Of a stretch of 64,000 nt of DNA, positions 1 to 64,000 are shown in pieces (the stretch's first letter is position 1; the number at the start of each line of letters is the position of its first letter). The DNA comes from Amycolatopsis alkalitolerans (GTDB taxonomy: Bacteria > Actinomycetota > Actinomycetes > Mycobacteriales > Pseudonocardiaceae), in NCBI RefSeq assembly GCF_006152065.1, contig NZ_VDFW01000001.1:124001-188000 (forward strand), in the 5' to 3' direction. The notes under the pieces were generated by a model. The model was not told the origin of the DNA. It searched no databases and saw only the letters and a list, made by a program, of their open reading frames with translations. A program made the position numbers and the translations under genes.

Positions 1-630
1 GGGATCTGGCTGCACGTCGACGCGGCATACGCCGGTGTCGCCGCAGTGTGCCCGGAACTGCGGTGGATCAACGACGGCGTGGCCGAGTACGTCGATTCCT
101 ATGCCACGAACCCGCACAAATGGCTGCTGACCAACTTCGACTGCGGCGTGCTGTGGGTCCGCGACCGCGCACCGATGATCAACGCGCTGTCGATCCTGCC
201 CGAGTTCCTGCGCAACGCGGCGACCGAGTCGGGTCAGGTGATCGACTACCGGGACTGGCAGGTGCCACTCGGCCGGCGGTTCCGGGCGCTGAAGCTGTGG
301 TCGGTGATCCGCTGGTACGGCGCGGAGGGTCTGCGGGAGCACATCCGCACCGGGATCGCGCTGGCGCAGCGGTTCGCCTCGTTGGTGGCCGCGGAGCCCG
401 ATTTCGAGGTGCGCGGGCACCATCCCTTCGGCCTGGTGTGCTTCCGTCCACTTCGGACGGACGTGCTGGAGTTGATGGAGCGGGTGAACGCCTCGGGCGC
501 GCTGTATCTCAGCCACACCAAGGTGGGCGACGAAGTGTGGCTGCGGATGGCGATCGGCGCTCCCACGACGACGGAGGCACATGTCGACGCGGCGTGGGCG
601 GCCTTGCGGGCGGCGGCTCAGTCCAGGTAG
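1..630 (+). CDS. Pyridoxal-phosphate-dependent decarboxylase (aromatic-L-amino-acid decarboxylase type), C-terminal part
   Basis: The 5' end lies outside the window; the reading frame is open from base 1 and stops with TAG at 628-630. The first residues read WLHVDAAYAG, the group II PLP-decarboxylase motif whose Asp contacts the cofactor. NPHKW follows, with the PLP-binding Lys at codon 118-120. Downstream text (RDWQVPLGRRFRALKLW and a C-terminal small domain) fits aromatic-L-amino-acid/tyrosine decarboxylases, which release CO2 from an amino acid to give an amine. About 210 residues are visible of a usual 470-500. The substrate cannot be told from this part. It runs tail-to-tail into the TetR gene with a 13-bp overlap, so the two transcripts converge. 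Confidence 0.9.
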   Translation, partial: GIWLHVDAAYAGVAAVCPELRWINDGVAEYVDSYATNPHKWLLTNFDCGVLWVRDRAPMINALSILPEFLRNAATESGQVIDYRDWQVPLGRRFRALKLWSVIRWYGAEGLREHIRTGIALAQRFASLVAAEPDFEVRGHHPFGLVCFRPLRTDVLELMERVNASGALYLSHTKVGDEVWLRMAIGAPTTTEAHVDAAWAALRAAAQSR

Positions 631-1148
631 GCGCTCAGCGTCAGATCCAAGGTCATCAGCAGATCCCGGTCGGCCAGCCCGCCCCACAACCACAGTTCCG
701 CCAGCCCGTGCAGCGCCGCCCACAGCGAGGCGGCCAGGGCGCGCGGATCCGTCCCCGCACGCCAGCCCGCCGCCTGCGCGTCCGTGACCAGCTTCGTGAA
801 CCGGGCGAAAACCGCCTGGTCCAGTTCCGCCGTGTCGATGAGGTCGTGCCGGAACATCAGTTCGAACATCGCCGGGTTGCGCTGCGCGAACTCGACGTAG
901 GAGCGGCAGGCGGCGAGCAGCCGCGCCCGCGCGCCGCGCGAAGGCAGTTCCGCCTCGGCAAGTTCGGCGAAACCTTCGCTCGCCACCGCCGAAAGCAACT
1001 CCGCCCGGCCGGTGAAATGCCGCAACGGCGCGCCATGCGACACACCCGCGGCTCGCGCGATCCGCCGCAGCGTGACCGCCTCGACGCCTTCGTCGGCGAG
1101 GAGCGCGACCGCGCTGGAGATCAGGCGCCGCCTGGGATCGCTGTCCAC
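618..1148 (-). CDS. TetR/AcrR-family transcriptional regulator (WHG C-terminal type)
   Basis: A protein of 176 aa. The N-terminal helix-turn-helix is plain (LISSAVALLADEGVEAVTLR, then IARAAGVSHGAPLRHF). The ligand domain ends with an AALWAALHGLAELWLWG stretch typical of the WHG (TetR_C_13) group. I chose GTG at 1148, directly before VDSDPRRRLISSA; longer in-frame starts only add low-complexity Arg/Ala sequence that is a shadow of the neighbour. The start lies 28 bp inside the end of the SGNH hydrolase gene, so the two are probably translationally coupled, and the hydrolase or its substrate may be the regulated function. The effector is unknown. Confidence 0.85.
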   Translation of the reverse strand: MDSDPRRRLISSAVALLADEGVEAVTLRRIARAAGVSHGAPLRHFTGRAELLSAVASEGFAELAEAELPSRGARARLLAACRSYVEFAQRNPAMFELMFRHDLIDTAELDQAVFARFTKLVTDAQAAGWRAGTDPRALAASLWAALHGLAELWLWGGLADRDLLMTLDLTLSAYLD

Positions 1149-1927
1149 GGGTTCAGTTCGTCGGCCAGCACGGGCAGGAGTTCGGGGCGTTTCGGCGCGA
1201 ACCCGTCGCCGGGCGAGCGGCCGACGAACCAGTTGCGCGTGCGCGTCGCGGCGGCGGGCAGCACCTCCCGCGCCATCCACCGCACATGCGCCCGCACCCC
1301 CGGGTGCAGCGGGTCGCCGGGCAGCGGTTCGAGCCAGGCCGGTTCGACCGGGACGCCCAGCCGGGTCAGCAGGTGCGCGGCCAGCCGCCGGTGGCCCGGC
1401 TCCGACAGGTGCAGCCGGTCCGGGCCGAAATACCGCAGGTCGTGCACGTCCTCTTCGGACAGTTCGACCAGTGTGGCGCCGTACTGCCGCGCCGAAGCCC
1501 GGACCGCCTCGTTCAGCGCCTCGATCCGCGGCCGGACACGCAGCACGCCGGGCATCCGGCTGGACACGTCGCTCAGGGTGAACACGACGACGGTGGGCAC
1601 GGACCTGGTCAGGATGCGGATCGCGCCCTCGACCCGTTTCGCGACGATGTCGGCGCGGAAATGCCTGGTCATGACGTCGTTCGCGCCGCCGAACAGCGCC
1701 ACGAGATCGGGCTGGAGGTCGAGCGCGGACGGGATCTGCTCGACGATGATCTGGTCGAGCCGCCGCCCCCGGACGCCGAGGTTGGCGTACCGGAGCCGGG
1801 GGTTGGCGGTGGCGAGGGTGGCCGCCGCCAGGTCCGCCCAGCCCCGGTACGTGGTGCTGCCCGGGTACGGGTCGTGCAGGCCCTCGGTGCAGCTGTCCCC
1901 GAGGGCAATGAACCGTTCGTACTGCAT
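1121..1927 (-). CDS. SGNH/GDSL-family hydrolase (esterase/lipase fold)
   Basis: This 268-aa protein has all SGNH blocks in order: block I FIALGDSCTEG with nucleophile Ser12, block II Gly in ANLGVRG, block III GGAND near residue 80, and block V DRLHLSEPGH with the Asp-x-x-His pair near 172-175. There is no signal peptide, so it is probably a cytoplasmic esterase or acetyl-hydrolase. About 60 residues follow block V, a modest C-terminal extension. It heads a two-gene unit with the overlapping TetR gene. The substrate cannot be read from sequence. Confidence 0.88.
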   Translation of the reverse strand: MQYERFIALGDSCTEGLHDPYPGSTTYRGWADLAAATLATANPRLRYANLGVRGRRLDQIIVEQIPSALDLQPDLVALFGGANDVMTRHFRADIVAKRVEGAIRILTRSVPTVVVFTLSDVSSRMPGVLRVRPRIEALNEAVRASARQYGATLVELSEEDVHDLRYFGPDRLHLSEPGHRRLAAHLLTRLGVPVEPAWLEPLPGDPLHPGVRAHVRWMAREVLPAAATRTRNWFVGRSPGDGFAPKRPELLPVLADELNPWTAIPGGA

Positions 1928-1998
1928 TCAGGTCTCCGTCATGAGTTGTTCACCCAAGAGACCTTGGTATCAAAAGAAGTAGACAGTGTCTACGGGGA

Positions 1999-2526
1999 CT
2001 ACTTCCAGTCGACCTGTGGTGACCGATAGAAGTCGATGCCCTGCGCGGTCCACCGCGGCGCCTGTTGCGCGAGCCGCTCGCGGTAGGCGTTCCAGTCGTG
2101 CGCCGACCGCGGTGACCAGCCGATCTCGGCGATCCCCGCCAGCCGCGGGAAGGCCATGTACTCGATCGCGTCGCTGGTGGTCAGCGTTTCCGACCACAAG
2201 GGCGCCTCGACGCCGGCCACCTGCTGTTCACCCACGCCCGGCACGGCCGACGCGGGATCCCAGTCGTAGGAGTCCCGGACCTCGACGTACCCGGCCCAGT
2301 GCAGGCCGAGCGGGCTGTCGGGGTCGTACTGCATGTCCAGGTACACCTTGTTCGCCGGCGACATCAGGATCTTGTTGCCCCGCGCGGCCGCGGCGGCCGT
2401 CGCGTCGTCCTGGCCGTCGGTGTCCCAGAACTGCGGGACCGCGGAGAGCGGCGGATCGACGCTCGCGATCTCGTGCCAGCCCTGGGCCAGCTTGCACAGG
2501 CTTGCCAGGGACACGCGTCTACGCAT
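1999..2526 (-). pseudogene. Beta-N-acetylhexosaminidase (GH20), internally deleted remnant
   Basis: The frame from ATG 2526 gives 175 aa. From about residue 16 (GWHEIAS) it matches only the C-terminal third of secreted GH20 hexosaminidases: GNKILMSPANKVYLDMQYD, the GLHWAGYVEVRDSYDWDP segment, GVEAPLWSETL, and FPRLAGIAEIGWSP. The N-terminal domain and the catalytic Asp-Glu pair are absent. The first 11 residues (MRRRVSLASLC) look like the start of a secretion signal, so a large in-frame deletion seems to have fused the signal start to the distal domain. A DasR-like operator lies 37 bp upstream. Active GlcNAc release is very unlikely. An assembly error is the alternative. Confidence 0.75.
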
Positions 2527-2562
2527 CGGGCACACTCCGGCTGTCGTGGGGAGCGGATCCTC

Positions 2563-2578
2563 AAAGGTATAGACCACT
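2563..2578. promoter_or_regulatory. DasR-responsive-element-like operator
   Basis: AAAGGTATAGACCACT matches the actinobacterial dre consensus AGTGGTCTAGACCACT at 13 of 16 positions, with a perfect AGACCACT half-site. GntR-type DasR controls chitin and N-acetylglucosamine genes, which fits its place upstream of the GH20 remnant. Confidence 0.6.
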
Positions 2579-2596
2579 CGACGCCGGTGTGCAACG

Positions 2597-4462
2597 CTAC
2601 CGCAGGACGGACCGGAGCGCGTCCAGCACCGCGGGGTCCTCGATCGTCGAAGGAACCGGTTCGTTCCGGCCTTCGGCGATCCCGCGCATCGTCTTGCGGA
2701 GGATCTTGCCGGACCGCGTCTTCGGCAGAGCGTCCACAATGGACACCTGGTGGAAGGCCGCCACCGGGCCGATGTCGCGGCGGACGGCGGCGACGAGTTC
2801 CGCTCGCAGCGTCTCCTCGGCGATGTCCGCACCGGCCTTGAGTACCACGAGCCCGCGCGGCAGCTGGCCTTTCAGCTGGTCCCGCACCCCGATCACCGCG
2901 CACTCCGCGACCGCCGGGTGCGCGGCGAGCACCGCCTCCATCGAACCGGTGGACAACCGGTGCCCGGCCACGTTGATCACGTCGTCGGTGCGGCCCATGA
3001 CGAACAGGTAGCCGTCCTCGTCCTGGTAACCGGAATCGCCGGTGAGGTAGAAGCCCTGGTATTGCGACAGGTACGAGTCGATGTACCGCTGGTCGTCGCC
3101 CCACAGCGTCGGCAGGGTGCCGGGCGGCAGGGGCAGCCGGATCGCGATCGCGCCCTCGTGGCCCGGCGGCAGCGGCTCGCCGTCCGGGGCGAGGATCCGC
3201 ACGTCGTAGCCGGGCACCGGCACGGTCGCCGAACCCGGTTTGACCGGCATCGGTTCGAGGCCGCGCGGGTTCGCGGCGATCGGCCAGCCGGTTTCGGTCT
3301 GCCACCAGTGATCGACGACCGGGGTGCCGAGCTTTTCGTGCGCCCAGTGATACGTCTCGGGATCAAGCCGTTCACCGGCCAGGAACAGGGTCTTGAAATC
3401 GGCGAGGTCGTATGCCTGCAGTTCGCGGGCGTCCGGATCGACGCGCTTGATCGCGCGCAACGCCGTCGGCGCGGTGAACAGGGACTTCACCCGGTGCTCG
3501 GAGATGACGCGCCAGAACGCGCCGGCGTCCGGGGTGCCGATCGGTTTCCCTTCGTACAGAACGGTCGTCGCGCCGATGAGCAGCGGCGCGTACACGATGT
3601 ACGAGTGGCCGACGACCCATCCGACATCGGAAGCCGTCCACCAGATGTCGCCGGGCCGGACGTCGTAGACCGCGCCCATCGACCACGCGAGCGCGACCGC
3701 GTGGCCGCCCGTGTCGCGCACGACGCCCTTGGGCTTCCCGGTCGTGCCCGAGGTGTAGAGGATGTACAGCGGGTCGGTCGCGGCGACGGGGACCGGGTCC
3801 GCCGGCTCGGCATTCAGGTCCTGCCAGTCGATGTCACGAGGCCCGAGTTCGGCCCTTGCCGCGTCGCGTTGCAGGACGACGACCTTGTCCGGCTGGTGCG
3901 CCGTCGCGCCGAGCGCCGCGTCGATGATCGGTTTGTACTCGACGATCCGGTTCGGCTCGATCCCGCACGAGGCCGCGACGATGACCTTCGGTTTGGCGTC
4001 CTCGACACGGGCCGCCAGCTCCTTCGGCGCGAACCCGCCGAAGACCACCGAGTGCACCGCGCCGATCCGCGCGCACGCGAGCATCGCGATCACGGCCTCG
4101 GGCACCATCGGCATGTAGATGATCACCCGGTCGCCCTTGCCGACGCCGAGTGAACGCAACGCACCCGCGAAGCGGGCAACCTCGTCCCGCAGCTGTGCGT
4201 AGGTGTACGTCCGCTTCGCCGAGGTCACCGGTGAGTCCCAGATCAGCGCCGCCTGCTCGCCGCGCCCGCGTTCGACATGCCTGTCCAGGGCGTTGTACGC
4301 GGTGTTGAGCTCGCCGCCGGGAAACCACCGGTACAGCGGCGGGTTCGAGGCGTCGAGGGCCTGGACGGGTTCCCGCACCCAGTCGATGGCCTTGGCCGCG
4401 CCCAGCCAGAACCCCTCCGGGTCGGTCAGGCTGTGCTGGTACTCCTCGGCGTAGGCACCCAT
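2597..4462 (-). CDS. prpE: Propionyl/acetyl-CoA synthetase (AMP-forming, PrpE-like)
   Basis: A 621-aa ANL-superfamily enzyme that adenylates propionate or acetate and transfers the acyl group to CoA. Visible signatures are the P-loop LYILYTSGTTGKPKGVV, WWTASDVGWVVGHSYIVYAP, the A5 motif WWQTETGWPIAAN, TGDSGYQDEDGYLFVMGRTDD, and C-terminal PKTRSGKILRK with the catalytic, usually acetylatable, Lys. Length and N-terminus (YAEEYQHSLTDPEGFW) suit PrpE better than the roughly 650-aa Acs, though acetate use cannot be excluded. AGGAGGT lies 9 nt before ATG 4462 and decides the start over upstream ATGs at 4480 and 4594. It is divergent from the kinase gene and probably a single-gene unit. Confidence 0.88.
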   Translation of the reverse strand: MGAYAEEYQHSLTDPEGFWLGAAKAIDWVREPVQALDASNPPLYRWFPGGELNTAYNALDRHVERGRGEQAALIWDSPVTSAKRTYTYAQLRDEVARFAGALRSLGVGKGDRVIIYMPMVPEAVIAMLACARIGAVHSVVFGGFAPKELAARVEDAKPKVIVAASCGIEPNRIVEYKPIIDAALGATAHQPDKVVVLQRDAARAELGPRDIDWQDLNAEPADPVPVAATDPLYILYTSGTTGKPKGVVRDTGGHAVALAWSMGAVYDVRPGDIWWTASDVGWVVGHSYIVYAPLLIGATTVLYEGKPIGTPDAGAFWRVISEHRVKSLFTAPTALRAIKRVDPDARELQAYDLADFKTLFLAGERLDPETYHWAHEKLGTPVVDHWWQTETGWPIAANPRGLEPMPVKPGSATVPVPGYDVRILAPDGEPLPPGHEGAIAIRLPLPPGTLPTLWGDDQRYIDSYLSQYQGFYLTGDSGYQDEDGYLFVMGRTDDVINVAGHRLSTGSMEAVLAAHPAVAECAVIGVRDQLKGQLPRGLVVLKAGADIAEETLRAELVAAVRRDIGPVAAFHQVSIVDALPKTRSGKILRKTMRGIAEGRNEPVPSTIEDPAVLDALRSVLR

Positions 4463-4614
4463 CAGAACGGACCTCCTCATCGTCGAGCCGGTCCCAACAT
4501 CATGACGCATCGCGGCCCGGCCGACATCGCTTCGCAACCCGCCCGTCGGGCCCCGCGTCCTCAGGACGAATAGGGTGGGGACCCGGAATGGCACCCGAGC
4601 AGGAGGGACCGGCG

Positions 4615-6315
4615 GTGAACGCTTTCGCGAGCTGGTTGCTGTCGCTCGCGCACACCCTGTTCAACCCGGGGTTCTGCCCTGGCGACTGGGTGTGGGCGAC
4701 CAGCGCGGCCGGTGCGCTCATCGCGCTGTTCCCGGTGCTCGGCGCCGTGATCGTGGCGATCATGCGCAAGTTCACCGGCAACACCTACGACGCGGTCACG
4801 ATCAGTGTCATCGCGGTGACCGGGCTGGTGACGGTGCTCCTGCTGCCGTGGCTGCTGGCCAACGGCATCTCCGGAACCTTCCGCGCGGCGTTCACCGGTC
4901 AGGATTCCGGTCTGTCCGCCGCCGAGCTGTCCACGTTCGGCCGTGACTACTGCGGGTTCATCGGGAAGCAGAGCGAGTACCTCGGTGGCGGGCAGAACGT
5001 GTTCGAGACGCTGTTCTACCCGTCGGGCAGCAAACTCGCCTACGGCTACTACATCGGCGCGCTCGTCGGGCTGCCGGTCGCGTCGCTGTTCTTCATGATC
5101 CTGCAGGCGCGCACGGCGATGCGCCGCGGGCAGAAGTGGCCGGGCCGGCTGCTGTGGGTGCCGTACGTGCTGTTCGTGGTGTTCAGCTCGACGGTCGAGG
5201 CCAACACGGCGGTGCACCTGTGGCTCGGGTTCCTGCCGGTCGCCGTGCTCGGGCTCATCCCGATCGCGCTCGTGGGGCCCCCGCCGTGGGCGGTGATCAA
5301 CCGGGGGGCGCGCCGGGACCGCGCGCCCGAGCCCCGGCCCGCGCCGCCCCCGCCGCCGCAGAAGGAGTACAAGCCGACCACTGTGGCGCCCGCGCAGCAG
5401 CTCGCGGCCGCACCCGGTCCGGTGCCTGTGCCGCCGGGTTCGACGGCGAACGGCAGCGAGCGGTACCGGCGGATCCGCAGGCTGGGGCACGGTGGGTTCG
5501 GCACGGTGTGGCAGGCGGTGGACAACCAGCTGGGCCGCACGGTGGCGCTGAAGATCGCGCACGCGCCCGACCGGGACACCGAGGAACGCATGCGCCGCGA
5601 GGCCCGCGCGCTCGCGATGGTCAGCCACCCGAACTGCGTCCGGGTGTACGACCTGGTCGAGGAGCCGGATGGGCTCGCGCTGGTGATGGAGTACCTGGAG
5701 GGGCAGGCGCTGGCCGGCGCCGTGGACGCGCAGGGCCCGCTCGACGACGTGGCCGCCGGGCGGCTGTGGGCGACGATGGCCGGTGCGCTGCAGGCCGCGC
5801 ACGAGAAGGGCGTGCTGCACCGGGACATCAAGCCGTCGAACATCATTCTCGACCCGGGTGGCCTGCCCCACCTGATCGACTTCGGCATCGCCCGCAGTCG
5901 CGGCGACTCGACGATGACCGCGACCGGCATGATGATCGGCACGCCGGACTTCGTCGCGCCCGAACAGGCGGCCGGTACGGGGGCGTCTCCGGCTTCGGAC
6001 GCGTGGCAGCTCGCGGCGACGGTGTCTTACGCCTTGTCGGGCTACCCGCCGCGAGGGACGCGCGAGAGCCCGATGGCGGCGCTGATGGCGGCGGCCAGGG
6101 CGGAACCGGTGTCACGCCTGCCGCAGCGGTCGGCACACGCGCGGTTGCTGATCGCCTCGCTGGACAACGAACCCCGCAGGCGCCCGACGCTCAACGCCGT
6201 GCGCCACGAGGTCGAGGGCTGGCTCGCCCGCGCGGGAAAGACCCCCGACGGCCCGGTCACGCGCATCGTCCCCAGGCAACCCTCGGCCACGCGCGCCCTC
6301 CCGCCACGGCCGTGA
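4615..6315 (+). CDS. Membrane-anchored Ser/Thr protein kinase with N-terminal multi-span domain
   Basis: 566 aa. Residues 1-240 hold about five hydrophobic segments (near 30-55, 65-87, 150-170, 185-200, 205-230). A Pro-rich linker (240-280) follows, then a Hanks-type kinase domain at about 284-545: glycine loop LGHGGFGTVW, catalytic Lys313 in VALKIA, HRDIKPSN with Asp404, DFG Asp422, and GTPDFVAPEQ. Most actinobacterial Pkn proteins have the kinase first, then one membrane span and an outside sensor, so this order is reversed. AGGAGGG 7 nt before GTG 4615 decides that start over ATG 4588. The stop codon lies inside the left arm of a terminator hairpin. Substrate unknown. Confidence 0.87.
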   Translation: MNAFASWLLSLAHTLFNPGFCPGDWVWATSAAGALIALFPVLGAVIVAIMRKFTGNTYDAVTISVIAVTGLVTVLLLPWLLANGISGTFRAAFTGQDSGLSAAELSTFGRDYCGFIGKQSEYLGGGQNVFETLFYPSGSKLAYGYYIGALVGLPVASLFFMILQARTAMRRGQKWPGRLLWVPYVLFVVFSSTVEANTAVHLWLGFLPVAVLGLIPIALVGPPPWAVINRGARRDRAPEPRPAPPPPPQKEYKPTTVAPAQQLAAAPGPVPVPPGSTANGSERYRRIRRLGHGGFGTVWQAVDNQLGRTVALKIAHAPDRDTEERMRREARALAMVSHPNCVRVYDLVEEPDGLALVMEYLEGQALAGAVDAQGPLDDVAAGRLWATMAGALQAAHEKGVLHRDIKPSNIILDPGGLPHLIDFGIARSRGDSTMTATGMMIGTPDFVAPEQAAGTGASPASDAWQLAATVSYALSGYPPRGTRESPMAALMAAARAEPVSRLPQRSAHARLLIASLDNEPRRRPTLNAVRHEVEGWLARAGKTPDGPVTRIVPRQPSATRALPPRP

Positions 6316-6360
6316 GGGACCCCCTGATGCCCTTATTTGCCGTTAGGGGGTCCCTCACGG
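6310..6360. terminator. Bidirectional hairpin terminator between convergent genes
   Basis: A perfect 16-bp inverted repeat (CCGTGAGGGACCCCCT at 6310-6325 and its complement at 6345-6360) encloses a 19-nt loop. The kinase TGA stop (6313-6315) is within the left arm, and the convergent mannosyltransferase gene ends 7 bp beyond the right arm, so it can serve both strands. Confidence 0.85.
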
Positions 6361-6366
6361 CACTTC

Positions 6367-7914
6367 CTAGCGCCAGCTGGGCAGCCAGAGTTCGGCCTGC
6401 CAGTGCGCGCCGGAAATGGGGTCGCCGTTGAGGATCGGCCATAGCCAGGCGAAGTTGGCGACCACCAGGCCCACGTACAGCGAGACCACGAGCAGGCCCG
6501 TGCCGCGGCGTTCGAAACCGCGCCTGGCGCTGCCGAGGATCTGCCCGAGGGCGAGGGTCAGGCCGAGTGCCAGGAACGGCGCCATCGGCGTGGCGTAGAA
6601 GAAGTACATCTGCCGGTCGATGTTGAGGAACCACGGCAGGTACCCGGCCAGGTACCCGACGACGACCACGGCGTACCGCCAGTCGAACCGGCAGATCCAG
6701 CGCCACAGGCCCCAGCCGAGCATCGGGAACGCCAGCCACCAGGTCGCGGGCGTGCCGATCAGCATCGTCGCCTGGACGCAGTCGCTGCTGCCGCAGGTGG
6801 CGGTGCCGGACTCGTAGTAGTAGAGCATCGGCCGCAGGCCCATCGGCCAGGTCCACGGCTTCGACTCCCACGGATGCGGGTCGTTCTTCGGGGTCAGCAG
6901 GGTCTCGTGGAAGTGCAGCACGTTCATCGAGTAGTCCCCGAGCGAACGCAGCCCCGCCGGTACCCAGCCCCAGAAACCCGGCGCGATGCCCTGGATCTCC
7001 GTGTAGTGCCGGTCGGTCGCGGACTCGCTCGCGAACCAGGCCCACCAGCTGGCCAGGTAGACCAGGGCGGGCAGGAGGACCATCGCCCACAACGCGGGCA
7101 GGACGTCGCGCCGCAGCGTGCCGAGCCACGGGCGCGGGACACCCGCCGCGTGCCGGGCGGCGACGTCCAGGCCGACGACCAGCAGGCCGAAGAAGGCCAT
7201 GTAGTACAGCCCGGACCACTTGACCGCGAACGTCAGCCCGACGCACACCCCGGCCGCGAAGCGCCACCACCGGAACCCCAGCCGCGGCCCCCACGGCGAT
7301 TCGTCCGCCCAGCCTTCCCGCACCGCGACCGCGAGCCGTTGCCGCACCTGGTCCCGGTCGACGAGCAGGCACGCGAAGGCGGCGAACGAGAACAGCGCGA
7401 TGAAGATGTCGAGCATCCCCATCCGTGACTGCAGGAACAGCACGCCGTCGCAGACGACCAGGATGCCCGCGACCCCGCCGAGCAGCGTGGAGCGGGTGAG
7501 CCGGCGCGCGGCCCGCACCACGAGGATCACGATGACCGTGCCCGCGACCGCAGAGGCGAACCGCCAGCCCCAGCCGTCGGAGCCGAGCATCCATTCGCCG
7601 AGCGCGATCAACTGCTTGGCCAGCGGCGGATGCACGATGAGCTCGTACCCGGCGTTGTCCTCGTACCCGCCGTTGCGCAGCATCTGCCACGCCTGCACCA
7701 CGTAGTACTTCTCGTCGAAGACCGGGGTGCCCTTGTCGGTGGGGAACCCGAGGTTCTGGAACCGGGTGACCGCCGCGACCAGCCCCAGCACGATCGTGAC
7801 GAGCCAGCCGCGCAGCCGGTCCGGCGGCATCGGCCGCCCGACGAGGGTCGCCTCGCGGTCCGTCGGCGGCCGCGACGCATCGACGGCGTCCGGGCGGGTG
7901 AGGAGGGCGGTCAC
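6367..7914 (-). CDS. pmt: Polyprenyl-phosphate-mannose--protein mannosyltransferase (PMT, GT39)
   Basis: A 515-aa integral membrane glycosyltransferase with many transmembrane helices. It transfers mannose from polyprenyl phosphate to Ser/Thr of exported proteins. The hallmark acidic pair is seen in FDEKYYVVQAW near residue 67, followed by VHPPLAKQL, QSRMGMLDIFIALF and KWSGLYYMAFF, all conserved in bacterial PMTs. Length matches the family. Start GTG 7914 has no SD but a TAGGAT -10 box at 7921-7926, six bases upstream, so the mRNA is probably leaderless. It is divergent from rsmI, the arrangement I recall in mycobacteria (Rv1002c/Rv1003). Confidence 0.93.
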   Translation of the reverse strand: MTALLTRPDAVDASRPPTDREATLVGRPMPPDRLRGWLVTIVLGLVAAVTRFQNLGFPTDKGTPVFDEKYYVVQAWQMLRNGGYEDNAGYELIVHPPLAKQLIALGEWMLGSDGWGWRFASAVAGTVIVILVVRAARRLTRSTLLGGVAGILVVCDGVLFLQSRMGMLDIFIALFSFAAFACLLVDRDQVRQRLAVAVREGWADESPWGPRLGFRWWRFAAGVCVGLTFAVKWSGLYYMAFFGLLVVGLDVAARHAAGVPRPWLGTLRRDVLPALWAMVLLPALVYLASWWAWFASESATDRHYTEIQGIAPGFWGWVPAGLRSLGDYSMNVLHFHETLLTPKNDPHPWESKPWTWPMGLRPMLYYYESGTATCGSSDCVQATMLIGTPATWWLAFPMLGWGLWRWICRFDWRYAVVVVGYLAGYLPWFLNIDRQMYFFYATPMAPFLALGLTLALGQILGSARRGFERRGTGLLVVSLYVGLVVANFAWLWPILNGDPISGAHWQAELWLPSWR

Positions 7915-7974
7915 GGCTTGATCCTAGGAGTAGCGCGTGACGGTGATGCTTCGCATCGCGGTACCTTGCCAGAT
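7915..7974. promoter_or_regulatory. Divergent leaderless promoters of pmt and rsmI
   Basis: On the minus strand TAGGAT (7921-7926) sits 6 nt before the pmt GTG. On the plus strand TACCTT (7962-7967) sits 7 nt before the rsmI ATG. Neither gene has a Shine-Dalgarno sequence, so both transcripts probably begin at or next to the start codon. Confidence 0.65.
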
Positions 7975-8799
7975 ATGCCGCTCGTGCTCGCCGCCACACC
8001 CCTGGGCGATTCGCGTGACGCGTCGCCGCGCCTGGTCGCGGCGCTGGCGGACGCCGACGTCATCGCGGCGGAGGACACCCGCCGCCTGCGGGCACTGGCC
8101 GCCGCGCTGGACGTCACGCCGGGTGGGCGGATCGTCAGCTTCTACGAGGATGTCGAGACCGCGCGGCTGCCCAAGCTGCTCGAAGCGTTGCACGAGGGCG
8201 AGACCGTGCTGCTGGTGACGGACGCCGGCATGCCCAGCGTGTCGGACCCCGGCTACCGGCTCGTGGCGGCCTGCGTCGCCGAGGATCTGCCGGTGACCTG
8301 CCTCCCAGGCCCGTCGGCCGTGACCACGGCGCTCGCCGTCTCCGGGCTGCCCAGCGCCCGGTTCTGCTTTGAGGGGTTCGCCCCGCGTAAGGCCGGGGAG
8401 AAGGCGAAATGGTTCGCTTCGCTCGCCGGCGAGCAGCGGACCGTGGTCTTCTTCGAGTCGCCGCACCGCCTGGCCGCGACTCTCGGGGAGGCGGCCGAGG
8501 CGCTCGGCGAACGCCGGGCCGCCGTATGCCGTGAGCTGACGAAGACCTACGAAGAGGTGCGGCGCGGCACGCTCCCCGAACTCGCGAAGTGGGCGGCCGA
8601 GGGTGTGCGCGGCGAGATCACGGTGGTGCTCGAAGGGGCCGAGCCGGCGACCGTGCGGGTCGACGATCTGGTCGAGGAGGTCGCGTCACGCGTCGCGGCG
8701 GGCGAACGGCTCAAATCCGCCGCGGCCGATGTCGCCGGCGTCGCCGGCGTCTCCCGGAAAGAGCTCTACGACGCCGTCCTCGCCGCCCGTCGAGGCTAA
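7975..8799 (+). CDS. rsmI: 16S rRNA (cytidine-1402-2'-O)-methyltransferase RsmI
   Basis: 274 aa, tetrapyrrole-methylase fold, using SAM to 2'-O-methylate C1402 in the ribosomal P site. Family markers are the opening LVLAATPLGDSRDASPR, AAEDTRRLRAL, VLLVTDAGMPSVSDPGYRLV, CLPGPSAVTTALAVSGLP, FFESPHRLAATL and CRELTKTYEEVRRG. Length agrees with the usual 270-290 aa. ATG 7975 is chosen because the longer frame upstream is antisense to pmt and a TACCTT -10 box lies 7 nt before the codon. The small minus-strand ORF overlaps its 3' end. Confidence 0.95.
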   Translation: MPLVLAATPLGDSRDASPRLVAALADADVIAAEDTRRLRALAAALDVTPGGRIVSFYEDVETARLPKLLEALHEGETVLLVTDAGMPSVSDPGYRLVAACVAEDLPVTCLPGPSAVTTALAVSGLPSARFCFEGFAPRKAGEKAKWFASLAGEQRTVVFFESPHRLAATLGEAAEALGERRAAVCRELTKTYEEVRRGTLPELAKWAAEGVRGEITVVLEGAEPATVRVDDLVEEVASRVAAGERLKSAAADVAGVAGVSRKELYDAVLAARRG

Positions 8800-8961
8800 T
8801 GCCCGCTTCGCGGCGATGACCACCCGCCTGCTGATCACGGCGGTCGGGAGCTTGCGCACGGCCCGCACGTTGAGTTCGACCGTCAGCCGCCGCTTGCGTT
8901 CCCCGACGATCACGTATCCGATGTCGCCCGCGATCGGATAGCTCACGCTGTTGTCATTCAT
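8686..8961 (-). CDS. Small hypothetical protein, uncertain 3' extent
   Basis: Up to 91 aa. The first 54 or so residues, outside rsmI, look protein-like (SYPIAGDIGYVIVGERKRR, then LTVELNVRAVRKLPTAVISR) with a strand-rich hydrophobic pattern. The last 37 codons are antisense to the rsmI 3' end and are low-complexity (GDAGDAGDIGRGG). A GGGGGGAAATCA stretch precedes ATG 8961 and could serve as SD. I recognise no family. It may be a real small gene overlapping rsmI tail-to-tail or a chance frame. Confidence 0.4.
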   Translation of the reverse strand: MNDNSVSYPIAGDIGYVIVGERKRRLTVELNVRAVRKLPTAVISRRVVIAAKRALASTGGEDGVVELFPGDAGDAGDIGRGGFEPFARRDA

Positions 8962-9030
8962 GATTTCCCCCCGCTGACGAATTCCCCACAGCGCCGCCAG
9001 ACTACCGCCGTTCGTCGCATTACCGGCAGG

Positions 9031-9043
9031 TAAGGTTTAGTCC
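9031..9043 (+). promoter_or_regulatory. Leaderless promoter -10 box
   Basis: TAAGGT at 9031-9036 followed by 7 nt and ATG. The same hexamer in nearly the same place precedes rsmA. Confidence 0.6.
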
Positions 9044-9991
9044 ATGCGCGCGGTCCAGGTAACGGAGTTCGGCGGTCCCGAAGTCCTGCGAAATGTCGAA
9101 GTGCCCGAACCGATGCCAGGTCCTGGCCAGGTCCTGGTCGAGGTGGATCACGCCGGGGTGAACTACGCGGACACCCACCAGGCCGAGAACACTTACCTGG
9201 CACCGAGTGTGTTACCGCTGGTCCCGGGCGGCGAGGTGGTCGGGCGGACGCCCGACGGGTCCAGGGTCGTGGCGCTGCTGGCCAGTGGCGGCTATGCCGA
9301 ACGGGCCGTCGCGGACCGGCGGGCGCTCGTTCCGGTTCCGGACGGGGTCGAGGATCTTTCCGCGCTCTCTTTCATCGTCCAGGGCGCGACCGCATGGTTG
9401 TTGTTGCGTAAGAACGCGCATTTGGAATCGGGAGAAAGCGTCGTCGTGCACGCGGCGGCCGGCGGGGTCGGCACGATAGCGGTGCAATTGGCGAAGGCGT
9501 GGGGTGCCGGGCGGGTGATCGCGACGGCGAGCAGCGAGGCGAAACGGGCGCTGGCACTGGAACTCGGCGCGGACGTGGCGGTGGACTCACGGGCCGGGGA
9601 CATGACGGCGACCCTGCGCGAGGCCAACGGCGGCAGCCGGGTGGACATCGTGCTGGACATGACCGGCGGGCGCGTGACCGACCAGAGCATCGCCGCGCTG
9701 GCCCCGTTCGGGCGGCTCGCGTTCTACGGGATGGCCAGCCGCGAGCAGCCGAAGCCCGTGCAACTGGGCTCGCTGCTTCGCCACTCGACGACCGTCTCGG
9801 GGATGTGGCTCCCGCATGCGCCCGCGGGGGTCATGGCGGCGGCGATGACGGACCTGTTCGAGCTTTCGCTCGCCGGCAGGATCCGCGCCGTGGCAGGCGG
9901 CGAGTACCCGTTGTCGCAGGCCCGCCAAGCCCACGAGGCACTGCGCTCCCGCGCCACGATCGGCAAACTCCTCCTGGACCCCCGCCGCTGA
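9044..9991 (+). CDS. Zinc-independent MDR-family NADPH:quinone oxidoreductase-like protein
   Basis: 315 aa. The N-terminal GroES-like half (AVQVTEFGGPEVLRNVEVPE, HAGVNYADTHQ) leads to a Rossmann half with the NADP motif VVHAAAGGVGTIAVQLAKAWGAG. The structural zinc Cys cluster of alcohol dehydrogenases is missing, which places it with quinone oxidoreductases (zeta-crystallin group). It probably reduces quinones or enals with NADPH in the cytoplasm. TAAGGT (9031-9036) lies 7 nt before ATG with no SD, so the mRNA is probably leaderless. It is monocistronic, followed by a 21-bp tandem repeat and the convergent pabB. Confidence 0.88.
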   Translation: MRAVQVTEFGGPEVLRNVEVPEPMPGPGQVLVEVDHAGVNYADTHQAENTYLAPSVLPLVPGGEVVGRTPDGSRVVALLASGGYAERAVADRRALVPVPDGVEDLSALSFIVQGATAWLLLRKNAHLESGESVVVHAAAGGVGTIAVQLAKAWGAGRVIATASSEAKRALALELGADVAVDSRAGDMTATLREANGGSRVDIVLDMTGGRVTDQSIAALAPFGRLAFYGMASREQPKPVQLGSLLRHSTTVSGMWLPHAPAGVMAAAMTDLFELSLAGRIRAVAGGEYPLSQARQAHEALRSRATIGKLLLDPRR

Positions 9992-10017
9992 CCCCGGGCC
10001 CCCGCACCCACCCGCGC

Positions 10018-10101
10018 CGAGTTCTACATTCAGGACGGCGAGTTCTGCGTTCGGGACGGCGAGTTCTGCGTTCGGGACGGCGAGTTCTACGTTCGCGACA
10101 G
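10018..10101. repeat. Tandem array of four 21-bp units
   Basis: Four head-to-tail copies start at 10018, 10039, 10060 and 10081. Copies 2 and 3 are identical (CGAGTTCTGCGTTCGGGACG plus G) and the outer copies differ at a few positions. The array lies between two converging genes, shortly after the oxidoreductase stop and before the pabB 3' end. A further CGAGT follows at 10102. Function unknown; a 21-bp period is two DNA turns. Confidence 0.9.
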
Positions 10102-10135
10102 CGAGTGCCCGACCCGCGCGCGGCGGGAGCCCGAC

Positions 10136-11422
10136 TCACCTGTCGTGGGAGCCGGGCTCGGGGGAGGGTGGGTGGGGGCGAGGGGTGGGCTGGGTGGCTA
10201 GGAGTTGTTCGAGGAGGGCGGCTTTGTGCAGGCATTCTGCCCACTCGGCCGCGGGATCCGAGCCGGCGGTGATTCCGCCGCCTACGCCGAGCGCGATGTG
10301 CCCGCCGGAGATCTCGAACGTCCGGATCGCCACGTTCAGCTCCAGTCCCGCGACGGGCGACACCAGCCCCACGGCGCCGGTGTAGACCCCGCGCGGCGAG
10401 GGCTCCAGCTCCGCGATCAACTCCAGTGCGCGGATCTTCGGAGCCCCGGTCACCGACCCCGGCGGGAAGGCCGCCGCCAGCAGGTCCTCGTCGGTACCGC
10501 GCAACCGTCCCTCCACTGTGGACTCCAGATGCCATACCCCGGGCGCGGGCCGCACGGCCAGCAGTTCCGGCACCCGCACGCTCCCGACCTCGCACACCCG
10601 GCCGAGGTCGTTGCGCACGAGGTCGGTGATCATGACGTTCTCCGCCACGTCCTTCACCGACTCTCGCAACCGGGCACGCAGGTGCTCGTCCTCGGGGCCG
10701 CGCCGGGGGAGGGTGCCCTTGATCGGTGCCGACCGCACGGAATCCCCGTGCCGGGCAAGGAAAAGCTCGGGCGAAAGCGAGACGATCGCACCCCAGCGGC
10801 CTTCGAGATAGGCGGCCCGCCGCGGCGCCAGGGCGCGCACACCGGCGGCGAACAGGCCAGCTGGATCCCCCGAGAACCGGCCGGTGAACCGCGTGCAGAT
10901 GTTGGCCTGGAACAGCTCACCCGCTTCGATGGCGTGGATGCAGGCCTTGACGGCCTCGGAATTGGGCAGCGGCCGTTCCAGCGACGTGGGCTCCCAGGTC
11001 AGCCGCGGCGGCTCGGCCGCGAGCAGCGACTCGAACTCGGCTGGGTCCACGTCCGGGGTCAGCGCCTCGAACCACCACTGCCCGCCGGCGTCCAGCCGCA
11101 ACACGTGATCGGCCCAGCCCCAGACCGCCCGCGGGATGCCGGTCGAGCGGCCGGACGGGTCGGTCAGGTCGTAGGCCAGGTAGCCGAACCAGCCGCCCCC
11201 GACGCCGTCGCCGGGAACCCGCGGCAGGTTCCGCAGCGGCGCGAACGGATCGGCTACCGGACCGAGCCGCACCTCCGGTGCCAGGACGGCCTGCGCGCCG
11301 AACCAGTCGCCGCACAGGCCGCCAGCCGCGCCCACCCCTCGCTTCCGGGCGCGCACCGTCAGTGACGCCAGGGCCTCGTCCGCGGTCCGGTCACCCCGCA
11401 ACCGTTTCCGGACGAACCGCAC
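10136..11422 (-). CDS. pabB: Aminodeoxychorismate synthase component I
   Basis: 428 aa chorismate-binding enzyme that makes 4-amino-4-deoxychorismate for folate. The active-site motif PIKGTLPR carries Lys235; anthranilate synthases have PIAGT, so this is the PabB branch. Other markers are ENVMITDLVRNDLGRV, GSVTGAPKIRALELI and the C-terminal GVGGGITAGSDPAAEW. There is no fused glutamine amidotransferase domain, so PabA must come from elsewhere. About 25 Pro-rich residues trail the domain. GTG 11422 has CAGAAT six nt upstream and no SD. It marks the left border of the accessory island, since in mycobacteria metG follows closely. Confidence 0.92.
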   Translation of the reverse strand: MRFVRKRLRGDRTADEALASLTVRARKRGVGAAGGLCGDWFGAQAVLAPEVRLGPVADPFAPLRNLPRVPGDGVGGGWFGYLAYDLTDPSGRSTGIPRAVWGWADHVLRLDAGGQWWFEALTPDVDPAEFESLLAAEPPRLTWEPTSLERPLPNSEAVKACIHAIEAGELFQANICTRFTGRFSGDPAGLFAAGVRALAPRRAAYLEGRWGAIVSLSPELFLARHGDSVRSAPIKGTLPRRGPEDEHLRARLRESVKDVAENVMITDLVRNDLGRVCEVGSVRVPELLAVRPAPGVWHLESTVEGRLRGTDEDLLAAAFPPGSVTGAPKIRALELIAELEPSPRGVYTGAVGLVSPVAGLELNVAIRTFEISGGHIALGVGGGITAGSDPAAEWAECLHKAALLEQLLATQPTPRPHPPSPEPGSHDR

Positions 11423-11452
11423 CCGGACATTCTGACCTGCCGCCCGCGGGGC

Positions 11453-12142
11453 TCAATGCCGGGTCATCGTGAAGTCGGTGCCGTCGGACGCGATCGCGCT
11501 CGGGCTCCAGGTGTAGGTGCCACGGTCGTCTGCGTTCAGCCCCTGCGGCGAGGTCGACGCCAGGTTCGTCCCGTTGAACTTCACGGCGGTGAAGTTCACT
11601 CCACCGCTGATGTTCGGGTACGAGTCGGTCGGCGACTCGATGATCGCCTCGGCCGAGGAATGCTGCGAGGACAACGACTTCGACACGCTCTTCGACCAGC
11701 CCTTGGTGGTGTCGGTGATCACCAGGTTGTACGTGTTCGTGCCGGTGCGGGTGACGGTCGCGGTGATGTGGTCACCGGCGCTCACCGAGTCGCTGTAGTA
11801 CACCGGCCCGGCGGGGTACATCTCGTACCACGCCTGGTACACGGGAGATCCGCTCGAGCAGTCGGTCGCGACACCCGTCTGTTCGACCGTCGACGAGCCG
11901 TCGCCGTCGATACCGACCCATGGCGCGAACAAGTCGTTGGTCGAGTTGCAGGTGACCGACGGTTCCACCCAACTGGCGGTCGCGGTGGTGAAACTGCCGA
12001 AACTCACGTAACCGCCCCAGTTTCCACCGGAGAAGTTGTCCGCGCCGAACACGGGCGCCGCTGCCGCCGTTCCCGCGAACGCGGTGGTGGCGACAGCGGC
12101 GACCGAGAACAGGCCGGCGCAGCGGGCAAGGGTCGATTTCAT
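11453..12142 (-). CDS. Secreted G1-family (eqolisin) glutamic endopeptidase
   Basis: 229 aa. It begins with a signal peptide (MKSTLARC, a hydrophobic core, cut near TAAAAP at about residue 30). The mature part opens SGGNWGGYVSFGSFTTATASW, the eqolisin start. The catalytic pair is visible as Gln88 in STVEQTGV and Glu169 in AEAIIESPT. VGIDGDGS and YQAWYEMYP are also family features. Such proteases work extracellularly at acid pH; most known members are fungal. ATG 12142 begins the signal peptide, and the preceding GTG 12163 has no SD. Base composition just upstream (12180-12284) is noticeably AT-richer than the surroundings. Confidence 0.88.
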   Translation of the reverse strand: MKSTLARCAGLFSVAAVATTAFAGTAAAAPVFGADNFSGGNWGGYVSFGSFTTATASWVEPSVTCNSTNDLFAPWVGIDGDGSSTVEQTGVATDCSSGSPVYQAWYEMYPAGPVYYSDSVSAGDHITATVTRTGTNTYNLVITDTTKGWSKSVSKSLSSQHSSAEAIIESPTDSYPNISGGVNFTAVKFNGTNLASTSPQGLNADDRGTYTWSPSAIASDGTDFTMTRH

Positions 12143-12284
12143 GGCGGATTCCAATCCGTTCACTGGCAGGGACTCGAGCGTGATCGGTGTTGTTCCGCCG
12201 GTAATTATCGATTTGTGGGAACCTTGCCAACAGCTACTTTCGGCTCAAAATGATCAACCAAGCGCAGGTAAAGTAGTCGTAAAC

Positions 12285-13334
12285 TCACCCCTGTTTGGCC
12301 GCGGCGTCCACGAACTCCGTCGTGTAGGTCTTCGACAGGTCGATGGAATCCTTGCGGGGCTTGACGTTCGTCGAGAACGTGGACAGCACCTCCAGTGCGT
12401 TCTTCGCACCGTCGGCGTCCATCGTCCCGTCGGTGTTGAACATCCCGATACTGTCCTTGATGGACTTCACGTACAGGGCCTGGTCGCCGCCGCTGTAGGA
12501 AGGCGGCATCTTCGCCGCGATCTCCTCCGGGCTGTGCTGGCTCATCCATTTCAGCGTCGCCACGAAAGCGTTGGCCAGCTTCTGCACGACGTCCCGGTGC
12601 TGCTGGACGAAGTCGCAGTTCAGGTACAGCGACGAGGCCGGGTATAGCCCACCGAGCGCGGCCTTCGTGCCCTCGACCGTGCGCAGGTCGTAGAGCACCT
12701 TCGCCTTGCCCGTGCTGGTCAGCTTGGCGATCGTCGGGTCGGTCGTCATCCCGCCGTCGATGCCGCCGTTGTCCAGGCTGGCGATGAACGTCTGCCCGGC
12801 CCCGACCTTGACCGGGGTGTACTGGTCGGCGCCGACGCCGGCTTTGGCGGCCAGCGCCTTCGTCAGGAAGTCGGTGGACGAGCCGAGCGAGGTGACGCCG
12901 AGCTTCCTGCCCTTGAAGTCCGCCGCGCTCTTGATCGTGTTCGCGTTCGCGGTGCCGATCATCTCGGCCTCACCGGGAATGTTGGCCATCTGCACGACGC
13001 TTTCGATGCACTGGCCCTTGGCCTGCAGGTCGATCGTATGGTCGTAGAACCCGACGACCCCGTCGACCTGCTTGGCCACCAGCGAGGTCTCCGCGGTGGC
13101 GCCCGACTGCTCGCCCTGCAGTTCGACGTCGAGACCCTGTGCCGCGAAGTTGCCGAGTTGCTGGCTCAGCATCGCGGGCAGGTAGATGACCTTCTCCAGG
13201 CCGCCGACGATGATCGTCACCTTCGGCTTGCCGCCCGAGCCGGTCGCCACGCCGCGCGAGTCCTGGCAGGCGGTCGTGCCTGCGGCGATCAGGGCGAGCG
13301 CCGCGACGGCACCCGCGATCCTGCGAATCCTCAT
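12285..13334 (-). CDS. ABC importer substrate-binding lipoprotein (NitT/TauT/SsuA type)
   Basis: 349 aa. A lipoprotein signal ends in the lipobox AAGTTAC with Cys23. The mature part fits NMT1/SsuA-like binding proteins (PKVTIIVGGLEKVIYLPAM, QQLGNFAAQGLDVELQ, LGVTSLGSSTDFLTKALAAK). It would deliver a small anionic or aromatic solute to the permease encoded next. GAAAGGAAA precedes ATG 13334. It is last in a three-gene unit (ATPase, permease, binding protein) divergent from the two-component system, which probably senses the same or a related ligand. Solute unknown. Confidence 0.9.
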   Translation of the reverse strand: MRIRRIAGAVAALALIAAGTTACQDSRGVATGSGGKPKVTIIVGGLEKVIYLPAMLSQQLGNFAAQGLDVELQGEQSGATAETSLVAKQVDGVVGFYDHTIDLQAKGQCIESVVQMANIPGEAEMIGTANANTIKSAADFKGRKLGVTSLGSSTDFLTKALAAKAGVGADQYTPVKVGAGQTFIASLDNGGIDGGMTTDPTIAKLTSTGKAKVLYDLRTVEGTKAALGGLYPASSLYLNCDFVQQHRDVVQKLANAFVATLKWMSQHSPEEIAAKMPPSYSGGDQALYVKSIKDSIGMFNTDGTMDADGAKNALEVLSTFSTNVKPRKDSIDLSKTYTTEFVDAAAKQG

Positions 13335-13349
13335 TGATCCGGTTTCCTT

Positions 13350-14225
13350 TCAGAAGACGGCGGTTTCGGAGTTGCTCGAGACGGAGGGCCGCCAGCGCAG
13401 CAGCCGTCCCTCCAGATGCCCGATGCCCCATTCGGCGACCAGGGCGACGACCGTGATGATGATCATGGCGGCGTAGATCCCCGCCGAGTCGAACGTGCCC
13501 TGCGCGTTCGCGATGAGGAAGCCGATACCGGCCTTCGAACCCGCGTACTCACCGACCACGGCGCCGATCAGGGCGAAGCCGAAGGCGGTGTGCAGGGAGG
13601 ACAGGATCCACGAAGTGGCGCTCGGCAACACGATGGAGCGCAGCACCTGCAACCGCCCGGCACCGAGGATGCGGGCGTTGTCGATCAGGTTCCGGTCCAC
13701 TTCGCGGGCACCGGTGAAGGCGTTGAAGAACACCGCGAAGAACACCAGCACGATCACGGTCGCGACCTTCGAGGCGAGCCCGAGGCCGAACCAGATCACG
13801 AACAGCGAGGCCAGCACGATCCGGGGAACCGCGTTGGCGGCCTTGATGAACGGCGCCAGCACGTCCGCGAGGTACTGGCTGCGCCCGAGAATCACCCCGA
13901 GTACGACCCCGGCGAGCGCGCCGAGCACGAACCCGAACACGGCCTCCTCGACCGTCACCCACAGCTGGTACCAGATCGAACCGAAATCGGTGCCCGCGGT
14001 GAACCAGCCGGCCAGCCGTTCCCAGATCCGGGACGGTTTGGAGTAGAAGAACGGGTCGATCCAGAAGGTGGCGGCCAGCTCCCAGGAGCCAAGCCACCCG
14101 ACCGCGATCGCCAGGCGCAGCAACCACGTGTTGCGCCGGCGCCTGCCGACGGCCTTGCGCTGCCTGGCCAGGATCATCTCTTCGGTTTCCGGTTGTGTCA
14201 GAACCGGCATGGTGTCAAGCGACAT
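13350..14225 (-). CDS. ABC importer permease (NitT/TauT type)
   Basis: 291 aa with about six transmembrane segments and the BPD permease coupling loop, here DNARILGAGRLQVLRSIVLPSA (EAA-like loop with the conserved Gly). It forms the membrane channel with the ATPase encoded just before it. ATG at 14225 lies 11 bp inside the end of the ATPase gene, so the two are translationally coupled, and the binding-protein gene starts 15 bp after its stop. Confidence 0.92.
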   Translation of the reverse strand: MSLDTMPVLTQPETEEMILARQRKAVGRRRRNTWLLRLAIAVGWLGSWELAATFWIDPFFYSKPSRIWERLAGWFTAGTDFGSIWYQLWVTVEEAVFGFVLGALAGVVLGVILGRSQYLADVLAPFIKAANAVPRIVLASLFVIWFGLGLASKVATVIVLVFFAVFFNAFTGAREVDRNLIDNARILGAGRLQVLRSIVLPSATSWILSSLHTAFGFALIGAVVGEYAGSKAGIGFLIANAQGTFDSAGIYAAMIIITVVALVAEWGIGHLEGRLLRWRPSVSSNSETAVF

Positions 14226-15018
14226 CGCTGATCCCTCCCCGCGCCTTGCCGACCTCCCCGCGCAGCGATTCCCAGACCTCGCGGTAGATGCGCAGGAACT
14301 CCTCGGTGAGGCGCAGTTCTTCGACCTGGCGCGGGCGCGGCAGGTCGATGATGAACACGTCCTTGACGGTGGCCGGGCTTGTGGTCAGCACGACTACCTT
14401 GTCGGCCAGCGCGATGGCCTCCTCCAGGTCGTGGGTCACGAACACGACCGCGGCGCCAGTGCCCGACCACAGGCGCAGCAGTTCGTCCTGCATCAGCGCG
14501 CGGGTCTGCACGTCCAGCGCCGAGAAGGGCTCGTCCATCAGCAGGATCCGGGGCTCGGTGACCAGCGTCTGGGCGAGCGCAACCCGCTTGCGCATGCCGC
14601 CGGAAAGCTGGTGCGGGTAGTACTTTTCGAATCCGGCGAGGCCCACGCGCCTGACCCAGTCGGCCGCGCGCTCGCGCGCCTGCGCCTTGGCGGCGCCCCG
14701 GAAGCGCGGCCCCGAAGCGACGTTGTCCAGTACCGAACGCCACGGCATCACCGCGTCGTTCTGGAACATGTAGCCGACACCGTCCGGAATGGACGTCACG
14801 GGCTCGCCGTTGACGCGCACCTGCCCCGCGGAAGCCGGCTGCAGGCCGGAGACGAGCGAGAGGGTGGTCGACTTGCCGCATCCGGTGGGGCCGACCACGG
14901 CGACGAACTCGCCGGGATCGACGGTCAGCTCGAGATCTCGGACCGCGGTGTGCACCGAGCCGTTCCCGCTCGGGAACCGCTTGGTCGCACCGATCAGTTC
15001 GATCAGTGGTGAGGACAT
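14215..15018 (-). CDS. ABC importer ATP-binding protein (NitT/TauT type)
   Basis: 267 aa. Complete ABC ATPase: Walker A GPTGCGKST, Q-loop YMFQNDAVMPW, signature LSGGMRKRVALAQTL, Walker B ILLMDEPFSALD, and H-loop FVTHDLEEA. The Gln-Asn after the Q-loop and the LSGGM signature are usual for the SsuB/TauB group. GAAGGAG precedes ATG 15018. It is the first gene of the importer operon and is divergent from the sensor kinase. Confidence 0.93.
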   Translation of the reverse strand: MSSPLIELIGATKRFPSGNGSVHTAVRDLELTVDPGEFVAVVGPTGCGKSTTLSLVSGLQPASAGQVRVNGEPVTSIPDGVGYMFQNDAVMPWRSVLDNVASGPRFRGAAKAQARERAADWVRRVGLAGFEKYYPHQLSGGMRKRVALAQTLVTEPRILLMDEPFSALDVQTRALMQDELLRLWSGTGAAVVFVTHDLEEAIALADKVVVLTTSPATVKDVFIIDLPRPRQVEELRLTEEFLRIYREVWESLRGEVGKARGGISDVA

Positions 15019-15134
15019 CGGGTGACTCCTTCGTCACGCGCTGGAGGAATCCGTGTGACGCACGTTAAGAAGCCGGCCCGCCCCGCGGGAAGCTTGTCCG
15101 CGTTCTGCGTCCCCACCGCGCGTTCTTCGCGTTT

Positions 15135-15149
15135 TGCACATTCTGTGCA
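15135..15149. promoter_or_regulatory. Palindromic operator between importer and two-component system
   Basis: TGCACATTCTGTGCA is a perfect 6-bp inverted repeat with a 3-nt spacer. It sits midway between the divergent ATPase and sensor-kinase starts, so the response regulator encoded here is the natural candidate to bind it. Confidence 0.5.
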
Positions 15150-15180
15150 CAGCCTTGACCAGCGCGTATCGTGTCCCCGC

Positions 15181-16782
15181 ATGGACAAGGGTGTCTTCGG
15201 GCGCATGCGGTTCTCGCGCCAGATCCTGATCCTGCAGATCGGGGTCGTGGTGCTGCTGCTCGCCGTCGGGCTGGCGCTGGTGAGCTGGTTGCTGTGGGGC
15301 ACCCTGCGTGACCAGTACGGGGAACGCGCCCTCGGGATCGCGCGCTCGGTGGCCGTCGATCCGGTCGTCGTCACGAACGTCACGGACAAGCGCCCGGGCG
15401 GCCCGCTCGAGGATCTGGCGCAGGCGGTCACCCGCCGGACCGGCGCGTTGTTCGTGGTGATCACCGACGACAAGGGCATCCGGCTGGCGCATCCGAACCC
15501 GGGTGAGATCGGCAAGCCGGTCAGCACGCCCGCGGTCGAGGCCCTGGCGGGGAACGACGTCGTCAGCGCGGTCCAAAAAGGAACGCTGGGGGTTTCCGTG
15601 CGGAGCAAGACACCGATCTTCGCCGCGGATGGCCGGGTCGTCGGCGAGGTCAGTGTCGGGTACGAAATCGGTGAGGCGACGGGGGATCTGATCCGGTTGA
15701 TCCTGACCAGCGCGCTGTTCGCGGCCGGGGCGCTGGCGCTCGGCGTGGCCGCGTCGGCGCTGCTGACCCGCAGGCTGAACCGGCTGACGCACGGGCTCGA
15801 ACCGCGCGAACTGACCGAACTGCTCTATGAACGGGAGGCCGTCCTGCACGGGATCGGGGAGGGCATGCTCGCGGTGGACGCGGGCGGCCGGGTTTCGGTG
15901 CGGAACGCCGAAGCCGAGCGGCTGCTGGGAAAGCCGCTGCCGGTCGGGGTGCCGGTGTCCGAACTGGGCCTTTCACCACGGCTGGGGAAGGCGGTGGCCG
16001 ATCACCAGCCGGTGGACAATCTCCTTGCCGTGGCGGGGAACCGGGTGCTGGTGGTGAACTCCCGCGCGGTGCAGCGGGACGACCGCGATCTGGGCATGGT
16101 GCTGACCTTCCGGGATCGTACGGATCTCGATACGCTGACCCGCGAGCTGGACGCCGTCCGGTCCCTTTCGGACGGTCTGCGCGCGCAGCGGCACGAGTTC
16201 AGCAACCGGCTGCACACGCTGTCCGGCTTGCTGCAGCTGGGGCACAACGGCGAGGCGGTCGAGTACCTGCAGACGCTGACCGACACCTCGATCTCGAGTC
16301 CCGGTGCGCTCGGCGACAGTGTGACCGACCCGTACCTGCAGGCGCTGCTCGCCGCGAAAATCGAGCAGGCGCAGGAAAAAGGCGTCCGGCTTCGGTTGTC
16401 GGACGACTCGTGGGTGCGGGCTCCGGTGACCGATCCGATCACCGTGAACACAGTCGTGGGCAACCTGCTTGACAACGCGCTGCACGCGGCTCGGCTCGGC
16501 CGCCTGCCCGCGTTCGTCGAAATCGCTTTGCTGGCCGAGGGAACTACGTTGCACGTATCTGTTGTGGACAGTGGTAGCGGGGTCGCCGCCGAGGTGCGGG
16601 AGAAGCTGTTCGACGAGGGAGTGTCGACGAAGATCTCGCCAGGGCACGGGCTGGGCCTCGCGCTCGCCAGGCAGGCGGCGCGGGCGCACGGCGGCGACGT
16701 GTGGCTCGCGGATCCCGGCGGCGAGGACCGGGGCGCGCTGTTCGTGGCGGCTTTGCCGGACCTGCTGGAGGCACAGGAATGA
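15181..16782 (+). CDS. Sensor histidine kinase, CitA/DcuS/DctS-like
   Basis: 533 aa from ATG 15181. Topology: first membrane span near residues 13-38, an outside Cache/PAS sensor (about 40-175, with GALFVVITDDKGIRLAHPNP typical of citrate/C4-dicarboxylate sensors), second span near 178-200, a cytoplasmic PAS, then the phospho-acceptor His338 in RAQRHEFSNRLHTLSGLLQLG and an HATPase domain (NLLDNALHAA, DSGSG, GHGLGLALA). Longer in-frame starts add 53 residues that overlap the divergent ATPase promoter and are rejected. TATCGT lies 8 nt upstream. The stop overlaps the regulator's ATG by 4 bp, so both are co-translated. Confidence 0.92.
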   Translation: MDKGVFGRMRFSRQILILQIGVVVLLLAVGLALVSWLLWGTLRDQYGERALGIARSVAVDPVVVTNVTDKRPGGPLEDLAQAVTRRTGALFVVITDDKGIRLAHPNPGEIGKPVSTPAVEALAGNDVVSAVQKGTLGVSVRSKTPIFAADGRVVGEVSVGYEIGEATGDLIRLILTSALFAAGALALGVAASALLTRRLNRLTHGLEPRELTELLYEREAVLHGIGEGMLAVDAGGRVSVRNAEAERLLGKPLPVGVPVSELGLSPRLGKAVADHQPVDNLLAVAGNRVLVVNSRAVQRDDRDLGMVLTFRDRTDLDTLTRELDAVRSLSDGLRAQRHEFSNRLHTLSGLLQLGHNGEAVEYLQTLTDTSISSPGALGDSVTDPYLQALLAAKIEQAQEKGVRLRLSDDSWVRAPVTDPITVNTVVGNLLDNALHAARLGRLPAFVEIALLAEGTTLHVSVVDSGSGVAAEVREKLFDEGVSTKISPGHGLGLALARQAARAHGGDVWLADPGGEDRGALFVAALPDLLEAQE

Positions 16783-17435
16783 TTCGCACGCTCATCGTGG
16801 ACGACGACTTCCGGGTCGCCGGAGTGCATGCGGGGTTCGTCGAGGAGGTGCCGGGGTTCGCGGTCGTGGGCACGGCGCGCACGGCGGCGGAGGCCAGGGC
16901 GCGGGTGCGCGAGCTTGCGCCGGATCTGGTGCTGCTGGACGTCTACCTGCCGGACGAGTCGGGCTTGACCCTGCTGGCGGAACTGCAGACGGACACGATC
17001 ATCCTGTCCGCGGCGACCGACACGAACTCGGTCCGCGCGGCGGTTCGCGGCGGGGCGCTGAACTACCTGATCAAGCCGTTCACGACCCGGCAGTTCGCGG
17101 AGCGGCTGGCCGGGTACGCGCGGTACCGGCGGCTGGTCGGGGAGGAGCGGAACCTGGACCAGTCGGACGTCGACCGGGCGTTCCGGGTGCTGCACGAACA
17201 GGACCGGGCGGCGCCGCCCAAAGGCCGGTCCGGCGCGACGGCGCGCCTCGTGTCCGAGCAACTCCAGCGCGCGGCGCGCCCCCTGTCGGCGGCGGAGATC
17301 GCTTCGGAACTGGGCGTCGCCCGCGCCACGGCGCAGCGCTACCTGACGGCCCTGGCGGAGGCGGGCACGATCGAGATGCGCCTGCGGTACGGGGCGACGG
17401 GCCGCCCGGAACACGAGTACAGCTGGCGCTCGTGA
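16779..17435 (+). CDS. Two-component response regulator, CitB/DctR-like
   Basis: 218 aa. The receiver domain has the acidic pocket VDDD (8-10), phospho-acceptor Asp54 in VLLDVYLPDESG, and the Lys in LIKPF. The C-terminal part (about 155-215) is a winged helix of the DctR/CitB type, with AAEIASELGVARATAQRYL as the recognition region. It is paired with the kinase through an ATGA overlap. It probably controls the divergent ABC importer operon, an unusual partner because CitAB-like systems normally govern citrate or C4-dicarboxylate carriers. Confidence 0.92.
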   Translation: MIRTLIVDDDFRVAGVHAGFVEEVPGFAVVGTARTAAEARARVRELAPDLVLLDVYLPDESGLTLLAELQTDTIILSAATDTNSVRAAVRGGALNYLIKPFTTRQFAERLAGYARYRRLVGEERNLDQSDVDRAFRVLHEQDRAAPPKGRSGATARLVSEQLQRAARPLSAAEIASELGVARATAQRYLTALAEAGTIEMRLRYGATGRPEHEYSWRS

Positions 17436-17530
17436 GGCGGATCGGTGCGCCCGGCGCACACCGCCCGCCGCCCCTAGCGTTTCGTGATCTTGTTGTCTTT
17501 GCGCGCGGGTGTGTTTGTTCGCCAGGGTAC

Positions 17531-17629
17531 TGAGTTGGCCCTTGGCGTCGCCGAGTTGGCTCGGGGCGTTATCGAGTTGGCCGGCCGCTGTCGCCGGGGG
17601 CACAGTCAGCGACCGGACCAGCCAACTCG
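17531..17629. repeat. 21-bp spaced GAGTTGGC repeats with inverted copy
   Basis: Three direct units of 21 bp start at 17531, 17552 and 17573, each opening (C/T)GAGTTGGC and then diverging. An inverted GCCAACTCG occurs at 17621-17629 and could pair with the third unit's CGAGTTGGC. The period and the leading CGAGTT match the array at 10018. Apart from this and the next gene's promoter I see nothing in the 280-bp gap 17436-17715. Confidence 0.7.
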
Positions 17630-17702
17630 ACACCGCAGCGGACAAACCCACCGACCCTACGGGCAAACACGGCAACGTAAACCGGACAGGATCACACGCC
17701 CC

Positions 17703-17715
17703 TAGCCTGGGTCGC
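17703..17715 (+). promoter_or_regulatory. Leaderless promoter -10 box
   Basis: TAGCCT (17703-17708) lies 7 nt before the ATG of the DUF4185 gene; no SD is present. Confidence 0.55.
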
Positions 17716-18705
17716 ATGAAGATCGAGCAGACGGAGTTGGTAGCGAAGATCACCGGACCCGGGTCGGTGAACCGGACCGACGAGCGGTTCGCCGTGCACG
17801 GGACCGACCTCGGGATCCTGTGGGACGCCGGGGACGGGCGGGTGTTCGCGCTGTTCGGGGACACCTTCGGCGAAGGCTGGGGCGGGGACGGAGGCGGGCC
17901 GAACACCGCGGACTGGCGCTCGAACGTCCTCGGCTTCTCCCGGACCCGCGACCTGTCGCAGGGCCTGCTGCTCGACGGGTTCATCCCGCGCCAGGACGGC
18001 ACGGCCGCGCAGGTGATTCCCCGCGACAGGCGCCGCGACGAGGTCACCGTCATCCCGAACACGGGCATCGCCGTCAACGGGGTGCAGTACGCGCAGTACA
18101 TGTCCGTCCGCCAGTGGGGCCCGCCCGGCACCTGGCAGACGAACTACGGCGGCCTCGCCGTTTCCACCGATGGGGGCGTCACGTGGGACAAACCGCACGG
18201 CTCCCGCTGGATCAACCGCGCCGAGCGCGACGATCCGTTCCAGATGGGCGCCTTCGCCCGCGACGGGGACCACGTGTACCTGTTCGGCACCACCAACGGC
18301 CGCCACGGCGACGCGTACCTCGCGCGCGTCCAAGCCACCGGCATCATGGACGCGCAGGCGTACGAGTACTTCACCGGCAACGGCTGGACCTACGACGAGT
18401 TCGCCGCGGCGCCGGTGCTGCCCGGCCCGGTCGGCGAACTGTCCGTCGCCTACAACGTCCATTTGGGACGGTGGCTCGCCATGCACCTCGACGACCCCGG
18501 CGGCGCGATCCTGCTGCACACGGCCGACCGCCTCGAAGGGCCGTGGTCCCCGGGTGAGGTCGCCGTCCCCGGCGCGCAGTACCCCGGTCTGTACGGCGGC
18601 TACCTCCACCCGTGGGCGCTGGACGGACCCGACGTCTACTACCTGATGTCGCAGTGGGGCCCGTACAACGTGTTCCTCATGCGGTCCCGGCTCGCACCTG
18701 GCTGA
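17716..18705 (+). CDS. DUF4185-domain protein (possible GH183-type glycoside hydrolase)
   Basis: 329 aa. The sequence is a beta-propeller-like repeat pattern: LFGDTFGEGWGGDGG near residue 50, IPNTGIAVNGVQYAQYMSVRQWG, GGLAVSTDGGVTWDKP, and the C-terminal GAQYPGLYGGYLHPWALDG with YYLMSQWGPYNVFLMR. These are hallmarks of DUF4185. As I recall, some DUF4185 proteins in mycobacteria were shown to be endo-D-arabinanases (family GH183) acting on arabinogalactan; extending that here is inference. There is no signal peptide or membrane anchor, odd for a wall-active enzyme. It overlaps the convergent aldolase gene by 29 bp. Confidence 0.75.
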   Translation: MKIEQTELVAKITGPGSVNRTDERFAVHGTDLGILWDAGDGRVFALFGDTFGEGWGGDGGGPNTADWRSNVLGFSRTRDLSQGLLLDGFIPRQDGTAAQVIPRDRRRDEVTVIPNTGIAVNGVQYAQYMSVRQWGPPGTWQTNYGGLAVSTDGGVTWDKPHGSRWINRAERDDPFQMGAFARDGDHVYLFGTTNGRHGDAYLARVQATGIMDAQAYEYFTGNGWTYDEFAAAPVLPGPVGELSVAYNVHLGRWLAMHLDDPGGAILLHTADRLEGPWSPGEVAVPGAQYPGLYGGYLHPWALDGPDVYYLMSQWGPYNVFLMRSRLAPG

Positions 18706-19411
18706 CGAGCGACCGGGCGGCCGTCGCGAGCATCGACGTGTCGTTCGAGACGACGACGAACCCGCAGCCCTGCCCGATCGCCTCGACGGCCGGGCCGGCG
18801 GCACCGAACGCGAGCCCGCACGGCTCACCCGCCGACGCGGCATGCCGCAGTGTCTGCGCGATCAGTTCCCGCACGGCCGGATCCGCCGGCGTGGTGCCCA
18901 TCGACATCGACAGGTCGGCCGCGCCGACGAACACCGCGTCCACGGCCGGCAGCGCGAGGATCTCCGGGGCCGCCGCGATCGCCTTTTCGCTTTCCAGTTG
19001 CGGGATGCACAGCACGTGCTCGCCGACATACTCCGCGTTCGGCCGCAGCCCCCACCGGCCGGCCCGGCTGGTGCCGCCCGCGCCGCGGTCGCCCTCGGGC
19101 GGGAACCGCACCGCGCGGCCCACTGCCCGCGCCTGCTCGACACTGTCCACTTTGGGCACAAGCACGCCCTGCGCGCCGGCGTCCAGGATCTTCTGGATCG
19201 TCGACGGCGTATGGTCCGGTACCCGCACGAGCGGCGTCATCCGCAGCGCCGCCGCGCTGTTGACCAGGCGATACGCCGTTTCGAGCGTCAGCGGCGCGTG
19301 TTCGAGGTCGACGATCACGAAATCGAACCCGGCGTAGGCCATGATCTCCACCGGCTCGGGCCCGGCGATCTTCAGCCAGGTGCCGACCGGCACTCGCCCG
19401 TCACCGAACAT
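18677..19411 (-). CDS. HpcH/HpaI-family aldolase/citrate lyase
   Basis: 244 aa TIM-barrel class II aldolase that cleaves or forms 4-hydroxy-2-oxoacids, releasing pyruvate. Seen: DFVIVDLEHAPL near residue 30, ARG-equivalent metal/substrate region VRVPDHTPSTIQKILDAGAQ, GVLVPKVDSVEQA, CIPQLESEKAI with metal-binding Glu, and VFVGAADLSMSMG with the second acidic ligand. It is last in an operon (DUF6282 protein, bicupin, aldolase) and its ATG overlaps the cupin stop by 11 bp. It could finish breakdown of whatever the upstream metal-dependent enzymes open. Confidence 0.87.
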   Translation of the reverse strand: MFGDGRVPVGTWLKIAGPEPVEIMAYAGFDFVIVDLEHAPLTLETAYRLVNSAAALRMTPLVRVPDHTPSTIQKILDAGAQGVLVPKVDSVEQARAVGRAVRFPPEGDRGAGGTSRAGRWGLRPNAEYVGEHVLCIPQLESEKAIAAAPEILALPAVDAVFVGAADLSMSMGTTPADPAVRELIAQTLRHAASAGEPCGLAFGAAGPAVEAIGQGCGFVVVSNDTSMLATAARSLVSQVRAGTA

Positions 19412-20273
19412 CTTCGGGGTACTCCTCCTCGTTCAGCACCCACCCCGGCTGCGCCGAGAAATCCTTGCGCGGCGGGGAGAAGATGTCGATCAGCTGGTTG
19501 CGCCCGGCGGCGATCGCGGCCGAGGTGTGCACGGTCGGCGGCGGGATGACCGTCACCGACGGGCTCCCGGCACGCTCGTGATCGTCCTCCCGCCACGCGC
19601 GCGAGTCCGTCGTCCACGGGGTGCGGATGTGGTGCACGTACTCACCCTCGACGGCCAGCGAGATCTGCTCGAAGTCGTCGTGATGATGCGGTGAGAGCTT
19701 CGACGGATCGCGCGGACCCTCTTGCGGGGCAAGGAAGTTCACCATGAAGGCGCGGGTGCGGAAGATGCGCCCGAACCGTTTCGGATCCTCGGGCACGTCG
19801 GCGAGCGGGTAGAAACGCAGCCGGTCCTCCGCGGGAGCGGGCCACGGGGTGAGCGGCGTGACCCGGGGATGGGGTTCGGCATAGGAAGCGGCGTTGCGAG
19901 CCCGCGAAGCCCAGTCCGCCTCGTCGGGCTGGATCAGCCGCACGAGGTCACCCTCGCCGAGGGACACGATTTCGCTGATCCCGGGCGGGATCACGATCAT
20001 GCCCTGGCCCCGCAACGAAACCTTCCCGTCCCCGGCGACGACTTCCGCCGCCGACGAGTGGTGCACGAGCAACAACACGTGCTCGAACCGGAATTCGCCC
20101 TTCCCGAGCGACTCGCCGGCGGACGGGCGGGTGTAGGCCAGCACGACGTTCTGCGCTCGCGTGATCTCGGTCCTGCGGCCGGATCCGGAGAAGTCGTGGT
20201 ATTCGGGCGCCGCGATGCCCGAGGCGACCCCGGATCCGCCCAGCGCGGCGCGCGGATCGTCCGTTGTGTACAT
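19401..20273 (-). CDS. Bicupin-type protein, function unknown
   Basis: 290 aa. Two cupin-like halves are visible: the first around 60-130 (FEHVLLLVHHSSAAEVVAGD, RGQGMIVIPPGISEIVSLG), the second around 185-270 with a metal-type cluster SPHHHDDFEQISLAVEGEYV and VIPPPTVHTSAAIAAG. The His-rich motif sits only in the second half, so probably one metal is bound. Such proteins include dioxygenases and isomerases of sugar-acid or aromatic breakdown. GGGGG precedes ATG 20273. It lies between the DUF6282 gene and the aldolase in one operon. I do not assign a reaction. Confidence 0.7.
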   Translation of the reverse strand: MYTTDDPRAALGGSGVASGIAAPEYHDFSGSGRRTEITRAQNVVLAYTRPSAGESLGKGEFRFEHVLLLVHHSSAAEVVAGDGKVSLRGQGMIVIPPGISEIVSLGEGDLVRLIQPDEADWASRARNAASYAEPHPRVTPLTPWPAPAEDRLRFYPLADVPEDPKRFGRIFRTRAFMVNFLAPQEGPRDPSKLSPHHHDDFEQISLAVEGEYVHHIRTPWTTDSRAWREDDHERAGSPSVTVIPPPTVHTSAAIAAGRNQLIDIFSPPRKDFSAQPGWVLNEEEYPEDVR

Positions 20274-20283
20274 TTCGCCCCCT

Positions 20284-21177
20284 TCAGTCGAGTCCGAGCA
20301 GGTAGGACGGGTTGTCGCGGGTCATCCGCTGAAGATCCTTTTCGCGCACCCCGAGGTCGAGCAGCGCGCCGCAGACGCGCAGGTACGCGTCGACCGGCTT
20401 GGGGTTCGTCTTCTGGCCGAGGTCCGAGGACAGCACGGTGTGCCCCGGCCCGATGCGCTCGATCCAGTCCACCAGCAGCTTCGGGTCCCAGCGTTGATGC
20501 CCCTCGGGGTCGTACATGGCGACCTCGTGCTCGATGAAGGCACCGAGCCGGACGAACTCCTCGCATTGCCCGGGTTCGGCGCCGATCACGAAGTTCGGGT
20601 GGTTCACGATCATCCGGCGGATCCCCTTCCGCCCGGCTTCTTCGAAGAGCAGCTGGATGTCGTCCGGGTACATATGCCCGCCGGACAGCAGCGCCCCGGT
20701 CTCCTTGACGACGTCGAGGATCTCGCCGACCTCGGGCCTGAGCCCGCCGGAGGAGTCCCGGATGTCGACGCGTTCGCAGGTCAGCGGCACGGTCTCGGTG
20801 GGGAAGCCGTCGCCGTCGTGATGACATTCGATATGCCGGCCGGACGACATCGTCGGGAACCAGACGACCTTCCCGCCCATCCGCAGCGACATCCGCACCG
20901 CGTGGGGGTTGAGCCCGCCGACGAAGCTGTTGAGCGCGATCCCGCCGAACACCCGGGTCCGCAGGTCCCGTAGCCGGGGTGCCATCGCAAGCACGTCCAT
21001 CACGGTGTTGTGGTGGTGCGACTTGACCACGATGGCCCGCATCCCGAGCCGCTCCTGCGCGTCGAGCGCGGCCTCGACGTGGTCGAAGCGGCGGGGGAAC
21101 GGGCTCGGTCCGGAGTGGCAGTGCAGATCGACGCTGCCTTGCAGCACCTTCGCGACGGCGTCTGACCTCGTTGTCAT
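20284..21177 (-). CDS. DUF6282-family putative metal-dependent hydrolase
   Basis: 297 aa, amidohydrolase-like barrel. The opening VDLHCHSGPSPFPRR gives the H-x-H metal motif; VVKSHHHNT, SGGHMYPDDI, IVNHPNF and a late SSDLGQ supply further His/Asp ligands in the order typical of PHP/amidohydrolase barrels. It probably hydrolyses or decarboxylates a small organic substrate. GGGAG lies 8 nt before ATG 21177, which is preferred over TTG 21180. It is first in the operon divergent from the MFS carrier and IclR regulator, so that carrier probably imports its substrate. Confidence 0.75.
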   Translation of the reverse strand: MTTRSDAVAKVLQGSVDLHCHSGPSPFPRRFDHVEAALDAQERLGMRAIVVKSHHHNTVMDVLAMAPRLRDLRTRVFGGIALNSFVGGLNPHAVRMSLRMGGKVVWFPTMSSGRHIECHHDGDGFPTETVPLTCERVDIRDSSGGLRPEVGEILDVVKETGALLSGGHMYPDDIQLLFEEAGRKGIRRMIVNHPNFVIGAEPGQCEEFVRLGAFIEHEVAMYDPEGHQRWDPKLLVDWIERIGPGHTVLSSDLGQKTNPKPVDAYLRVCGALLDLGVREKDLQRMTRDNPSYLLGLD

Positions 21178-21196
21178 CAAGGAAACTCCCTTCGTT

Positions 21197-21211
21197 GTCC
21201 GTATATCAGGA
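21197..21211. promoter_or_regulatory. IclR-type operator candidate, site A
   Basis: GTCCGTATATCAGGA contains a TCC-N8-GGA dyad. It is matched by a second copy at 21279, nearer the MFS gene. The site lies 20 bp before the DUF6282 start, suited to repress that operon. Confidence 0.5.
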
Positions 21212-21217
21212 TGGAGT

Positions 21218-21230
21218 TTCGTATTGCGAA
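21218..21230. promoter_or_regulatory. Short palindrome in divergent promoter region
   Basis: TTCGTATTGCGAA is a TTCG-N5-CGAA dyad between the two IclR-like sites. It may be a further operator half or part of the promoter. Confidence 0.35.
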
Positions 21231-21278
21231 CGTCAAGGGGCGATTGCTACCGCGAGCCGGGATATGTACAGTCGGATC

Positions 21279-21293
21279 GTTCGTCATACAGGA
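21279..21293. promoter_or_regulatory. IclR-type operator candidate, site B
   Basis: GTTCGTCATACAGGA shares GTnCGTnnnnCAGGA with site A, 82 bp away, which suggests one regulator covering both divergent promoters. The adjacent IclR gene is the obvious candidate. Confidence 0.5.
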
Positions 21294-21345
21294 CGTGCTT
21301 GCGTGATGTGAACATCAACGGCGATCCTCACCGCAAGGAGCCCCC

Positions 21346-22668
21346 ATGACCGAGATCCGCGCCGACCACGGCGTTCCGGTGACCGGAACCCATCCCAAGG
21401 CCCGGGCCGCGATCCGCGCGGGCGTGCTGGCCTACTTCGTCGACCAGTTCGACATCTACCTGCCGATCATCGCGCTCGCCCCGGCCAGCGCCTACTTCCA
21501 GTCGGCGGGCGTGAGCGCCGGGACCGCGGCCCTGCTCAACGCCTTCGTGTTCGCCTCGACGCTGATCGCCCGGCCGATCGGCGCCGCGGTCTTCGGCCAC
21601 TTCGCGGACAAGCGCGGCCGCCGCGGCACCACGCTGATCGCGGTCGCCGGGTTCGGCATCACCACCGCGCTCATCGCCTGCCTGCCCGGGTACGAGACGA
21701 TCGGTGTCGCCTCGGCCGGGCTGCTCATCGCGTTGCGGTTCGTGGACGGCTTCTTCCTCGGCGGCGAGTACACGACGGCCGTGCCGCTGGCGATGGAGTG
21801 GAGCCCGCGCCGTCGCCGCGGCCTGATCTCCGGCACCATCACCAGCACGTCGCCGGGTGCCTACGGCCTGGTCGCGGCCATGACGCTGATCCTGCTCAGC
21901 GTGATGCCCTCGGCCGGCGTGCATTCGGCGTACTCGCAGTGGGGCTGGCGGATCCCCTTCCTCATCGGTGCCCTGCTCGCCGTGGTGCTGTTCCGGCACT
22001 ACCGCAACGAGGTCGAAGAGCCGGCGACCGAGCGCACGCACACCGGCTCGCCCCTGACGATGCTGGTCAAGGGCGCGCACCGGCGCGACATGGTGCAGGT
22101 GTTCGTGCTGATGACCGGCGTCTGGCTCGCCACGAACGCCGCGGTCGCCGTACTGCCCGCGCTGCTCAAATCGCATATCGGGCTGAGCAGCAAGCAGGTC
22201 TCGGTGACGATGATGGTCGCGGAGGCGGTGACCGTCGTGTCGTACCCGCTGTTCGGGTTGCTGTCGCAGCGCATCGGCCGCCGCCGGTTCTACGTCGGTT
22301 ACGGGCTGGCCATGGTCGTCATCGGCGGGCCGGCCTACGGGTTCGCGATGACGCTCCACAGCGGACTGGCCGGGGTGATCGTGGCGACCAGCGTGACGCT
22401 CGTGTTCACCATCGGTACCTTCGGCCCGATCGCGGCCTACCTGACCGAGCGGTTCCCGGCCCGCGTCCGGGCCAGCGGGTACGGCGTCGGCTACAGCCTC
22501 GCGCTGATCATCCCCGCGTTCTACGCGTTCTACCTCGACGGCATCGGCGCGTTCCTGCCCGCGCATCTCGCGCCGATCGTGCTCGTCGTCGTGGCCGGGC
22601 TGCTGGTCAGCATCGGCGGGTTCGCCGGGCCCGAGACGAAGAACGTGGACATGGGTCATACGGTGTGA
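21346..22668 (+). CDS. MFS transporter, metabolite:H+ symporter type
   Basis: 440 aa with about twelve membrane segments. The loop 2-3 signature reads GHFADKRGRRGTT and the family-typical FFLGGEYTTAVPLAMEWSPRRRRG follows near residue 130. This matches the MHS subfamily (sugar-acid, citrate, shikimate or proline/betaine symporters). AAGGAG lies 5 nt before ATG. It is divergent from the DUF6282-cupin-aldolase operon and followed by an IclR regulator, which suggests uptake of the operon's organic-acid substrate. Confidence 0.9.
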   Translation: MTEIRADHGVPVTGTHPKARAAIRAGVLAYFVDQFDIYLPIIALAPASAYFQSAGVSAGTAALLNAFVFASTLIARPIGAAVFGHFADKRGRRGTTLIAVAGFGITTALIACLPGYETIGVASAGLLIALRFVDGFFLGGEYTTAVPLAMEWSPRRRRGLISGTITSTSPGAYGLVAAMTLILLSVMPSAGVHSAYSQWGWRIPFLIGALLAVVLFRHYRNEVEEPATERTHTGSPLTMLVKGAHRRDMVQVFVLMTGVWLATNAAVAVLPALLKSHIGLSSKQVSVTMMVAEAVTVVSYPLFGLLSQRIGRRRFYVGYGLAMVVIGGPAYGFAMTLHSGLAGVIVATSVTLVFTIGTFGPIAAYLTERFPARVRASGYGVGYSLALIIPAFYAFYLDGIGAFLPAHLAPIVLVVVAGLLVSIGGFAGPETKNVDMGHTV

Positions 22669-22681
22669 GGAGTACGTGGCG

Positions 22682-23482
22682 ATGAGGGAGTTCCCAGTGA
22701 TCGACGGTTCGGTGTCCTCCGGTGACATCCAGGCGGTGAGCCGGGTCGGGCAGATCCTCGGGCTGTTCTCCGTGGAGAATCCGACCACCACCGTCGCCGA
22801 AGCGGCTGAGCGGCTGGGCCTGAACCGGAGCACGACGCACCGGTACTTCACCTCCCTCGTCGCCGCCGGCCTGCTCGAGCGCACGCACGAGCCGTCGCGG
22901 TTCGAGCCCGGCCGCCTCCTGATGCAGCTCGGCGCCGCCGCGCTGTCGAGGCGGCGGGTGCTCGACGTGGCGCCGCCGTTCCTGCGCCGGGTGAGCCGGT
23001 CGACGCACCTGACCACGGTCATCAGCCTGTGGGGTTCGTCCGGTCCGGTCGTTTCGCGGACCGAGGAGGACAACACCCGCTCGGTCATGGTGACCGTCCG
23101 CGCCGGCACCCAGCTCGGGTTGCGGTCGGCACAGGCGAAGGTGTTCCTCGCGTTCCTGCCCGACCAGTTGCGCGTCGACCGGCTGCTCGCGACGCTGCGG
23201 CCGGACGAGCGCGACGAGCTGACCGCGCAGCTCGACGAGGTGCGGCGAACCGGTGTCGCCACTGATCATCTCGTCGAATCGGGCTTCACCGCGGTCGCCA
23301 CCGGGGTGTTCGACGAGTACGGCATCTGCGCGACGATCGCGCTGGTCGGCACCCAGCGGACGCTGCCGGTCGAGGGCCCGTTCCGCGACGACCTGGTGGC
23401 GGCCGCCGCGGAGATCTCGGAACGGATGGGCGGTTCGAGCCCGGTGGCTCAGAGCAGCACGTCGGCCATCGTGAACGGGTAG
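22682..23482 (+). CDS. IclR-family transcriptional regulator
   Basis: 266 aa. An N-terminal winged helix (QAVSRVGQILGLFSVENPT, TVAEAAERLGLNRSTTHRYF) is followed by the GAF-like IclR effector domain (SAQAKVFLAFLPD, EEDNTRSVMVTV, FDEYGICATIAL). GAGGAG lies about nine nt before ATG 22682, so I prefer it over GTG 22676, which is only three nt away. It follows the MFS gene by 13 bp and probably controls both directions from the 21178-21345 region. Its 3' end overlaps the convergent GH25-like gene by 34 bp. Confidence 0.9.
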   Translation: MREFPVIDGSVSSGDIQAVSRVGQILGLFSVENPTTTVAEAAERLGLNRSTTHRYFTSLVAAGLLERTHEPSRFEPGRLLMQLGAAALSRRRVLDVAPPFLRRVSRSTHLTTVISLWGSSGPVVSRTEEDNTRSVMVTVRAGTQLGLRSAQAKVFLAFLPDQLRVDRLLATLRPDERDELTAQLDEVRRTGVATDHLVESGFTAVATGVFDEYGICATIALVGTQRTLPVEGPFRDDLVAAAAEISERMGGSSPVAQSSTSAIVNG

Positions 23483-24063
23483 ACGAGCGCGTCGAGGCCG
23501 ATCGGGCCGTCGAGCCCGGGTGCGATCGGCGCCGCGCGGTGCTGGTGCAGGCCGAGCCGCGGATGGAACCAGCCGGGGCGGCCCGGGATCCCGTTGTGCC
23601 GGCGCACCCAGAGGACCACGTCGGAGTCGGCCCATTTGTTCGGGTGCAGCTGGTGCAGCCAGGCGTCGTACGGTGCGTACACCAGCACGCGGCGGATCCC
23701 GGCCGCGTTCCGGACGGCCTTGATCCAGGCCTTGATGAACCGGTCGGTCACCCCGACGGCTTCGACGTCGAGCGCGGGCGCGAGCGAACCGGGCCCGAAG
23801 ACGCCGAGTTGCTTACCGAGGCGCACGCAGTGCTCGGCCTGGTCCTGCGGGGCGCCGGGCCGCGCGTAATGGCGGATCCCGGCGCGCACCCCGGCCTCCT
23901 GCGCGGCGGCGATCTGCCGCCAGGCACCCGAATCGCTCCAGTTGACGTTCTCGGTGACGGTGATGGAGGCGAAAGCGACAGCGGCGGACCGCACCGTGTG
24001 CCAATCGGCCACGGTCGCATGCAGCGACAGGTTTATCCCACGCGCCGTTTCGCCCTCGCTCAA
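23449..24063 (-). CDS. GH25-like (lysozyme-family) protein with altered N-terminal motif
   Basis: 204 aa. The fold order is that of GH25 muramidases: opening GINLS..DW, FASITVTENVNWSDS, QIAAAQEAGVRAGIRHYA, then PALDVEA near 100 with the conserved Asp and Glu, and VLVYAPYDAWL. The first motif normally reads GIDVS; here Asp is replaced by Asn. There is no signal peptide, so export is unclear. TTG 24063 is used because GGTGGAGG lies just before it and no ATG/GTG occurs before the first motif. A TAGAGT box on the minus strand near 24105 could be its -10. Muramidase activity is doubtful. Confidence 0.7.
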   Translation of the reverse strand: MSEGETARGINLSLHATVADWHTVRSAAVAFASITVTENVNWSDSGAWRQIAAAQEAGVRAGIRHYARPGAPQDQAEHCVRLGKQLGVFGPGSLAPALDVEAVGVTDRFIKAWIKAVRNAAGIRRVLVYAPYDAWLHQLHPNKWADSDVVLWVRRHNGIPGRPGWFHPRLGLHQHRAAPIAPGLDGPIGLDALVYPFTMADVLL

Positions 24064-24296
24064 ACCTCCACCTTCGCACTCCCCAGAGCCGTTCCAGCCA
24101 CTCTAGGTGCGAAAAGGCCAGGATGCGGGATTGACGCGAGCCCCACGGACTCCAGGACCGGCCCGAGTGGTCCGGCCGAGGCCGAGTTATCCGGGATTCA
24201 CGTTCTTGGCGAGGCTGTGATCTGAATCGCGGCGCAGAAAACTTCCAGCAGCTAGGGACATGAGCGAGATCCAAGCCGACTTGCCAAAATCGCGGG

Positions 24297-24316
24297 TAGT
24301 GAATCATGATGCACTA
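24297..24316. promoter_or_regulatory. TetR-type operator 1 (carboxylase operon)
   Basis: TAGTGAATCATGATGCACTA is a 20-bp palindrome with one mismatched pair, 17 bp before the acyl-CoA dehydrogenase start. Related sites occur at 34086, 34141 and 36818. The rest of the 270-bp gap 24064-24333 shows only the putative promoter of the GH25-like gene. Confidence 0.75.
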
Positions 24317-24333
24317 GAGCGGAAGGAGTCGGT

Positions 24334-25488
24334 GTGGACTTTCGGGAGACCTCGGAACACAGGGATCTGCGGGACACCGTGCGCGCGATCACCGCGAAGT
24401 TCGGCCCGGAGTACTACGTCCCGCGGGCCGAGGCCGGCGAACCGACCCATGAGCTGTGGGCGGAACTGGGGCGTAACGGCTTTCTCGGGATCAACCTTCC
24501 CGAGGAGTACGGCGGGGGTGGCGCGGGTCTCGCCGAGCTCGCGATGGTGTGCGAGGAAACCGCCGCGGCGGGCTGCCCGCTGCTCCTGCTGCTGGTGTCG
24601 GCGGCGATCTCGGGCGAGATGATCTCGGACTTCGGCACCGAGGAACAGAAGCGGCAGTGGCTGCCACGTATGGCTTCCGGCGAGTCGAAGGTGGTCTTCG
24701 GCATCACCGAACCGGACGCCGGCTCGAACACCCACCGCCTCTCGACCGTCGCCGAACGGGACGGCGGCGACTTCGTCATCAACGGCACCAAGCACTACAT
24801 CTCGGGCGTCGACGAAGCCGAGGCGATCCTGCTCGTGGCCCGCTCCGGACGTGACGAGGCCACCGGGCGCGGCAGGTTGTCGCTGTTCCTGGTGCCCACC
24901 GACACGCCCGGTCTGGTCGCGACCCCGCTGCCGGTGTCGGCGAAGCTGCCGGAGAAGCAGTTCGTGCTGCACTTCGACGCGCTGCGGCTGCCCGCGAGCG
25001 CGCTACTCGGTGAGGAGGGCAACGGCTTCGCCCAGGTCTTTCACGGGCTGAACCCGGAACGGATCACCGGCGCGGCCGTCTGCGTCGGCATCGCGCGGCA
25101 TCTGCTCGCCCAGGCCGCGGACTACGCCTCGACCCGTTCGGTCTGGGGTACCCCGATCGGCGCGCACCAGGGCATCGCGCATCCGCTCGCGAAGGCTCGC
25201 ATCGAGACCGACCTGGCGGCGCTGATGACGGCGAAGGCGGCGTGGCTGCACGACAACGACCAGCCTGCCGGTGAAGCGTCCAATATGGCCAAATACGCCG
25301 CCGCCGAGGCCGCGGGCGCCGCCGCCGAGGCGGCCATCCAGGCGCACGGCGGGAACGGTCTCGCCACGGAGTACGGCATCCTGCCCTACTGGGGCATCTC
25401 CCGTCTGCTCCGGATCGCGCCGGTCAGCCGCGAGATGGTGCTCAACTTCGTCGCCCAGCACAGCCTCGGCCTGCCCCGATCCTACTGA
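24334..25488 (+). CDS. Acyl-CoA dehydrogenase (AtuD/LiuA-like)
   Basis: 384 aa flavoenzyme introducing a 2,3-double bond into an acyl-CoA. Signatures: FGITEPDAGSNTHRLST near 125-140 (FAD/substrate loop), SGVDEAEAILLVARSG, and the C-terminal IQAHGGNGLATEYGILPYW. The last stretch carries the usual Gly-Gly-Asn-Gly loop; the catalytic base cannot be placed with certainty. GGAAGGAG precedes GTG 24334. It is first in a tight operon with both carboxylase subunits, a hydratase, a TIGR03084 protein and an AtuA protein. By context it acts on citronellyl-CoA or a related branched acyl-CoA; isovaleryl-CoA is the main alternative. Confidence 0.88.
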   Translation: MDFRETSEHRDLRDTVRAITAKFGPEYYVPRAEAGEPTHELWAELGRNGFLGINLPEEYGGGGAGLAELAMVCEETAAAGCPLLLLLVSAAISGEMISDFGTEEQKRQWLPRMASGESKVVFGITEPDAGSNTHRLSTVAERDGGDFVINGTKHYISGVDEAEAILLVARSGRDEATGRGRLSLFLVPTDTPGLVATPLPVSAKLPEKQFVLHFDALRLPASALLGEEGNGFAQVFHGLNPERITGAAVCVGIARHLLAQAADYASTRSVWGTPIGAHQGIAHPLAKARIETDLAALMTAKAAWLHDNDQPAGEASNMAKYAAAEAAGAAAEAAIQAHGGNGLATEYGILPYWGISRLLRIAPVSREMVLNFVAQHSLGLPRSY

Positions 25489-25511
25489 GCAACAGAACGG
25501 ACCACCCCGCC

Positions 25512-27113
25512 ATGACGACCGTCTTGCGTTCCGCGCTGAATACGGCGGACGAGACCTTCCAGGCCAACTACCGGCATCAGAAGCAGGTACTGGCCGAGCT
25601 CGACGAGCAGATCCAGGCCGCGATCACCGGTGGCGGGCCCCGGTACCAGCAGCGCCATCGTGACCGCGGGCGCCTGCTGGTCCGCGAGCGCATCGAGCTC
25701 CTGCTCGACCGCGACGCCGCTTTCCTCGAGCTGTCCACGCTCGCGGCCTGGGGCACGCAGTTCCCCGTCGGCGCTTCGGTGGTGACCGGGATCGGTGTCG
25801 TCTCCGGTGTCGAATGCATGCTCATCGCGCACGATCCGACGGTTCGCGGCGGCGCGATGAACCCGTACTCGCTGAAGAAAACCTTGCGGGCGCTGGAAAT
25901 CGCGCGGGTGAACCGGCTGCCGGTGATCAACCTGGTCGAGTCGGGCGGCGCCGACCTGCCGACGCAGTCGGAGCTGTTCGTGCATGCCGGCAAGATCTTC
26001 CATGACCTGACCGAGCTGTCGTCGCTGGCGATACCCACGATCGCGCTCGTGTTCGGCAACTCCACTGCCGGCGGCGCCTACGTGCCCGGAATGTGCGACT
26101 ACGCGGTCATGGTCGACCAGCAGGCGAAGGTGTTCCTCGGCGGCCCGCCGCTGGTGAAGATGGCGACCGGCGAGGACGCCGACGACGAGGAACTCGGCGG
26201 CGCGGCCATGCACGCCAAGGTTTCCGGGCTGTGCGACCACTTCGCCGTCGACGAGCGGGACTGCATCCGCATCGGGCGGCGGATCGTGTCCGAGCTCAAC
26301 TGGCGCAAGTTCGGCCCCGGACCGACGCTGCCCGCCGATGAACCGCGCTACGATCCCGACGAGCTGCTCGGTATCGCACCGGCGGACATCAAGGTCCCGT
26401 TCGATCCCCGCGAGGTCATCGCCCGGGTCGTCGACGGCTCCCGGTTCGGTGAGTACAAACCCTTGTGGGGCACCAGTCTGGTGACCGGCTGGGCATCCGT
26501 GCACGGCTACCCGGTCGGCATCCTCGCCAACGCCCGCGGCGTGCTGTTCAGCGAGGAGGCGAAGAAGGCCAGCGAGTTCATCCAGCTCGCCAACCAGGCC
26601 GACACCCCGTTGCTGTTCCTGCAGAACACCACCGGTTACATGGTCGGCAAGAACTACGAGCAGGGCGGGATCATCAAGGACGGGTCCAAGATGATCAACT
26701 CCGTCGCGAACAGCAAGGTCCCGCACATCACCGTCAACCTGGCCGCGTCCTTCGGCGCGGGCAACTACGGCATGTCCGGTCGTGCCTACGATCCGCGGCT
26801 CATGTTCGCGTGGGCCGGCTCGCGGCTCGCGGTGATGGGCGCCGCTCAACTGGCCGGGGTGATGTCCATCGTGGCGAAGCAGTCGGCGGCCGCGTCCGGG
26901 CGCGAGTTCGACGCCGAGGCCGACGAGCGCGCTCGCACGGCGATCGAGGCGCAGATCGAGCGGGAGTCGCATTCCTTCTTCGTCACCGCGCGCCTCTACG
27001 ACGACGGGCTCATCGACCCTCGCGACACCCGCACGGTGCTCGGCATCGCGCTGTCGGCCGCGCATTCCAACACCGTCGCCGGCCAGCGTGGCTACGGCGT
27101 CTTCCGGATGTGA
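25512..27113 (+). CDS. Acyl-CoA carboxylase, carboxyltransferase (beta) subunit, geranyl/methylcrotonyl-CoA type
   Basis: 533 aa crotonase-fold carboxyltransferase that moves CO2 from carboxybiotin to a 3-methyl-enoyl-CoA. Two oxyanion regions are seen: NLVESGGADLPTQSELF with GNSTAGGAYVPGM in the N half, and LFLQNTTGYMVGKNYEQGG with NLAASFGAGNYGMSGRAYDP in the C half. Length is that of MCC/GCC beta chains. The NTTGYMVG and MINSVANSKVPH wording looks nearer to geranyl-CoA carboxylase (AtuC) than to MCC as I remember them; an alignment is needed. It sits 23 bp after the dehydrogenase and 10 bp before its biotin partner. Confidence 0.88.
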   Translation: MTTVLRSALNTADETFQANYRHQKQVLAELDEQIQAAITGGGPRYQQRHRDRGRLLVRERIELLLDRDAAFLELSTLAAWGTQFPVGASVVTGIGVVSGVECMLIAHDPTVRGGAMNPYSLKKTLRALEIARVNRLPVINLVESGGADLPTQSELFVHAGKIFHDLTELSSLAIPTIALVFGNSTAGGAYVPGMCDYAVMVDQQAKVFLGGPPLVKMATGEDADDEELGGAAMHAKVSGLCDHFAVDERDCIRIGRRIVSELNWRKFGPGPTLPADEPRYDPDELLGIAPADIKVPFDPREVIARVVDGSRFGEYKPLWGTSLVTGWASVHGYPVGILANARGVLFSEEAKKASEFIQLANQADTPLLFLQNTTGYMVGKNYEQGGIIKDGSKMINSVANSKVPHITVNLAASFGAGNYGMSGRAYDPRLMFAWAGSRLAVMGAAQLAGVMSIVAKQSAAASGREFDAEADERARTAIEAQIERESHSFFVTARLYDDGLIDPRDTRTVLGIALSAAHSNTVAGQRGYGVFRM

Positions 27114-27123
27114 GGACCAGCTG

Positions 27124-29121
27124 ATGACCAACCACCCGATCCGGAAGCTGCTCGTGGCCAACCGGGGCGAGATCGCGGAACGGATCATCCGGTCCGCCCG
27201 TGCGCTGGACATCGTCACCGTCGCGGTGCACTCCGAGCCCGACGCCGGCGCCCTGTTCGTCGAGACCGCGGACGAGGCGGTGCTGCTCCCGGGCGCCGCA
27301 CCGGCCGAGACCTACCTGCGCGCGGACCTCATCGTCGAGGCCGCAGTGGCCACCGGCGCGGACGCGGTCCACCCCGGCTATGGATTCCTGTCCGAGAACG
27401 CCGACTTCGCCCGAAAATGTGCCGAGGCGGGGCTGGTGTTCGTCGGGCCGCCGGCCGGGGCGATCGAGGCCATGGGCTCGAAGATCGCGGCGAAGCAGTT
27501 GATGGCGAAGGCCGGTGTGCCGGTGCTGCCGGGCGCCACGATCGACGACTCGGCCGAACTCGACGCCGCGGCCGTCGCCGCGCTCGGGGACGAAATCGGC
27601 TACCCGCTGCTGGTCAAGGCGGCCTTCGGCGGTGGCGGGCGAGGGATGCGGATCGTCCGGCGAGCCGGGGAAGTCGTCGAGGCCGTGACCGGTGCCCGGC
27701 GCGAGGCGGCGTCGGCGTTCGGTGACGGCACTGTTTTCCTCGAACGGTTCGTCGAGGATCCCCGGCATATCGAGGTGCAGATCTTCGGTGATACCCACGG
27801 CACCGTCGTGCACCTCTTCGAACGCGAATGCTCCATCCAGCGCCGCTACCAGAAGATCATCGAGGAGGCGCCGTCTCCCGCCGTGGACGAGGACCTGCGC
27901 AAGCGGCTCGGGGACGCCGCCGTCGCCGCGGGCACCGCGATCGGGTACACCGGCGCGGGCACCGTCGAGTTCGTCATGGCGCCCAGCGGCGAGTTCTTCT
28001 TCCTCGAGGTGAACACGCGCCTGCAGGTGGAGCACCCGGTCACCGAGGAGATCACCGGGCTCGACCTCGTGGCGCTGCAGATCCAGATCGCCGAAGGCGA
28101 ACCGCTGCCCACGGAAGCGCGCGAAGCGACGATCAGGGGACATGCGGTCGAGGCCCGGCTCTACGCGGAGGACCCCACCGCCGACTACCTGCCGGGCAGC
28201 GGCACGCTGCACCGCTTCCGCATCCCCGATCTCGCCGGAGTGCGCGTCGACACCGGGGTGCGGGACGGTTCGGTCGTCGGTACGAACTACGACCCGATGC
28301 TGGCCAAGGTCATCGCGCACGGCCGGACCCGCACCGAGGCGGTGCGCAGGCTGGCCCGCGCACTGGCCGAGGCGCAGATCCACGGTCTGGTGACCAACCG
28401 CGACCTGCTTGTCGCGATCCTGCGCGAACCCGAGTTCGGCGCGGGCGGCACCGATACCGGTTATCTCACGCGGCACGAACCGGCGGCCCTTGTCGGTGTC
28501 CCCGACAAGAACGCGGTGGCCGTGCACGCGCTCGCGGCGGCGCTGGCGGACCAGGCGGACCGCCGGGCGCACGCCCCCGTGCAGCGGGCGGTCCCCACGG
28601 GCTGGCGCAACGTCGTGAGCGCACCGCAGGTCGCGGAGTACCGCGTCGGCGAGGTCGAGGTGGACCTCACCTACCGCTTCACTCGCACCGGTCTGGAGGC
28701 GTCGGTCGACGGGACCCCGCTTGCCGGTGTCGCGGTGCTCGACGCCCGCGCAGACCGGATCGACCTCCGCGTCGAAGGCATCCGCCGCACGATCCGCGTG
28801 CACCGGGTCGGTGACATCACCTACTGCGACAGCGTGCTCGGCGGCACGACGTTCGTCGAGCGTCCCCGGCTGCCCGAACCCGGCACCGGCGCCGCGCCCG
28901 GATCGTTGCTGGCGCCGATGCCCGGCACGGTGGTCCGCGTGGTCGCGGAGCCGGGACAGCCGGTCGAGGCGGGCGCGGTGATCGTGGTGTTCGAGGCGAT
29001 GAAGATGGAGCATTCGGTCCGTGCGCCCATCGCGGGAACCGTCGCCGAACTGACCGTCCAAGTAGGACAGACCGTCGAGTCCGGCGAGACCGTCGCCGTC
29101 ATCACCGAGGAAGGCGCCTGA
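27124..29121 (+). CDS. Acyl-CoA carboxylase, biotin carboxylase + biotin carrier (alpha) subunit
   Basis: 665 aa. Domains: biotin carboxylase at about 1-450 (LLVANRGEIAERIIRSAR, the ATP-grasp loop KAAFGGGGRGMRIV, EVNTRLQVEHPVTEEITG), a linker/BT region, and a C-terminal biotinyl domain with the modified Lys627 in FEAMKMEHSV. It carboxylates its own biotin with ATP and bicarbonate for the adjacent beta subunit. GAGGACC precedes ATG 27124; an upstream in-frame start at 27088 is inside the beta gene and lacks support. Its TGA shares one base with the hydratase ATG. Confidence 0.93.
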   Translation: MTNHPIRKLLVANRGEIAERIIRSARALDIVTVAVHSEPDAGALFVETADEAVLLPGAAPAETYLRADLIVEAAVATGADAVHPGYGFLSENADFARKCAEAGLVFVGPPAGAIEAMGSKIAAKQLMAKAGVPVLPGATIDDSAELDAAAVAALGDEIGYPLLVKAAFGGGGRGMRIVRRAGEVVEAVTGARREAASAFGDGTVFLERFVEDPRHIEVQIFGDTHGTVVHLFERECSIQRRYQKIIEEAPSPAVDEDLRKRLGDAAVAAGTAIGYTGAGTVEFVMAPSGEFFFLEVNTRLQVEHPVTEEITGLDLVALQIQIAEGEPLPTEAREATIRGHAVEARLYAEDPTADYLPGSGTLHRFRIPDLAGVRVDTGVRDGSVVGTNYDPMLAKVIAHGRTRTEAVRRLARALAEAQIHGLVTNRDLLVAILREPEFGAGGTDTGYLTRHEPAALVGVPDKNAVAVHALAAALADQADRRAHAPVQRAVPTGWRNVVSAPQVAEYRVGEVEVDLTYRFTRTGLEASVDGTPLAGVAVLDARADRIDLRVEGIRRTIRVHRVGDITYCDSVLGGTTFVERPRLPEPGTGAAPGSLLAPMPGTVVRVVAEPGQPVEAGAVIVVFEAMKMEHSVRAPIAGTVAELTVQVGQTVESGETVAVITEEGA

Positions 29122-29882
29122 TGGCCACCGTGCACTACGAGGTGACGGACGGCGTCGCCTGGCTGACGATCGACCGACCCGAGGCGCACAACGCGCTGAG
29201 CGCATCCGTCCGAAATGGACTGTTCGACGGGGTGCGCCGGTTCAACGCCGACGGCGAGGCCAAGGTGCTCGTCCTCACCGGGGCCGGGGAGAAGGCGTTC
29301 TGCGCGGGTGGCGATCTCAAGGAGATGAACGAGACGGCGCTGACCGTCCCGCCGCCCGATTTCCTGCCACAGCTTGGCCGCAACATCGACGTGCCGAAAC
29401 CGACCATCGCCGCCGTCAACGGCATCGCCTACGGCGGTGGGTTCCTGCTCGCCCAGCAATGCGATCTCGTCGTCGCCGCCGAGCACGCCCGGTTCGCCGT
29501 TTCCGAGGTCAAGGTAGGCCGCGGCGCGCCGTGGGCGGCCCCGCTGTCCTGGCTCGTGCCGCCCCGGGTCGCACTGGAGATCCTGCTGACCGGTGACCCG
29601 ATCAGCGCCGCCAGAGCCCAGCGGTACGGACTGGTCAACGAGGTCGTCCCGGGGGCCGAGTTGCGCGAGCGCACGCAGCGACTCGCCGAACGCATCGCCG
29701 CGAACGCTCCGCTCTCGGTGCTCGCAGCTAAACGCACCGCCTACCTGTCCGCCAGCCACGACCGCGCGGACGCCTACGACCGGGCGGAGGAGATCTGGGC
29801 ACCGGTCTACCTGTCCAAGGACGCGCAGGAGGGCCCGCTGGCCTTCCGGGAGAAGCGCAAGCCGGTCTGGCAGGGCCGCTGA
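29121..29882 (+). CDS. Enoyl-CoA hydratase/isomerase (AtuE/LiuC-like)
   Basis: 253 aa crotonase. Seen: the CoA-binding AHNALSASVRN, oxyanion-hole segments CAGGDLKEMNE (about residue 68) and AVNGIAYGGGFLLAQQCD, and FAVSEVKVGRGAPWAA where crotonases carry a catalytic Glu. By operon position it should hydrate the carboxylated enoyl-CoA: isohexenylglutaconyl-CoA in the terpenoid route, or 3-methylglutaconyl-CoA in leucine breakdown. It overlaps the alpha-subunit stop by one base and precedes the next ATG by one. Confidence 0.88.
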   Translation: MATVHYEVTDGVAWLTIDRPEAHNALSASVRNGLFDGVRRFNADGEAKVLVLTGAGEKAFCAGGDLKEMNETALTVPPPDFLPQLGRNIDVPKPTIAAVNGIAYGGGFLLAQQCDLVVAAEHARFAVSEVKVGRGAPWAAPLSWLVPPRVALEILLTGDPISAARAQRYGLVNEVVPGAELRERTQRLAERIAANAPLSVLAAKRTAYLSASHDRADAYDRAEEIWAPVYLSKDAQEGPLAFREKRKPVWQGR

Positions 29883-29883
29883 C

Positions 29884-30693
29884 ATGGGCGTTTCACTGGG
29901 CCAGGTGCTCGAAGACCTCGTCGTCGAGACGCAGGTGCTGCAGGGTCTGGTCGCCGGTCTCGGCGACACCGGGATGTCCGCCGCCACCCCCGCTGCGGGC
30001 TGGAACATCCGCGACCAGCTCACCCACCTCGCCTACTTCGACGAGGCCGCGACGCGGGCCGCCGTCGCCCCGGAGGCTTTCCGGCGCGACGCCGAGGCGT
30101 TGATGGCCGGGGGAATGGACTTTCCCGACCGCGTCGCCGCCGAGCACGCCGAAATGCCTGCCGGGGACGTCCTCGCCTGGCTCGCCAAGGCGCGCCTCGA
30201 GTTCGTCGCGGTCTTCCGCCGTCTCGACTCCAGGATGCGCGTGCCGTGGTACGGGCCGGATATGAGCGCGCTGTCCTCCGCCACGGCCCGGCTGATGGAG
30301 ACCTGGGCCCACGGCCAGGACGTCGCGGACGCGCTCGGTGTCGACCGTGAGCCGACCGACCGGCTGCGGCATATCGCCCACCTCGGCGTGCGGACGACCG
30401 CGTTCTCCTTCTCCGTCAACGGAAGACCCGTACCGGCCGCCCCGATCCGGGTCGAGGTCGACGCGCCTTCCGGGGACAGGTGGACATGGGGACCGGCCCG
30501 AGCCGCCGACCGGGTCACCGGGTCCGCGCTCGACTTCTGCCTCGTCGTCACCCAGCGGCGCCACCTCGACGACACCGCGCTTGAGGTCACCGGACCGGTC
30601 GCGGCCGAGTGGCTCTCGATCGCCCAGACCTTCGCCGGCGCCCCTGGCACCGGCCGGATGCCCGCGGCGAGCCAGTCAGGAGGACCATCGTGA
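29884..30693 (+). CDS. TIGR03084-type putative metal-binding protein (DinB/MDMPI superfamily)
   Basis: 269 aa. The N-terminal half is a four-helix DinB-like domain: GWNIRDQLTHLAYFDEAA provides the first His, and ARLMETWAHGQDVADALG near 140 the distal His motif characteristic of the mycothiol-dependent maleylpyruvate isomerase superfamily. The C-terminal domain (about 175-245) is the family-specific extension (SFSVNGRPVPAAPIRVEV). TIGR03084 proteins are uncharacterised as far as I know; co-location with AtuA and an acyl-CoA carboxylase suggests a thiol- or metal-dependent step in the same pathway. It starts one base after the hydratase stop and overlaps the AtuA gene by 4 bp. Confidence 0.78.
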   Translation: MGVSLGQVLEDLVVETQVLQGLVAGLGDTGMSAATPAAGWNIRDQLTHLAYFDEAATRAAVAPEAFRRDAEALMAGGMDFPDRVAAEHAEMPAGDVLAWLAKARLEFVAVFRRLDSRMRVPWYGPDMSALSSATARLMETWAHGQDVADALGVDREPTDRLRHIAHLGVRTTAFSFSVNGRPVPAAPIRVEVDAPSGDRWTWGPARAADRVTGSALDFCLVVTQRRHLDDTALEVTGPVAAEWLSIAQTFAGAPGTGRMPAASQSGGPS

Positions 30694-32450
30694 GGGCCGT
30701 GCGGATCGGCAACTGCTCCGGCTTCTACGGCGACCGGCTGCAGGCCGCCCGTGAAATGGTCGAAGGCGGCCCGATCGACGTCCTCACCGGCGACTACCTG
30801 GCCGAGCTGACGATGCTGATCCTGTGGAAGGCCAAGCAGAAGGACCCCGCCGCCGGGTACGCGAAGACCTTCCTCACCCAGGTCGAGCACGTCCTGGGCA
30901 CCTGCCTGGACCGGGGCATCCGGATCGTGTCCAACGCCGGCGGGCTCAACCCGGCCGGGCTCGCCGCCGAGCTGGTGGCGCTGGCCGCCCGGCTCGGCCT
31001 GCGTCCCCGCATCGCCCACGTCGACGGCGACGATCTGATCGACCGCCTCGACGAGCTGCGGGCCGCCGGGCACGCCCTCGCCCACCTCGACACGGGCCGC
31101 AAGCTCGCCGACGCCGACGTGCGCCCGGTGTCCGCCAACGCCTACCTCGGCGCGTGGGGGATCACCGAGGCGCTGCGCGCGGACGCCGACATCGTGGTGA
31201 CCGGCCGCGTCACCGACGCGTCGCTGGTGGTCGGCCCGGCGGCGTGGTGGCACGGCTGGGCCCGCGAGGACAGCGGAATCCACGACAAGATCGCCGGCGC
31301 GATGGCGGCGGGCCACGTGATCGAATGCGGTCCGCAGGCCACCGGCGGGAACTACGCCTTCTTCGAGGAGGTCACCGACCGCCGCTACCCCGGCTTCCCG
31401 ATCGCCGAGGTCGAGGCCGACGGTTCGAGCGTGATCACCAAGCATGAGCACACGGGTGGTCTCGTGTCGGTGGGCACGGTGACCGCGCAGCTGCTGTACG
31501 AGATCGGGGAGCCGGCGTACCCCGGGCCGGACGCCGTCGCCCAGTTCGACACGCTCGAGCTGGTGCAGGAGAGCGAGCACCGGGTCCGCATCCGCGGCGC
31601 GCGCGGCAGTGCCCCGACGGACCAGCTCAAGGTCGCGCTCAACTACGAGGGCGGGTACCGCAACACGATGACGCTCGTGCTCACCGGGCTGCGGATCGAG
31701 GAGAAGGCGGCCTGGGCCACCCAGCAGCTGACCGACCTGCTGGGCGGGCGCGACCGGTTCGCCGAGTTCGACGCGCGGCTGCTGCGGTTCGACCATCCTG
31801 ATGCGGCGACGAACCCCGAAGCCACCGCCCACCTGAGAATCACGGTGAAGGATCCCGACCGGCGCAAGGTCGGGCGCGCGTTCTCCAACACCACGATGGA
31901 ACTCGCGCTCGGCGGTTATCCCGGATTCCACACCACGACACCCCCGTCGGCGGAAAGCGCTTACGGCGTCTACTGGCCCACGCTGGTCCCGGCCGGGGAG
32001 GTCAGGCACCGGGTCACGCTGCCCGACGGCACCGTCCGTGTCATCCCGCACAGCTCGGTCACCGCCCCGGTGCCCGCGTACCGGCAAGCGCGCGTGCCGG
32101 AGGCCGGTGGCCCGACCCGCCGGCTGCCGCTGGGCACGATCGCGGGCGCGCGGTCGGGAGACAAGGGCGGCAACGCCAACATCGGCGTGTGGGCTCGCAC
32201 CGACGACGAGTACGCCTGGTTGCGGGGTTACCTCGACGTCGAGCGGATCCGGGAGCTGATCCCGGAATCCGCCGGACACGAGATCCGCCGCTATGAGCTG
32301 CCGAACCTGCGGGCGGTGAACTTCGTGATCGTCGGCATCCTGGGTGACGGGGTCGCCTCGGCCACGCGCCCCGATCCGCAGGCGAAGGGCCTCGGGGAGT
32401 ACCTCCGCAGCAGGGTCGTCGACATCCCGGAAAGCGTGCTGGGGAGGTGA
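30690..32450 (+). CDS. AtuA-family acyclic terpene utilisation protein (DUF1446)
   Basis: 586 aa. The N-terminal DUF1446 domain spans about 1-450 (RIGNCSGFYGDRLQAAREMV, DVLTGDYLAELTMLIL, GLRPRIAHVDGDDL, VVTGRVTDASLVVGPAAWW, GGNYAFFEE) and the C-terminal AtuA-like domain about 480-586 (GTIAGARSGDKGGNANIG, YLDVERIRELIP). AtuA is required for citronellol/geraniol use in Pseudomonas, but its reaction is not established. AGGAGG 6 nt before GTG 30690 decides the start, which overlaps the previous TGA. It follows the carboxylase genes as in atu clusters. Confidence 0.87.
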   Translation: MRAVRIGNCSGFYGDRLQAAREMVEGGPIDVLTGDYLAELTMLILWKAKQKDPAAGYAKTFLTQVEHVLGTCLDRGIRIVSNAGGLNPAGLAAELVALAARLGLRPRIAHVDGDDLIDRLDELRAAGHALAHLDTGRKLADADVRPVSANAYLGAWGITEALRADADIVVTGRVTDASLVVGPAAWWHGWAREDSGIHDKIAGAMAAGHVIECGPQATGGNYAFFEEVTDRRYPGFPIAEVEADGSSVITKHEHTGGLVSVGTVTAQLLYEIGEPAYPGPDAVAQFDTLELVQESEHRVRIRGARGSAPTDQLKVALNYEGGYRNTMTLVLTGLRIEEKAAWATQQLTDLLGGRDRFAEFDARLLRFDHPDAATNPEATAHLRITVKDPDRRKVGRAFSNTTMELALGGYPGFHTTTPPSAESAYGVYWPTLVPAGEVRHRVTLPDGTVRVIPHSSVTAPVPAYRQARVPEAGGPTRRLPLGTIAGARSGDKGGNANIGVWARTDDEYAWLRGYLDVERIRELIPESAGHEIRRYELPNLRAVNFVIVGILGDGVASATRPDPQAKGLGEYLRSRVVDIPESVLGR

Positions 32451-32458
32451 TCACGGCG

Positions 32459-33046
32459 GTGGAGAAGGTGCGCCCCGCCCGGCGCGATCCCACGCGCAAG
32501 GCGCGGATACTGGCCGCGTCGGCCGAGCTGATCTCCCGGCACGGGTACCACGCGGTCGGCCTGGCGGAGATCGGTACGGCGGCCGGCATCGTGAGTACCG
32601 GCGTCTACCGGCACTTCGCGAGCAAGTCGGCGATCCTGGCCGCGCTCCTGCGGCAGGTGATGGACCTGCTGGGCGACGCGGGGCGTGAGATCGTGCTGAA
32701 CGCCGCCGACGACCGGACCGCGGTCACCGAACTCGTGCGGCATCACGTCCGCGTCGCGATCCACGACCGGCGGATCCTGCAGGTCTACCACCTCGAGGCA
32801 CGTAACCTCCCGGATGAGGACCTGCGCCGGCTTCGCCGGGCTCAGCGGCACTACGTCGAGGAATGGGTCGCCGTGGTGGCGCCGCTGCGGCCGGGCCTTA
32901 CCGATGGCGAGGTGCGCGTTCTGGTGCACGCCGCGATCGGCAGCGTCCAGTCGATCCTGTTCCACAACTCCGGGCTGTCCGAGGACCAGCTGACGAAGTT
33001 GCTGCGCGCAACGGCGCACGCCTGCCTGGGGGTGGAACCGGTCTGA
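32459..33046 (+). CDS. TetR-family regulator, paralogue A
   Basis: 195 aa. HTH: KARILAASAELISRHGYHAV and IGTAAGIVSTGVYRHFASKS. It aligns without gaps over most of its length with the second TetR at 36043, including the recognition-helix region and the RILQVYHLEARNLPDEDLRRL segment, so both may bind the same operators. GTG 32459 aligns with the paralogue's start; GTG 32447 overlaps the AtuA stop but would sit directly on the GGGGAGG. It closes the carboxylase operon and is the likely regulator of the palindromes at 24297, 34086 and 34141. Confidence 0.88.
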   Translation: MEKVRPARRDPTRKARILAASAELISRHGYHAVGLAEIGTAAGIVSTGVYRHFASKSAILAALLRQVMDLLGDAGREIVLNAADDRTAVTELVRHHVRVAIHDRRILQVYHLEARNLPDEDLRRLRRAQRHYVEEWVAVVAPLRPGLTDGEVRVLVHAAIGSVQSILFHNSGLSEDQLTKLLRATAHACLGVEPV

Positions 33047-33053
33047 GCGCGGT

Positions 33054-34085
33054 TCAGCCGAGTACCGCGCGTGCCACGGATTCGAGGTCCTCGGGCAGCC
33101 CCTGCACGGCGATCGAATCGACCACAGTGGACTCCCAGCGGCCGAGGTCCTCGCGGATCTTGCCCGCCGGGCCGATGAGCGCGACCTGTTCGACGAGCGC
33201 GGTCGGGATAGCGGCGGCCGCGGCCCGCTTCTCCCCGCGCAGATACAGATGCTGGACCCGGGCGGCGAGTTCCGCATGGCCCGTCCGGGCGAAGACGTCG
33301 TGATGGAAGTTCGCGCCACGTGCGCCCATCCCGCCGATGTACAGCGCCAGCTGCGGCCGGACGCGATCGGCGGCGTGCTCGATGTCCTCGTCCACCACGA
33401 CGGGAACAGTGGCGACCACCTCGAAGCCGGCGGGGCGGCCGCCCGGCCGGCGCGCGAAACCGGCGTCGAGTGCCGCCCGGTAGAACGCGTCGGCGGCCGG
33501 GGCGAAGAACATCGCGTGCCACCCGTCGGCGATCTCGGCGGCGAGCGCGACGTTGCGGGGGCCTTCGGCACCGAGCTGGATCGGCAGGTCCGGCCGCAGC
33601 GGATGCAGGGACGAGCGCAGCGGTTTGCCGAGCCCGGTGCCGCCGGGCAGCGGCAGCCGGTGGAACTCGCCATCGTAGGAGAGCGGGCGTTCACGCGCGA
33701 GCACCTGCCGGACCACGTCGACGTATTCGCGGGTGCGGGCCAGTGGCCGGGGATAGGCGACACCGTGCCAGCCCTCGGAGACCTGCGGACCGGAGACCCC
33801 GAGCCCGAGCACGACCCGGCCGCCGGAGAGATGGTCGAGGGTCGCCGCGGACATGGCGGTGGCGGCGGGGGTGCGGGCCGGGATCTGCGCGACCGCCGTG
33901 CCCAGCCGTATCCGCGCGGTACGGGCCGCGCACCACGCGAGCGGGGTGAACACGTCGGAGCCGTAGGCCTCGGCGAACCAGATGCCGTCGAAGCCGAGGT
34001 CCTCGATCCGCCGGACCCGCTCGCCCCATCGCGGCGGTGGTCCATCGAAGAAGTGCCCGACGTTGATGCCTACCGGTATGGCCAC
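33054..34085 (-). CDS. LLM-class (F420/FMN-dependent) oxidoreductase
   Basis: 343 aa luciferase-like TIM barrel. The opening VGINVGHFFDG, FDGIWFAEAYGSDVFTPLAW, IRLGTAVAQIPARTPAATAM, LDHLSGGRVVLGLGVSGPQ and EGWHGV are standard for F420-dependent LLM enzymes. It probably performs a redox or monooxygenase step on the terpenoid-like substrate or its aldehyde. GTG 34085 is chosen: GACAAT (34092-34097 on the complement) lies six nt upstream, giving a leaderless mRNA whose -10 is inside operator 2. The longer antisense frame up to 35882 is a shadow. It ends 8 bp from the TetR gene, tail-to-tail. Confidence 0.88.
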   Translation of the reverse strand: MAIPVGINVGHFFDGPPPRWGERVRRIEDLGFDGIWFAEAYGSDVFTPLAWCAARTARIRLGTAVAQIPARTPAATAMSAATLDHLSGGRVVLGLGVSGPQVSEGWHGVAYPRPLARTREYVDVVRQVLARERPLSYDGEFHRLPLPGGTGLGKPLRSSLHPLRPDLPIQLGAEGPRNVALAAEIADGWHAMFFAPAADAFYRAALDAGFARRPGGRPAGFEVVATVPVVVDEDIEHAADRVRPQLALYIGGMGARGANFHHDVFARTGHAELAARVQHLYLRGEKRAAAAAIPTALVEQVALIGPAGKIREDLGRWESTVVDSIAVQGLPEDLESVARAVLG

Positions 34086-34105
34086 TAGTGCATTGTCGTT
34101 CACAA
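34086..34105. promoter_or_regulatory. TetR-type operator 2, over the oxidoreductase -10 box
   Basis: TAGTGCATTGTCGTTCACAA keeps TAGTG...CAC-A from operator 1 (13 of 20 positions). It starts immediately before the GTG of the oxidoreductase and covers its GACAAT box, so binding would block transcription. Confidence 0.6.
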
Positions 34106-34140
34106 CACCGCCGATGAAAAGCTGGGCTGACGGAATTCTA

Positions 34141-34160
34141 ATGTGAATCATTAGTGACTC
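34141..34160. promoter_or_regulatory. TetR-type operator 3, upstream of acyl-CoA ligase
   Basis: ATGTGAATCATTAGTGACTC shares the nonamer GTGAATCAT with operator 1. A TAATGT hexamer at 34139-34144 overlaps its left edge and may be the ligase -10 box. Confidence 0.5.
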
Positions 34161-34226
34161 ATGTCTTGCCAGGAAGCCCGCCAGGTTGGATGCTGTCGGC
34201 ATCAGGCATGCGGCAAGGAGGCTGAT

Positions 34227-35900
34227 GTGGACCTGAACGGGAAGATCGACGTCACGACGTTGCGTGGCCGCCGCGCGGTCAACCGCTGGGAGCGCACCTC
34301 CGTCGGCGATGTGTTCGAACGGCTGACGTGGAGCTACCCGGACAAGGTCGCCGTCACGGGCAGGCCGGGCGCATACGGCGAGGAGCGGTTCGCCGAGGTC
34401 ACCTTCCGCCAGGCCGACGAGATCGCGAACCAGATCGCGCACGCGCTCGCCGGCCGCGGGCTCGAGCCAGGTGACCGGGTCGCCCTGTTCTGCGAGAACT
34501 CCGTCGAGGCCTATCTCGCCAAGATCGGTATCGCGAAGGCCGGGATGGTCGCGATGCCCGTCAATCCCGCGCTGGCCCCGGACGTGCAGGAGTACCTGAT
34601 CCGGCAGGCCGAGCCGCGCGCGGCGATCGTCGACGCCGAACTGTTTCCGCGCGCCGAACAGGCCTTCACCGCGACCGGCCTCCCGGTCGCGGCGACGATC
34701 ACGATCGGTGGTGGCCCGGTCGCGGGCAGCCCGAGCTTCGGCGAGTTCGCCGGGGCGCAGCCGGTCACCGAGCCGGAGGTCGAGATCCACGGCGACGACA
34801 TCTGGCAGCTGCTCTACACCTCGGGCACCACGGCCATGCCCAAGGGCGCCATGATCTCCCACTACGCCAGCCACTTCGCGGCACTGAACTTCTCGGTCTC
34901 GCTCACGCGCGGGCTGCGCCTGGAGACCGACCTGAAGGTGCTGACCTACCTGCCGATGATCTACCACGTCGGTGACCAAGTCTTCACCTTCTCGGCGTTC
35001 CTCGCCGGGGGTTCGCTGGTGCTGGGCCGCCGGCCGGTCCCGGACCAGGTCGCCGCGGCGATCGACGAAGAGCGCCCGACGGCGTTGTGGGCGGGGTCCC
35101 CGCAGTTCGTCGCCGCACTGGCGGGCGAGGCGGAGAAGTCCGGACGCGACCTGTCGAGCCTGACCGTCCTGGTCTATGGCTGGGGTGCGCTCACCCCGGC
35201 GGTTTACCAGACCCTGCAACGGAACGCGCCGGGGCTGGTGGTGCTGGGCATCTTCGGGCAGACCGAGGCCATCGCCTGCCACCGGTTCTGGCCGGCGAAG
35301 TGGCCGGAGGTGTACGAACGCACCGCGCCCGCGGTCAACTACGTCGGCGTGCCCAGCCCGCTCCTGGCTTCCGACGTGGTGGACGAGAGCGGGGAGTCCA
35401 TCCGCGAGAAGCCGCACACGCCGGGCGAGGCGGTCTACCGGAGCCCGACCGTCACCGCCGGGTACTTCCTCAACGAGGAGGCGACGCGGGAGGCGTTCCG
35501 GGGAGGCTGGTTCCACTCCGGGGACAGCGCGGCCGTCGATCCCGACGGCCTGCGGGTGATGGTCGACCGGTTCAAGGACATCGTGAAGTCCGGTGGGGAG
35601 AACGTGTCCAGCCTTCGGGTGGAGTCGGTGCTGCACGGGCACCCCGCGGTCGAAAAGGCCGCCGTGATCGGCCTTCCGCACGAGCATTGGGGTGAGGCGG
35701 TGACGGCGGTGGTGGTGCTCCGGCCGGACGCCCCGGCGGACGAGGCGGAGATCATCGCGCACTGCCGCGCCGCACTGGGCGGCTACGAGACGCCGAAGGC
35801 CGTCGTCTTCACCGACGCCCTGCCCGAAACGGTCGGGGGCAAGATCCTCAAGTACAAGCTCCGTCAGCGCTACGCGGATCACTTCGAGGCCGGGCGCTGA
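34227..35900 (+). CDS. Acyl-CoA ligase (AMP-forming, class I)
   Basis: 557 aa ANL enzyme that activates a carboxylic acid with ATP and CoA. Seen: the P-loop QLLYTSGTTAMPKGAMISH (about 195-215), GIFGQTEAIACHR (A5), HSGDSAAVDPDGLRVMVDRFKD (A7-A8), SGGENVSS, and ETVGGKILKYKLR with the C-terminal catalytic Lys. AAGGAGG five nt before GTG 34227 decides the start. It is divergent from the LLM oxidoreductase and shares the two-operator region with it. It probably supplies the CoA ester for the dehydrogenase-carboxylase operon. Confidence 0.9.
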   Translation: MDLNGKIDVTTLRGRRAVNRWERTSVGDVFERLTWSYPDKVAVTGRPGAYGEERFAEVTFRQADEIANQIAHALAGRGLEPGDRVALFCENSVEAYLAKIGIAKAGMVAMPVNPALAPDVQEYLIRQAEPRAAIVDAELFPRAEQAFTATGLPVAATITIGGGPVAGSPSFGEFAGAQPVTEPEVEIHGDDIWQLLYTSGTTAMPKGAMISHYASHFAALNFSVSLTRGLRLETDLKVLTYLPMIYHVGDQVFTFSAFLAGGSLVLGRRPVPDQVAAAIDEERPTALWAGSPQFVAALAGEAEKSGRDLSSLTVLVYGWGALTPAVYQTLQRNAPGLVVLGIFGQTEAIACHRFWPAKWPEVYERTAPAVNYVGVPSPLLASDVVDESGESIREKPHTPGEAVYRSPTVTAGYFLNEEATREAFRGGWFHSGDSAAVDPDGLRVMVDRFKDIVKSGGENVSSLRVESVLHGHPAVEKAAVIGLPHEHWGEAVTAVVVLRPDAPADEAEIIAHCRAALGGYETPKAVVFTDALPETVGGKILKYKLRQRYADHFEAGR

Positions 35901-36042
35901 AGTTGGCGATTTCGAAGACGCCCGTACCCGCCGCAGCGACCGCCATAGCGACGTCGATCTGCGCGGCCAGGCTCAACGCGCGTGGCGAACGCCGCCAGGG
36001 ACCTGCCCACCGCCGAGGCGCTCGGGCTGGACGGTGATCGGC

Positions 36043-36675
36043 TCAGGCGCCCTGCTCTTCCCACCATTCCGCGCTCGCCTCGGTGACCGGCGCGGAGTCG
36101 ACGCCGAGGCACGCATGGGCGGCGCCGGTCAGCAGCTCCGCCAGCTGCTGGACCGGCAGTCCTGAGTTGAAGAACAAAATGGACTGGATACTGCCGATCG
36201 CCGCGTGGACCAGCACCCGGATCTCACCGTCGGCGAGGTCGGGCCGCAGCGGCGCCACCGCCGCGACCCACTCTTCGATGTAGTGGCGCTGTGCCCGGCG
36301 CAGGCGGCGGAGGTCGTTCTCCGGGAGATTGCGGGCCTCACGGTGGTAGACCTGGAGGATCCGGCGGTCGTGAATGGCCACTCGCACATGGTTGCGGACC
36401 AGTTCGCTTACCGCGCTCCGGTCGTCGCCCGCCTCGTCCACAATCGACGACGCGGCCGCCGAGAGCCGGTCCATGACCTGCTCGAGCAGCTCCGCGAGGA
36501 TCGCGGACTTGCTGCCGAAGTGCCGGTATATCCCCGAACCCACGATGCCAGCGGCCTGACCGATATCGGCCATGCCCACGGTGTGGTAGCCGTTCCGCGA
36601 GATCAGCTCCGCCGCAGCGGTCAGAATGCGGGCCTTGCGCGCGGGGTCGCGCCGTGGGCGTTGCGCCTCCTTCAC
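36043..36675 (-). CDS. TetR-family regulator, paralogue B
   Basis: 210 aa. HTH: KARILTAAAELISRNGYHTV, IGQAAGIVGSGIYRHFGSKSAIL. It is clearly homologous along its length to the TetR at 32459, with an extra 15-residue acidic tail (APVTEASAEWWEEQGA). GAGGGAGG lies five nt before GTG 36675, which decides that start over GTG 36681. Operator 4 lies upstream in the divergent region shared with the secreted hydrolase, and a TTCACTGACA half-site overlaps its own start. About 140 bp of unassigned sequence separate it from the ligase gene. Confidence 0.88.
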   Translation of the reverse strand: MKEAQRPRRDPARKARILTAAAELISRNGYHTVGMADIGQAAGIVGSGIYRHFGSKSAILAELLEQVMDRLSAAASSIVDEAGDDRSAVSELVRNHVRVAIHDRRILQVYHREARNLPENDLRRLRRAQRHYIEEWVAAVAPLRPDLADGEIRVLVHAAIGSIQSILFFNSGLPVQQLAELLTGAAHACLGVDSAPVTEASAEWWEEQGA

Positions 36676-36817
36676 TGACACCTCCCTCGGCGGTCGCAGT
36701 TGTCGATGCTACCGCGCCAGCCGCGGCCGGCGTGCGAGTGCGCCGCGACTCCGCGGACGAAAAATAACCCGATCATGTGAGGCCGGGCCGGCCCCCTTCG
36801 TGATACATTCCGTCCGC

Positions 36818-36837
36818 TAGTGAACAGTCATTCACTG
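36818..36837. promoter_or_regulatory. TetR-type operator 4
   Basis: TAGTGAACAGTCATTCACTG contains GTGAA-N6-TTCAC and matches operator 1 at 14 of 20 positions. It lies between TetR B and the secreted hydrolase. Its right half TTCACTGACA recurs exactly at 36671-36680, over the TetR B start. Confidence 0.6.
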
Positions 36838-36885
36838 ACAGGTCTCCTTCCTGTCGGCTGCGAAACCTGTTGAAGAGGCAGGTTT
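36837..36885 (+). promoter_or_regulatory. Two hairpins in the leader of the secreted hydrolase gene
   Basis: GACAGG (36837-36842) pairs with CCTGTC (36850-36855), and AAACCTG (36863-36869) pairs with CAGGTTT (36879-36885), the latter followed by TTGTT. They could be an attenuator or mRNA-stability element, or simply a weak terminator. Confidence 0.35.
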
Positions 36886-36927
36886 TGTTCAGGCTGCCCA
36901 TATTCCGGATTGACAACGAGGTCAAGT

Positions 36928-38268
36928 ATGCGCGTCCTAAAGAACTATCGTTCACAACATCGCTCGGCTGTCCGGCGAGCGGTCGCACTGCTGAGTGGAC
37001 TGTTCCTTGCCGTGACCGGTACCGTCGCCCCGGCTTCCGCGTCGGCGATCCCCGCCACCACCTGTAAGAACGTCGCGGTGCCGGTCACCGCGGCCGGGCA
37101 GGCCGCGACGATCACCGGCACCCTGTGCGTTCCGCCGGGCGCCAAGACGGTGCAAATCCTCGTTCACGGTTGGACTTACGCGCGGTACTACTGGGACCTG
37201 CCTTACCAGCCGGACACGTACTCCTACGTGCGAGCGGCGAACAAGCGCGGCTACGCCACGCTCAACATCGATCGCCTCGGTGACGGCCAGTCCACCCATC
37301 CGCTGAGCGCGTTCGACAACTTCTACGCCGACGTCAGCACCGTCCACCAGGTCATCACCGCATTACGGGACGGCAGGCTCGGCACCCCGTTCACCAAGGT
37401 GGTCGAGGTCGGGCACAGCCTCGGCGGCATCGTCACCATGACCGAGGCCGGCCTGTACAAGGACGTCGACGCCATCATCCCGACGGGGATCGCGCACTCC
37501 CTGAACTACGTCAACGTGGTCACCAAGATCATCGCCGACGACTATCCGGCGGCGCTCGATCCCAAGTTCGCCGCCGCCGGCCTCGACCCCGCGTACCTGA
37601 CCAGCTATCCCGGTACCCGCGGCGGGTTCTACTTCAACGGCCCGTCCTCGACCGACGCGGGTGCGATCGCGAAGGACGAGCAACTGAAGGAAACCGGCAA
37701 CCTGGTCGAACTGGCGACGCTGGCGGGCTACAACGTGCTGAACGTCGATCGCACACTCGACATCCCCGTCTACACGGTCGTCGGGCAGCAGGACCCGTTC
37801 ATCTGCGGGCTGCTCGGCCCGAGCTGTACGGATTCCCAGGCGCTGGCGGACTTCGAGCGGCCGTTCTACGGTCCTCATGCGACAGTCGTCGCCGAGGTGG
37901 TCCCCAGCACCGGGCATGATCTGCAACTGGAGAAGAGCGCGCCGGAGAGCAACGCGCGCATGCTCGACTTCGCCGACAAGTACGTCGGCGCCGGCGACGC
38001 CCTGCGAAACACCGCTCCCGGCGCGGCCGCTCCGTCACCGACACCGGCCAATCCGGCGCCCAGCCTCGCCGCCAAGGCCGTCAACGCCACCGTCCTGCAG
38101 GCGGTCGTGCCGGCCATCGCGCTCCTGCAGCAGGCGAGCAACGTGGTGCCGGGGCTCGGCGGCAACCAGGACCCGATCCCGGGCATGGCGGAGGCCCTGT
38201 CCACCATCGGGAATCTGACCGACTCGCTGGTGGGGACCTTCCCCGAGGGCGCCATCGGCGGGCTCTGA
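36928..38268 (+). CDS. Secreted alpha/beta-hydrolase
   Basis: 446 aa. A long N-terminal signal (basic head, hydrophobic core at about 20-40, ending ASASA) implies export. The catalytic elbow is VEVGHSLGGIVTM with the nucleophilic Ser near residue 168; VVGQQDPF supplies the acid region and PSTGHDLQLEKSAPE the catalytic His. HGWTYARYYWDLPY near 80 is the oxyanion loop. After about residue 355 comes a Pro/Ala-rich stretch and a hydrophobic tail that may associate with the envelope. GAGG precedes ATG 36928. It probably hydrolyses a lipid or ester outside the cell. Confidence 0.87.
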   Translation: MRVLKNYRSQHRSAVRRAVALLSGLFLAVTGTVAPASASAIPATTCKNVAVPVTAAGQAATITGTLCVPPGAKTVQILVHGWTYARYYWDLPYQPDTYSYVRAANKRGYATLNIDRLGDGQSTHPLSAFDNFYADVSTVHQVITALRDGRLGTPFTKVVEVGHSLGGIVTMTEAGLYKDVDAIIPTGIAHSLNYVNVVTKIIADDYPAALDPKFAAAGLDPAYLTSYPGTRGGFYFNGPSSTDAGAIAKDEQLKETGNLVELATLAGYNVLNVDRTLDIPVYTVVGQQDPFICGLLGPSCTDSQALADFERPFYGPHATVVAEVVPSTGHDLQLEKSAPESNARMLDFADKYVGAGDALRNTAPGAAAPSPTPANPAPSLAAKAVNATVLQAVVPAIALLQQASNVVPGLGGNQDPIPGMAEALSTIGNLTDSLVGTFPEGAIGGL

Positions 38269-38313
38269 CACCCGGGCCGCGCATCGCGCCGCGTGGTGCG
38301 CGGCCCGAGGTGT
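38268..38313. terminator. Bidirectional terminator hairpin
   Basis: GGGCCGCGCA (38274-38283) and TGCGCGGCCC (38297-38306) form a perfect 10-bp stem, extended outward by ACACC/GGTGT with a small bulge. It lies between the convergent hydrolase and ABC permease stops. Confidence 0.8.
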
Positions 38314-38314
38314 G

Positions 38315-39082
38315 TCAGGCGTTCTCCCGCTGGAAGGTGCGTGCGCCCCACCAAACGGCCAGCACCGCCATCACCAGCAGCACGATCCCGCCGACATACA
38401 GACCGCCGAACGTGAAGTCGCCGCGGAACGTGGCCCGTTCGGCGTTCACGACATGAGTGAACGGGTTGATCCGCGAGATCGTGTAGAGCCAGTTCGGCGC
38501 GAGGATGCTGGTGATCGGCAGGAGGATTCCCGACAGCAGCAGCACCGGCATCAGCACCGCGTTCAGCAGCGCCGGGAAAGCCTGCTCGCTCTTGATCAGC
38601 AGGGCCACCGCGTACGACGCCGAGGCCAGGGTGATCGCCGTCAGCGCGACGATCACCAGGCTCAGCAGGATGCCGCCGACCGGCGCGTCGAGCCCGAACA
38701 CCAGGTACGCCAGCACGATGATCAGGAGCGCCTGCACGACCGCCTGGATCGCGTTGTTCAGCACCTTCCCCATGAGCAGCGCGATCCGGCTCGCGGGCGT
38801 GACCCGCAGCCGTTCGAGCACCCCGCTGCGGTATTCCATCAGGATCGAGAAACCGGCGAACGAGGAACTGAACAGCGCCAGCTGGATGATCAGCGCCGGG
38901 GTCAGGATCGTCCAGCTGCTGCCGGGCGGGAAACCGGGTGTCGAGTTGACGACCTTTTCCATCAGCGGGCCGAACAGCACGAGGTACAGCACCGGCTGCA
39001 TGATCCCGATCATGATCCACGCCGGGTTCCGCAGCGACAGTCGCATATCGCGCTGGAAGATCAGCCAGGTCTCACGCAACAT
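38315..39082 (-). CDS. ABC-2 type exporter permease (DrrB-like)
   Basis: 255 aa with about six membrane spans and the ABC-2 pattern: LRNPAWIMIGIMQPVLYLVLFGPL, GSSWTILTPALIIQL, and late NAVLMPVLLLSGILLPI followed by INPFTHVVNAER. It forms the channel of a drug or lipid exporter with the ATPase whose gene overlaps it by 11 bp. The operon follows the PadR gene on the same strand. Confidence 0.92.
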   Translation of the reverse strand: MLRETWLIFQRDMRLSLRNPAWIMIGIMQPVLYLVLFGPLMEKVVNSTPGFPPGSSWTILTPALIIQLALFSSSFAGFSILMEYRSGVLERLRVTPASRIALLMGKVLNNAIQAVVQALLIIVLAYLVFGLDAPVGGILLSLVIVALTAITLASASYAVALLIKSEQAFPALLNAVLMPVLLLSGILLPITSILAPNWLYTISRINPFTHVVNAERATFRGDFTFGGLYVGGIVLLVMAVLAVWWGARTFQRENA

Positions 39083-40058
39083 GAGCGGCCTCCTTCGGCG
39101 TCGCGCCCGCTTCGGCGTCGCGCAAGCTGCGTCCGGTCAGGGTCAGGAAGACGTCGTCGAGCGTCGGGCGCTGCACCTGCATCGAGGTCATCGCGACTCC
39201 CGCGGAGTCCAGCGCGCGCAGCAACTCCGGCATCGCGGTGTCCCCGCGCGGCACCCGGAACGTCACCGAGCCGTCCACAGTGGTCACTTCATGCGCGCCC
39301 GGCAGCCGGCCGGCGACCTCCGCCGCCACGGCCACCGCCCCTTCCGGCACGCCGACGGTCACCCCGTCGCCCGAGACGCGGGCCTTCAGCGCGTCCGGTG
39401 TGCCCTCGGCGACGAGCTCACCGTTGTCGATCACCAGGATGCGATCACACAGCGAATCGGCCTCGTCGAGATAGTGAGTGGTCAGGAACAGCGTGACCCC
39501 GTGCTCGGATCGCAGCCGCCGGATGTGCTCCCACAGGTTCGCCCGGCTCTGCGGGTCCAGGCCCGTCGTCGGCTCGTCGAAGAACAGCAGCTTCGGTTCG
39601 TGGACGAGGCTCAGCGCGATGTCCAGCCGCCGTCGCTGGCCCCCGGACAGCGTTTTGGTCAGCCGCTGATCCAGCCCGGACAGATCGAGCTGCCCGGTCA
39701 GCGCCGCACCGCGGCGACGCGCGGCCGCCTTCGACAAGCCGTACAGCCGGCCCTGGAGTTCGATCTCCTCGACCACCTTGCATTCGGGCGCGCTCCCGCC
39801 GCTCTGCGCGACGTACCCGATCCGCCGCCGCACCCCGACCGGGTCCCGCAGCAGATCGCACCCGCCGACCGTCGCCTCGCCCGCGGTGGGGCGCAGCAAG
39901 GTGGTCAGCATCCGCAGTGTGGTCGTCTTCCCGGCCCCGTTCGGCCCGAGGAAACCGACGAGCTCCCCCTCCGACACTTCGATGTCGACGCCCTTGACGG
40001 CCTCGACCGTGCGGCCGCGCGCGGTGAACTTCCGCGCCAGGCCGCGTGCCCTGATCAT
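39072..40058 (-). CDS. ABC exporter ATP-binding protein (DrrA-like)
   Basis: 328 aa. Walker A GPNGAGKTT, Q-loop region YVAQSGGSAPECKVVEEIELQG, signature LSGGQRRRLDIALSL, Walker B LLFFDEPTTGLDPQSRANLW, H-loop LTTHYLDEAD. A C-terminal regulatory domain (about 225-328) ends with RPTLDDVFLTLTGRSLRD, the DrrA hallmark. GGGGAGG precedes ATG 40058. Two palindromes upstream indicate PadR control. Confidence 0.93.
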   Translation of the reverse strand: MIRARGLARKFTARGRTVEAVKGVDIEVSEGELVGFLGPNGAGKTTTLRMLTTLLRPTAGEATVGGCDLLRDPVGVRRRIGYVAQSGGSAPECKVVEEIELQGRLYGLSKAAARRRGAALTGQLDLSGLDQRLTKTLSGGQRRRLDIALSLVHEPKLLFFDEPTTGLDPQSRANLWEHIRRLRSEHGVTLFLTTHYLDEADSLCDRILVIDNGELVAEGTPDALKARVSGDGVTVGVPEGAVAVAAEVAGRLPGAHEVTTVDGSVTFRVPRGDTAMPELLRALDSAGVAMTSMQVQRPTLDDVFLTLTGRSLRDAEAGATPKEAAHVA

Positions 40059-40073
40059 GTCCTCCCCTTCCGG

Positions 40074-40089
40074 TAGTCAAGTTTGACTA
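40074..40089. promoter_or_regulatory. PadR operator 1
   Basis: TAGTCAAGTTTGACTA is a perfect 7-bp inverted repeat with a 2-nt spacer, 15 bp before the DrrA-like ATG and downstream (minus strand) of a TAGAGT -10-like box. Confidence 0.7.
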
Positions 40090-40126
40090 GCAAGACGTGC
40101 GCACTCTATCCCGAAGTATCGTTGCG

Positions 40127-40142
40127 TAGTCAAATTTGATTA
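40127..40142. promoter_or_regulatory. PadR operator 2, containing the padR stop codon
   Basis: TAGTCAAATTTGATTA repeats operator 1 with two changes. The padR TAA stop (40140-40142, complement) lies within it, so coding sequence and operator overlap. Confidence 0.65.
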
Positions 40143-40727
40143 CCGAGGAGGTTCGCCGAATGACCGCCCGGGGTCGTCCGCCATGACGTATTCCCCGGCT
40201 TCGAGCCGTTCGATCAGCTCGCGCAGCCATTTCAGGCTGGTCTCCGAATGCAGCTGCCAGATCCGGAACAGCTCGCGGACATGCGGGGGCTGGCCCCAGT
40301 TCGTGCTCTCCTCGAACAGCAGCTCGGCGCTGCGCTGATCGGCCTCGAGTTTGAACATACGGTGCTGCAGCAACCCGATCACACGCTTGCGCGGCAGGGC
40401 GGTCATGAACGTGATCGCGGCCGCCATCTCCGCGCCGTCGCGCTCGGCCTCCGAGAGGGCCTGGGTGAGCAGTACGTGGAACTGGGTCTCGCCCTCGCCG
40501 GTCAGCCGGTACGCGGTGCGCTCCGGACCGGACTCGCCGGGCTCGACCTCGACCAGCTCCAGCAGGTCCTCGGCCGTCATCTTCTTCAGCGCGTGGTAGA
40601 TCGAACCGGGCTGCACGTTGGCCCACTTGTCCGCGGACCAGGTGAGCAGCTCACGGCGCACCTGGTAGCCGTGCGCCCTGCCGTACATCCGCACGACGCC
40701 GAGCACGAGCAGCCGGGTCGCGGACAC
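40140..40727 (-). CDS. PadR-family transcriptional regulator
   Basis: 195 aa. The N-terminal winged helix has the PadR pattern (LLVLGVVRMYGRAHGYQVRREL, NVQPGSIYHALKKMTAEDLLEL, TAYRLTGEGETQF); the C-terminal half is the Vir-type helical dimerisation domain. GGAG lies six nt before GTG 40727, which is preferred over GTG 40733. It precedes the exporter operon on the same strand and is divergent from metG. PadR regulators often release their operator on binding the exported drug; that role is inferred. Confidence 0.88.
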   Translation of the reverse strand: MSATRLLVLGVVRMYGRAHGYQVRRELLTWSADKWANVQPGSIYHALKKMTAEDLLELVEVEPGESGPERTAYRLTGEGETQFHVLLTQALSEAERDGAEMAAAITFMTALPRKRVIGLLQHRMFKLEADQRSAELLFEESTNWGQPPHVRELFRIWQLHSETSLKWLRELIERLEAGEYVMADDPGRSFGEPPR

Positions 40728-40775
40728 GTGCACCTCCGGATAATCAGTACAACACCCCCCGTACGCTAATAAAGC

Positions 40776-42569
40776 ATGAGCACCAATGTGTTGACGGCGG
40801 TGGCCTGGCCGTATGCCAACGGGCCCCGTCACATCGGCCACGTGTCCGGGTTCGGGGTCCCCTCCGACGTCTTCTCGCGCTACCAGCGAATGGCCGGCAA
40901 CCGGGTGCTCATGGTGTCCGGGACGGACGAACACGGCACCCCCATCACCGTGCAGGCCGACAAGGAGGGGCTCACCCCGCAGCAGACGGCGGACAAGTAC
41001 ACCCGCCAGATCAGCTCCGACCTGCAGGGTCTCGGCCTGAGCTACGACCTGTTCACCCGCACCACCACGGGCAACCACGCCGAGGTCACCCAGCAGATCT
41101 TCACCGCGCTGCACCGCAACGGCTACGTCGTGCCGAAGACCACGACCGGGGCGATCAGCCCGTCCACCGGCCGCACGCTGCCCGACCGCTACATCGAGGG
41201 CACCTGCCCGATCTGCGGGTACGACGGCGCGCGTGGCGACCAGTGTGACAACTGCGGCAACCAGCTGGACCCGGCCGACCTGATCAACCCGAGGTCGCGG
41301 ATCAACGGCGAGACGCCGAAGTTCGTCGAGACCGAGCACCTGTTCCTCGACCTGCCCGCGTTCACCGAAAGCCTGGGCAAATGGCTGTCCACGCGCACCG
41401 ACTGGCGGCCGAACGTCCTGAAGTTCACCAGGAACCTGGTCGACGACATGCGCCCTCGCCCGATCACCCGCGATCTGGACTGGGGTGTGAAGGTGCCGCT
41501 GGACGGTTGGCGCGACCAGCCGCTCAAGCGGTTCTACGTCTGGTTCGACGCGGTGATCGGCTACTTCTCGGCGAGCGTCGAATGGGCCCGCCGCATCGGC
41601 AAGCCCGACGCGTGGCAGGAATGGTGGAACAACGCCGACGCCCGCACCTATTACTTCATGGGCAAGGACAACATCACCTTCCACGCCCAGATCTGGCCGG
41701 CGCTGCTGCTCGGGCACAACGGCGCGGGCGATCACGGCGGCGAGATCGGCCCGTACGGCACGCTGAACCTGCCCGACGAGATCGTCTCCAGCGAGTTCCT
41801 CACCATGAGCGGCTCGAAGTTCTCCACCTCGCGCGGGACGGTCATCTACGTGCACGACTTCCTGCGCGAGTTCGGCCCGGACACGTTGCGCTACTTCATC
41901 TCCGTCGCCGGCCCCGAGACCCAGGACACCGACTTCACCTGGGACGAGTTCGTCCGCCGGACCAACTTCGAGCTGGCCAACGAGTGGGGCAACCTGGTCA
42001 ACCGGTCGATCTCGATGGCGCACAAGAACAACGGAGCGATCCCGGCGCCGGCCAAGCCGGCCCCGGCCGACGAGAAGCTGAAAGCGCTCTCCCGGGGGGC
42101 CTTCGACACCGCGGGCGCGCATCTGCGGCGTTCGCGGTTCAAGCTGGCCGCGAGCGAGGCGATGCGCGTCGTCACGGCCGCGAACCGGTACCTGTCGGAC
42201 CAGGAGCCGTGGAAGCTCAAGGACGATCCGGACCGCCGCGACGCGGTTCTGCACACCGCGCTTCAGGTCGTTTCGGACGCGAACGCGCTGCTGACGCCGT
42301 TCCTGCCGCATTCGGCGCAGAAGGTGCACGAGGCGCTCGGCGGGACCGGCGTCTGGGCCGCCCAGCCGGAGTTGCAGGAGGTCGAGGACCTCGACATCGC
42401 CGGCCGGACGAACCCGATCCTCACCGGTGACTACGCGGCCGAGCAGGCGCGCTGGGAGTCCACGCCGATCGAGGTCGGGCGCCCGCTGGCGAAGCCGACC
42501 CCGCTGTTCGCGAAGCTCGACCCGAAGCTGGGCGAGACCGGGCCGGAGTGGGCACCTATTGAGCAGTAA
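40776..42569 (+). CDS. metG: Methionyl-tRNA synthetase
   Basis: 597 aa class I aminoacyl-tRNA synthetase. The ATP motif is HIGH at residues 19-22; the second motif reads KFSTS (variant of KMSKS). A zinc knuckle (CPICGYDG...CDNCG) sits near 147-165. LGVKVPLD-like wording ([13 protein letters not shown]) and [11 protein letters not shown] belong to the catalytic core, and the C-terminal anticodon domain carries NEWGNLVNR. No C-terminal tRNA-binding appendix is present. TACGCT lies 8 nt before ATG without an SD. It starts the metG-tatD-rpfB-rsmA block and is divergent from padR. Confidence 0.96.
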
Positions 42570-42582
42570 GGAAAGGCCACCG

Positions 42583-43437
42583 GTGCCGGAGCGGCTTCCG
42601 GCGCCGGTGGTCGACGCTCACACCCATCTCGACGCTTGCGGCGCGGTCACCGCGGCGGATGTGGCGGACATGGTGGACCGCGCCGAGGCCGCCGGGGTGA
42701 CCCGCGTGGTGACCGTCGCGGACGACCTCTCGGCGGCGCGCTGGGCCGCCGAAGCGTCCACATGGGATAGCCGCGTATACGCGGCGGTGGCCATCCATCC
42801 CACGCGTACCAAGGATTTCGGTGATGCCGAACGGTCCGGAATAGAGCGGCTGGCACGGGCCGAGCGGGTCGTGGCGGTCGGCGAGACCGGGCTCGACCAC
42901 TACTGGGACTACGCCCCGCACGACGCCCAGGAAGAGGCGTTCCGGTGGCATATCGATCTCGCCAAGCGGGTCGGCAAGCCGCTGATGATCCACGACCGCG
43001 ACGCGCACGAGGACATCCTGCGCGTTCTGGCCGAGGAGGGCGCGCCGGAGCGGGTGGTGTTCCACTGCTTCTCCGGGGACGCCGATTTCGCCCGTCGCTG
43101 TGTCGAGGCCGGTTACGTTCTGTCGTTCGCCGGCACCGTCACGTTCAAGAACGCGCGGGCGCTGCGGGACGCGGCGAAATTGGTCCCTTTGGAGCAACTT
43201 CTCGTGGAGACTGACGCGCCGTTCCTGACGCCGCACCCGTTCCGCGGCCGGCCCAACGAGCCCTACTGCACCGCGTACACCGTGCGATACCTGGCTGAGC
43301 TGCGACAACAGAGCGTCGAAGAACTCGCATCGGGGGCTTGCCGAAATGCCGAGCGTGTGTTCCAACTCCCTTCTGTCACAACGAGTTGCACGGATTGCGA
43401 CGTTCGTGACACGGCCATCCACCACACAGACGAGTGA
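42583..43437 (+). CDS. tatD: TatD-family metal-dependent deoxyribonuclease
   Basis: 284 aa. The first motif VDAHTHLDACG gives the H-x-H metal ligands; VGETGLDHYWDYAP holds the bridging Glu, IHDRDAHEDIL and FHCFSGDADFA the later His ligands, and VETDAPFLTPHPFRGRPNEP the final Asp. Together these are a full TatD set. GGAAAGG precedes GTG 42583, fourteen bases after the metG stop; the longer frame runs through metG. After the barrel comes a Cys-containing tail (TTSCTDCDVRDTA). Confidence 0.93.
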   Translation: MPERLPAPVVDAHTHLDACGAVTAADVADMVDRAEAAGVTRVVTVADDLSAARWAAEASTWDSRVYAAVAIHPTRTKDFGDAERSGIERLARAERVVAVGETGLDHYWDYAPHDAQEEAFRWHIDLAKRVGKPLMIHDRDAHEDILRVLAEEGAPERVVFHCFSGDADFARRCVEAGYVLSFAGTVTFKNARALRDAAKLVPLEQLLVETDAPFLTPHPFRGRPNEPYCTAYTVRYLAELRQQSVEELASGACRNAERVFQLPSVTTSCTDCDVRDTAIHHTDE

Positions 43438-43464
43438 CGAAGGCCACTAGATTCCAGGCGGTGT

Positions 43465-43493
43465 TTGCGCAACCTCCCGGGACCCGTTACTGT
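43465..43493 (+). promoter_or_regulatory. Vegetative-type promoter of rpfB
   Basis: TTGCGC (43465-43470) and TACTGT (43488-43493) are separated by 17 bp. Initiation near 43500 would give a 5' leader of about 110 nt. A 6-bp dyad (CGGGAC/GTCCCG, 43478-43497) overlaps the -10 box. Confidence 0.55.
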
Positions 43494-43508
43494 CCCGTGA
43501 TCGTGCCG

Positions 43509-43522
43509 GCCGATTAATCGGC
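43509..43522. promoter_or_regulatory. Perfect 14-bp palindrome in rpfB leader
   Basis: GCCGATTAATCGGC is self-complementary and lies just downstream of the predicted transcription start. It could be an operator or an RNA hairpin. Confidence 0.45.
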
Positions 43523-43531
43523 TGACACACA

Positions 43532-43610
43532 CCGCAGTCAAGTCAGTGCAGGTCGGGGTCGGGGATGACATGGGCTGCGGTTGCCGATAGTGCGAAAGGG
43601 AACGACCTGC
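43532..43610 (+). ncRNA. Candidate structured regulatory leader of rpfB
   Basis: CCGCAG (43532-43537) can pair with CTGCGG (43575-43580). Alternatively GCAGGTCG (43548-43555) pairs perfectly with CGACCTGC (43603-43610), which directly precedes the GTG and encloses the GAAAGGGAA ribosome site. The first stem's loop contains the 5' arm of the second, so the two compete. No known riboswitch consensus is recognised. Confidence 0.45.
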
Positions 43611-43611
43611 T

Positions 43612-45063
43612 GTGACTGGTAGTAGACAGGCTTACGCGCGCCTCGACGACACGATGGACTTCTACTCGTCCCCCCGTGGCGGCGTAGGCACGCTGGACTG
43701 GCCGGCTCCCGAGGACGACTGGGACTTCTCCGACGACCTCACCATCACCGAGCACGACGTGCGGATGGTTCTCGGTCCCGACGCCGAAGACCTGATGGCG
43801 GAAGCCGAGCTCGACGTCGACGAGCTCATCCGGCTGATCAACGCCGAGACCACCATGCTGCCCGCGCTCGCGCTCCCGGACGTCGCGTCCGGCGACCGCA
43901 CGGCGAGCGCCGAGGCGCAGGAGGAGCCCGAAAAGCGGGCCCTGGTCACCGCGATCAAGACCTGGAAGAAGCGGTTCCTCCGCGGCTCGGTCCTGGCGCT
44001 GCTGATCAGCATCACCGGCGGCGGCGCGGCCGCGCTGGCCATGAACAAGAGCGTCACGATCGACGTCGACGGCCACGAGCAGACCGTGCACAGCTTCGGC
44101 AAGACCGTCGGCGAGGTCCTGCACGACGCCGGCCTGACCGTCGGCGAGCACGACGCGCTCTCCCCGTCCCCCCAGGCTTCCGTCGGCGACGGCGGGGTCA
44201 TCAAGCTGGAACACGGCCGGCACCTCAACCTGATCGTCGACGGCGTCGCGCAGGACTCGTGGGTTCGCGCCGACACGCTCGCCAGGGCGCTCGACCAGCT
44301 CGGCATGACGGGCAAGTTCGCCAACGGCAGCTTCTTCTCGATGGCCCCGAACGCCCCGCTGCCGGTCCAGGGCGCGACCGTCACGATCAACACCCTCAAG
44401 CACGTCACGCTCTACGACGGCGGTGCCGACCCGCGCCAGGTCACCACGACCGCGGTCACGGCCGCGGACTTCCTCAAGGACCAGAACCTCACCCTCGGTC
44501 CGGACGACGCCGTCGACGGCGGCCTGCAGTTCAAGATCACCAACGGCGCCGAGGTGCACATCAGCCGCACCGGCGTCTCCGTGATCAACCAGCAGGAGAC
44601 CATCGACCCGCCGGTCCAGCAGATCCAGGACAACACGCTGGACGCGGGCAAGCAGGTCGTGCAGGACCCGGGCATGCCGGGCCAGCAGCTGGTCACCTAC
44701 CGCATCACCGAGCGCAACGGCGAGGAGACCGCGCGCCAGCAGCTTTCGGTGAAGGTTCTGGTCCAGGCCAGGCCGAAGATCATCCGGATCGGCACCAAGC
44801 AGCCGGACATCAGCAACGGCGGGCTGTGGGACCGGCTCGCGCAGTGTGAGTCCACCGGCAACTGGGCGGCCAACACCGGCAACGGGTTCGAGGGTGGCCT
44901 GCAGTTCACCAACAGCACCTGGCTCGCCTACGGCGGCGGTGCCTACGCGCAGCACGCCTACCAGGCCAGCCGCGAGCAGCAGATCGTGATCGCGCAGCGG
45001 GTGCAGGCCGGCCAGGGCTGGGGCGCGTGGCCCGTGTGCTCCAAGAAGGCCGGCATCGCCTGA
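43612..45063 (+). CDS. rpfB: Resuscitation-promoting factor RpfB
   Basis: 483 aa. An acidic cytoplasmic segment of about 120 residues is followed by a membrane span (about 125-144), three DUF348 ubiquitin-like repeats (about 147-300, e.g. [20 protein letters not shown]), a G5 domain (about 320-395) and the C-terminal Rpf lysozyme-like domain ([20 protein letters not shown], with the catalytic Glu after Cys). It cleaves peptidoglycan during regrowth from dormancy. GAAAGGGAA lies before GTG 43612. The long acidic N-terminus is larger than in mycobacterial RpfB as I recall. It precedes rsmA, as in mycobacteria. Confidence 0.95.
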
Positions 45064-45086
45064 TCCCCGGCGGGGACGGGCCCCTC

Positions 45087-45110
45087 ACGGCCAGGCCGTA
45101 AGGTTGCGGC
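45087..45110 (+). promoter_or_regulatory. rsmA leaderless promoter with overlapping palindrome
   Basis: ACGGCCAGGCCGT (45087-45099) is a perfect dyad whose last base begins TAAGGT (45099-45104), six nt before the rsmA GTG. rsmA may therefore be transcribed alone as well as from rpfB. Confidence 0.5.
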
Positions 45111-45959
45111 GTGGCACAACTGCTCGGTCCGGCCGAGATCCGTGGGCTGGCGGCCGAGTTGGACGTGCGGCCGACGAAGAAGCTCGGCCAGAACTTCGTG
45201 CACGATCCCAACACCGTGCGCCGGATCGTGGAGCTGTCCGGGGTGCGGCCGGGTGACGCGGTGCTCGAGGTCGGCCCCGGGCTCGGTTCGCTCACGCTGG
45301 GGCTGCTGGACGCCGGAGCCCGGGTGTCCGCGGTCGAGATCGATCCCGTGCTGGCTGCGCGGCTCCCCGCGACCGTGCGGGAGCGCGCGCCCGAGGGCGT
45401 GCTGACCGTGCTCGAACGGGACGCGCTGAAGCTTCGCGCCGGCGAGTTGCCCGAGCCGCCCTCGACACTCGTCGCGAACCTTCCCTACAACGTCGCCGTG
45501 CCGGTCGTCCTGCACCTGCTCGCCGAACTGCCCTCGCTCGCCCGCGCCCTGGTCATGGTCCAGACGGAGGTCGCCGACCGGATGGCCGCCGCGCCCGGCG
45601 GCCGGATCTACGGGGTGCCGAGCGTGAAGCTCGCCTGGTACGGGAAGGTGCGGAAGGTCGCCGCCGTACCACGGGCGGTGTTCTGGCCGGTGCCGAACGT
45701 CGACTCCGCGCTCGTCGAGTTCGAACGGGGCGCCGAGCGGGCCGGCGACCGGGAGGCCGTCTTCGCGGTCATCGACGCCGCGTTCGCCCAGCGGCGCAAG
45801 ACGCTCCGCGCCGCGCTGGCCGGCTGGGCCGGTTCGGCCGAGCGGGCGGGCGCCGTGGTGCGGGCTGCGGGTGTCGATCCGGGTACTCGCGGTGAGCAAA
45901 TCACCATCAACGAGTTCGCGAAGATTGCGGAGAGTGCCCGCTTGCGGCCGTCCGTGTGA
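45111..45959 (+). CDS. rsmA: 16S rRNA dimethyladenosine transferase RsmA (KsgA)
   Basis: 282 aa. It dimethylates A1518 and A1519 of 16S rRNA using SAM. Family markers: [23 protein letters not shown] motif [29 protein letters not shown], catalytic [21 protein letters not shown], and [15 protein letters not shown]. Length is typical. GTG 45111 lacks an SD but has the TAAGGT box six nt upstream. In mycobacteria ispE follows directly; here five genes intervene. Confidence 0.96.
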
Positions 45960-46027
45960 TTGAGCGGTGTGATCTGCGGCCGGAGACTTGCGCGGAACGC
46001 GGGACATCCGTTCTACTTCTTAGGGTA

Positions 46028-46114
46028 TCCATCCCGAGCGGCTGAGAGACCTGGCTCGTCGAAGTCGCAGCAACCACCCTCCGCGGGGCAGGTGCTACCG
46101 CCAGGATCGATGGA
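46028..46114 (+). ncRNA. SAM-I (S-box) riboswitch
   Basis: The S-box core is readable: GAGCGGCTGAGAGACCTGG, then CTCGTCGAAGTCGCAGCAACC in the right place (k-turn, SAM-contact Asn-free core), and GGTGCTACCGCCAGG. Closing helix P1 is TCCATC (46028-46033) with GATGGA (46109-46114). The 3' P1 strand overlaps GGAGG (46112-46116), the ribosome site of the leader peptide beginning at 46122. Ligand-stabilised P1 would therefore hide that site, a translational OFF switch. The downstream MetN-like gene fits control by methionine status. Confidence 0.9.
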
Positions 46115-46121
46115 GGAAGCT

Positions 46122-46199
46122 GTGTACCTGACGCGAATGCTCACCAGACGCAGAGTCGTCGATGAGTGCCGCCGCACCGCGTGCGCGTGTCGTCGCTGA
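46122..46199 (+). CDS. Cysteine-codon leader peptide (putative attenuator uORF)
   Basis: 25 codons from GTG 46122, with ATG 46137 as an alternative start. GGAGG lies five nt upstream and is part of riboswitch P1. The peptide is basic and its second half contains Cys16, Cys21 and Cys23 in the pattern VVDECRRTACACRR, then a stop. Actinobacterial sulfur operons often have short uORFs with a VD-x-CR and Cys-rich tail that sense cysteine through ribosome stalling, and this one resembles them. The main gene starts 100 nt further on. Its role is inferred; the coding frame, SD and Cys cluster are visible. Confidence 0.65.
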   Translation: MYLTRMLTRRRVVDECRRTACACRR

Positions 46200-46299
46200 C
46201 CGTTTTCACCCGCTGAGTTCGATTCCTTTCGGACTGTCCTGTTCGGGCGGTCCAGTCGGTGACGGTCGGCGCTCGCGCGCCCGCGACGTGGAGCTTTCG

Positions 46300-47310
46300 T
46301 TGATCACAGTAGAAAATCTCACCAAGTCCTTTCCGGGAAAGAGTTCTCCCGTCCTCGCCCTGCGCGAGGTCAACCTCGAGATCGATGCCGGCGCGCTGTA
46401 CGGGGTCGTCGGCCCCGCCAAGTCCGGCAAGTCCACTCTGGCCCGAGTCGTTGCCCTGCAAGAGAAGCCGGACCGCGGCACGGTGCGGCTCGACGGGCTG
46501 AACACGGCGAGCCTCGACGGCCGCCGGTTGCGCGAGGCCCGCCGCCAGGTCGCGGTGCTGGACCCCGCTCCGGCGCTGAACGCCGAACGCACGATCGCCG
46601 GTAACGTGGCGGCCCCGCTCGAGCGACTGGGCGTAGACGGCCCGCAACGGCGAAACCGCGTCGGCCGCGTGCTCGACCTCGTCGGTCTCACGCAGCGCGC
46701 GACCCAGCAGCCGGGTGAGCTGACCGAGGCTCAGCGTCGCCGCGTCGCGATCGCCCGCGCGCTCGTGGCCGGGCCCGCGGTACTACTCGCCGACGACCCG
46801 ACAGCCGGTATTCCGGCCGACGAGGCCGGTCCGGTGCTGACCGTCCTCGACCGCGCGAGGGCCGAACTCGGCGTCACGGTCCTGCTCACTACCCAGGAAG
46901 GCAGCATCGTCGGGCGGGTGTGCGACGAGGTGGCCGTACTCGACTCAGGCCGCGTCATCGAGCACGGCACCGTGCTGGACCTGCTCGCGTCGCCGGGTAG
47001 CCGGATCGCCGAAACGCTGCTGCCCGCGATCGACACCCCCCGCGCGCAGACGGCGGCGTACGACCGGGCCGCGGACGTGGTGTTGATCGGCTTCGCGACC
47101 GTCGGCGCGCTCCTGCCGGAGGCTTCGATGCGGTTCGGCGTCGAACTCGCCACGATCGGCGGCGGGCTGGCCCGCGTCGGTGACACTCCGGTGGCGCGGT
47201 TCCGCATCGGCGTACGCGGCCGCCAGGCCGACAGCGCCTTGGCCTGGATCGCGGACCGGGGCGCGCACGTCACGCACCTCGCCAAGGGCCCCTGCAGCGT
47301 CGCGGCCTAG
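46300..47310 (+). CDS. MetN-like ABC/NIL-domain protein with degenerate ATPase motifs
   Basis: 336 aa, collinear with methionine-importer ATPase MetN: MITVENLTKSFPGKS start, Walker A GPAKSGKST intact, C-terminal NIL domain (about 255-336). Other ABC motifs are altered. The Q-loop position reads VLDPAP instead of FQ, the signature is LTEAQ instead of LSGGQ, Walker B/D-loop is DDPTAGIP instead of DEATSALD, and the H-loop is TQE instead of THE. ATP hydrolysis is therefore doubtful. No metI or metQ is adjacent. TTG 46300 is chosen: GGAG lies six nt upstream and the protein then begins like MetN. It is preceded by the SAM riboswitch and Cys leader. It may be a ligand-sensing or regulatory protein. 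Confidence 0.8.
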   Translation: MITVENLTKSFPGKSSPVLALREVNLEIDAGALYGVVGPAKSGKSTLARVVALQEKPDRGTVRLDGLNTASLDGRRLREARRQVAVLDPAPALNAERTIAGNVAAPLERLGVDGPQRRNRVGRVLDLVGLTQRATQQPGELTEAQRRRVAIARALVAGPAVLLADDPTAGIPADEAGPVLTVLDRARAELGVTVLLTTQEGSIVGRVCDEVAVLDSGRVIEHGTVLDLLASPGSRIAETLLPAIDTPRAQTAAYDRAADVVLIGFATVGALLPEASMRFGVELATIGGGLARVGDTPVARFRIGVRGRQADSALAWIADRGAHVTHLAKGPCSVAA

Positions 47311-48110
47311 GCATCTTTGCGCGTCCCGATGACCTGCAGGTACTCGTAGTCGTAGCGGCTCGGGCCGCCGTCGGGCCCGGAGTCCTCCTGCCTGGCGAAG
47401 GCAAGCAGGTCGGCGTCCAGCGCCGCGATGCGCTCGGCGTCACCGGCCATTCCGGCGTAGGCGGCGATCACCGGCGCGAAATGCCGCCGGTAGAAGTCGA
47501 CCAGCCGCTCGGGCGGGCCGTCGAAGCGGATCGTCACGGTCCGGGTGGTGGTGCGCAGGTCCGAGCAACCGGGCCCGAGCAGCCGCGCCACGTACGCCGG
47601 GTCGCCCCACGCGGTCGGCGGCCAGGCACCGGCGGGCGGTGTATGCGCGGCGAGCACCCGGAAGAAATGCCCGGCGGCGCCGCCGGGCGTCCAGTTCGCC
47701 AGCGCCAGCCGCCCACCCGGCCTGCACACCCGGAGCAGCTCGCGGGCCGTGGCCGCGTGATCGGGCGCGAACATGGCCCCTACGCACGAGAGCACCACGT
47801 CGAACTCGCCGTCGCCGAACGGCAGGGCTTGCGTGTCCGCCTCGATCCAGCGGATCCGCAGACCTTCGGTCCTGGCCTGCCTGGCGCCGGCTGCCATCAG
47901 CTCGGGAGTCAGGTCGGCCGCCGTGACCTCGGCGCCGGACCGCGCCGCCGGAAGGGACGCGTTACCGGTTCCAGCGGCGGTGTCGAGCACCCGCTGCCCC
48001 GGCCGGAGATCCGCGGCGGTCGCCAGGTCCTGGCCGAGGTCGGCGATCAGCCCCGCGATCCGCCGGTAGTCGCCGAGCGCCCAGAACGCCTTCGTGGCCT
48101 CGATGCTCAT
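47307..48110 (-). CDS. Class I SAM-dependent methyltransferase
   Basis: 267 aa Rossmann methyltransferase of the UbiE/COQ5-like Methyltransf_11 group. Motif I is VLDTAAGTGNASLPAAR near residue 42, motif II EADTQALPFGDGEFDVVLS, and post-motif LLRVCRPGGRLALANW. A C-terminal helical part (DFYRRHFAPVIAAYAGM) resembles small-molecule methyltransferases. Its stop overlaps the end of the MetN-like gene by 4 bp on the opposite strand. ATG 48110 is preferred over ATG/GTG further up because the family starts here. It is divergent from an HxlR regulator that probably controls it. Confidence 0.85.
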   Translation of the reverse strand: MSIEATKAFWALGDYRRIAGLIADLGQDLATAADLRPGQRVLDTAAGTGNASLPAARSGAEVTAADLTPELMAAGARQARTEGLRIRWIEADTQALPFGDGEFDVVLSCVGAMFAPDHAATARELLRVCRPGGRLALANWTPGGAAGHFFRVLAAHTPPAGAWPPTAWGDPAYVARLLGPGCSDLRTTTRTVTIRFDGPPERLVDFYRRHFAPVIAAYAGMAGDAERIAALDADLLAFARQEDSGPDGGPSRYDYEYLQVIGTRKDA

Positions 48111-48196
48111 GGTCCCCACTCTGGCCATGCGCCCGGCTGGGTGGAAGTTCGAAAAGCGGACTGTCGCGCGGGCTCATCCTGAGGCAGGCTCGGATC

Positions 48197-48883
48197 GTGC
48201 ACGAGTACGGCCAGTACTGTCCGATCGCGCTCGGCGCCGAAGTGCTGGCCGAGCGCTGGACGCCGATCATCGTGCGCAATCTGCTGGTCGGCTGTGCCCG
48301 GTTCGGCGAGATCCTCGACGGAGCGCCGGGACTGCCGCGCAGCGTGCTCGCCCAGCGGTTGCGCAGGCTGGAACGCGACGGGGTGGTCGAGCGGACCGGC
48401 ACGGGCCGGGATGTGCGGTACCGGCTCACCGAATCCGGACGCGAACTCGCCGACGTGGTGCTCGCGCTCGGCGTGTGGGGAGCGCGCTGGCGGGAGTCCG
48501 CGCCTGCCCAGTGGGATCCGTACCTGATCTTGTGGACGCTGTCCCGCCTGATCGACCCGTCGTCGCTGCCACGGCGCCGCGTCGTCGTCCGGTTCGACCT
48601 CACCGGAGATTTCACGCCGGGCCGCTACTGGATCGTGGCGAGCGAGCAGGGCAGCGAGGTGTGCGTGACCTCGCCGGGATTCGCCGAGGACGGCGTGGTC
48701 GTCACCGATGTCGAGTGGCTGTACCGATGGCACGTCGGCCAGGTCGGCCTCGGTGCCGCGGAACGCGCGGGCGGGATGACCGTGACCGCACCGCGCTGGC
48801 TGGCCAGGACGTTGTCCGCCTGGGGCTCGCTCAGCCCGTTCGCCGGGATCAAGCCCGCCCGAACGGGAAAGGGCCCGGTGTGA
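48197..48883 (+). CDS. HxlR-family transcriptional regulator with C-terminal extension
   Basis: 228 aa. The N-terminal 100 residues are a full HxlR winged helix (YCPIALGAEVLAERWTPIIV, RFGEILDGAPGLPRSVLAQR, RLTESGRELADVV); the Cys after the start may be redox-sensitive as in HypR/QorR types. The additional C-terminal 110 residues (ILWTLSRLIDPSSLPRRRVV, WYRWHVG) look like an SCP2-like ligand domain. GTG 48197 begins the conserved part. The stop codon forms the end of a terminator arm. Confidence 0.87.
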   Translation: MHEYGQYCPIALGAEVLAERWTPIIVRNLLVGCARFGEILDGAPGLPRSVLAQRLRRLERDGVVERTGTGRDVRYRLTESGRELADVVLALGVWGARWRESAPAQWDPYLILWTLSRLIDPSSLPRRRVVVRFDLTGDFTPGRYWIVASEQGSEVCVTSPGFAEDGVVVTDVEWLYRWHVGQVGLGAAERAGGMTVTAPRWLARTLSAWGSLSPFAGIKPARTGKGPV

Positions 48884-48903
48884 CTTAGCATCACACCGGG
48901 CCC
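48871..48903. terminator. Bidirectional terminator hairpin
   Basis: GGGCCCGGTGTGA (48871-48883) pairs perfectly with 48891-48903 around a 7-nt loop. The left arm ends with the HxlR TGA; the convergent MFS gene stops 18 bp further. Confidence 0.88.
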
Positions 48904-48920
48904 TCCACCCCCGGGACTGC

Positions 48921-50348
48921 TCAGGACGCCTGTGGTTTCCGCCCGGCGAGCAGCCCGGCCCCCAGTGCGGCCGCCGCGATGATCACGGCGCCCCAGCCGT
49001 TCGCGACGGCGTACCCGTGCACGGTCGCGCCCGCCACGCCGAGCCCGGCCGCCGACGCGGTCGCGCCCGAGGCGATGGTGTTCAGCGAAGCCGTCCCCAG
49101 CGACGCGCCCACCTGCTGCGAAGTGGTGACGAACGCCGACGCCACACCGGTGTCCTTCTCGTCGATCCGCGCGGTCGCGGTGTTGATGACCACCGGCATC
49201 GCGAACCCGGCACCGGCGCCGAGCATCAGCTCGACCGGCAGGATCAGGCCCCAGTAGGAGGAGTCCGGGGTCAGCTGCGTCAGTATCGCCAGCCCGGCGG
49301 CCATCAGCAGCATGCCGATCACCAGCAGCGGCCGGGGCCCGGTCTTCGGCAGCAGCCGGCGCGAAAGCAGCATCGACACGAGCAGGTTGCCCAGCAGGAA
49401 CGGCAGGAACGCCACCCCGGCCTGGAACGCGCCGTAGTGCATGATCCCCTGCAGCTGGAAGGTCAGGAACAGGAACATCCCGAACATGCCGAACGAGGTC
49501 GCGGCGATCGTCAGGTAGCCGGCGGACCGGGTACGGTCGCCGAGGATGCGCAGCGGCAGCAGGGGATTGTCGATCCGCGTCTGCCGGTAGACGAACGCCA
49601 CGAGCAGTACGACCGCCGCACCGACGAAGCCGAGCACCAGCCCGTCACCCCAGCCGCGGGTCGCGGCCTCGGACAGCGCGTAGACCAGCGACACGATGCC
49701 GCCGGTGCCGAGGATCGCGCTGGTCCAATCCAGCCGGGTCTCGCGATGCCCCTTGGTCTTCGGCAGCACGAACCAGCCGAGCACCGCGGCGACGGCGGCC
49801 AGCGGCAGGTTCACATACAGGCACCAGCGCCAGTCGAGATACTCGGCGAGCGCACCACCGGCGAGCAGGCCGAGCGCGGCGCCGGACATCATGATCGTGC
49901 TGTAGATCGCGAACGCCTTCGCACGTTCCTTGGCTTCGGTGAACGTGATGGTGAGCAGGGACAGCGTGGACGGCGCGAGCAGTGCGGCGAAGACCCCCTG
50001 CGCCGCCCTGGCCGCGATGAGCATGCCCGGTCCGGTCGCCGCGCCGCCGACGGCGGAGGCGAGCGCGAACCCGATCGCGCCGATGATGAGCGTGTTCTTG
50101 CGCCCGAACCGGTCGGCCAGCCGGCCGCCGAGCAGGAGCAGCCCGCCGAACGCCAGCGTGTACGCGCTGATCGTCCACTGGCGGCCGGCGTCGGACATGC
50201 CGAGCGCGTGCTGCGCCGAGGGCAGCGCGATGTTGACGATGGTGGTGTCGACGATGACCAGCAGCTGGGCCAGCCCGATCGCGGCCAGTGCCCACCACCT
50301 GCGCTGGTCCACCCGTGACTCGGGCGGCGCGCCGAGTGTCGTTGTCAT
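48921..50348 (-). CDS. MFS drug exporter, DHA2 (EmrB/QacA) family
   Basis: 475 aa with about 14 membrane segments. Motif D1 is LLVIVDTTIVNIALPSAQ near residue 35, motif A GGRLADRFGRKNTLI, motif C SGAALGLLAGGAL. These mark 14-span proton-coupled multidrug exporters. It is divergent from a TetR gene, and a 28-bp palindrome lies between them, so it is probably repressed until its drug substrate binds the regulator. Confidence 0.93.
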   Translation of the reverse strand: MTTTLGAPPESRVDQRRWWALAAIGLAQLLVIVDTTIVNIALPSAQHALGMSDAGRQWTISAYTLAFGGLLLLGGRLADRFGRKNTLIIGAIGFALASAVGGAATGPGMLIAARAAQGVFAALLAPSTLSLLTITFTEAKERAKAFAIYSTIMMSGAALGLLAGGALAEYLDWRWCLYVNLPLAAVAAVLGWFVLPKTKGHRETRLDWTSAILGTGGIVSLVYALSEAATRGWGDGLVLGFVGAAVVLLVAFVYRQTRIDNPLLPLRILGDRTRSAGYLTIAATSFGMFGMFLFLTFQLQGIMHYGAFQAGVAFLPFLLGNLLVSMLLSRRLLPKTGPRPLLVIGMLLMAAGLAILTQLTPDSSYWGLILPVELMLGAGAGFAMPVVINTATARIDEKDTGVASAFVTTSQQVGASLGTASLNTIASGATASAAGLGVAGATVHGYAVANGWGAVIIAAAALGAGLLAGRKPQAS

Positions 50349-50380
50349 GGTGATCCCCTCACGAAGTATGCTGTGCGAGC

Positions 50381-50408
50381 CGTTAACTTGTCGGCCGGCA
50401 AGTTAACG
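50381..50408. promoter_or_regulatory. TetR operator of the MFS exporter
   Basis: A 28-bp inverted repeat: CGTTAACTTG, central TCGGCCGG, CAAGTTAACG, with one mismatched pair in the middle. A further CAAGTTAG half-site occurs at 50445-50452, closer to the TetR start. Confidence 0.8.
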
Positions 50409-50480
50409 TGCCAGTCGCAAGGTAAGCTAGAACTAGCCGGGCGTCAAGTTAGTTTGAGAGGGTTCTCAGGGAGGACGGCG

Positions 50481-51059
50481 ATGGCGGGGCGTCGCAGTGA
50501 CACGAGGGAGCGGATCCAGCGGATCGCGCTCGAGTTGTTCGCCGAGCAGGGCTATGAGAAGACCTCACTGCGCGAGATCGCGGAGAAGCTCGATGTCACC
50601 AAAGCGGCGTTGTACTACCACTTCCGCACGAAAGAGGACATCGTCGCGAGCCTGCTCGAAGATCTCGCGAGCTCGATGGACGAGGTGCTCGCGTGGGCGC
50701 GCGAGCAGGACGATCACGCCAAGATGCGCGAGGAGCTCATCCGGCGGCTCGCGAAGCTCGTGGAAGGGCAGTTCGGCCCGCTGATGCGGTTCATGCAGGA
50801 TAACCAGCCCGCGCTCAAGGACTTCCACGATCGCAACCCGCTGGTGGGCCGGATGAAGGAACTGTTCGCCATCATCGCGGCCGACGAAACGGATCCGCGC
50901 GCGCAGCTTCGGGCCCGGCTCGCGGTCGTCGCGCTGATGCTCGGCAACAACCCGCAGTTCCACGAGGAGACCGGCGGGGTGGCCCAGCCGGAGGTCGCGC
51001 TCGAGGTCGCGCTGGAACTTGTTTCTCCTCGTGGGCGGGCGGCTGGGCAGGCCACGTAG
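50481..51059 (+). CDS. TetR-family regulator of the divergent exporter
   Basis: 192 aa. HTH: RIQRIALELFAEQGYEKTSL, IAEKLDVTKAALYYHFRTKEDI. The helical ligand domain follows. GGGAGG lies six nt before ATG 50481, which decides that start; the longer frame crosses the operator. The last codons overlap the -10 box of ispE (TAG stop is part of TAGTCT). By position it autoregulates and represses the exporter. Confidence 0.92.
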   Translation: MAGRRSDTRERIQRIALELFAEQGYEKTSLREIAEKLDVTKAALYYHFRTKEDIVASLLEDLASSMDEVLAWAREQDDHAKMREELIRRLAKLVEGQFGPLMRFMQDNQPALKDFHDRNPLVGRMKELFAIIAADETDPRAQLRARLAVVALMLGNNPQFHEETGGVAQPEVALEVALELVSPRGRAAGQAT

Positions 51060-51068
51060 TCTTGACGG
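51057..51068 (+). promoter_or_regulatory. ispE leaderless promoter
   Basis: TAGTCT (51057-51062) lies six nt before the ispE GTG. Its first three bases are the stop codon of the TetR gene. Confidence 0.6.
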
Positions 51069-52031
51069 GTGCTAGCCGTCGTTCCGCCTCCAGTCACCGT
51101 GCGGGTGCCGTCGAAGATCAACCTGCACCTGTCCGTCGGCGACCTGCGCGAGGACGGGTACCACGACCTGACGACGGTGTTCCACGCGCTGTCGCTCTCG
51201 GACGAGGTGACCGTGGCGGTGGCCGAGGAGCCGGGCCTCGAGGTCTACGGCGAGGGTGAGGACGCGGTCCCGACAGGGGCGGACAACCTCGCCTGGCGCG
51301 CGGTCGATGCGCTCGCCGCGTATGTGGGGAAGGCCGAGCCGAAGGTGCGCGTGGTGCTGCGCAAGGGAATCCCGGTGGCGGGCGGGATGGCGGGCGGCAG
51401 CGCGGACGCCGCCGCGACGCTGGTGGCGCTGACCGCGCTGTGGAAACTGGATCTCGGCCGGGACGAGCTGGCGAGCATCGCGGCCAAGCTCGGCAGCGAC
51501 GTGCCGTTCGCGCTCTACGGCGGGACGGCGCTCGGCACTGGTCGCGGCGAGCAACTCGTTCCCGTGCTGTCCCGGCACACCTTCCACTGGGTGCTCGCGT
51601 TCGACCATCGTGGACTGTCCACTCCGAACGTGTTCGGTGAGCTGGACCGGTTGCGGGAGAACGGCAACCCGCCGCGCGTCGGCTCGCATGCACCGGTCGT
51701 CGAGGCGCTCGCGTCCGGTGACCCGCGGCAGCTCGCGCTGCTGCTCGGCAATGACCTGCAGGCCGCGGCCGTCTCACTGCGCCCGGGGCTGCGGCGCACG
51801 CTGCGCGCCGGGGTGAACGCCGGCGCGCTCGCCGGGGCGGTATCCGGGTCCGGGCCGACGTGCGCGTTCCTGTGCGAGGACGCGGAAGCCGCGCTCGAGG
51901 TCGCCGCCGAACTGGCGGGTGCGGGCGTCTGCCGGACGGTCCGCGTCGCGCACGGTCCAGTACCCGGTGCCCGGTTCGTCGGCGGTGACGACGTCAACCG
52001 ACCCACTCCTCCTCCCCAGGTACACGCGTAA
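51069..52031 (+). CDS. ispE: 4-diphosphocytidyl-2-C-methyl-D-erythritol kinase
   Basis: 320 aa GHMP kinase, the fourth step of the MEP isoprenoid route. Markers: [23 protein letters not shown] near residue 10, the ATP loop [40 protein letters not shown], and [12 protein letters not shown]. Length is typical of actinobacterial IspE. GTG 51069 without SD fits the leaderless promoter. The ABC-F gene begins at the base after its stop, so the two form a unit. Confidence 0.95.
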
Positions 52032-53786
52032 ATGGCTAATCTGGTCAATCTTGAATCGGTCGGCAAGTCCTACGGTGTGAAGCCGTTGCTCGACAATATT
52101 TCCCTCGGTATCGCCGAGGGTGAGCGCATCGGGGTCGTCGGTCTCAACGGCGGCGGCAAGACGACGCTGCTCGAAGTGCTCTCAGGGCTGGCCGAGCCGG
52201 ACTCGGGCCGGGTGAGCCGCGTCCGGGACCTGCCGATGGCGGTGGTCACCCAGCGCACGGAGCTGCCCGAGAGCACCGTCCGTGATGCGGTCCTGTCGCA
52301 CTACGCCGCCGAGCACGAATGGGCTGCGGACCCGCGCGTCCGGTCTATTGTGGACGGGCTCGGGCTCACCGCGCTGGGCCTGGATTCCCCGACCACCAAC
52401 CTTTCCGGCGGTGAGCGCCGCCGGGTCGCGCTGGCCGCCGCGCTGGTCGGTGATCTCGACCTGCTCGTCCTCGACGAGCCGACGAACCACCTCGACGTCG
52501 AAGGCGTGCGGTGGCTCGCCGACCACCTGCTGGCGCGGCGCACCGCGCTCGTCGTCGTCACGCACGACCGGTGGTTCCTCGACACGGTGTGCGGCCGGAC
52601 GTGGGAGGTCGCGAACGGCCGTGTCGAGCAGTACGAAGGCGGGTACGCGGACTGGATCTTCGCGCGCGCCGAGCGGGCGCGGCTCGCGGCGAGCGCGGAG
52701 GAGAAGCGGCGGAACCTCGCGCGCAAGGAGCTCGCCTGGCTGCAGCGGGGCGCGAAGGCGCGGACGTCGAAACCGCGCTACCGGATCGAAGCGGCCGAAG
52801 CGCTTATCGCGGACGTGCCGCAGCCCCGCGATGCTGTCGAGCTGCTGAGCTTCGCCCGCCGCCGGCTCGGCAAGACGGTGGTGGAGCTCGAAGACGTCAC
52901 GCTGCACGCGGGGGACAAGCCGGTGCTGGAGCACGTGACCTGGCGGATCGGACCCGGTGACCGGATCGGTTTGGTCGGGGTCAACGGCTCGGGCAAGACC
53001 ACCCTGCTGAAGCTGCTGGCCGGGGAGTATGCGCCGGAGTCCGGGCGGCGCGTCGAGGGCAAGACCGTCCGGCTGGCGCATCTTTCGCAGGAACTCGAGG
53101 ACCTGCCCGGGCACTTGCGCGTGCTCGAAGCCGTCGAGGAGATCGCCGGGCGTGTGGTGCTGGGCAAGCAGGAGATGTCTGCCTCGCAACTCGCCGAGCG
53201 GCTCGGCTTCCCGGCGGCGCGGCAGTGGACGCCGGTGGACGATCTGTCCGGCGGCGAGCGGCGGCGGTTGCAGCTCGCGCGGTTGCTGATGGGGGAGCCG
53301 AACGTGCTCCTGCTCGACGAGCCGACGAACGATCTCGACATCGACACCTTGCAGCAGCTGGAAGATCTGCTCGACTCGTGGCCGGGCACGCTCGTGGTGG
53401 TCTCGCACGACCGGTACCTGGTCGAGCGTGTCTGTGACGGCGTGTACGCGCTCCTCGGCGACGGCCGGGTGACGCATCTGCCGGGCGGGATCGATGAGTA
53501 CCTGGCGCGGCGCGAGCGCACGGTTTCGCCGGCTCCCGCGCCCGCACCCGCTGAGCGGCGCCCGAGCAGCGCGGCCGAGCACCGCGCGGCGATGAAGGAG
53601 CTGGGCCGCCTGGAGCGGCGGCTGGATGTCTTGTCCAAACGCGAGTCCGAGCTGCACGAACAGCTCGCCGCGAACGCCACGAACCCGGAGAAGCTCGTCG
53701 AGCTCAACACGGAGCTGAAGTCGGTGCTGGCGGAGAAGGACGACGTCGAGTCCCGCTGGCTGGAAACCTCCGACCTGATCGACTAA
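52032..53786 (+). CDS. ABC-F family ATPase (ribosome-associated)
   Basis: 584 aa with two ABC domains and no membrane span. Domain 1: Walker A GLNGGGKTT, signature LSGGERRRVALAAAL, Walker B LLVLDEPTNHLD. Domain 2: GVNGSGKTT, LSGGERRRLQLARLL, LLLDEPTNDLD. The linker (about 205-265) is Arg-rich (RARLAASAEEKRRNLARKEL) and the C-terminus is a coiled coil (AMKELGRLERRLDVLSKRE). This layout fits Uup/EttA-type factors that act on stalled ribosomes rather than transporters. It starts immediately after the ispE stop. Confidence 0.92.
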   Translation: MANLVNLESVGKSYGVKPLLDNISLGIAEGERIGVVGLNGGGKTTLLEVLSGLAEPDSGRVSRVRDLPMAVVTQRTELPESTVRDAVLSHYAAEHEWAADPRVRSIVDGLGLTALGLDSPTTNLSGGERRRVALAAALVGDLDLLVLDEPTNHLDVEGVRWLADHLLARRTALVVVTHDRWFLDTVCGRTWEVANGRVEQYEGGYADWIFARAERARLAASAEEKRRNLARKELAWLQRGAKARTSKPRYRIEAAEALIADVPQPRDAVELLSFARRRLGKTVVELEDVTLHAGDKPVLEHVTWRIGPGDRIGLVGVNGSGKTTLLKLLAGEYAPESGRRVEGKTVRLAHLSQELEDLPGHLRVLEAVEEIAGRVVLGKQEMSASQLAERLGFPAARQWTPVDDLSGGERRRLQLARLLMGEPNVLLLDEPTNDLDIDTLQQLEDLLDSWPGTLVVVSHDRYLVERVCDGVYALLGDGRVTHLPGGIDEYLARRERTVSPAPAPAPAERRPSSAAEHRAAMKELGRLERRLDVLSKRESELHEQLAANATNPEKLVELNTELKSVLAEKDDVESRWLETSDLID

Positions 53787-53840
53787 CCCGAGCCGAGAGC
53801 CGGATCGTGTGCGTCGAAAGCCCGGCTCGCGGGTGCACAG

Positions 53841-53853
53841 TAATGTTCCGGGC
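53841..53853 (+). promoter_or_regulatory. Leaderless promoter -10 box
   Basis: TAATGT (53841-53846) lies 7 nt before the acyl-AMP ligase ATG, with no SD. Confidence 0.6.
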
Positions 53854-55542
53854 ATGAGCAGGTTCGTGGACACGCTCGTCGCTACCGCGACGGGCGGCGG
53901 TCGGCAGCAGGGAATGGTCACCGGGGAACCCAAGGAGCCGGTGCGGCGGACGTGGGCGGAAATTCACGAGCAGGCCAAGCGCGTGGCGGGCGGGCTCACC
54001 GAGGGTGGGCTCGAGGCGGGCACCCCGGTCGCCGTCCTCGCGGCCGCGCCGGCGCTCATCGCGCCGACCGTGCAGGGGGTGTGGCTCGCCGGCGGCAGCG
54101 TCACGATGCTCCACCAGCCGACCCCGCGCACCGACCTCGCGATCTGGGCCGAGGACACCGTCAAGGTGCTGAACATGATCGGCGCCGGGCTGGTCCTGCT
54201 GGGCGAGCCGTTCGACGCGCTCGCGCCGGTGCTCACCGAGCACGGGATCGAGTTCCGGATGATCACTGAGCTGCTCGAGGCCGAACCGCTCGCCGCGCCC
54301 GTGCCGATGGGCGAGGACGATCTCGCGCTGCTGCAGCTGACCAGCGGGTCCACCGCCGAGCCCAAGGCCGTCCGGATCACCCACGGCAACCTGTACGTCA
54401 ACATCAAGGCGATGGTCGACCGCGCGGAGTTCGTGTTCGACAAGGACGTCATGGTGTCCTGGCTGCCGACCTTCCACGACATGGGCATGGTGGGCTTCCT
54501 CACCGTGCCGATGACCTTCGGCGTCGAGCTCATCAAGATCACCCCGGTCGAGTTCCTCTCCGGGCCGCTGATCTGGCCGGAACTGATCAGCAAATACCGT
54601 GCGACCACGACGGCCGCGCCGAACTTCGCGTACGCGATCGTCGGCCGCCGCCTGGCCAAGGTCGAGGACGACGACGCCTACGACCTCTCGACCCTGCGGA
54701 TCGCGCTCAACGGCGCGGAACCGATCGACGAGACCGCGGTGAAGACGTTCACCGACGCGGGCGCCCGGTTCAAGATGCCGGCCGAGTGCGTGTTCCCCGC
54801 CTACGGCATGGCGGAGGCGACGCTCGCCGTGTCGTTCGCGCCGCTGTTCACCGGCCTGACGCTGGACTACATCGAGGCGAACGCGCTGGAGGCAGGGGAC
54901 CGCGCCGTCCCGGTCCCCGAGGGTGATCCGCGCCGTGGCACCGAGGAGATCCGGTCCTTCGCGGTGCTCGGGCGGCCGCTCGACGGGCTGGAGGCGCAGA
55001 TCGTCGACGGGGACGGGAAGGTTCTAGGGGAACGCGAGGTCGGCGAGATCCGGCTGCGCGGCGAGGCGGTGACGCCCGGGTATCTCACGGTCGAAGGCCC
55101 GGTGCCGACGCAGGACGCGGACGGCTGGCTCGCCACCGGCGACCTCGGGTACCTGGTCGACGGGCAGATCGTGATCTGCGGCCGGAAGAAGGACGTCATC
55201 ATCATGGGCGGCCGCAACATCTACCCGACGGACATCGAACGGGCGGCCAGTTCGGTCGAAGGCGTGCGGGCCGGCAACGCGGTCGCCGTCCGGCTCGAAG
55301 CCGGCACCCGGCGCGAGCGGTTCGCGGTCGTGCTGGAGTCGAAGCTCGCCGGGGACGCCGAGGCGGAGCGGGCCCTGATGAAGGAGGTCGCCGCCCGCGT
55401 GCGTGACGCGGTGGACCTGCGGCCGTTCGCGGTGGTCGTGCTGCCGGCCGGCAGCCTCCCGAAGACCCCGTCCGGCAAGGTGCGGCGAGCCGCGACAGCG
55501 GACCGCTTCGCCGACCGGATCGAGCAGTCGGCCAGTCGTTGA
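53854..55542 (+). CDS. Fatty-acyl-AMP ligase-like enzyme (Pks16/FadD type)
   Basis: 562 aa ANL enzyme. P-loop LLQLTSGSTAEPKAVRITH (about 160-178), VSWLPTFHDMGMVGFLTVPM, AYGMAEATLAVSF, GWLATGDLGYLVDGQIVICG, GRNIYPTDIE, and C-terminal SLPKTPSGKVRRAAT with the catalytic Lys. The HDMGMVGF wording is typical of acyl-AMP ligases that load carrier proteins instead of making CoA esters; CoA activity is not excluded. Mycobacteria carry pks16 at this place before pth. Start ATG 53854 is set by TAATGT seven nt upstream. Confidence 0.88.
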   Translation: MSRFVDTLVATATGGGRQQGMVTGEPKEPVRRTWAEIHEQAKRVAGGLTEGGLEAGTPVAVLAAAPALIAPTVQGVWLAGGSVTMLHQPTPRTDLAIWAEDTVKVLNMIGAGLVLLGEPFDALAPVLTEHGIEFRMITELLEAEPLAAPVPMGEDDLALLQLTSGSTAEPKAVRITHGNLYVNIKAMVDRAEFVFDKDVMVSWLPTFHDMGMVGFLTVPMTFGVELIKITPVEFLSGPLIWPELISKYRATTTAAPNFAYAIVGRRLAKVEDDDAYDLSTLRIALNGAEPIDETAVKTFTDAGARFKMPAECVFPAYGMAEATLAVSFAPLFTGLTLDYIEANALEAGDRAVPVPEGDPRRGTEEIRSFAVLGRPLDGLEAQIVDGDGKVLGEREVGEIRLRGEAVTPGYLTVEGPVPTQDADGWLATGDLGYLVDGQIVICGRKKDVIIMGGRNIYPTDIERAASSVEGVRAGNAVAVRLEAGTRRERFAVVLESKLAGDAEAERALMKEVAARVRDAVDLRPFAVVVLPAGSLPKTPSGKVRRAATADRFADRIEQSASR

Positions 55543-55738
55543 GGTTCGGCTCGTAGGAGAGCCTGGCTTCCAATGTTCTGGGCTGTTGTGTTGGAGGTTG
55601 GGTACCACGTTCCAAGTCTGGTTGCATGGTCGCAACCTCATTGGCCTACGACTCCATGGCGAGGTAGCTGCCCCGACGGTATGCCGACAGTTCGCGTCTT
55701 CCGAGCGCGGCTTCGATCGGATTACGGCCGCACGGGGA

Positions 55739-55769
55739 GGGGCGGGACAGCCCGCGGCCGTCCCGCCCC
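55739..55769. terminator. Bidirectional terminator hairpin
   Basis: GGGGCGGGAC (55739-55748) pairs with GTCCCGCCCC (55760-55769) over an 11-nt loop, between the convergent ligase and DivIVA-motif genes. The remaining gap 55543-55738 shows no gene; a GAGGTTG/CAACCTC pair at 55594/55633 is too weak to call. Confidence 0.8.
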
Positions 55770-55779
55770 CTCTGTTCGC

Positions 55780-56142
55780 TCAGGAAGTTCTCGTGTCCAG
55801 GGGATCGTCCTGGAGAGCGGGCGCCGGGGCCCGGGTGGCCGTCGCCTCGGTGCCGGTGCGGGCGGACGGCAGCGGGTGTGCCTTGCCGAACCGGTCGGCG
55901 AGGGTGTCCTCGGCCGTCTCCAGGAACTCGTCGACTTCGCGCTCGTCGTAGCCGCGCTTGCCGAGTAGTGGTCTGTCGAACTCCACGTGGTGGACTTCGG
56001 CGGCGGTCAGGTCGTCTTCGTCCTGGAGCGTCTTCGCGATGCGCCGGACGAACGCGTCGACCTCGTTCTTGGCGTAGCCGCGCCGCCCGATCGGCGCGTT
56101 GGCGAACTCGACGCGGTAGGCGTCTTCGGCGGTCAGGGACAT
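55780..56142 (-). CDS. Small protein with two DivIVA-domain motifs
   Basis: 120 aa. Two copies of the short DivIVA motif are seen: VEFANAPIGRRGYAKNEVDA at about 10-29 and VEFDRPLLGKRGYDEREVDE at about 53-72, each followed by a helix (FVRRIAKTL, FLETAEDTL). A disordered Ala/Thr/Pro tail of 35 residues ends it. The motif normally contributes the membrane-curvature-sensing N-terminus of Wag31/DivIVA; here it is duplicated with no long coiled coil, so this is not Wag31 itself. AGGAGA lies 6 nt before ATG 56142. It may modulate polar growth, but that is speculative. Confidence 0.8.
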   Translation of the reverse strand: MSLTAEDAYRVEFANAPIGRRGYAKNEVDAFVRRIAKTLQDEDDLTAAEVHHVEFDRPLLGKRGYDEREVDEFLETAEDTLADRFGKAHPLPSARTGTEATATRAPAPALQDDPLDTRTS

Positions 56143-56267
56143 GAGAGTTCTCCTAGCTCGAGGCCGTTCCGTATTCAGTCCTAGCCGCGGTGCAACGCAC
56201 CTGGAAGGTCTGGCCCCGGCATGAAACTCGATGGAGCCCCTCGCGCACGCCTTCGAGTGAAGATCGG

Positions 56268-56861
56268 CTACGCAGCGTGGAAGGCGTTCTGGGCCGCTGT
56301 CAGCCCTTTGCCGATGAGCGCTTCGACGGCGTCGGCACAGCGGTCGACCTCCAGCGGGAGCTCCTTGCGCTCGACCGTGGAGAACTCCTTCAGCACGTAA
56401 TCGGCCGGATCCATCCGGCCGGGCGGGCGCCCGATACCGAAGCGGACCCGGTAGTAATCCTTGGTGCCGAGCGATTTGGTGATCGACCGCAGCCCGTTGT
56501 GCCCGTTGTCGCCGCCGCCCAGCTTCAGCTTGAGGCTGCCGAACGGCAGGTCGAGTTCGTCGTGGATCACGACGACGCCGGCCGGGTCGATCTTGTAGAA
56601 CTTGGCGGTCGCCGACACCGGCCCGCCGGAAAGGTTCATGAACGAGCGCGGCTTCACCAGCACGGCGCTTCGCTCGGCCAGCCTGCCCTCGAGCACCTCG
56701 GCGCCGCCCTTGTGGGCCTTGAACTTGCCGCCCATCCGCGCGGCGAGCTCGTCCAGCACCATGAACCCCACGTTGTGCCGGTTGCCGGCGTAGCGGGGCC
56801 CGGGATTACCGAGGCCGGCGAGCAGCACCCGCTCACCGGCCCCGGGCAGCTCGGCGGTCAC
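56268..56861 (-). CDS. pth: Peptidyl-tRNA hydrolase
   Basis: 197 aa. It frees tRNA from stalled peptidyl-tRNA. Family motifs: [21 protein letters not shown] (catalytic His and Asn), [33 protein letters not shown] with catalytic Asp, and [11 protein letters not shown] 56861 overlaps the rplY TGA as GTGA, so the pair is translationally coupled, the usual actinobacterial order. Confidence 0.95.
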
Positions 56862-57457
56862 TCCGCGGCGGCCTCGGCTTCTTCCTCGGCCACAGCCGGG
56901 GCTTCTTCCTCCGCGGCCTGCGGTTCGTTGATCGCCACGACCAGGGCCTCGGGGTCGGTCAGCAGGGTCGCGCCGGCCGGCAGGGCGACCTGCCCGGCGA
57001 GGATCCGGGTGCCGATCTCGATGCCCTCGACGGAAACCTCGACCTGATCGGGGATGTGCAGCGCCTCGACCTCGACCGACAGGGCGTCCAGGTCCTGGTT
57101 GACCAGCCCGCCCGGCCCCGGGGTCCCGCTCAGCACGATCGGGACGTCGACGGTGACCTTCTCGCCGCGCTGGACCACCAGCAGGTCCACGTGCTCGATG
57201 TAGTTCTTGATCGGGTGCACGGTGATGGTCTTGGTCAGCGCCAATTCGGTGCTGTTCTCGACGTCGAGGGTGAGCACGGCGTTGCTGCCGTTCTCGCGCA
57301 CGACGCGGGCGAACTCGATGGCCGGCAGCGCCAGGTGGCGGGGGTCGGTGCCGTGGCCGTACAGCACGGCGGGGATCTTCCCGGCGCGACGGGTGCGGCG
57401 CGCGGCGCCCTTGCCGAACTCGGTGCGCGGTTCGACGGACAGACGTACCTCGGACAC
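56858..57457 (-). CDS. rplY: 50S ribosomal protein L25 (general stress protein Ctc form)
   Basis: 199 aa. It binds 5S rRNA. The N-terminal L25 domain ([31 protein letters not shown], then NAVLTLDV) is joined to the TL5/Ctc C-terminal beta domain ([33 protein letters not shown]) and an acidic Glu/Ala tail. AAGGAG precedes GTG 57457 by nine nt, so the TTG/ATG further upstream is not needed. Confidence 0.94.
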
Positions 57458-57611
57458 GGTCTTGCACTCCTTCAACACGGTGGAACCCGCCTGTGCGGGA
57501 TCAGGCTGGCGGTGCCTGCGGCGGCGGGCTCACGGCACGTGGACAGCGCGTGGCTACTCAAGCCGCCGCGTCGATCACGTCGGGCACGGCGTACCCGCCT
57601 CGCCGAGACAA

Positions 57612-57641
57612 CCTGTTCAGTGTAAGCAACCGCCTGTTCAG
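57612..57641 (-). promoter_or_regulatory. rplY promoter region with direct repeat
   Basis: TACACT on the minus strand (57619-57624) is a likely -10 box. CCTGTTCAG occurs twice, at 57612-57620 and 57633-57641, 21 bp apart, and may be a regulator site. The rest of the 57458-57698 gap shows nothing clear. Confidence 0.4.
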
Positions 57642-57698
57642 GGGTTGCGGTGGGTCGCCAGGGCAAGTAGGAAACCTTGGGAGTCAGGGGGTGCCCGG

Positions 57699-58727
57699 AT
57701 GCGGCGAAGGACAGTGAGTGGCTTTCTTGCGCTTGTCGTGGTTTTCGCGCTCGCCGCGTGTGAGAACCCGTCGTCCGGCGGCGCCGCCGCGGACCCCCGT
57801 ACCGCTTTCGGATCCGCGCTGACAACGCTGGCCGAGGAGACGGCGGTCATCTACCACCTGGCCGAGGGTGCTGCTTTCACCGTGACGGCCAAGGGGCTCG
57901 CGCACGGCACGCTGCCGCTGCGGAACCAGCAGGTCAGCGCCCTGCACGCGGGCGGCGATCTGTATCTGCGGGCGCCGTCGGACTACTGGCGCGGGCAGGG
58001 CATGTCGGAGGGTCGCGCCGCGGAGTACGGCATGCGCTGGGCGCGGTCGGTCCTCGCGTTCGATCCCGGCTGGGCGCTTGTCCCGGCGACCGTCGCGCAG
58101 GCGCTGCGCGCGGCGGTGTCGCCCGCGACGCCCGCGTCGCGGATCACGCTCGCCAACGGGCTCGATGTGTTCGACGCCGCCGGCCTGCGAGTCAGCGCGG
58201 AACCCCCCTACCGGGTGATCAGCTTCGCACCCACGCTGCTCGGACCCGGTGTCGTGCAAGTGTTCGGAGACGACGAGATCGGCGTGCGAGGGCTGGCGCC
58301 GGGCGAGTTGACCGGCCTGCGGACCGCGTTCGACGGTGCGGTGGACAGTCTCGGCCGGCCCTTCGTCGCCGGACCGGTGGTGGCGGCCGGCGTCACGGAC
58401 AACTCGCTGAACTGCACGGCGGCCGGCGCCTGTACGGACACCGTCCGGGTGTCGAACAGGCTCGTCGGGCACGCGCCGGAGGCCTCGGCGCGGCTCGTGC
58501 TCCGGTCGTCGGTTTCGTCGAACCGGCTCGGCGCGCAGGAGTGCGGTCAGGAGGTCGTCGCACCGCTCGACGAGGAGACGACGATGGCCTGCTCGGTCCG
58601 GTTCACGCTGCCGAGGCTGTCCGGCACCGCGACGGTCTCCGCCGTGCCGACCGTGACCGCCGAACCGGTCGCCCAAACCGACCCGGCCGCCTTCAAACAA
58701 GACGCCGCCACCGAACTCGGCTCGTGA
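57699..58727 (+). CDS. Putative lipoprotein of unknown function
   Basis: 342 aa. A lipoprotein signal (MRRRTVSGFLALVVVFALAAC) gives lipidated Cys21. The mature part has an LppX/LpqT-like start (AFGSALTTLAEETAVIYHLAE) but no family I can name; the C-terminal half holds three Cys (SLNCTAAGACTDT, AQECGQE) that could form disulfides. GGGGG seven nt before ATG 57699 supports the start. In mycobacteria lpqT lies at this place but on the other strand and is shorter as I recall. The stop codon lies inside a 22-bp repeat. Confidence 0.8.
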   Translation: MRRRTVSGFLALVVVFALAACENPSSGGAAADPRTAFGSALTTLAEETAVIYHLAEGAAFTVTAKGLAHGTLPLRNQQVSALHAGGDLYLRAPSDYWRGQGMSEGRAAEYGMRWARSVLAFDPGWALVPATVAQALRAAVSPATPASRITLANGLDVFDAAGLRVSAEPPYRVISFAPTLLGPGVVQVFGDDEIGVRGLAPGELTGLRTAFDGAVDSLGRPFVAGPVVAAGVTDNSLNCTAAGACTDTVRVSNRLVGHAPEASARLVLRSSVSSNRLGAQECGQEVVAPLDEETTMACSVRFTLPRLSGTATVSAVPTVTAEPVAQTDPAAFKQDAATELGS

Positions 58728-58789
58728 AAGCCGACCTCGCGTGCGGTGAAAGCCGGATTCTGCGCGCGAATTCCGACTCGCGGGGAGGC
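58724..58789. repeat. 22-bp tandem repeat after the lipoprotein gene
   Basis: GTGAAAGCCGACCTCGCGTG (first 20 of 22 bp) begins at 58724 and a second, diverged copy at 58746; a third, weaker unit (GAATTCCGACTCGCG...) begins at 58768. The first unit contains the TGA stop of the lipoprotein gene. It lies between convergent genes. Confidence 0.6.
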
Positions 58790-58815
58790 CTGGCTTAACG
58801 CGCCGGGCGGAAGCC

Positions 58816-59796
58816 TCAGGCGTGCCCGTCGAAGAGGCTCGTGACCGAGCCGTCCTCGAACACCTGCTGGATCGCCTCGGCGAGCAACGGCGCGATGGAC
58901 AGCACGGTCAGCCGCGCGAAGCGCTTCTCCGCCGGGATCGGCAGGGAGTTGGTGACGATCACCTCGCGCGCCTTGCAGTTCGACAGGCGTTCGGTGGCCG
59001 GGTCGGACAGGATGCCGTGGGTGGTCGCGATGACGACGTCGGCCGCGCCCTCCTCCAGCAGCGCGTCGGTGGCCTTCACGATCGTGCCACCGGTGTCGAT
59101 CATGTCGTCGACCAGCACGCACAGCTTGCCCTCGACGTTGCCGACGACGCGGTTCGCGACGGCCTGGTTGGGCTTGTCCGGGTCGCGGGTCTTGTGGATG
59201 AACGCGATCGGCCGGTCACCAAGCTGCTGCGCCCACTTCTCCGCGAGCCGCACACGGCCCGAGTCCGGCGAGACGACCGCGATGTCGGCGTCCCCGTAGG
59301 TCTTCTTGATGTGCTGGGCCAGCAGGCTCTGCGCGAACAGGTGGTCCACCGGGCCGTCGAAGAAGCCCTGGATCTGCGCGGTGTGCAGGTCGACGGTCAT
59401 GATCCGATCGGCGCCCGCGGTCTTGAACAGGTCGGCGATCAGCCGCGCGGAGATGGGCTCGCGGCCCTTGTGCTTCTTGTCCTGGCGCGCGTACGGGTAG
59501 AAGGGGACGACCACGGTGATCCGCTTCGCGCTCGCGCGCTTGAGCGCGTCCACCATGATCAGCTGCTCCATCACCCACTCGTTGATCGGCGTGGTGTGGC
59601 TCTGGATCACGAAGGCGTCCGTGCCGCGCACCGACTCCTCGAACCGCACGAACAGCTCGCCGTTGGCGAACGTGTGCGCGGTCTGCGGGGTGATCGTCGC
59701 GTTGAGGTGCTTGGCGACCTCATCGGCGAGCTCCCGGTGTGCTCGACCGGAGAAGAGCATGAGGTTCTTCTTCGGCGTGCCGGACTTAGGACTCAT
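58816..59796 (-). CDS. prs: Ribose-phosphate pyrophosphokinase
   Basis: 326 aa. It makes PRPP from ribose-5-phosphate and ATP. Motifs: [68 protein letters not shown], and the PRPP loop [20 protein letters not shown] 59796 gives the usual length; the extra upstream frame is inside glmU. Start overlaps the glmU stop by 11 bp, so the two are coupled. Confidence 0.96.
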
Positions 59797-61264
59797 TCGA
59801 CGACTCCCGCTCGGTTTTTTCGGTTTCTTCGGCGGCGAGCGCGGCTTCCGCCGCCTCCGCCGCGGGTGTGCCCGCCCTGCGCCGGGCCACCCAGCCTTCA
59901 ATGTTGCGCTGCGGTCCGGTTGAGACCGCAAGCGCCCCCGGTGGAACGTTTCGCCTGATCACCGTGCCCGCGCCGCTGTGGGCACCGTCACCGACCTCGA
60001 CCGGGGCGACGAACGTGGTGTCCGAGCCGGTGCGCACGTACGAACCGATGGTGGTGTGGTGCTTGCGCACCCCGTCGTAGTTGGCGAAGACGCTGGAGGC
60101 GCCGATATTGCTGTGCTCACCGATCGTCGCGTCACCGACGTAGGTCAGGTGCGGCACCTTGGCACCCTTGCCGATGTTCGCCTTCTTCGTCTCGACGAAC
60201 GTGCCGATCTTGCCCTGCGCACCGAGCACCGTACCCGGCCGCAGGTATGCGAAGGGGCCGACGTTCGCGTTCTCTCCGACCTCCGATTCCGACCCGTGTG
60301 TGCGCAGCACGCGCGCACCGGCGCCGACCCGCACGTCGGTGAGCGTCGTGTCCGGGCCGACGACCGCGCCCTCGCCGATCGAGGTCGCGCCGCGCAGTTG
60401 CACGCCCGGCTCGATCAGCACGTCGCGCTCGAGGGTCACGCCCGCGTCGAGCCAGGTGGTGGCCGGGTCGACGACGGTGACGCCGGACAGCTGCCAGCGA
60501 CGCACGATCCGGCGGTTGAGCTCGGCACCGAGCACCGACAGCTGCACCCGGTCGTTGACGCCTTCGGTCAGCCACGGGTCGTCGACCACGAGCGCGCCGA
60601 CTTTGCGGCCCTCGGCGCAGGCGTTGGTGAGCACGTCGGTCAGATACAGCTCACCTTGGGAGTTGTCGGTGGACAGCTTCGTCAGGCCCTCGGAGAGCAG
60701 GGCCGCGTCGAACGCGTAGACCCCTGAGTTGATCTCGGAGATGTCGAGCTGGTCCTCGGTCGCGTCGCGTTGCTCGACGATGCCGCGCACGGCACCTTCG
60801 GTGTCGCGGATTATGCGGCCGTAGCCCGTCGGATCGTCGAGAACCGCCGTCAGCACCGTGACGGCGTTGCCGTTCTCCTCGTGCTCGGCGAGCAGGGCGG
60901 CCAACGTCTCGGTGTCGAGCAGCGGTACGTCGCCGTAGCTGACCAGGACCGTGCCCTCGACAGCGGCAGGCAGGGCGTCCAGCGCGCAGGAGACCGCGTG
61001 CCCGGTGCCGTGCTGGACCTCCTGGACGGCGGTGGTGATCGCGCGGCCGAGCGTCTTGCCCAATTGGTCGAGATGCTCGCGGACAGTCTCCCGGCCGTGC
61101 CCGACGACTACCACCAGATCCTGCGGGCCGAGCCCGGCGGCCGCCCGGACGGCGTGTTCGACGAGCGGTCTGCCGGCGATGGGGTGCAGCACCTTCGGGA
61201 TCTTGGAACGCATCCGGGTGCCCTCACCCGCGGCGAGGACCAAGGTGCTCAACGAGCCGGTCAC
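59786..61264 (-). CDS. glmU: Bifunctional N-acetylglucosamine-1-phosphate uridyltransferase / glucosamine-1-phosphate acetyltransferase
   Basis: 492 aa. It makes UDP-GlcNAc for peptidoglycan. The N-terminal pyrophosphorylase has [28 protein letters not shown] and [10 protein letters not shown]. The C-terminal left-handed beta-helix shows hexapeptide repeats ([28 protein letters not shown]) and the acetyltransferase residues in [20 protein letters not shown] and NYDG. A Glu/Ala-rich tail ends the protein. TTGGGAG precedes GTG 61264. Confidence 0.96.
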
Positions 61265-61308
61265 GGCACTCCCAACCTGCAGACGGGGTCGACTACCGGG
61301 CGTCGATC

Positions 61309-63069
61309 CTACGGAAGCTCTTCCAGGCTCGGCGCCGGGTCGGCCTCCGTCCAGCCCACCGCCCCTTCGCCGGGGATCGCGTTCGTCGTCGCGATCTGGT
61401 CCCCGCCACCGCGTTTCGCCTGGTACATCGCGGCATCGGCGCGTGAGAGCACCTGGTCTGCCCGCTCCTGCGGGCGCAGTGAAACGAGGCCGACGGACAG
61501 GGTTACCCCGTGCGAGAGGTGATGTGGCAGGGACGACACGGCGTTGACCGCGCGCCCGAGCGCCTGCTTCGCCGCCGAGACCGGCGCGCCCGGCAGCAGC
61601 GCGACGAACTCGTCACCGCCGTAGCGGGCCACGATGTCGTCACCGCGCAACGCGTCCCGCACCGTGCTCGCCACGACCCGGAGCACGTCGTCACCTTCGG
61701 CGTGCGAATGCTCGTCGTTGACGCCCTTGAACCTGTCGAGGTCGATCAGCGCGACGGCGAGCGGCTGCGCCGCGGTCGACTGGGACAACGTGCGCAGATG
61801 CTCGTCGAGCGCGCGCCGGTTCGGCAGGCCGGTGAGCGGATCCTGCAGCGCCTGCTGGCTGATCGCGCCGTGCTGGGCGGACAGCCGCTCGTGCTCGCGG
61901 CGGGTGTTCAGCGTCGCGATCTGCGATTCGCGCAGCGACCACAGCTCCAGTTCGAGTGCCGTGGCGTACTCGACGTACGAGTGGAGGTTTTCGCCGCCGA
62001 GCGCGTCTTCGGAGTCCAGCCGGGCCAGCTCGCGGGCCAGGTTGAGCCGCATCGACGGCTGCGAGGTGTCCTCTTCGAGGTTGAGCCGCATGCTCTGCAG
62101 TGTCTTCAGCGCCTCGTCACGGCGGCCTGCGGCATAAAGGCAGCGGGACAGCGCGATGGCCACGATGACCTGCTCGTGCGGGTAACCCGGCTCGACGAGC
62201 AGCCGCTGCAGCCGGTCCACATGCGCGGGATCGGGGACGGCGAACGCGAGCGCGGCGGCCAGCACGCCGACCTGATCGACCGCGGACAGCCCGATCCGGC
62301 GCGGGAACAGCGATTCCGCGAAGGGGGCCTCGACCGCGACGGCCATCGACGCGGCCGTCTCGAACTTCGCGGCCGCCTCGGCGTACCGCTCCACCCGTTC
62401 CAGCCGCAGCGCCCAGCCGAGCAGCATCTTGATCCGGTTCATCAGCTGCAGCGTGATCTCGTGCGGGCCGGCGGTCTCGCGGATCGCCTGGTGTGCCCGC
62501 GCGATGACCTCCTCGGCGGCTTCGTACACGCCGAGCTGGTTCAGCACGAGCCAGCAGTCGATGAGCGCGCTGGCCTGTGTCTTCGCCCATTCCCGGCGTG
62601 GTACCTGCATGTCCGGGCGGTCGGAATCGTCGAGGATCGCCAGCGCGCGGGCGATCTCGGTGAGCGCCGCGTCCTCTTGCGAGGCGAGCACGAGCCGGCG
62701 GCCGCGCAGCGCGTGCGCGTCGGCGCGGTAGAGCGAGAGCCCGTGGCGGCGGGTGTGGGCGAGCATCTCGTCGAGCAGCCGTTCGGATTCGCCGGCCAGG
62801 CCGCGGGTGACGAGCCGGGCGAGCGCCGCCGCGCGCAGCAGTTGCGCGACCAGGATGGGTTCGCCGCGGCGCTGGGTCTCCTCGAGCAGCTCGTCCGTGG
62901 TGCGCACGATCTGCAACTGCTCTTCGTGGTCCGTGTGCTGAACCGCCGCGATCAGTTCGCGCGCGCGCCCCACCAGCCAGGCGTCGGACAACTCGGCCAG
63001 CGCCGGCCTCTTGCTGGTCTCGCTCTCGCCTTGCAGCGGGGCACCCCCTCGCTCGTCGGGGTCGGGCAC
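61309..63069 (-). CDS. Diguanylate cyclase with TPR-like N-terminal domain
   Basis: 586 aa, soluble. Residues 1-410 are Ala/Leu-rich helical pairs that look like degenerate TPR repeats ([54 protein letters not shown]). The GGDEF domain (about 420-570) has [16 protein letters not shown], the active site RYGGDEF, and the RxxD inhibitory site RGDD five residues before it, so product-inhibited c-di-GMP synthesis is expected. There is no EAL domain. It could tie c-di-GMP to an unknown protein partner bound by the TPR part. Confidence 0.9.
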
Positions 63070-63074
63070 GGCAG

Positions 63075-63146
63075 CTCCGCCGCCAGGATTCGAACCTGAA
63101 CTGTCAGAACCAAAATCTGAAGTGCTGCCTATTACACTACGGCGGA
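63075..63146 (-). tRNA. tRNA-Gln (anticodon TTG)
   Basis: A 72-nt cloverleaf on the minus strand: acceptor TCCGCCG/CGGCGGA, anticodon stem TCAGA/TCTGA with loop TTTTGGT (anticodon TTG at 63111-63113), T-arm TCAGG-TTCGAAT-CCTGG. CCA is not encoded. Confidence 0.95.
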
Positions 63147-63243
63147 TCGTGCCTGGTCAGGATACCGATACCGGAAACCGGGCCGGGGCTTGGGGTTGCG
63201 GCCGGTTCTGTGCTCTCCCCAGCGGGCAAAACCTCCTGTACCG

Positions 63244-63265
63244 TAACTTACGCAAACGTAGGTAA
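63244..63265. promoter_or_regulatory. Palindromic operator upstream of the desaturase
   Basis: ACTTACG-CAAA-CGTAGGT (63246-63263), flanked by TA and AA, is an imperfect dyad about 40 bp before the desaturase start. It resembles sites of TetR-type lipid regulators, but no named consensus is claimed. Confidence 0.5.
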
Positions 63266-63304
63266 GGCGACCCTTTCCCGGGTCGTTTTCGCAGGAGGAA
63301 GTGG

Positions 63305-64000
63305 TTGCGCATGACGGCTACGCTGGATCCCACTCCTACCAAAGGCCCGAAACCGCTGATCAATGGTCAGCGCCCGGCCGGCATCCAGTTCGCGGTCTAC
63401 CTCGGGGTGCTCCTGCCGCTGATCGCGCTCGCGGTCGCGGTGCCCTTCGCCTGGGGGTGGGGGCTGAGCTGGGTGGACGTCGGGTTGTTCGTGGCTTTCT
63501 ACGGGTTGTCTGGGCTCGGGATCACCGTCGCCTTTCACCGGTATTTCACGCATGGTTCGTTCAAGGCCAAGCGCTGGCTGCGGATCGCGCTCGCGATCGC
63601 GGGCAGCCTCGCCGTCCAGGGGCCGGTGATCACCTGGGTGGCCGATCACCGCAGGCATCACGCCTTCTCCGACCGTGACGGCGATCCGCATTCGCCGTGG
63701 GCGTACGGCACTTCGCCGCTGGCGATCGCGAAGGGTTTCTGGCACGCGCACATGGGGTGGCTGTTCGAGCGCGACCAGAGCAACGCCGAGCGGTTCGCCC
63801 CGGACCTGCTCAAGGACCCGGCGATCAAGAAGGTCGACGAATACTTCTGGCTGTGGACACTGCTCACGCTGACAGTGCCCGGTTTGCTCGGCGGGCTCAT
63901 CACGTGGTCGTGGTGGGGTGCGGTGACGGCGTTCTTCTGGGCCGGACTGGTGCGGGTGTGCGTGCTGCACCACGTGACCTGGTCGGTCAACTCGATCTGC
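63305..64000 (+). CDS. Acyl-CoA/fatty-acid desaturase (DesA3-like), 5' part
   Basis: The frame is open to the window edge, giving 232 residues from TTG 63305. AGGAGG (63293-63298) is six nt from TTG 63305 and twelve from ATG 63311, so TTG is slightly preferred. Two hydrophobic pairs alternate with iron-binding His boxes HRYFTH (near 75), HRRHH (near 118) and the start of the third, HHVTW, at the edge. This is the membrane delta-9 desaturase family, which inserts a double bond into stearoyl/palmitoyl-CoA using O2. Confidence 0.93.
   Translation, partial: MRMTATLDPTPTKGPKPLINGQRPAGIQFAVYLGVLLPLIALAVAVPFAWGWGLSWVDVGLFVAFYGLSGLGITVAFHRYFTHGSFKAKRWLRIALAIAGSLAVQGPVITWVADHRRHHAFSDRDGDPHSPWAYGTSPLAIAKGFWHAHMGWLFERDQSNAERFAPDLLKDPAIKKVDEYFWLWTLLTLTVPGLLGGLITWSWWGAVTAFFWAGLVRVCVLHHVTWSVNSIC

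Follow-up and report, generated by a model that had tools for sequence, protein, structure and literature searches.

The window analysed here, a stretch of 64,000 nucleotides from Amycolatopsis alkalitolerans, carries a SAM-I (S-box) riboswitch aptamer between rsmA (45111-45959) and a metN-like gene (46300-47310). All features described below as lying between or within these positions are on the forward strand. The aptamer occupies positions 46026-46116 and was assigned by cmscan to RF00162, the model being matched in full (1-108) at 57.6 bits (E 1e-10) against a gathering score of 44.4. In the cmscan alignment its P1 helix is formed by a 5′ strand, UCCAUC (46028-46033), and a 3′ strand, GAUGGA (46109-46114). 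The 3′ strand runs into GGAGG (46112-46116), which reads as the Shine-Dalgarno (SD) sequence of a short upstream open reading frame (uORF) and has its GGA, three bases, inside P1. This uORF (46122-46199) starts at GTG 46122, ends at TGA 46197-46199 and encodes in 25 codons the peptide VYLTRMLTRRRVVDECRRTACACRR, with cysteines at residues 16, 21 and 23. The initial annotation of this DNA had already placed the overlap of P1 with GGAGG, the uORF and its three cysteines here, and its coordinates are right; the case for the observation proved stronger than it was put there.

The gene downstream encodes a MetN-like ABC ATPase with a NIL domain, ABC_tran and NIL both scoring above their Pfam cutoffs. 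The best NCBIfam model for its product, MetN (TIGR02314), scores 179 bits, below the equivalog cutoff of 499.7. We take its start as TTG 46300, which is in a different frame from the uORF, with GGAG at 46290-46293 as the SD; GGAG or AGGAG stands there in 98 of 98 orthologous loci. Between the uORF and this gene lies a hairpin (46232-46252) without a U-tract, conserved in the genus in an alignment of 15 distinct sequences with weak covariation. A scan of 45900-46400 found no intrinsic terminator (hairpin plus U-tract) between the uORF and the metN-like gene, one weak terminator site upstream of the aptamer and no sigma-70 promoter by consensus. The ATPase itself looks orphan and unusual. MetI above cutoff is absent from this genome (best 42.4 versus 212 bits), the next gene downstream in the window is on the opposite strand, and in another genus (g7) a MetI-like piece lies 3′ of the metN relative. 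The position of the usual catalytic Glu is taken by Asp (LLADDPT) in 35 of the 38 genes read, and the LSGGQ motif is degenerate, with LTEAQ in the window.

The metN-like gene is present in 19/19 genomes of the genus and in 168 of 200 genomes of the family, covering 41 of its 46 genera. We compared the upstream regions of a first set of 98 loci (19 from the genus and 79 others, 35 genera by hand tally) and reached the remaining six genera through their SAM-I loci (L316, L317, L318, L319, L321 and L322), the sum of 35 and 6 genera, all 41, being hand-counted from the family table. Together these 104 loci represent 96 of the 168 family genomes with a metN-like match plus eight more genomes of the genus. 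In every one of them, and thus in all 41 genera with the gene, a uORF starts directly past P1 and ends in a common peptide; the six added loci, such as L316 with its leader GATGGGAG, have the same plan as the first 98. Contigs carrying the P1-SD string (51 stretches) are mostly from Amycolatopsis and Lentzea, and also from Saccharomonospora, Kutzneria, Actinokineospora, Prauserella, Thermocrispum and others.

The arrangement is kept in detail. The string GATGGAG, which holds the P1 3′ strand, was found with the upstream CCATC of the 5′ strand and GGTGC in all of the first 98 loci. Each of them also has, 5-11 nt past GGAG, an in-frame start whose frame continues into the conserved peptide. The uORFs range from 22 to 89 codons, and an in-frame start after P1 at every locus despite this variable length argues for more than chance. 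As SD, 81 loci have GGAGG and the other 17 have GGAGT or GGAGC; the uORFs of those 17 (27-89 codons) are mostly N-terminally extended and still begin directly past P1, staying open to the common peptide end. SAM-I itself was recognised in 98/98 loci, 83 through an S-box core pattern and the other 15 through cmscan, which was positive for 20 of 20 loci scanned, those 15 included, and for 18 of 18 genus loci. A conserved uORF SD within the aptamer's P1, as expected of a riboswitch-gated uORF, was present in 98/98 loci and in 6/6 further ones.

A SAM-I aptamer placed over the SD of a cysteine-type leader peptide is, as an architecture, well supported. The proposal that P1 controls uORF initiation is supported by the SD-in-P1 plan of all 104 loci and by a peptide that is under selection, and SAM control of the leader is likely. 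Folding with and without P1, suggested in the initial annotation as a check, did not bear this out in the same way. In the free window RNA the P1 pair probabilities are only 0.48-0.56 and the uORF SD is mostly paired, opening it costing 5.1 kcal/mol and, with the P1 5′ strand blocked, 4.7 kcal/mol. Because P1 is formed only to this degree and the SD is hidden even with P1 blocked, a clean switch is not apparent from folding alone.

Substitution patterns indicate that the uORF peptide is under selection. Over 93 of the 98 loci (five were missed by the pattern and included later in the codon count), which give 79 distinct cores of 17 codons, pN/pS is 0.30; mean pairwise differences are 0.23 for first, 0.14 for second and 0.52 for third codon positions. 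Constraint at the RNA level in place of coding does not agree with this pattern, third positions varying most. A repeated element was likewise rejected as an explanation, for a profile of the uORF found one strong place in each of 13 genus genomes searched (E 3.2e-12 to 1.2e-9), with the best of the remaining genus matches listed at E 0.0062. In the class, the profile matched at E<=1e-4 in 9 of 246 genomes, this genome included.

These data also bear on the reading that the uORF is open by accident and that RNA structure alone keeps its sequence. An SD-like string is to be expected since SAM-I P1 strands are purine-rich, and the 30 best other SAM-I loci of the class have no such uORF by pattern, both of which would suit an accident. 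Start, frame and peptide are nevertheless kept in 104/104 loci across varied lengths, with the wobble positions the most variable, so that this reading is already contradicted and we regard it as highly improbable.

The peptides share the consensus LTxRRVVDQCRRTVxACRR (28 peptides), in which R6, D10, R14 and C19 (alignment numbering) are invariant. With positions counted from the conserved Asp, 48 of the 93 loci have Gly and 43 have Cys at D+2 (Cys16 in the window), D+7 (Cys21) is Ser in 33, Cys in 32 and Thr in 26, and D+9 (Cys23) is Cys in 93/93. With Cys16 and Cys21 variable and Cys23 invariant, what is conserved is a one-cysteine peptide and not a cysteine run. Of the expectation that the uORF and its Cys codons would be conserved beside the aptamer of metN loci, the uORF and Cys23 held up while Cys16 and Cys21 did not.

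The conserved cysteine is always written with the same codon. At 46188-46190, nine codons past the conserved Asp, UGU stands in 98/98 loci and in 6/6 more, while the wobble base varies at other positions. The codon is rare in the surroundings: TGT makes up 21 of 157 Cys codons in 47 long ORFs of the window, a set that may include false frames, and 1 of 71 Cys codons in 38 metN genes. The other cysteines of the metN leaders use TGT at 24 of 32 places for D+7 and at only 13 of 44 for D+2. We found the same preference in leaders of other loci, located with the NF042933 model or with the uORF profile (L223-L252 and L261-L300). From 81 such loci, 17 without a readable motif were left out and the remaining 64 gave 56 distinct cores, of which 55 have TGT at D+9; TGC is used for the D+2 Cys in 48 of 53 cases and for the D+7 Cys in 32 of 39. 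One of the 56 cores is a second cysteine-type leader in this same genome (L300, G000:C83:122388-122444; TTLLTQRRAVDLCRVRSSLCLS), also with UGU at D+9. To our knowledge, no bias towards UGU at D+9 has been reported. Genes following the other cysteine-type leaders include sulfurtransferase-like and OsmC-like proteins, with further ones judged by eye, and this variety makes pairing with one target RNA an unlikely cause of the UGU. One synonymous codon thus stays fixed at one position whatever gene follows, which raises the question of whether such a leader reads the charging of tRNA at that one codon or works through its peptide within the ribosome. In contrast, the cysS uORF of Rhodobacterales, as described in the available part of PMC8632094, is dominated by UGC.

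The initial annotation had taken the uORF for a cysteine-type leader, and it does resemble the actinobacterial Cys-rich leader family NF042933 (Ms5788A Cys-rich leader peptide) at the sequence level, although the window peptide scores 18.8 bits (E 0.00098) against a curated cutoff of 45. Among the relatives of the uORF, 13 of 28 match the model at E up to 1, the best at 0.00019, and NF042933-like leaders occur at E<=0.01 in 154 of 197 class genomes, 28 being above cutoff. Cysteine-responsive leader peptides of the Ms5788A type have reportedly been described by Canestrari in 2020. Their name-giving trait is a series of Cys codons close to the stop; the window peptide has three cysteines, but only one of them is invariant over the 93 loci, and such a series is not conserved. 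Shared with these leaders are the short peptide, a core of the form LTxRRxVDxxR...C and the UGU at the same place. The differences are that many of the NF042933-type leaders have Cys runs where the uORF has one invariant Cys, and that those examined have no SAM-I core upstream. SAM-I beside ordinary Cys leaders was rejected, the S-box core being found at 0 of the 28 loci with a motif match out of 38 examined, a count in which L226 is a wrong motif. Cysteine sensing by the metN leader is plausible.

How the leader would sense is a separate matter. The peptide RRVVDxxRRTxxxC might itself stall the ribosome near the UGU and, within the tunnel, sense a small sulfur compound or the state of the tRNA and not a plain lack of Cys-tRNA. 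The residues before the cysteine are as conserved as the cysteine (R6, D10 and R14 beside C19 in the 28 peptides), and Cys leaders ahead of other genes have this core too. Slow decoding or demands on the RNA could also account for the keeping of an Arg-rich peptide, and we consider nascent-peptide arrest improbable here. The reading that we prefer is that of two sensors in series, in which SAM-I gates the uORF and translation of the uORF, prolonged by cysteine shortage, opens the metN-like gene (probability roughly 0.55).

Folding gives this coupling a possible physical basis. In the minimum free energy fold of this locus, a uORF stretch (46158-46175) is the predicted partner of the SD and start region of the metN-like gene (46288-46304), whose SD bases are mostly paired. 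In 41 of the 82 distinct loci, opening the metN SD costs on average 5.84 kcal/mol with the native uORF versus 4.59 with dinucleotide-shuffled and 4.79 with synonymously permuted uORFs (Wilcoxon p 4.6e-5 and 9.6e-5, values that ignore kinship and are too small because the loci are related). Compared with shuffled controls, the uORF RNA is thus predicted to mask the metN SD more strongly. The predicted partner stretch differs from locus to locus. A single conserved anti-SD helix was rejected, strict complements of the metN SD being present in only part of the 98 loci and at differing places.

We then placed ribosomes on the uORF in static folding of all 82 loci. The mean cost for the metN SD is 5.92 kcal/mol without a ribosome and 4.79 with one at the uORF start. 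With one ribosome at the UGU it is 5.81 (p 0.37), and in neither the 98-locus nor the 82-locus folding did one ribosome at the UGU or at the stop lower the mean cost. Queues reaching back from the UGU bring it to 5.06 (two ribosomes) and 4.11 (three). In the window RNA alone, the cost drops from 7.7 to 3.4 with a ribosome at the UGU and to 6.5 with one at the stop. On average over loci, then, the models do not support unmasking of metN by a single stalled ribosome, and their best reading is that uORF translation as such, aided by slow or queued ribosomes, would open the gene. Termination-reinitiation was also considered; in the loci listed, 61-176 nt separate the uORF stop from the metN match, a distance that we judged too great.

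From the aptamer, the SD within P1, the selected peptide and the invariant UGU, which the comparison of loci establishes, we infer a two-input logic comprising a SAM effect, a cysteine effect and the direction of both. Bound SAM would close P1 over the uORF SD, and the leader peptide would not be made; uORF RNA devoid of ribosomes would pair with the metN SD and keep the MetN-like protein low, and Rho may also act. When SAM is low, P1 would open, ribosomes would enter the uORF and the pairing between uORF and metN would be broken. Should Cys-tRNA be short as well, ribosomes would slow or queue at the UGU, the uORF would stay open longer and metN expression would rise further. Low SAM would in this way act as the condition and low cysteine as the amplifier.

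The coupling could also be a relay of SAM alone, the riboswitch setting uORF translation, which would act on metN either by unfolding the RNA or by keeping Rho away, with the Cys codon a remnant of the leader family. Such relays have precedents in the Mbox and ppe2 B12 switches of Mycobacterium tuberculosis, which act through a uORF with no amino-acid sensing described in the available parts of PMC12810186 and PMC11260477. The absence of a mean effect of a ribosome at the UGU on the metN SD, and the variation of Cys16 and Cys21, are consistent with it. A mere relay would not, however, need a selected peptide or an invariant Cys written with a rare UGU in 104/104 loci, and we consider it unlikely that SAM is the only input. 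The two sensors in series remain our preferred account of the locus.

SAM-I riboswitches were found in 202 of 296 class genomes, and their loci were sampled. The sample consisted of the 30 best loci, the second SAM-I of this genome (L001) and 27 loci of 18 chosen genomes. L001 precedes a threonine synthase gene (TIGR00260 above cutoff) whose SD adjoins P1; the 30 best loci are by eye similar to this type, and in these 30 and L001 no leader peptide was found by pattern. Beyond metN, nine tandems of SAM-I and leader were found in four genomes. Two genomes of genus g5 account for six of them (L320, L323, L324, L326, L327 and L328); a genome from a different family within the order has L337 and L351, and a genome from a different family within the class has L339. 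Two of these cases are weaker: the L328 aptamer is below cutoff (42.4 bits) and its uORF has no stop nearby, and the motif of L339 is looser. Pieces of the next genes point, with scores below curated cutoffs, to a substrate-binding protein at L320, an NtaA/DmoA-type FMN monooxygenase at L323, an FAD amino-acid oxidase at L326 and an ABC ATPase at L339, the remaining names being by eye only. D+9 is UGU in seven of the nine tandems and UGC in L324 and L326 (L326 and L328 read by eye).

These tandems suggest, tentatively and with odds that we put somewhat short of even, that SAM-I gated Cys-type leaders are a recurrent actinomycete two-sensor module standing before metN, NtaA/DmoA-type monooxygenase, FAD oxidase, substrate-binding lipoprotein and ABC genes. 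The second sensor would be the ribosome at one rare UGU behind a conserved nascent peptide, and UGU at that place would be a class-wide signature of Cys-leader sensors. One g5 genome (G022) has six SAM-I matches, one of them below cutoff, of which five have a leader before different genes (L320, L324, L326, L327 and L328); they could possibly form a small SAM and cysteine regulon. Other SAM-I loci in the sample have targets of their own. In genus g3 the riboswitch precedes acetyltransferase-like genes, judged by eye, with no such leader (L314, L315 and L325), the gene SD adjoining P1 in L314 and L315, and in two genomes of family f36 it stands ahead of an apparent peroxiredoxin gene, also by eye (L349 and L350), an unusual target.

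If our reading is right, one leader reads both SAM and cysteine, through a riboswitch wired in series with an amino-acid sensor based on the ribosome. P1 and the frame of the peptide stay linked across 41 genera, and simple reporters could test this link. Riboswitch-gated uORFs are known and so are Cys leaders, and the combination of both is not found in the literature searched: among the matches listed in a search mostly without subscription journals, there was no paper on a SAM-I riboswitch controlling a leader peptide. The statement that no such case had been described thus stands for the pairing of SAM-I with a Cys leader; for riboswitch-controlled uORFs as such it does not, these having been described before (available parts of PMC12810186 and PMC11260477).

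The closest relatives of the arrangement are these M. tuberculosis leaders, the Mbox of pe20, which controls a conserved uORF (PMC12810186), and the B12 switches with uORFs of metE and ppe2 (PMC11260477). As far as the available text of both papers goes, pe20 and ppe2 share with our locus a ligand-bound aptamer that hides the uORF SD and a uORF between switch and main gene; their ligands and aptamers differ, and their uORFs are not described as amino-acid sensors. The ppe2 uORF and gene moreover have an overlapping stop and start (PMC11260477, in the part available), whereas here the uORF and the metN-like gene are far apart. A leader peptide before a metN gene is known from Streptomyces lividans, where metL, with Met and Cys codons and a different peptide, precedes metNIQ; the accessible portion of PMC8079986 reports it as leaderless and mentions no riboswitch. 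Cys-rich small ORFs are treated in the available parts of PMC4633059, PMC9094748 and PMC13236596, and Cys leader peptides of Actinobacteria in that of PMC1262725, where riboswitch base stems overlap initiation sites directly. Among riboswitches, the accessible text of PMC9373788 presents a SAM-II case with the SD within the riboswitch and a distant start, and that of PMC9481103 tandem riboswitches, leader peptides not being mentioned there. The Salmonella mgtCBR leader, with two short ORFs, also brings more than one regulatory input into one leader; both of its elements, in the available part of PMC3641672, are short ORFs or attenuators, with no metabolite aptamer gating a Cys leader. The common actinobacterial SAM-I before threonine synthase, in this genome and in S. 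lividans (PMC8079986, in part), shares the aptamer class and a P1 3′ strand adjoining an SD. There, with no leader peptide seen, P1 meets the main gene's own SD, whereas at the metN-like locus it meets the SD of the uORF.
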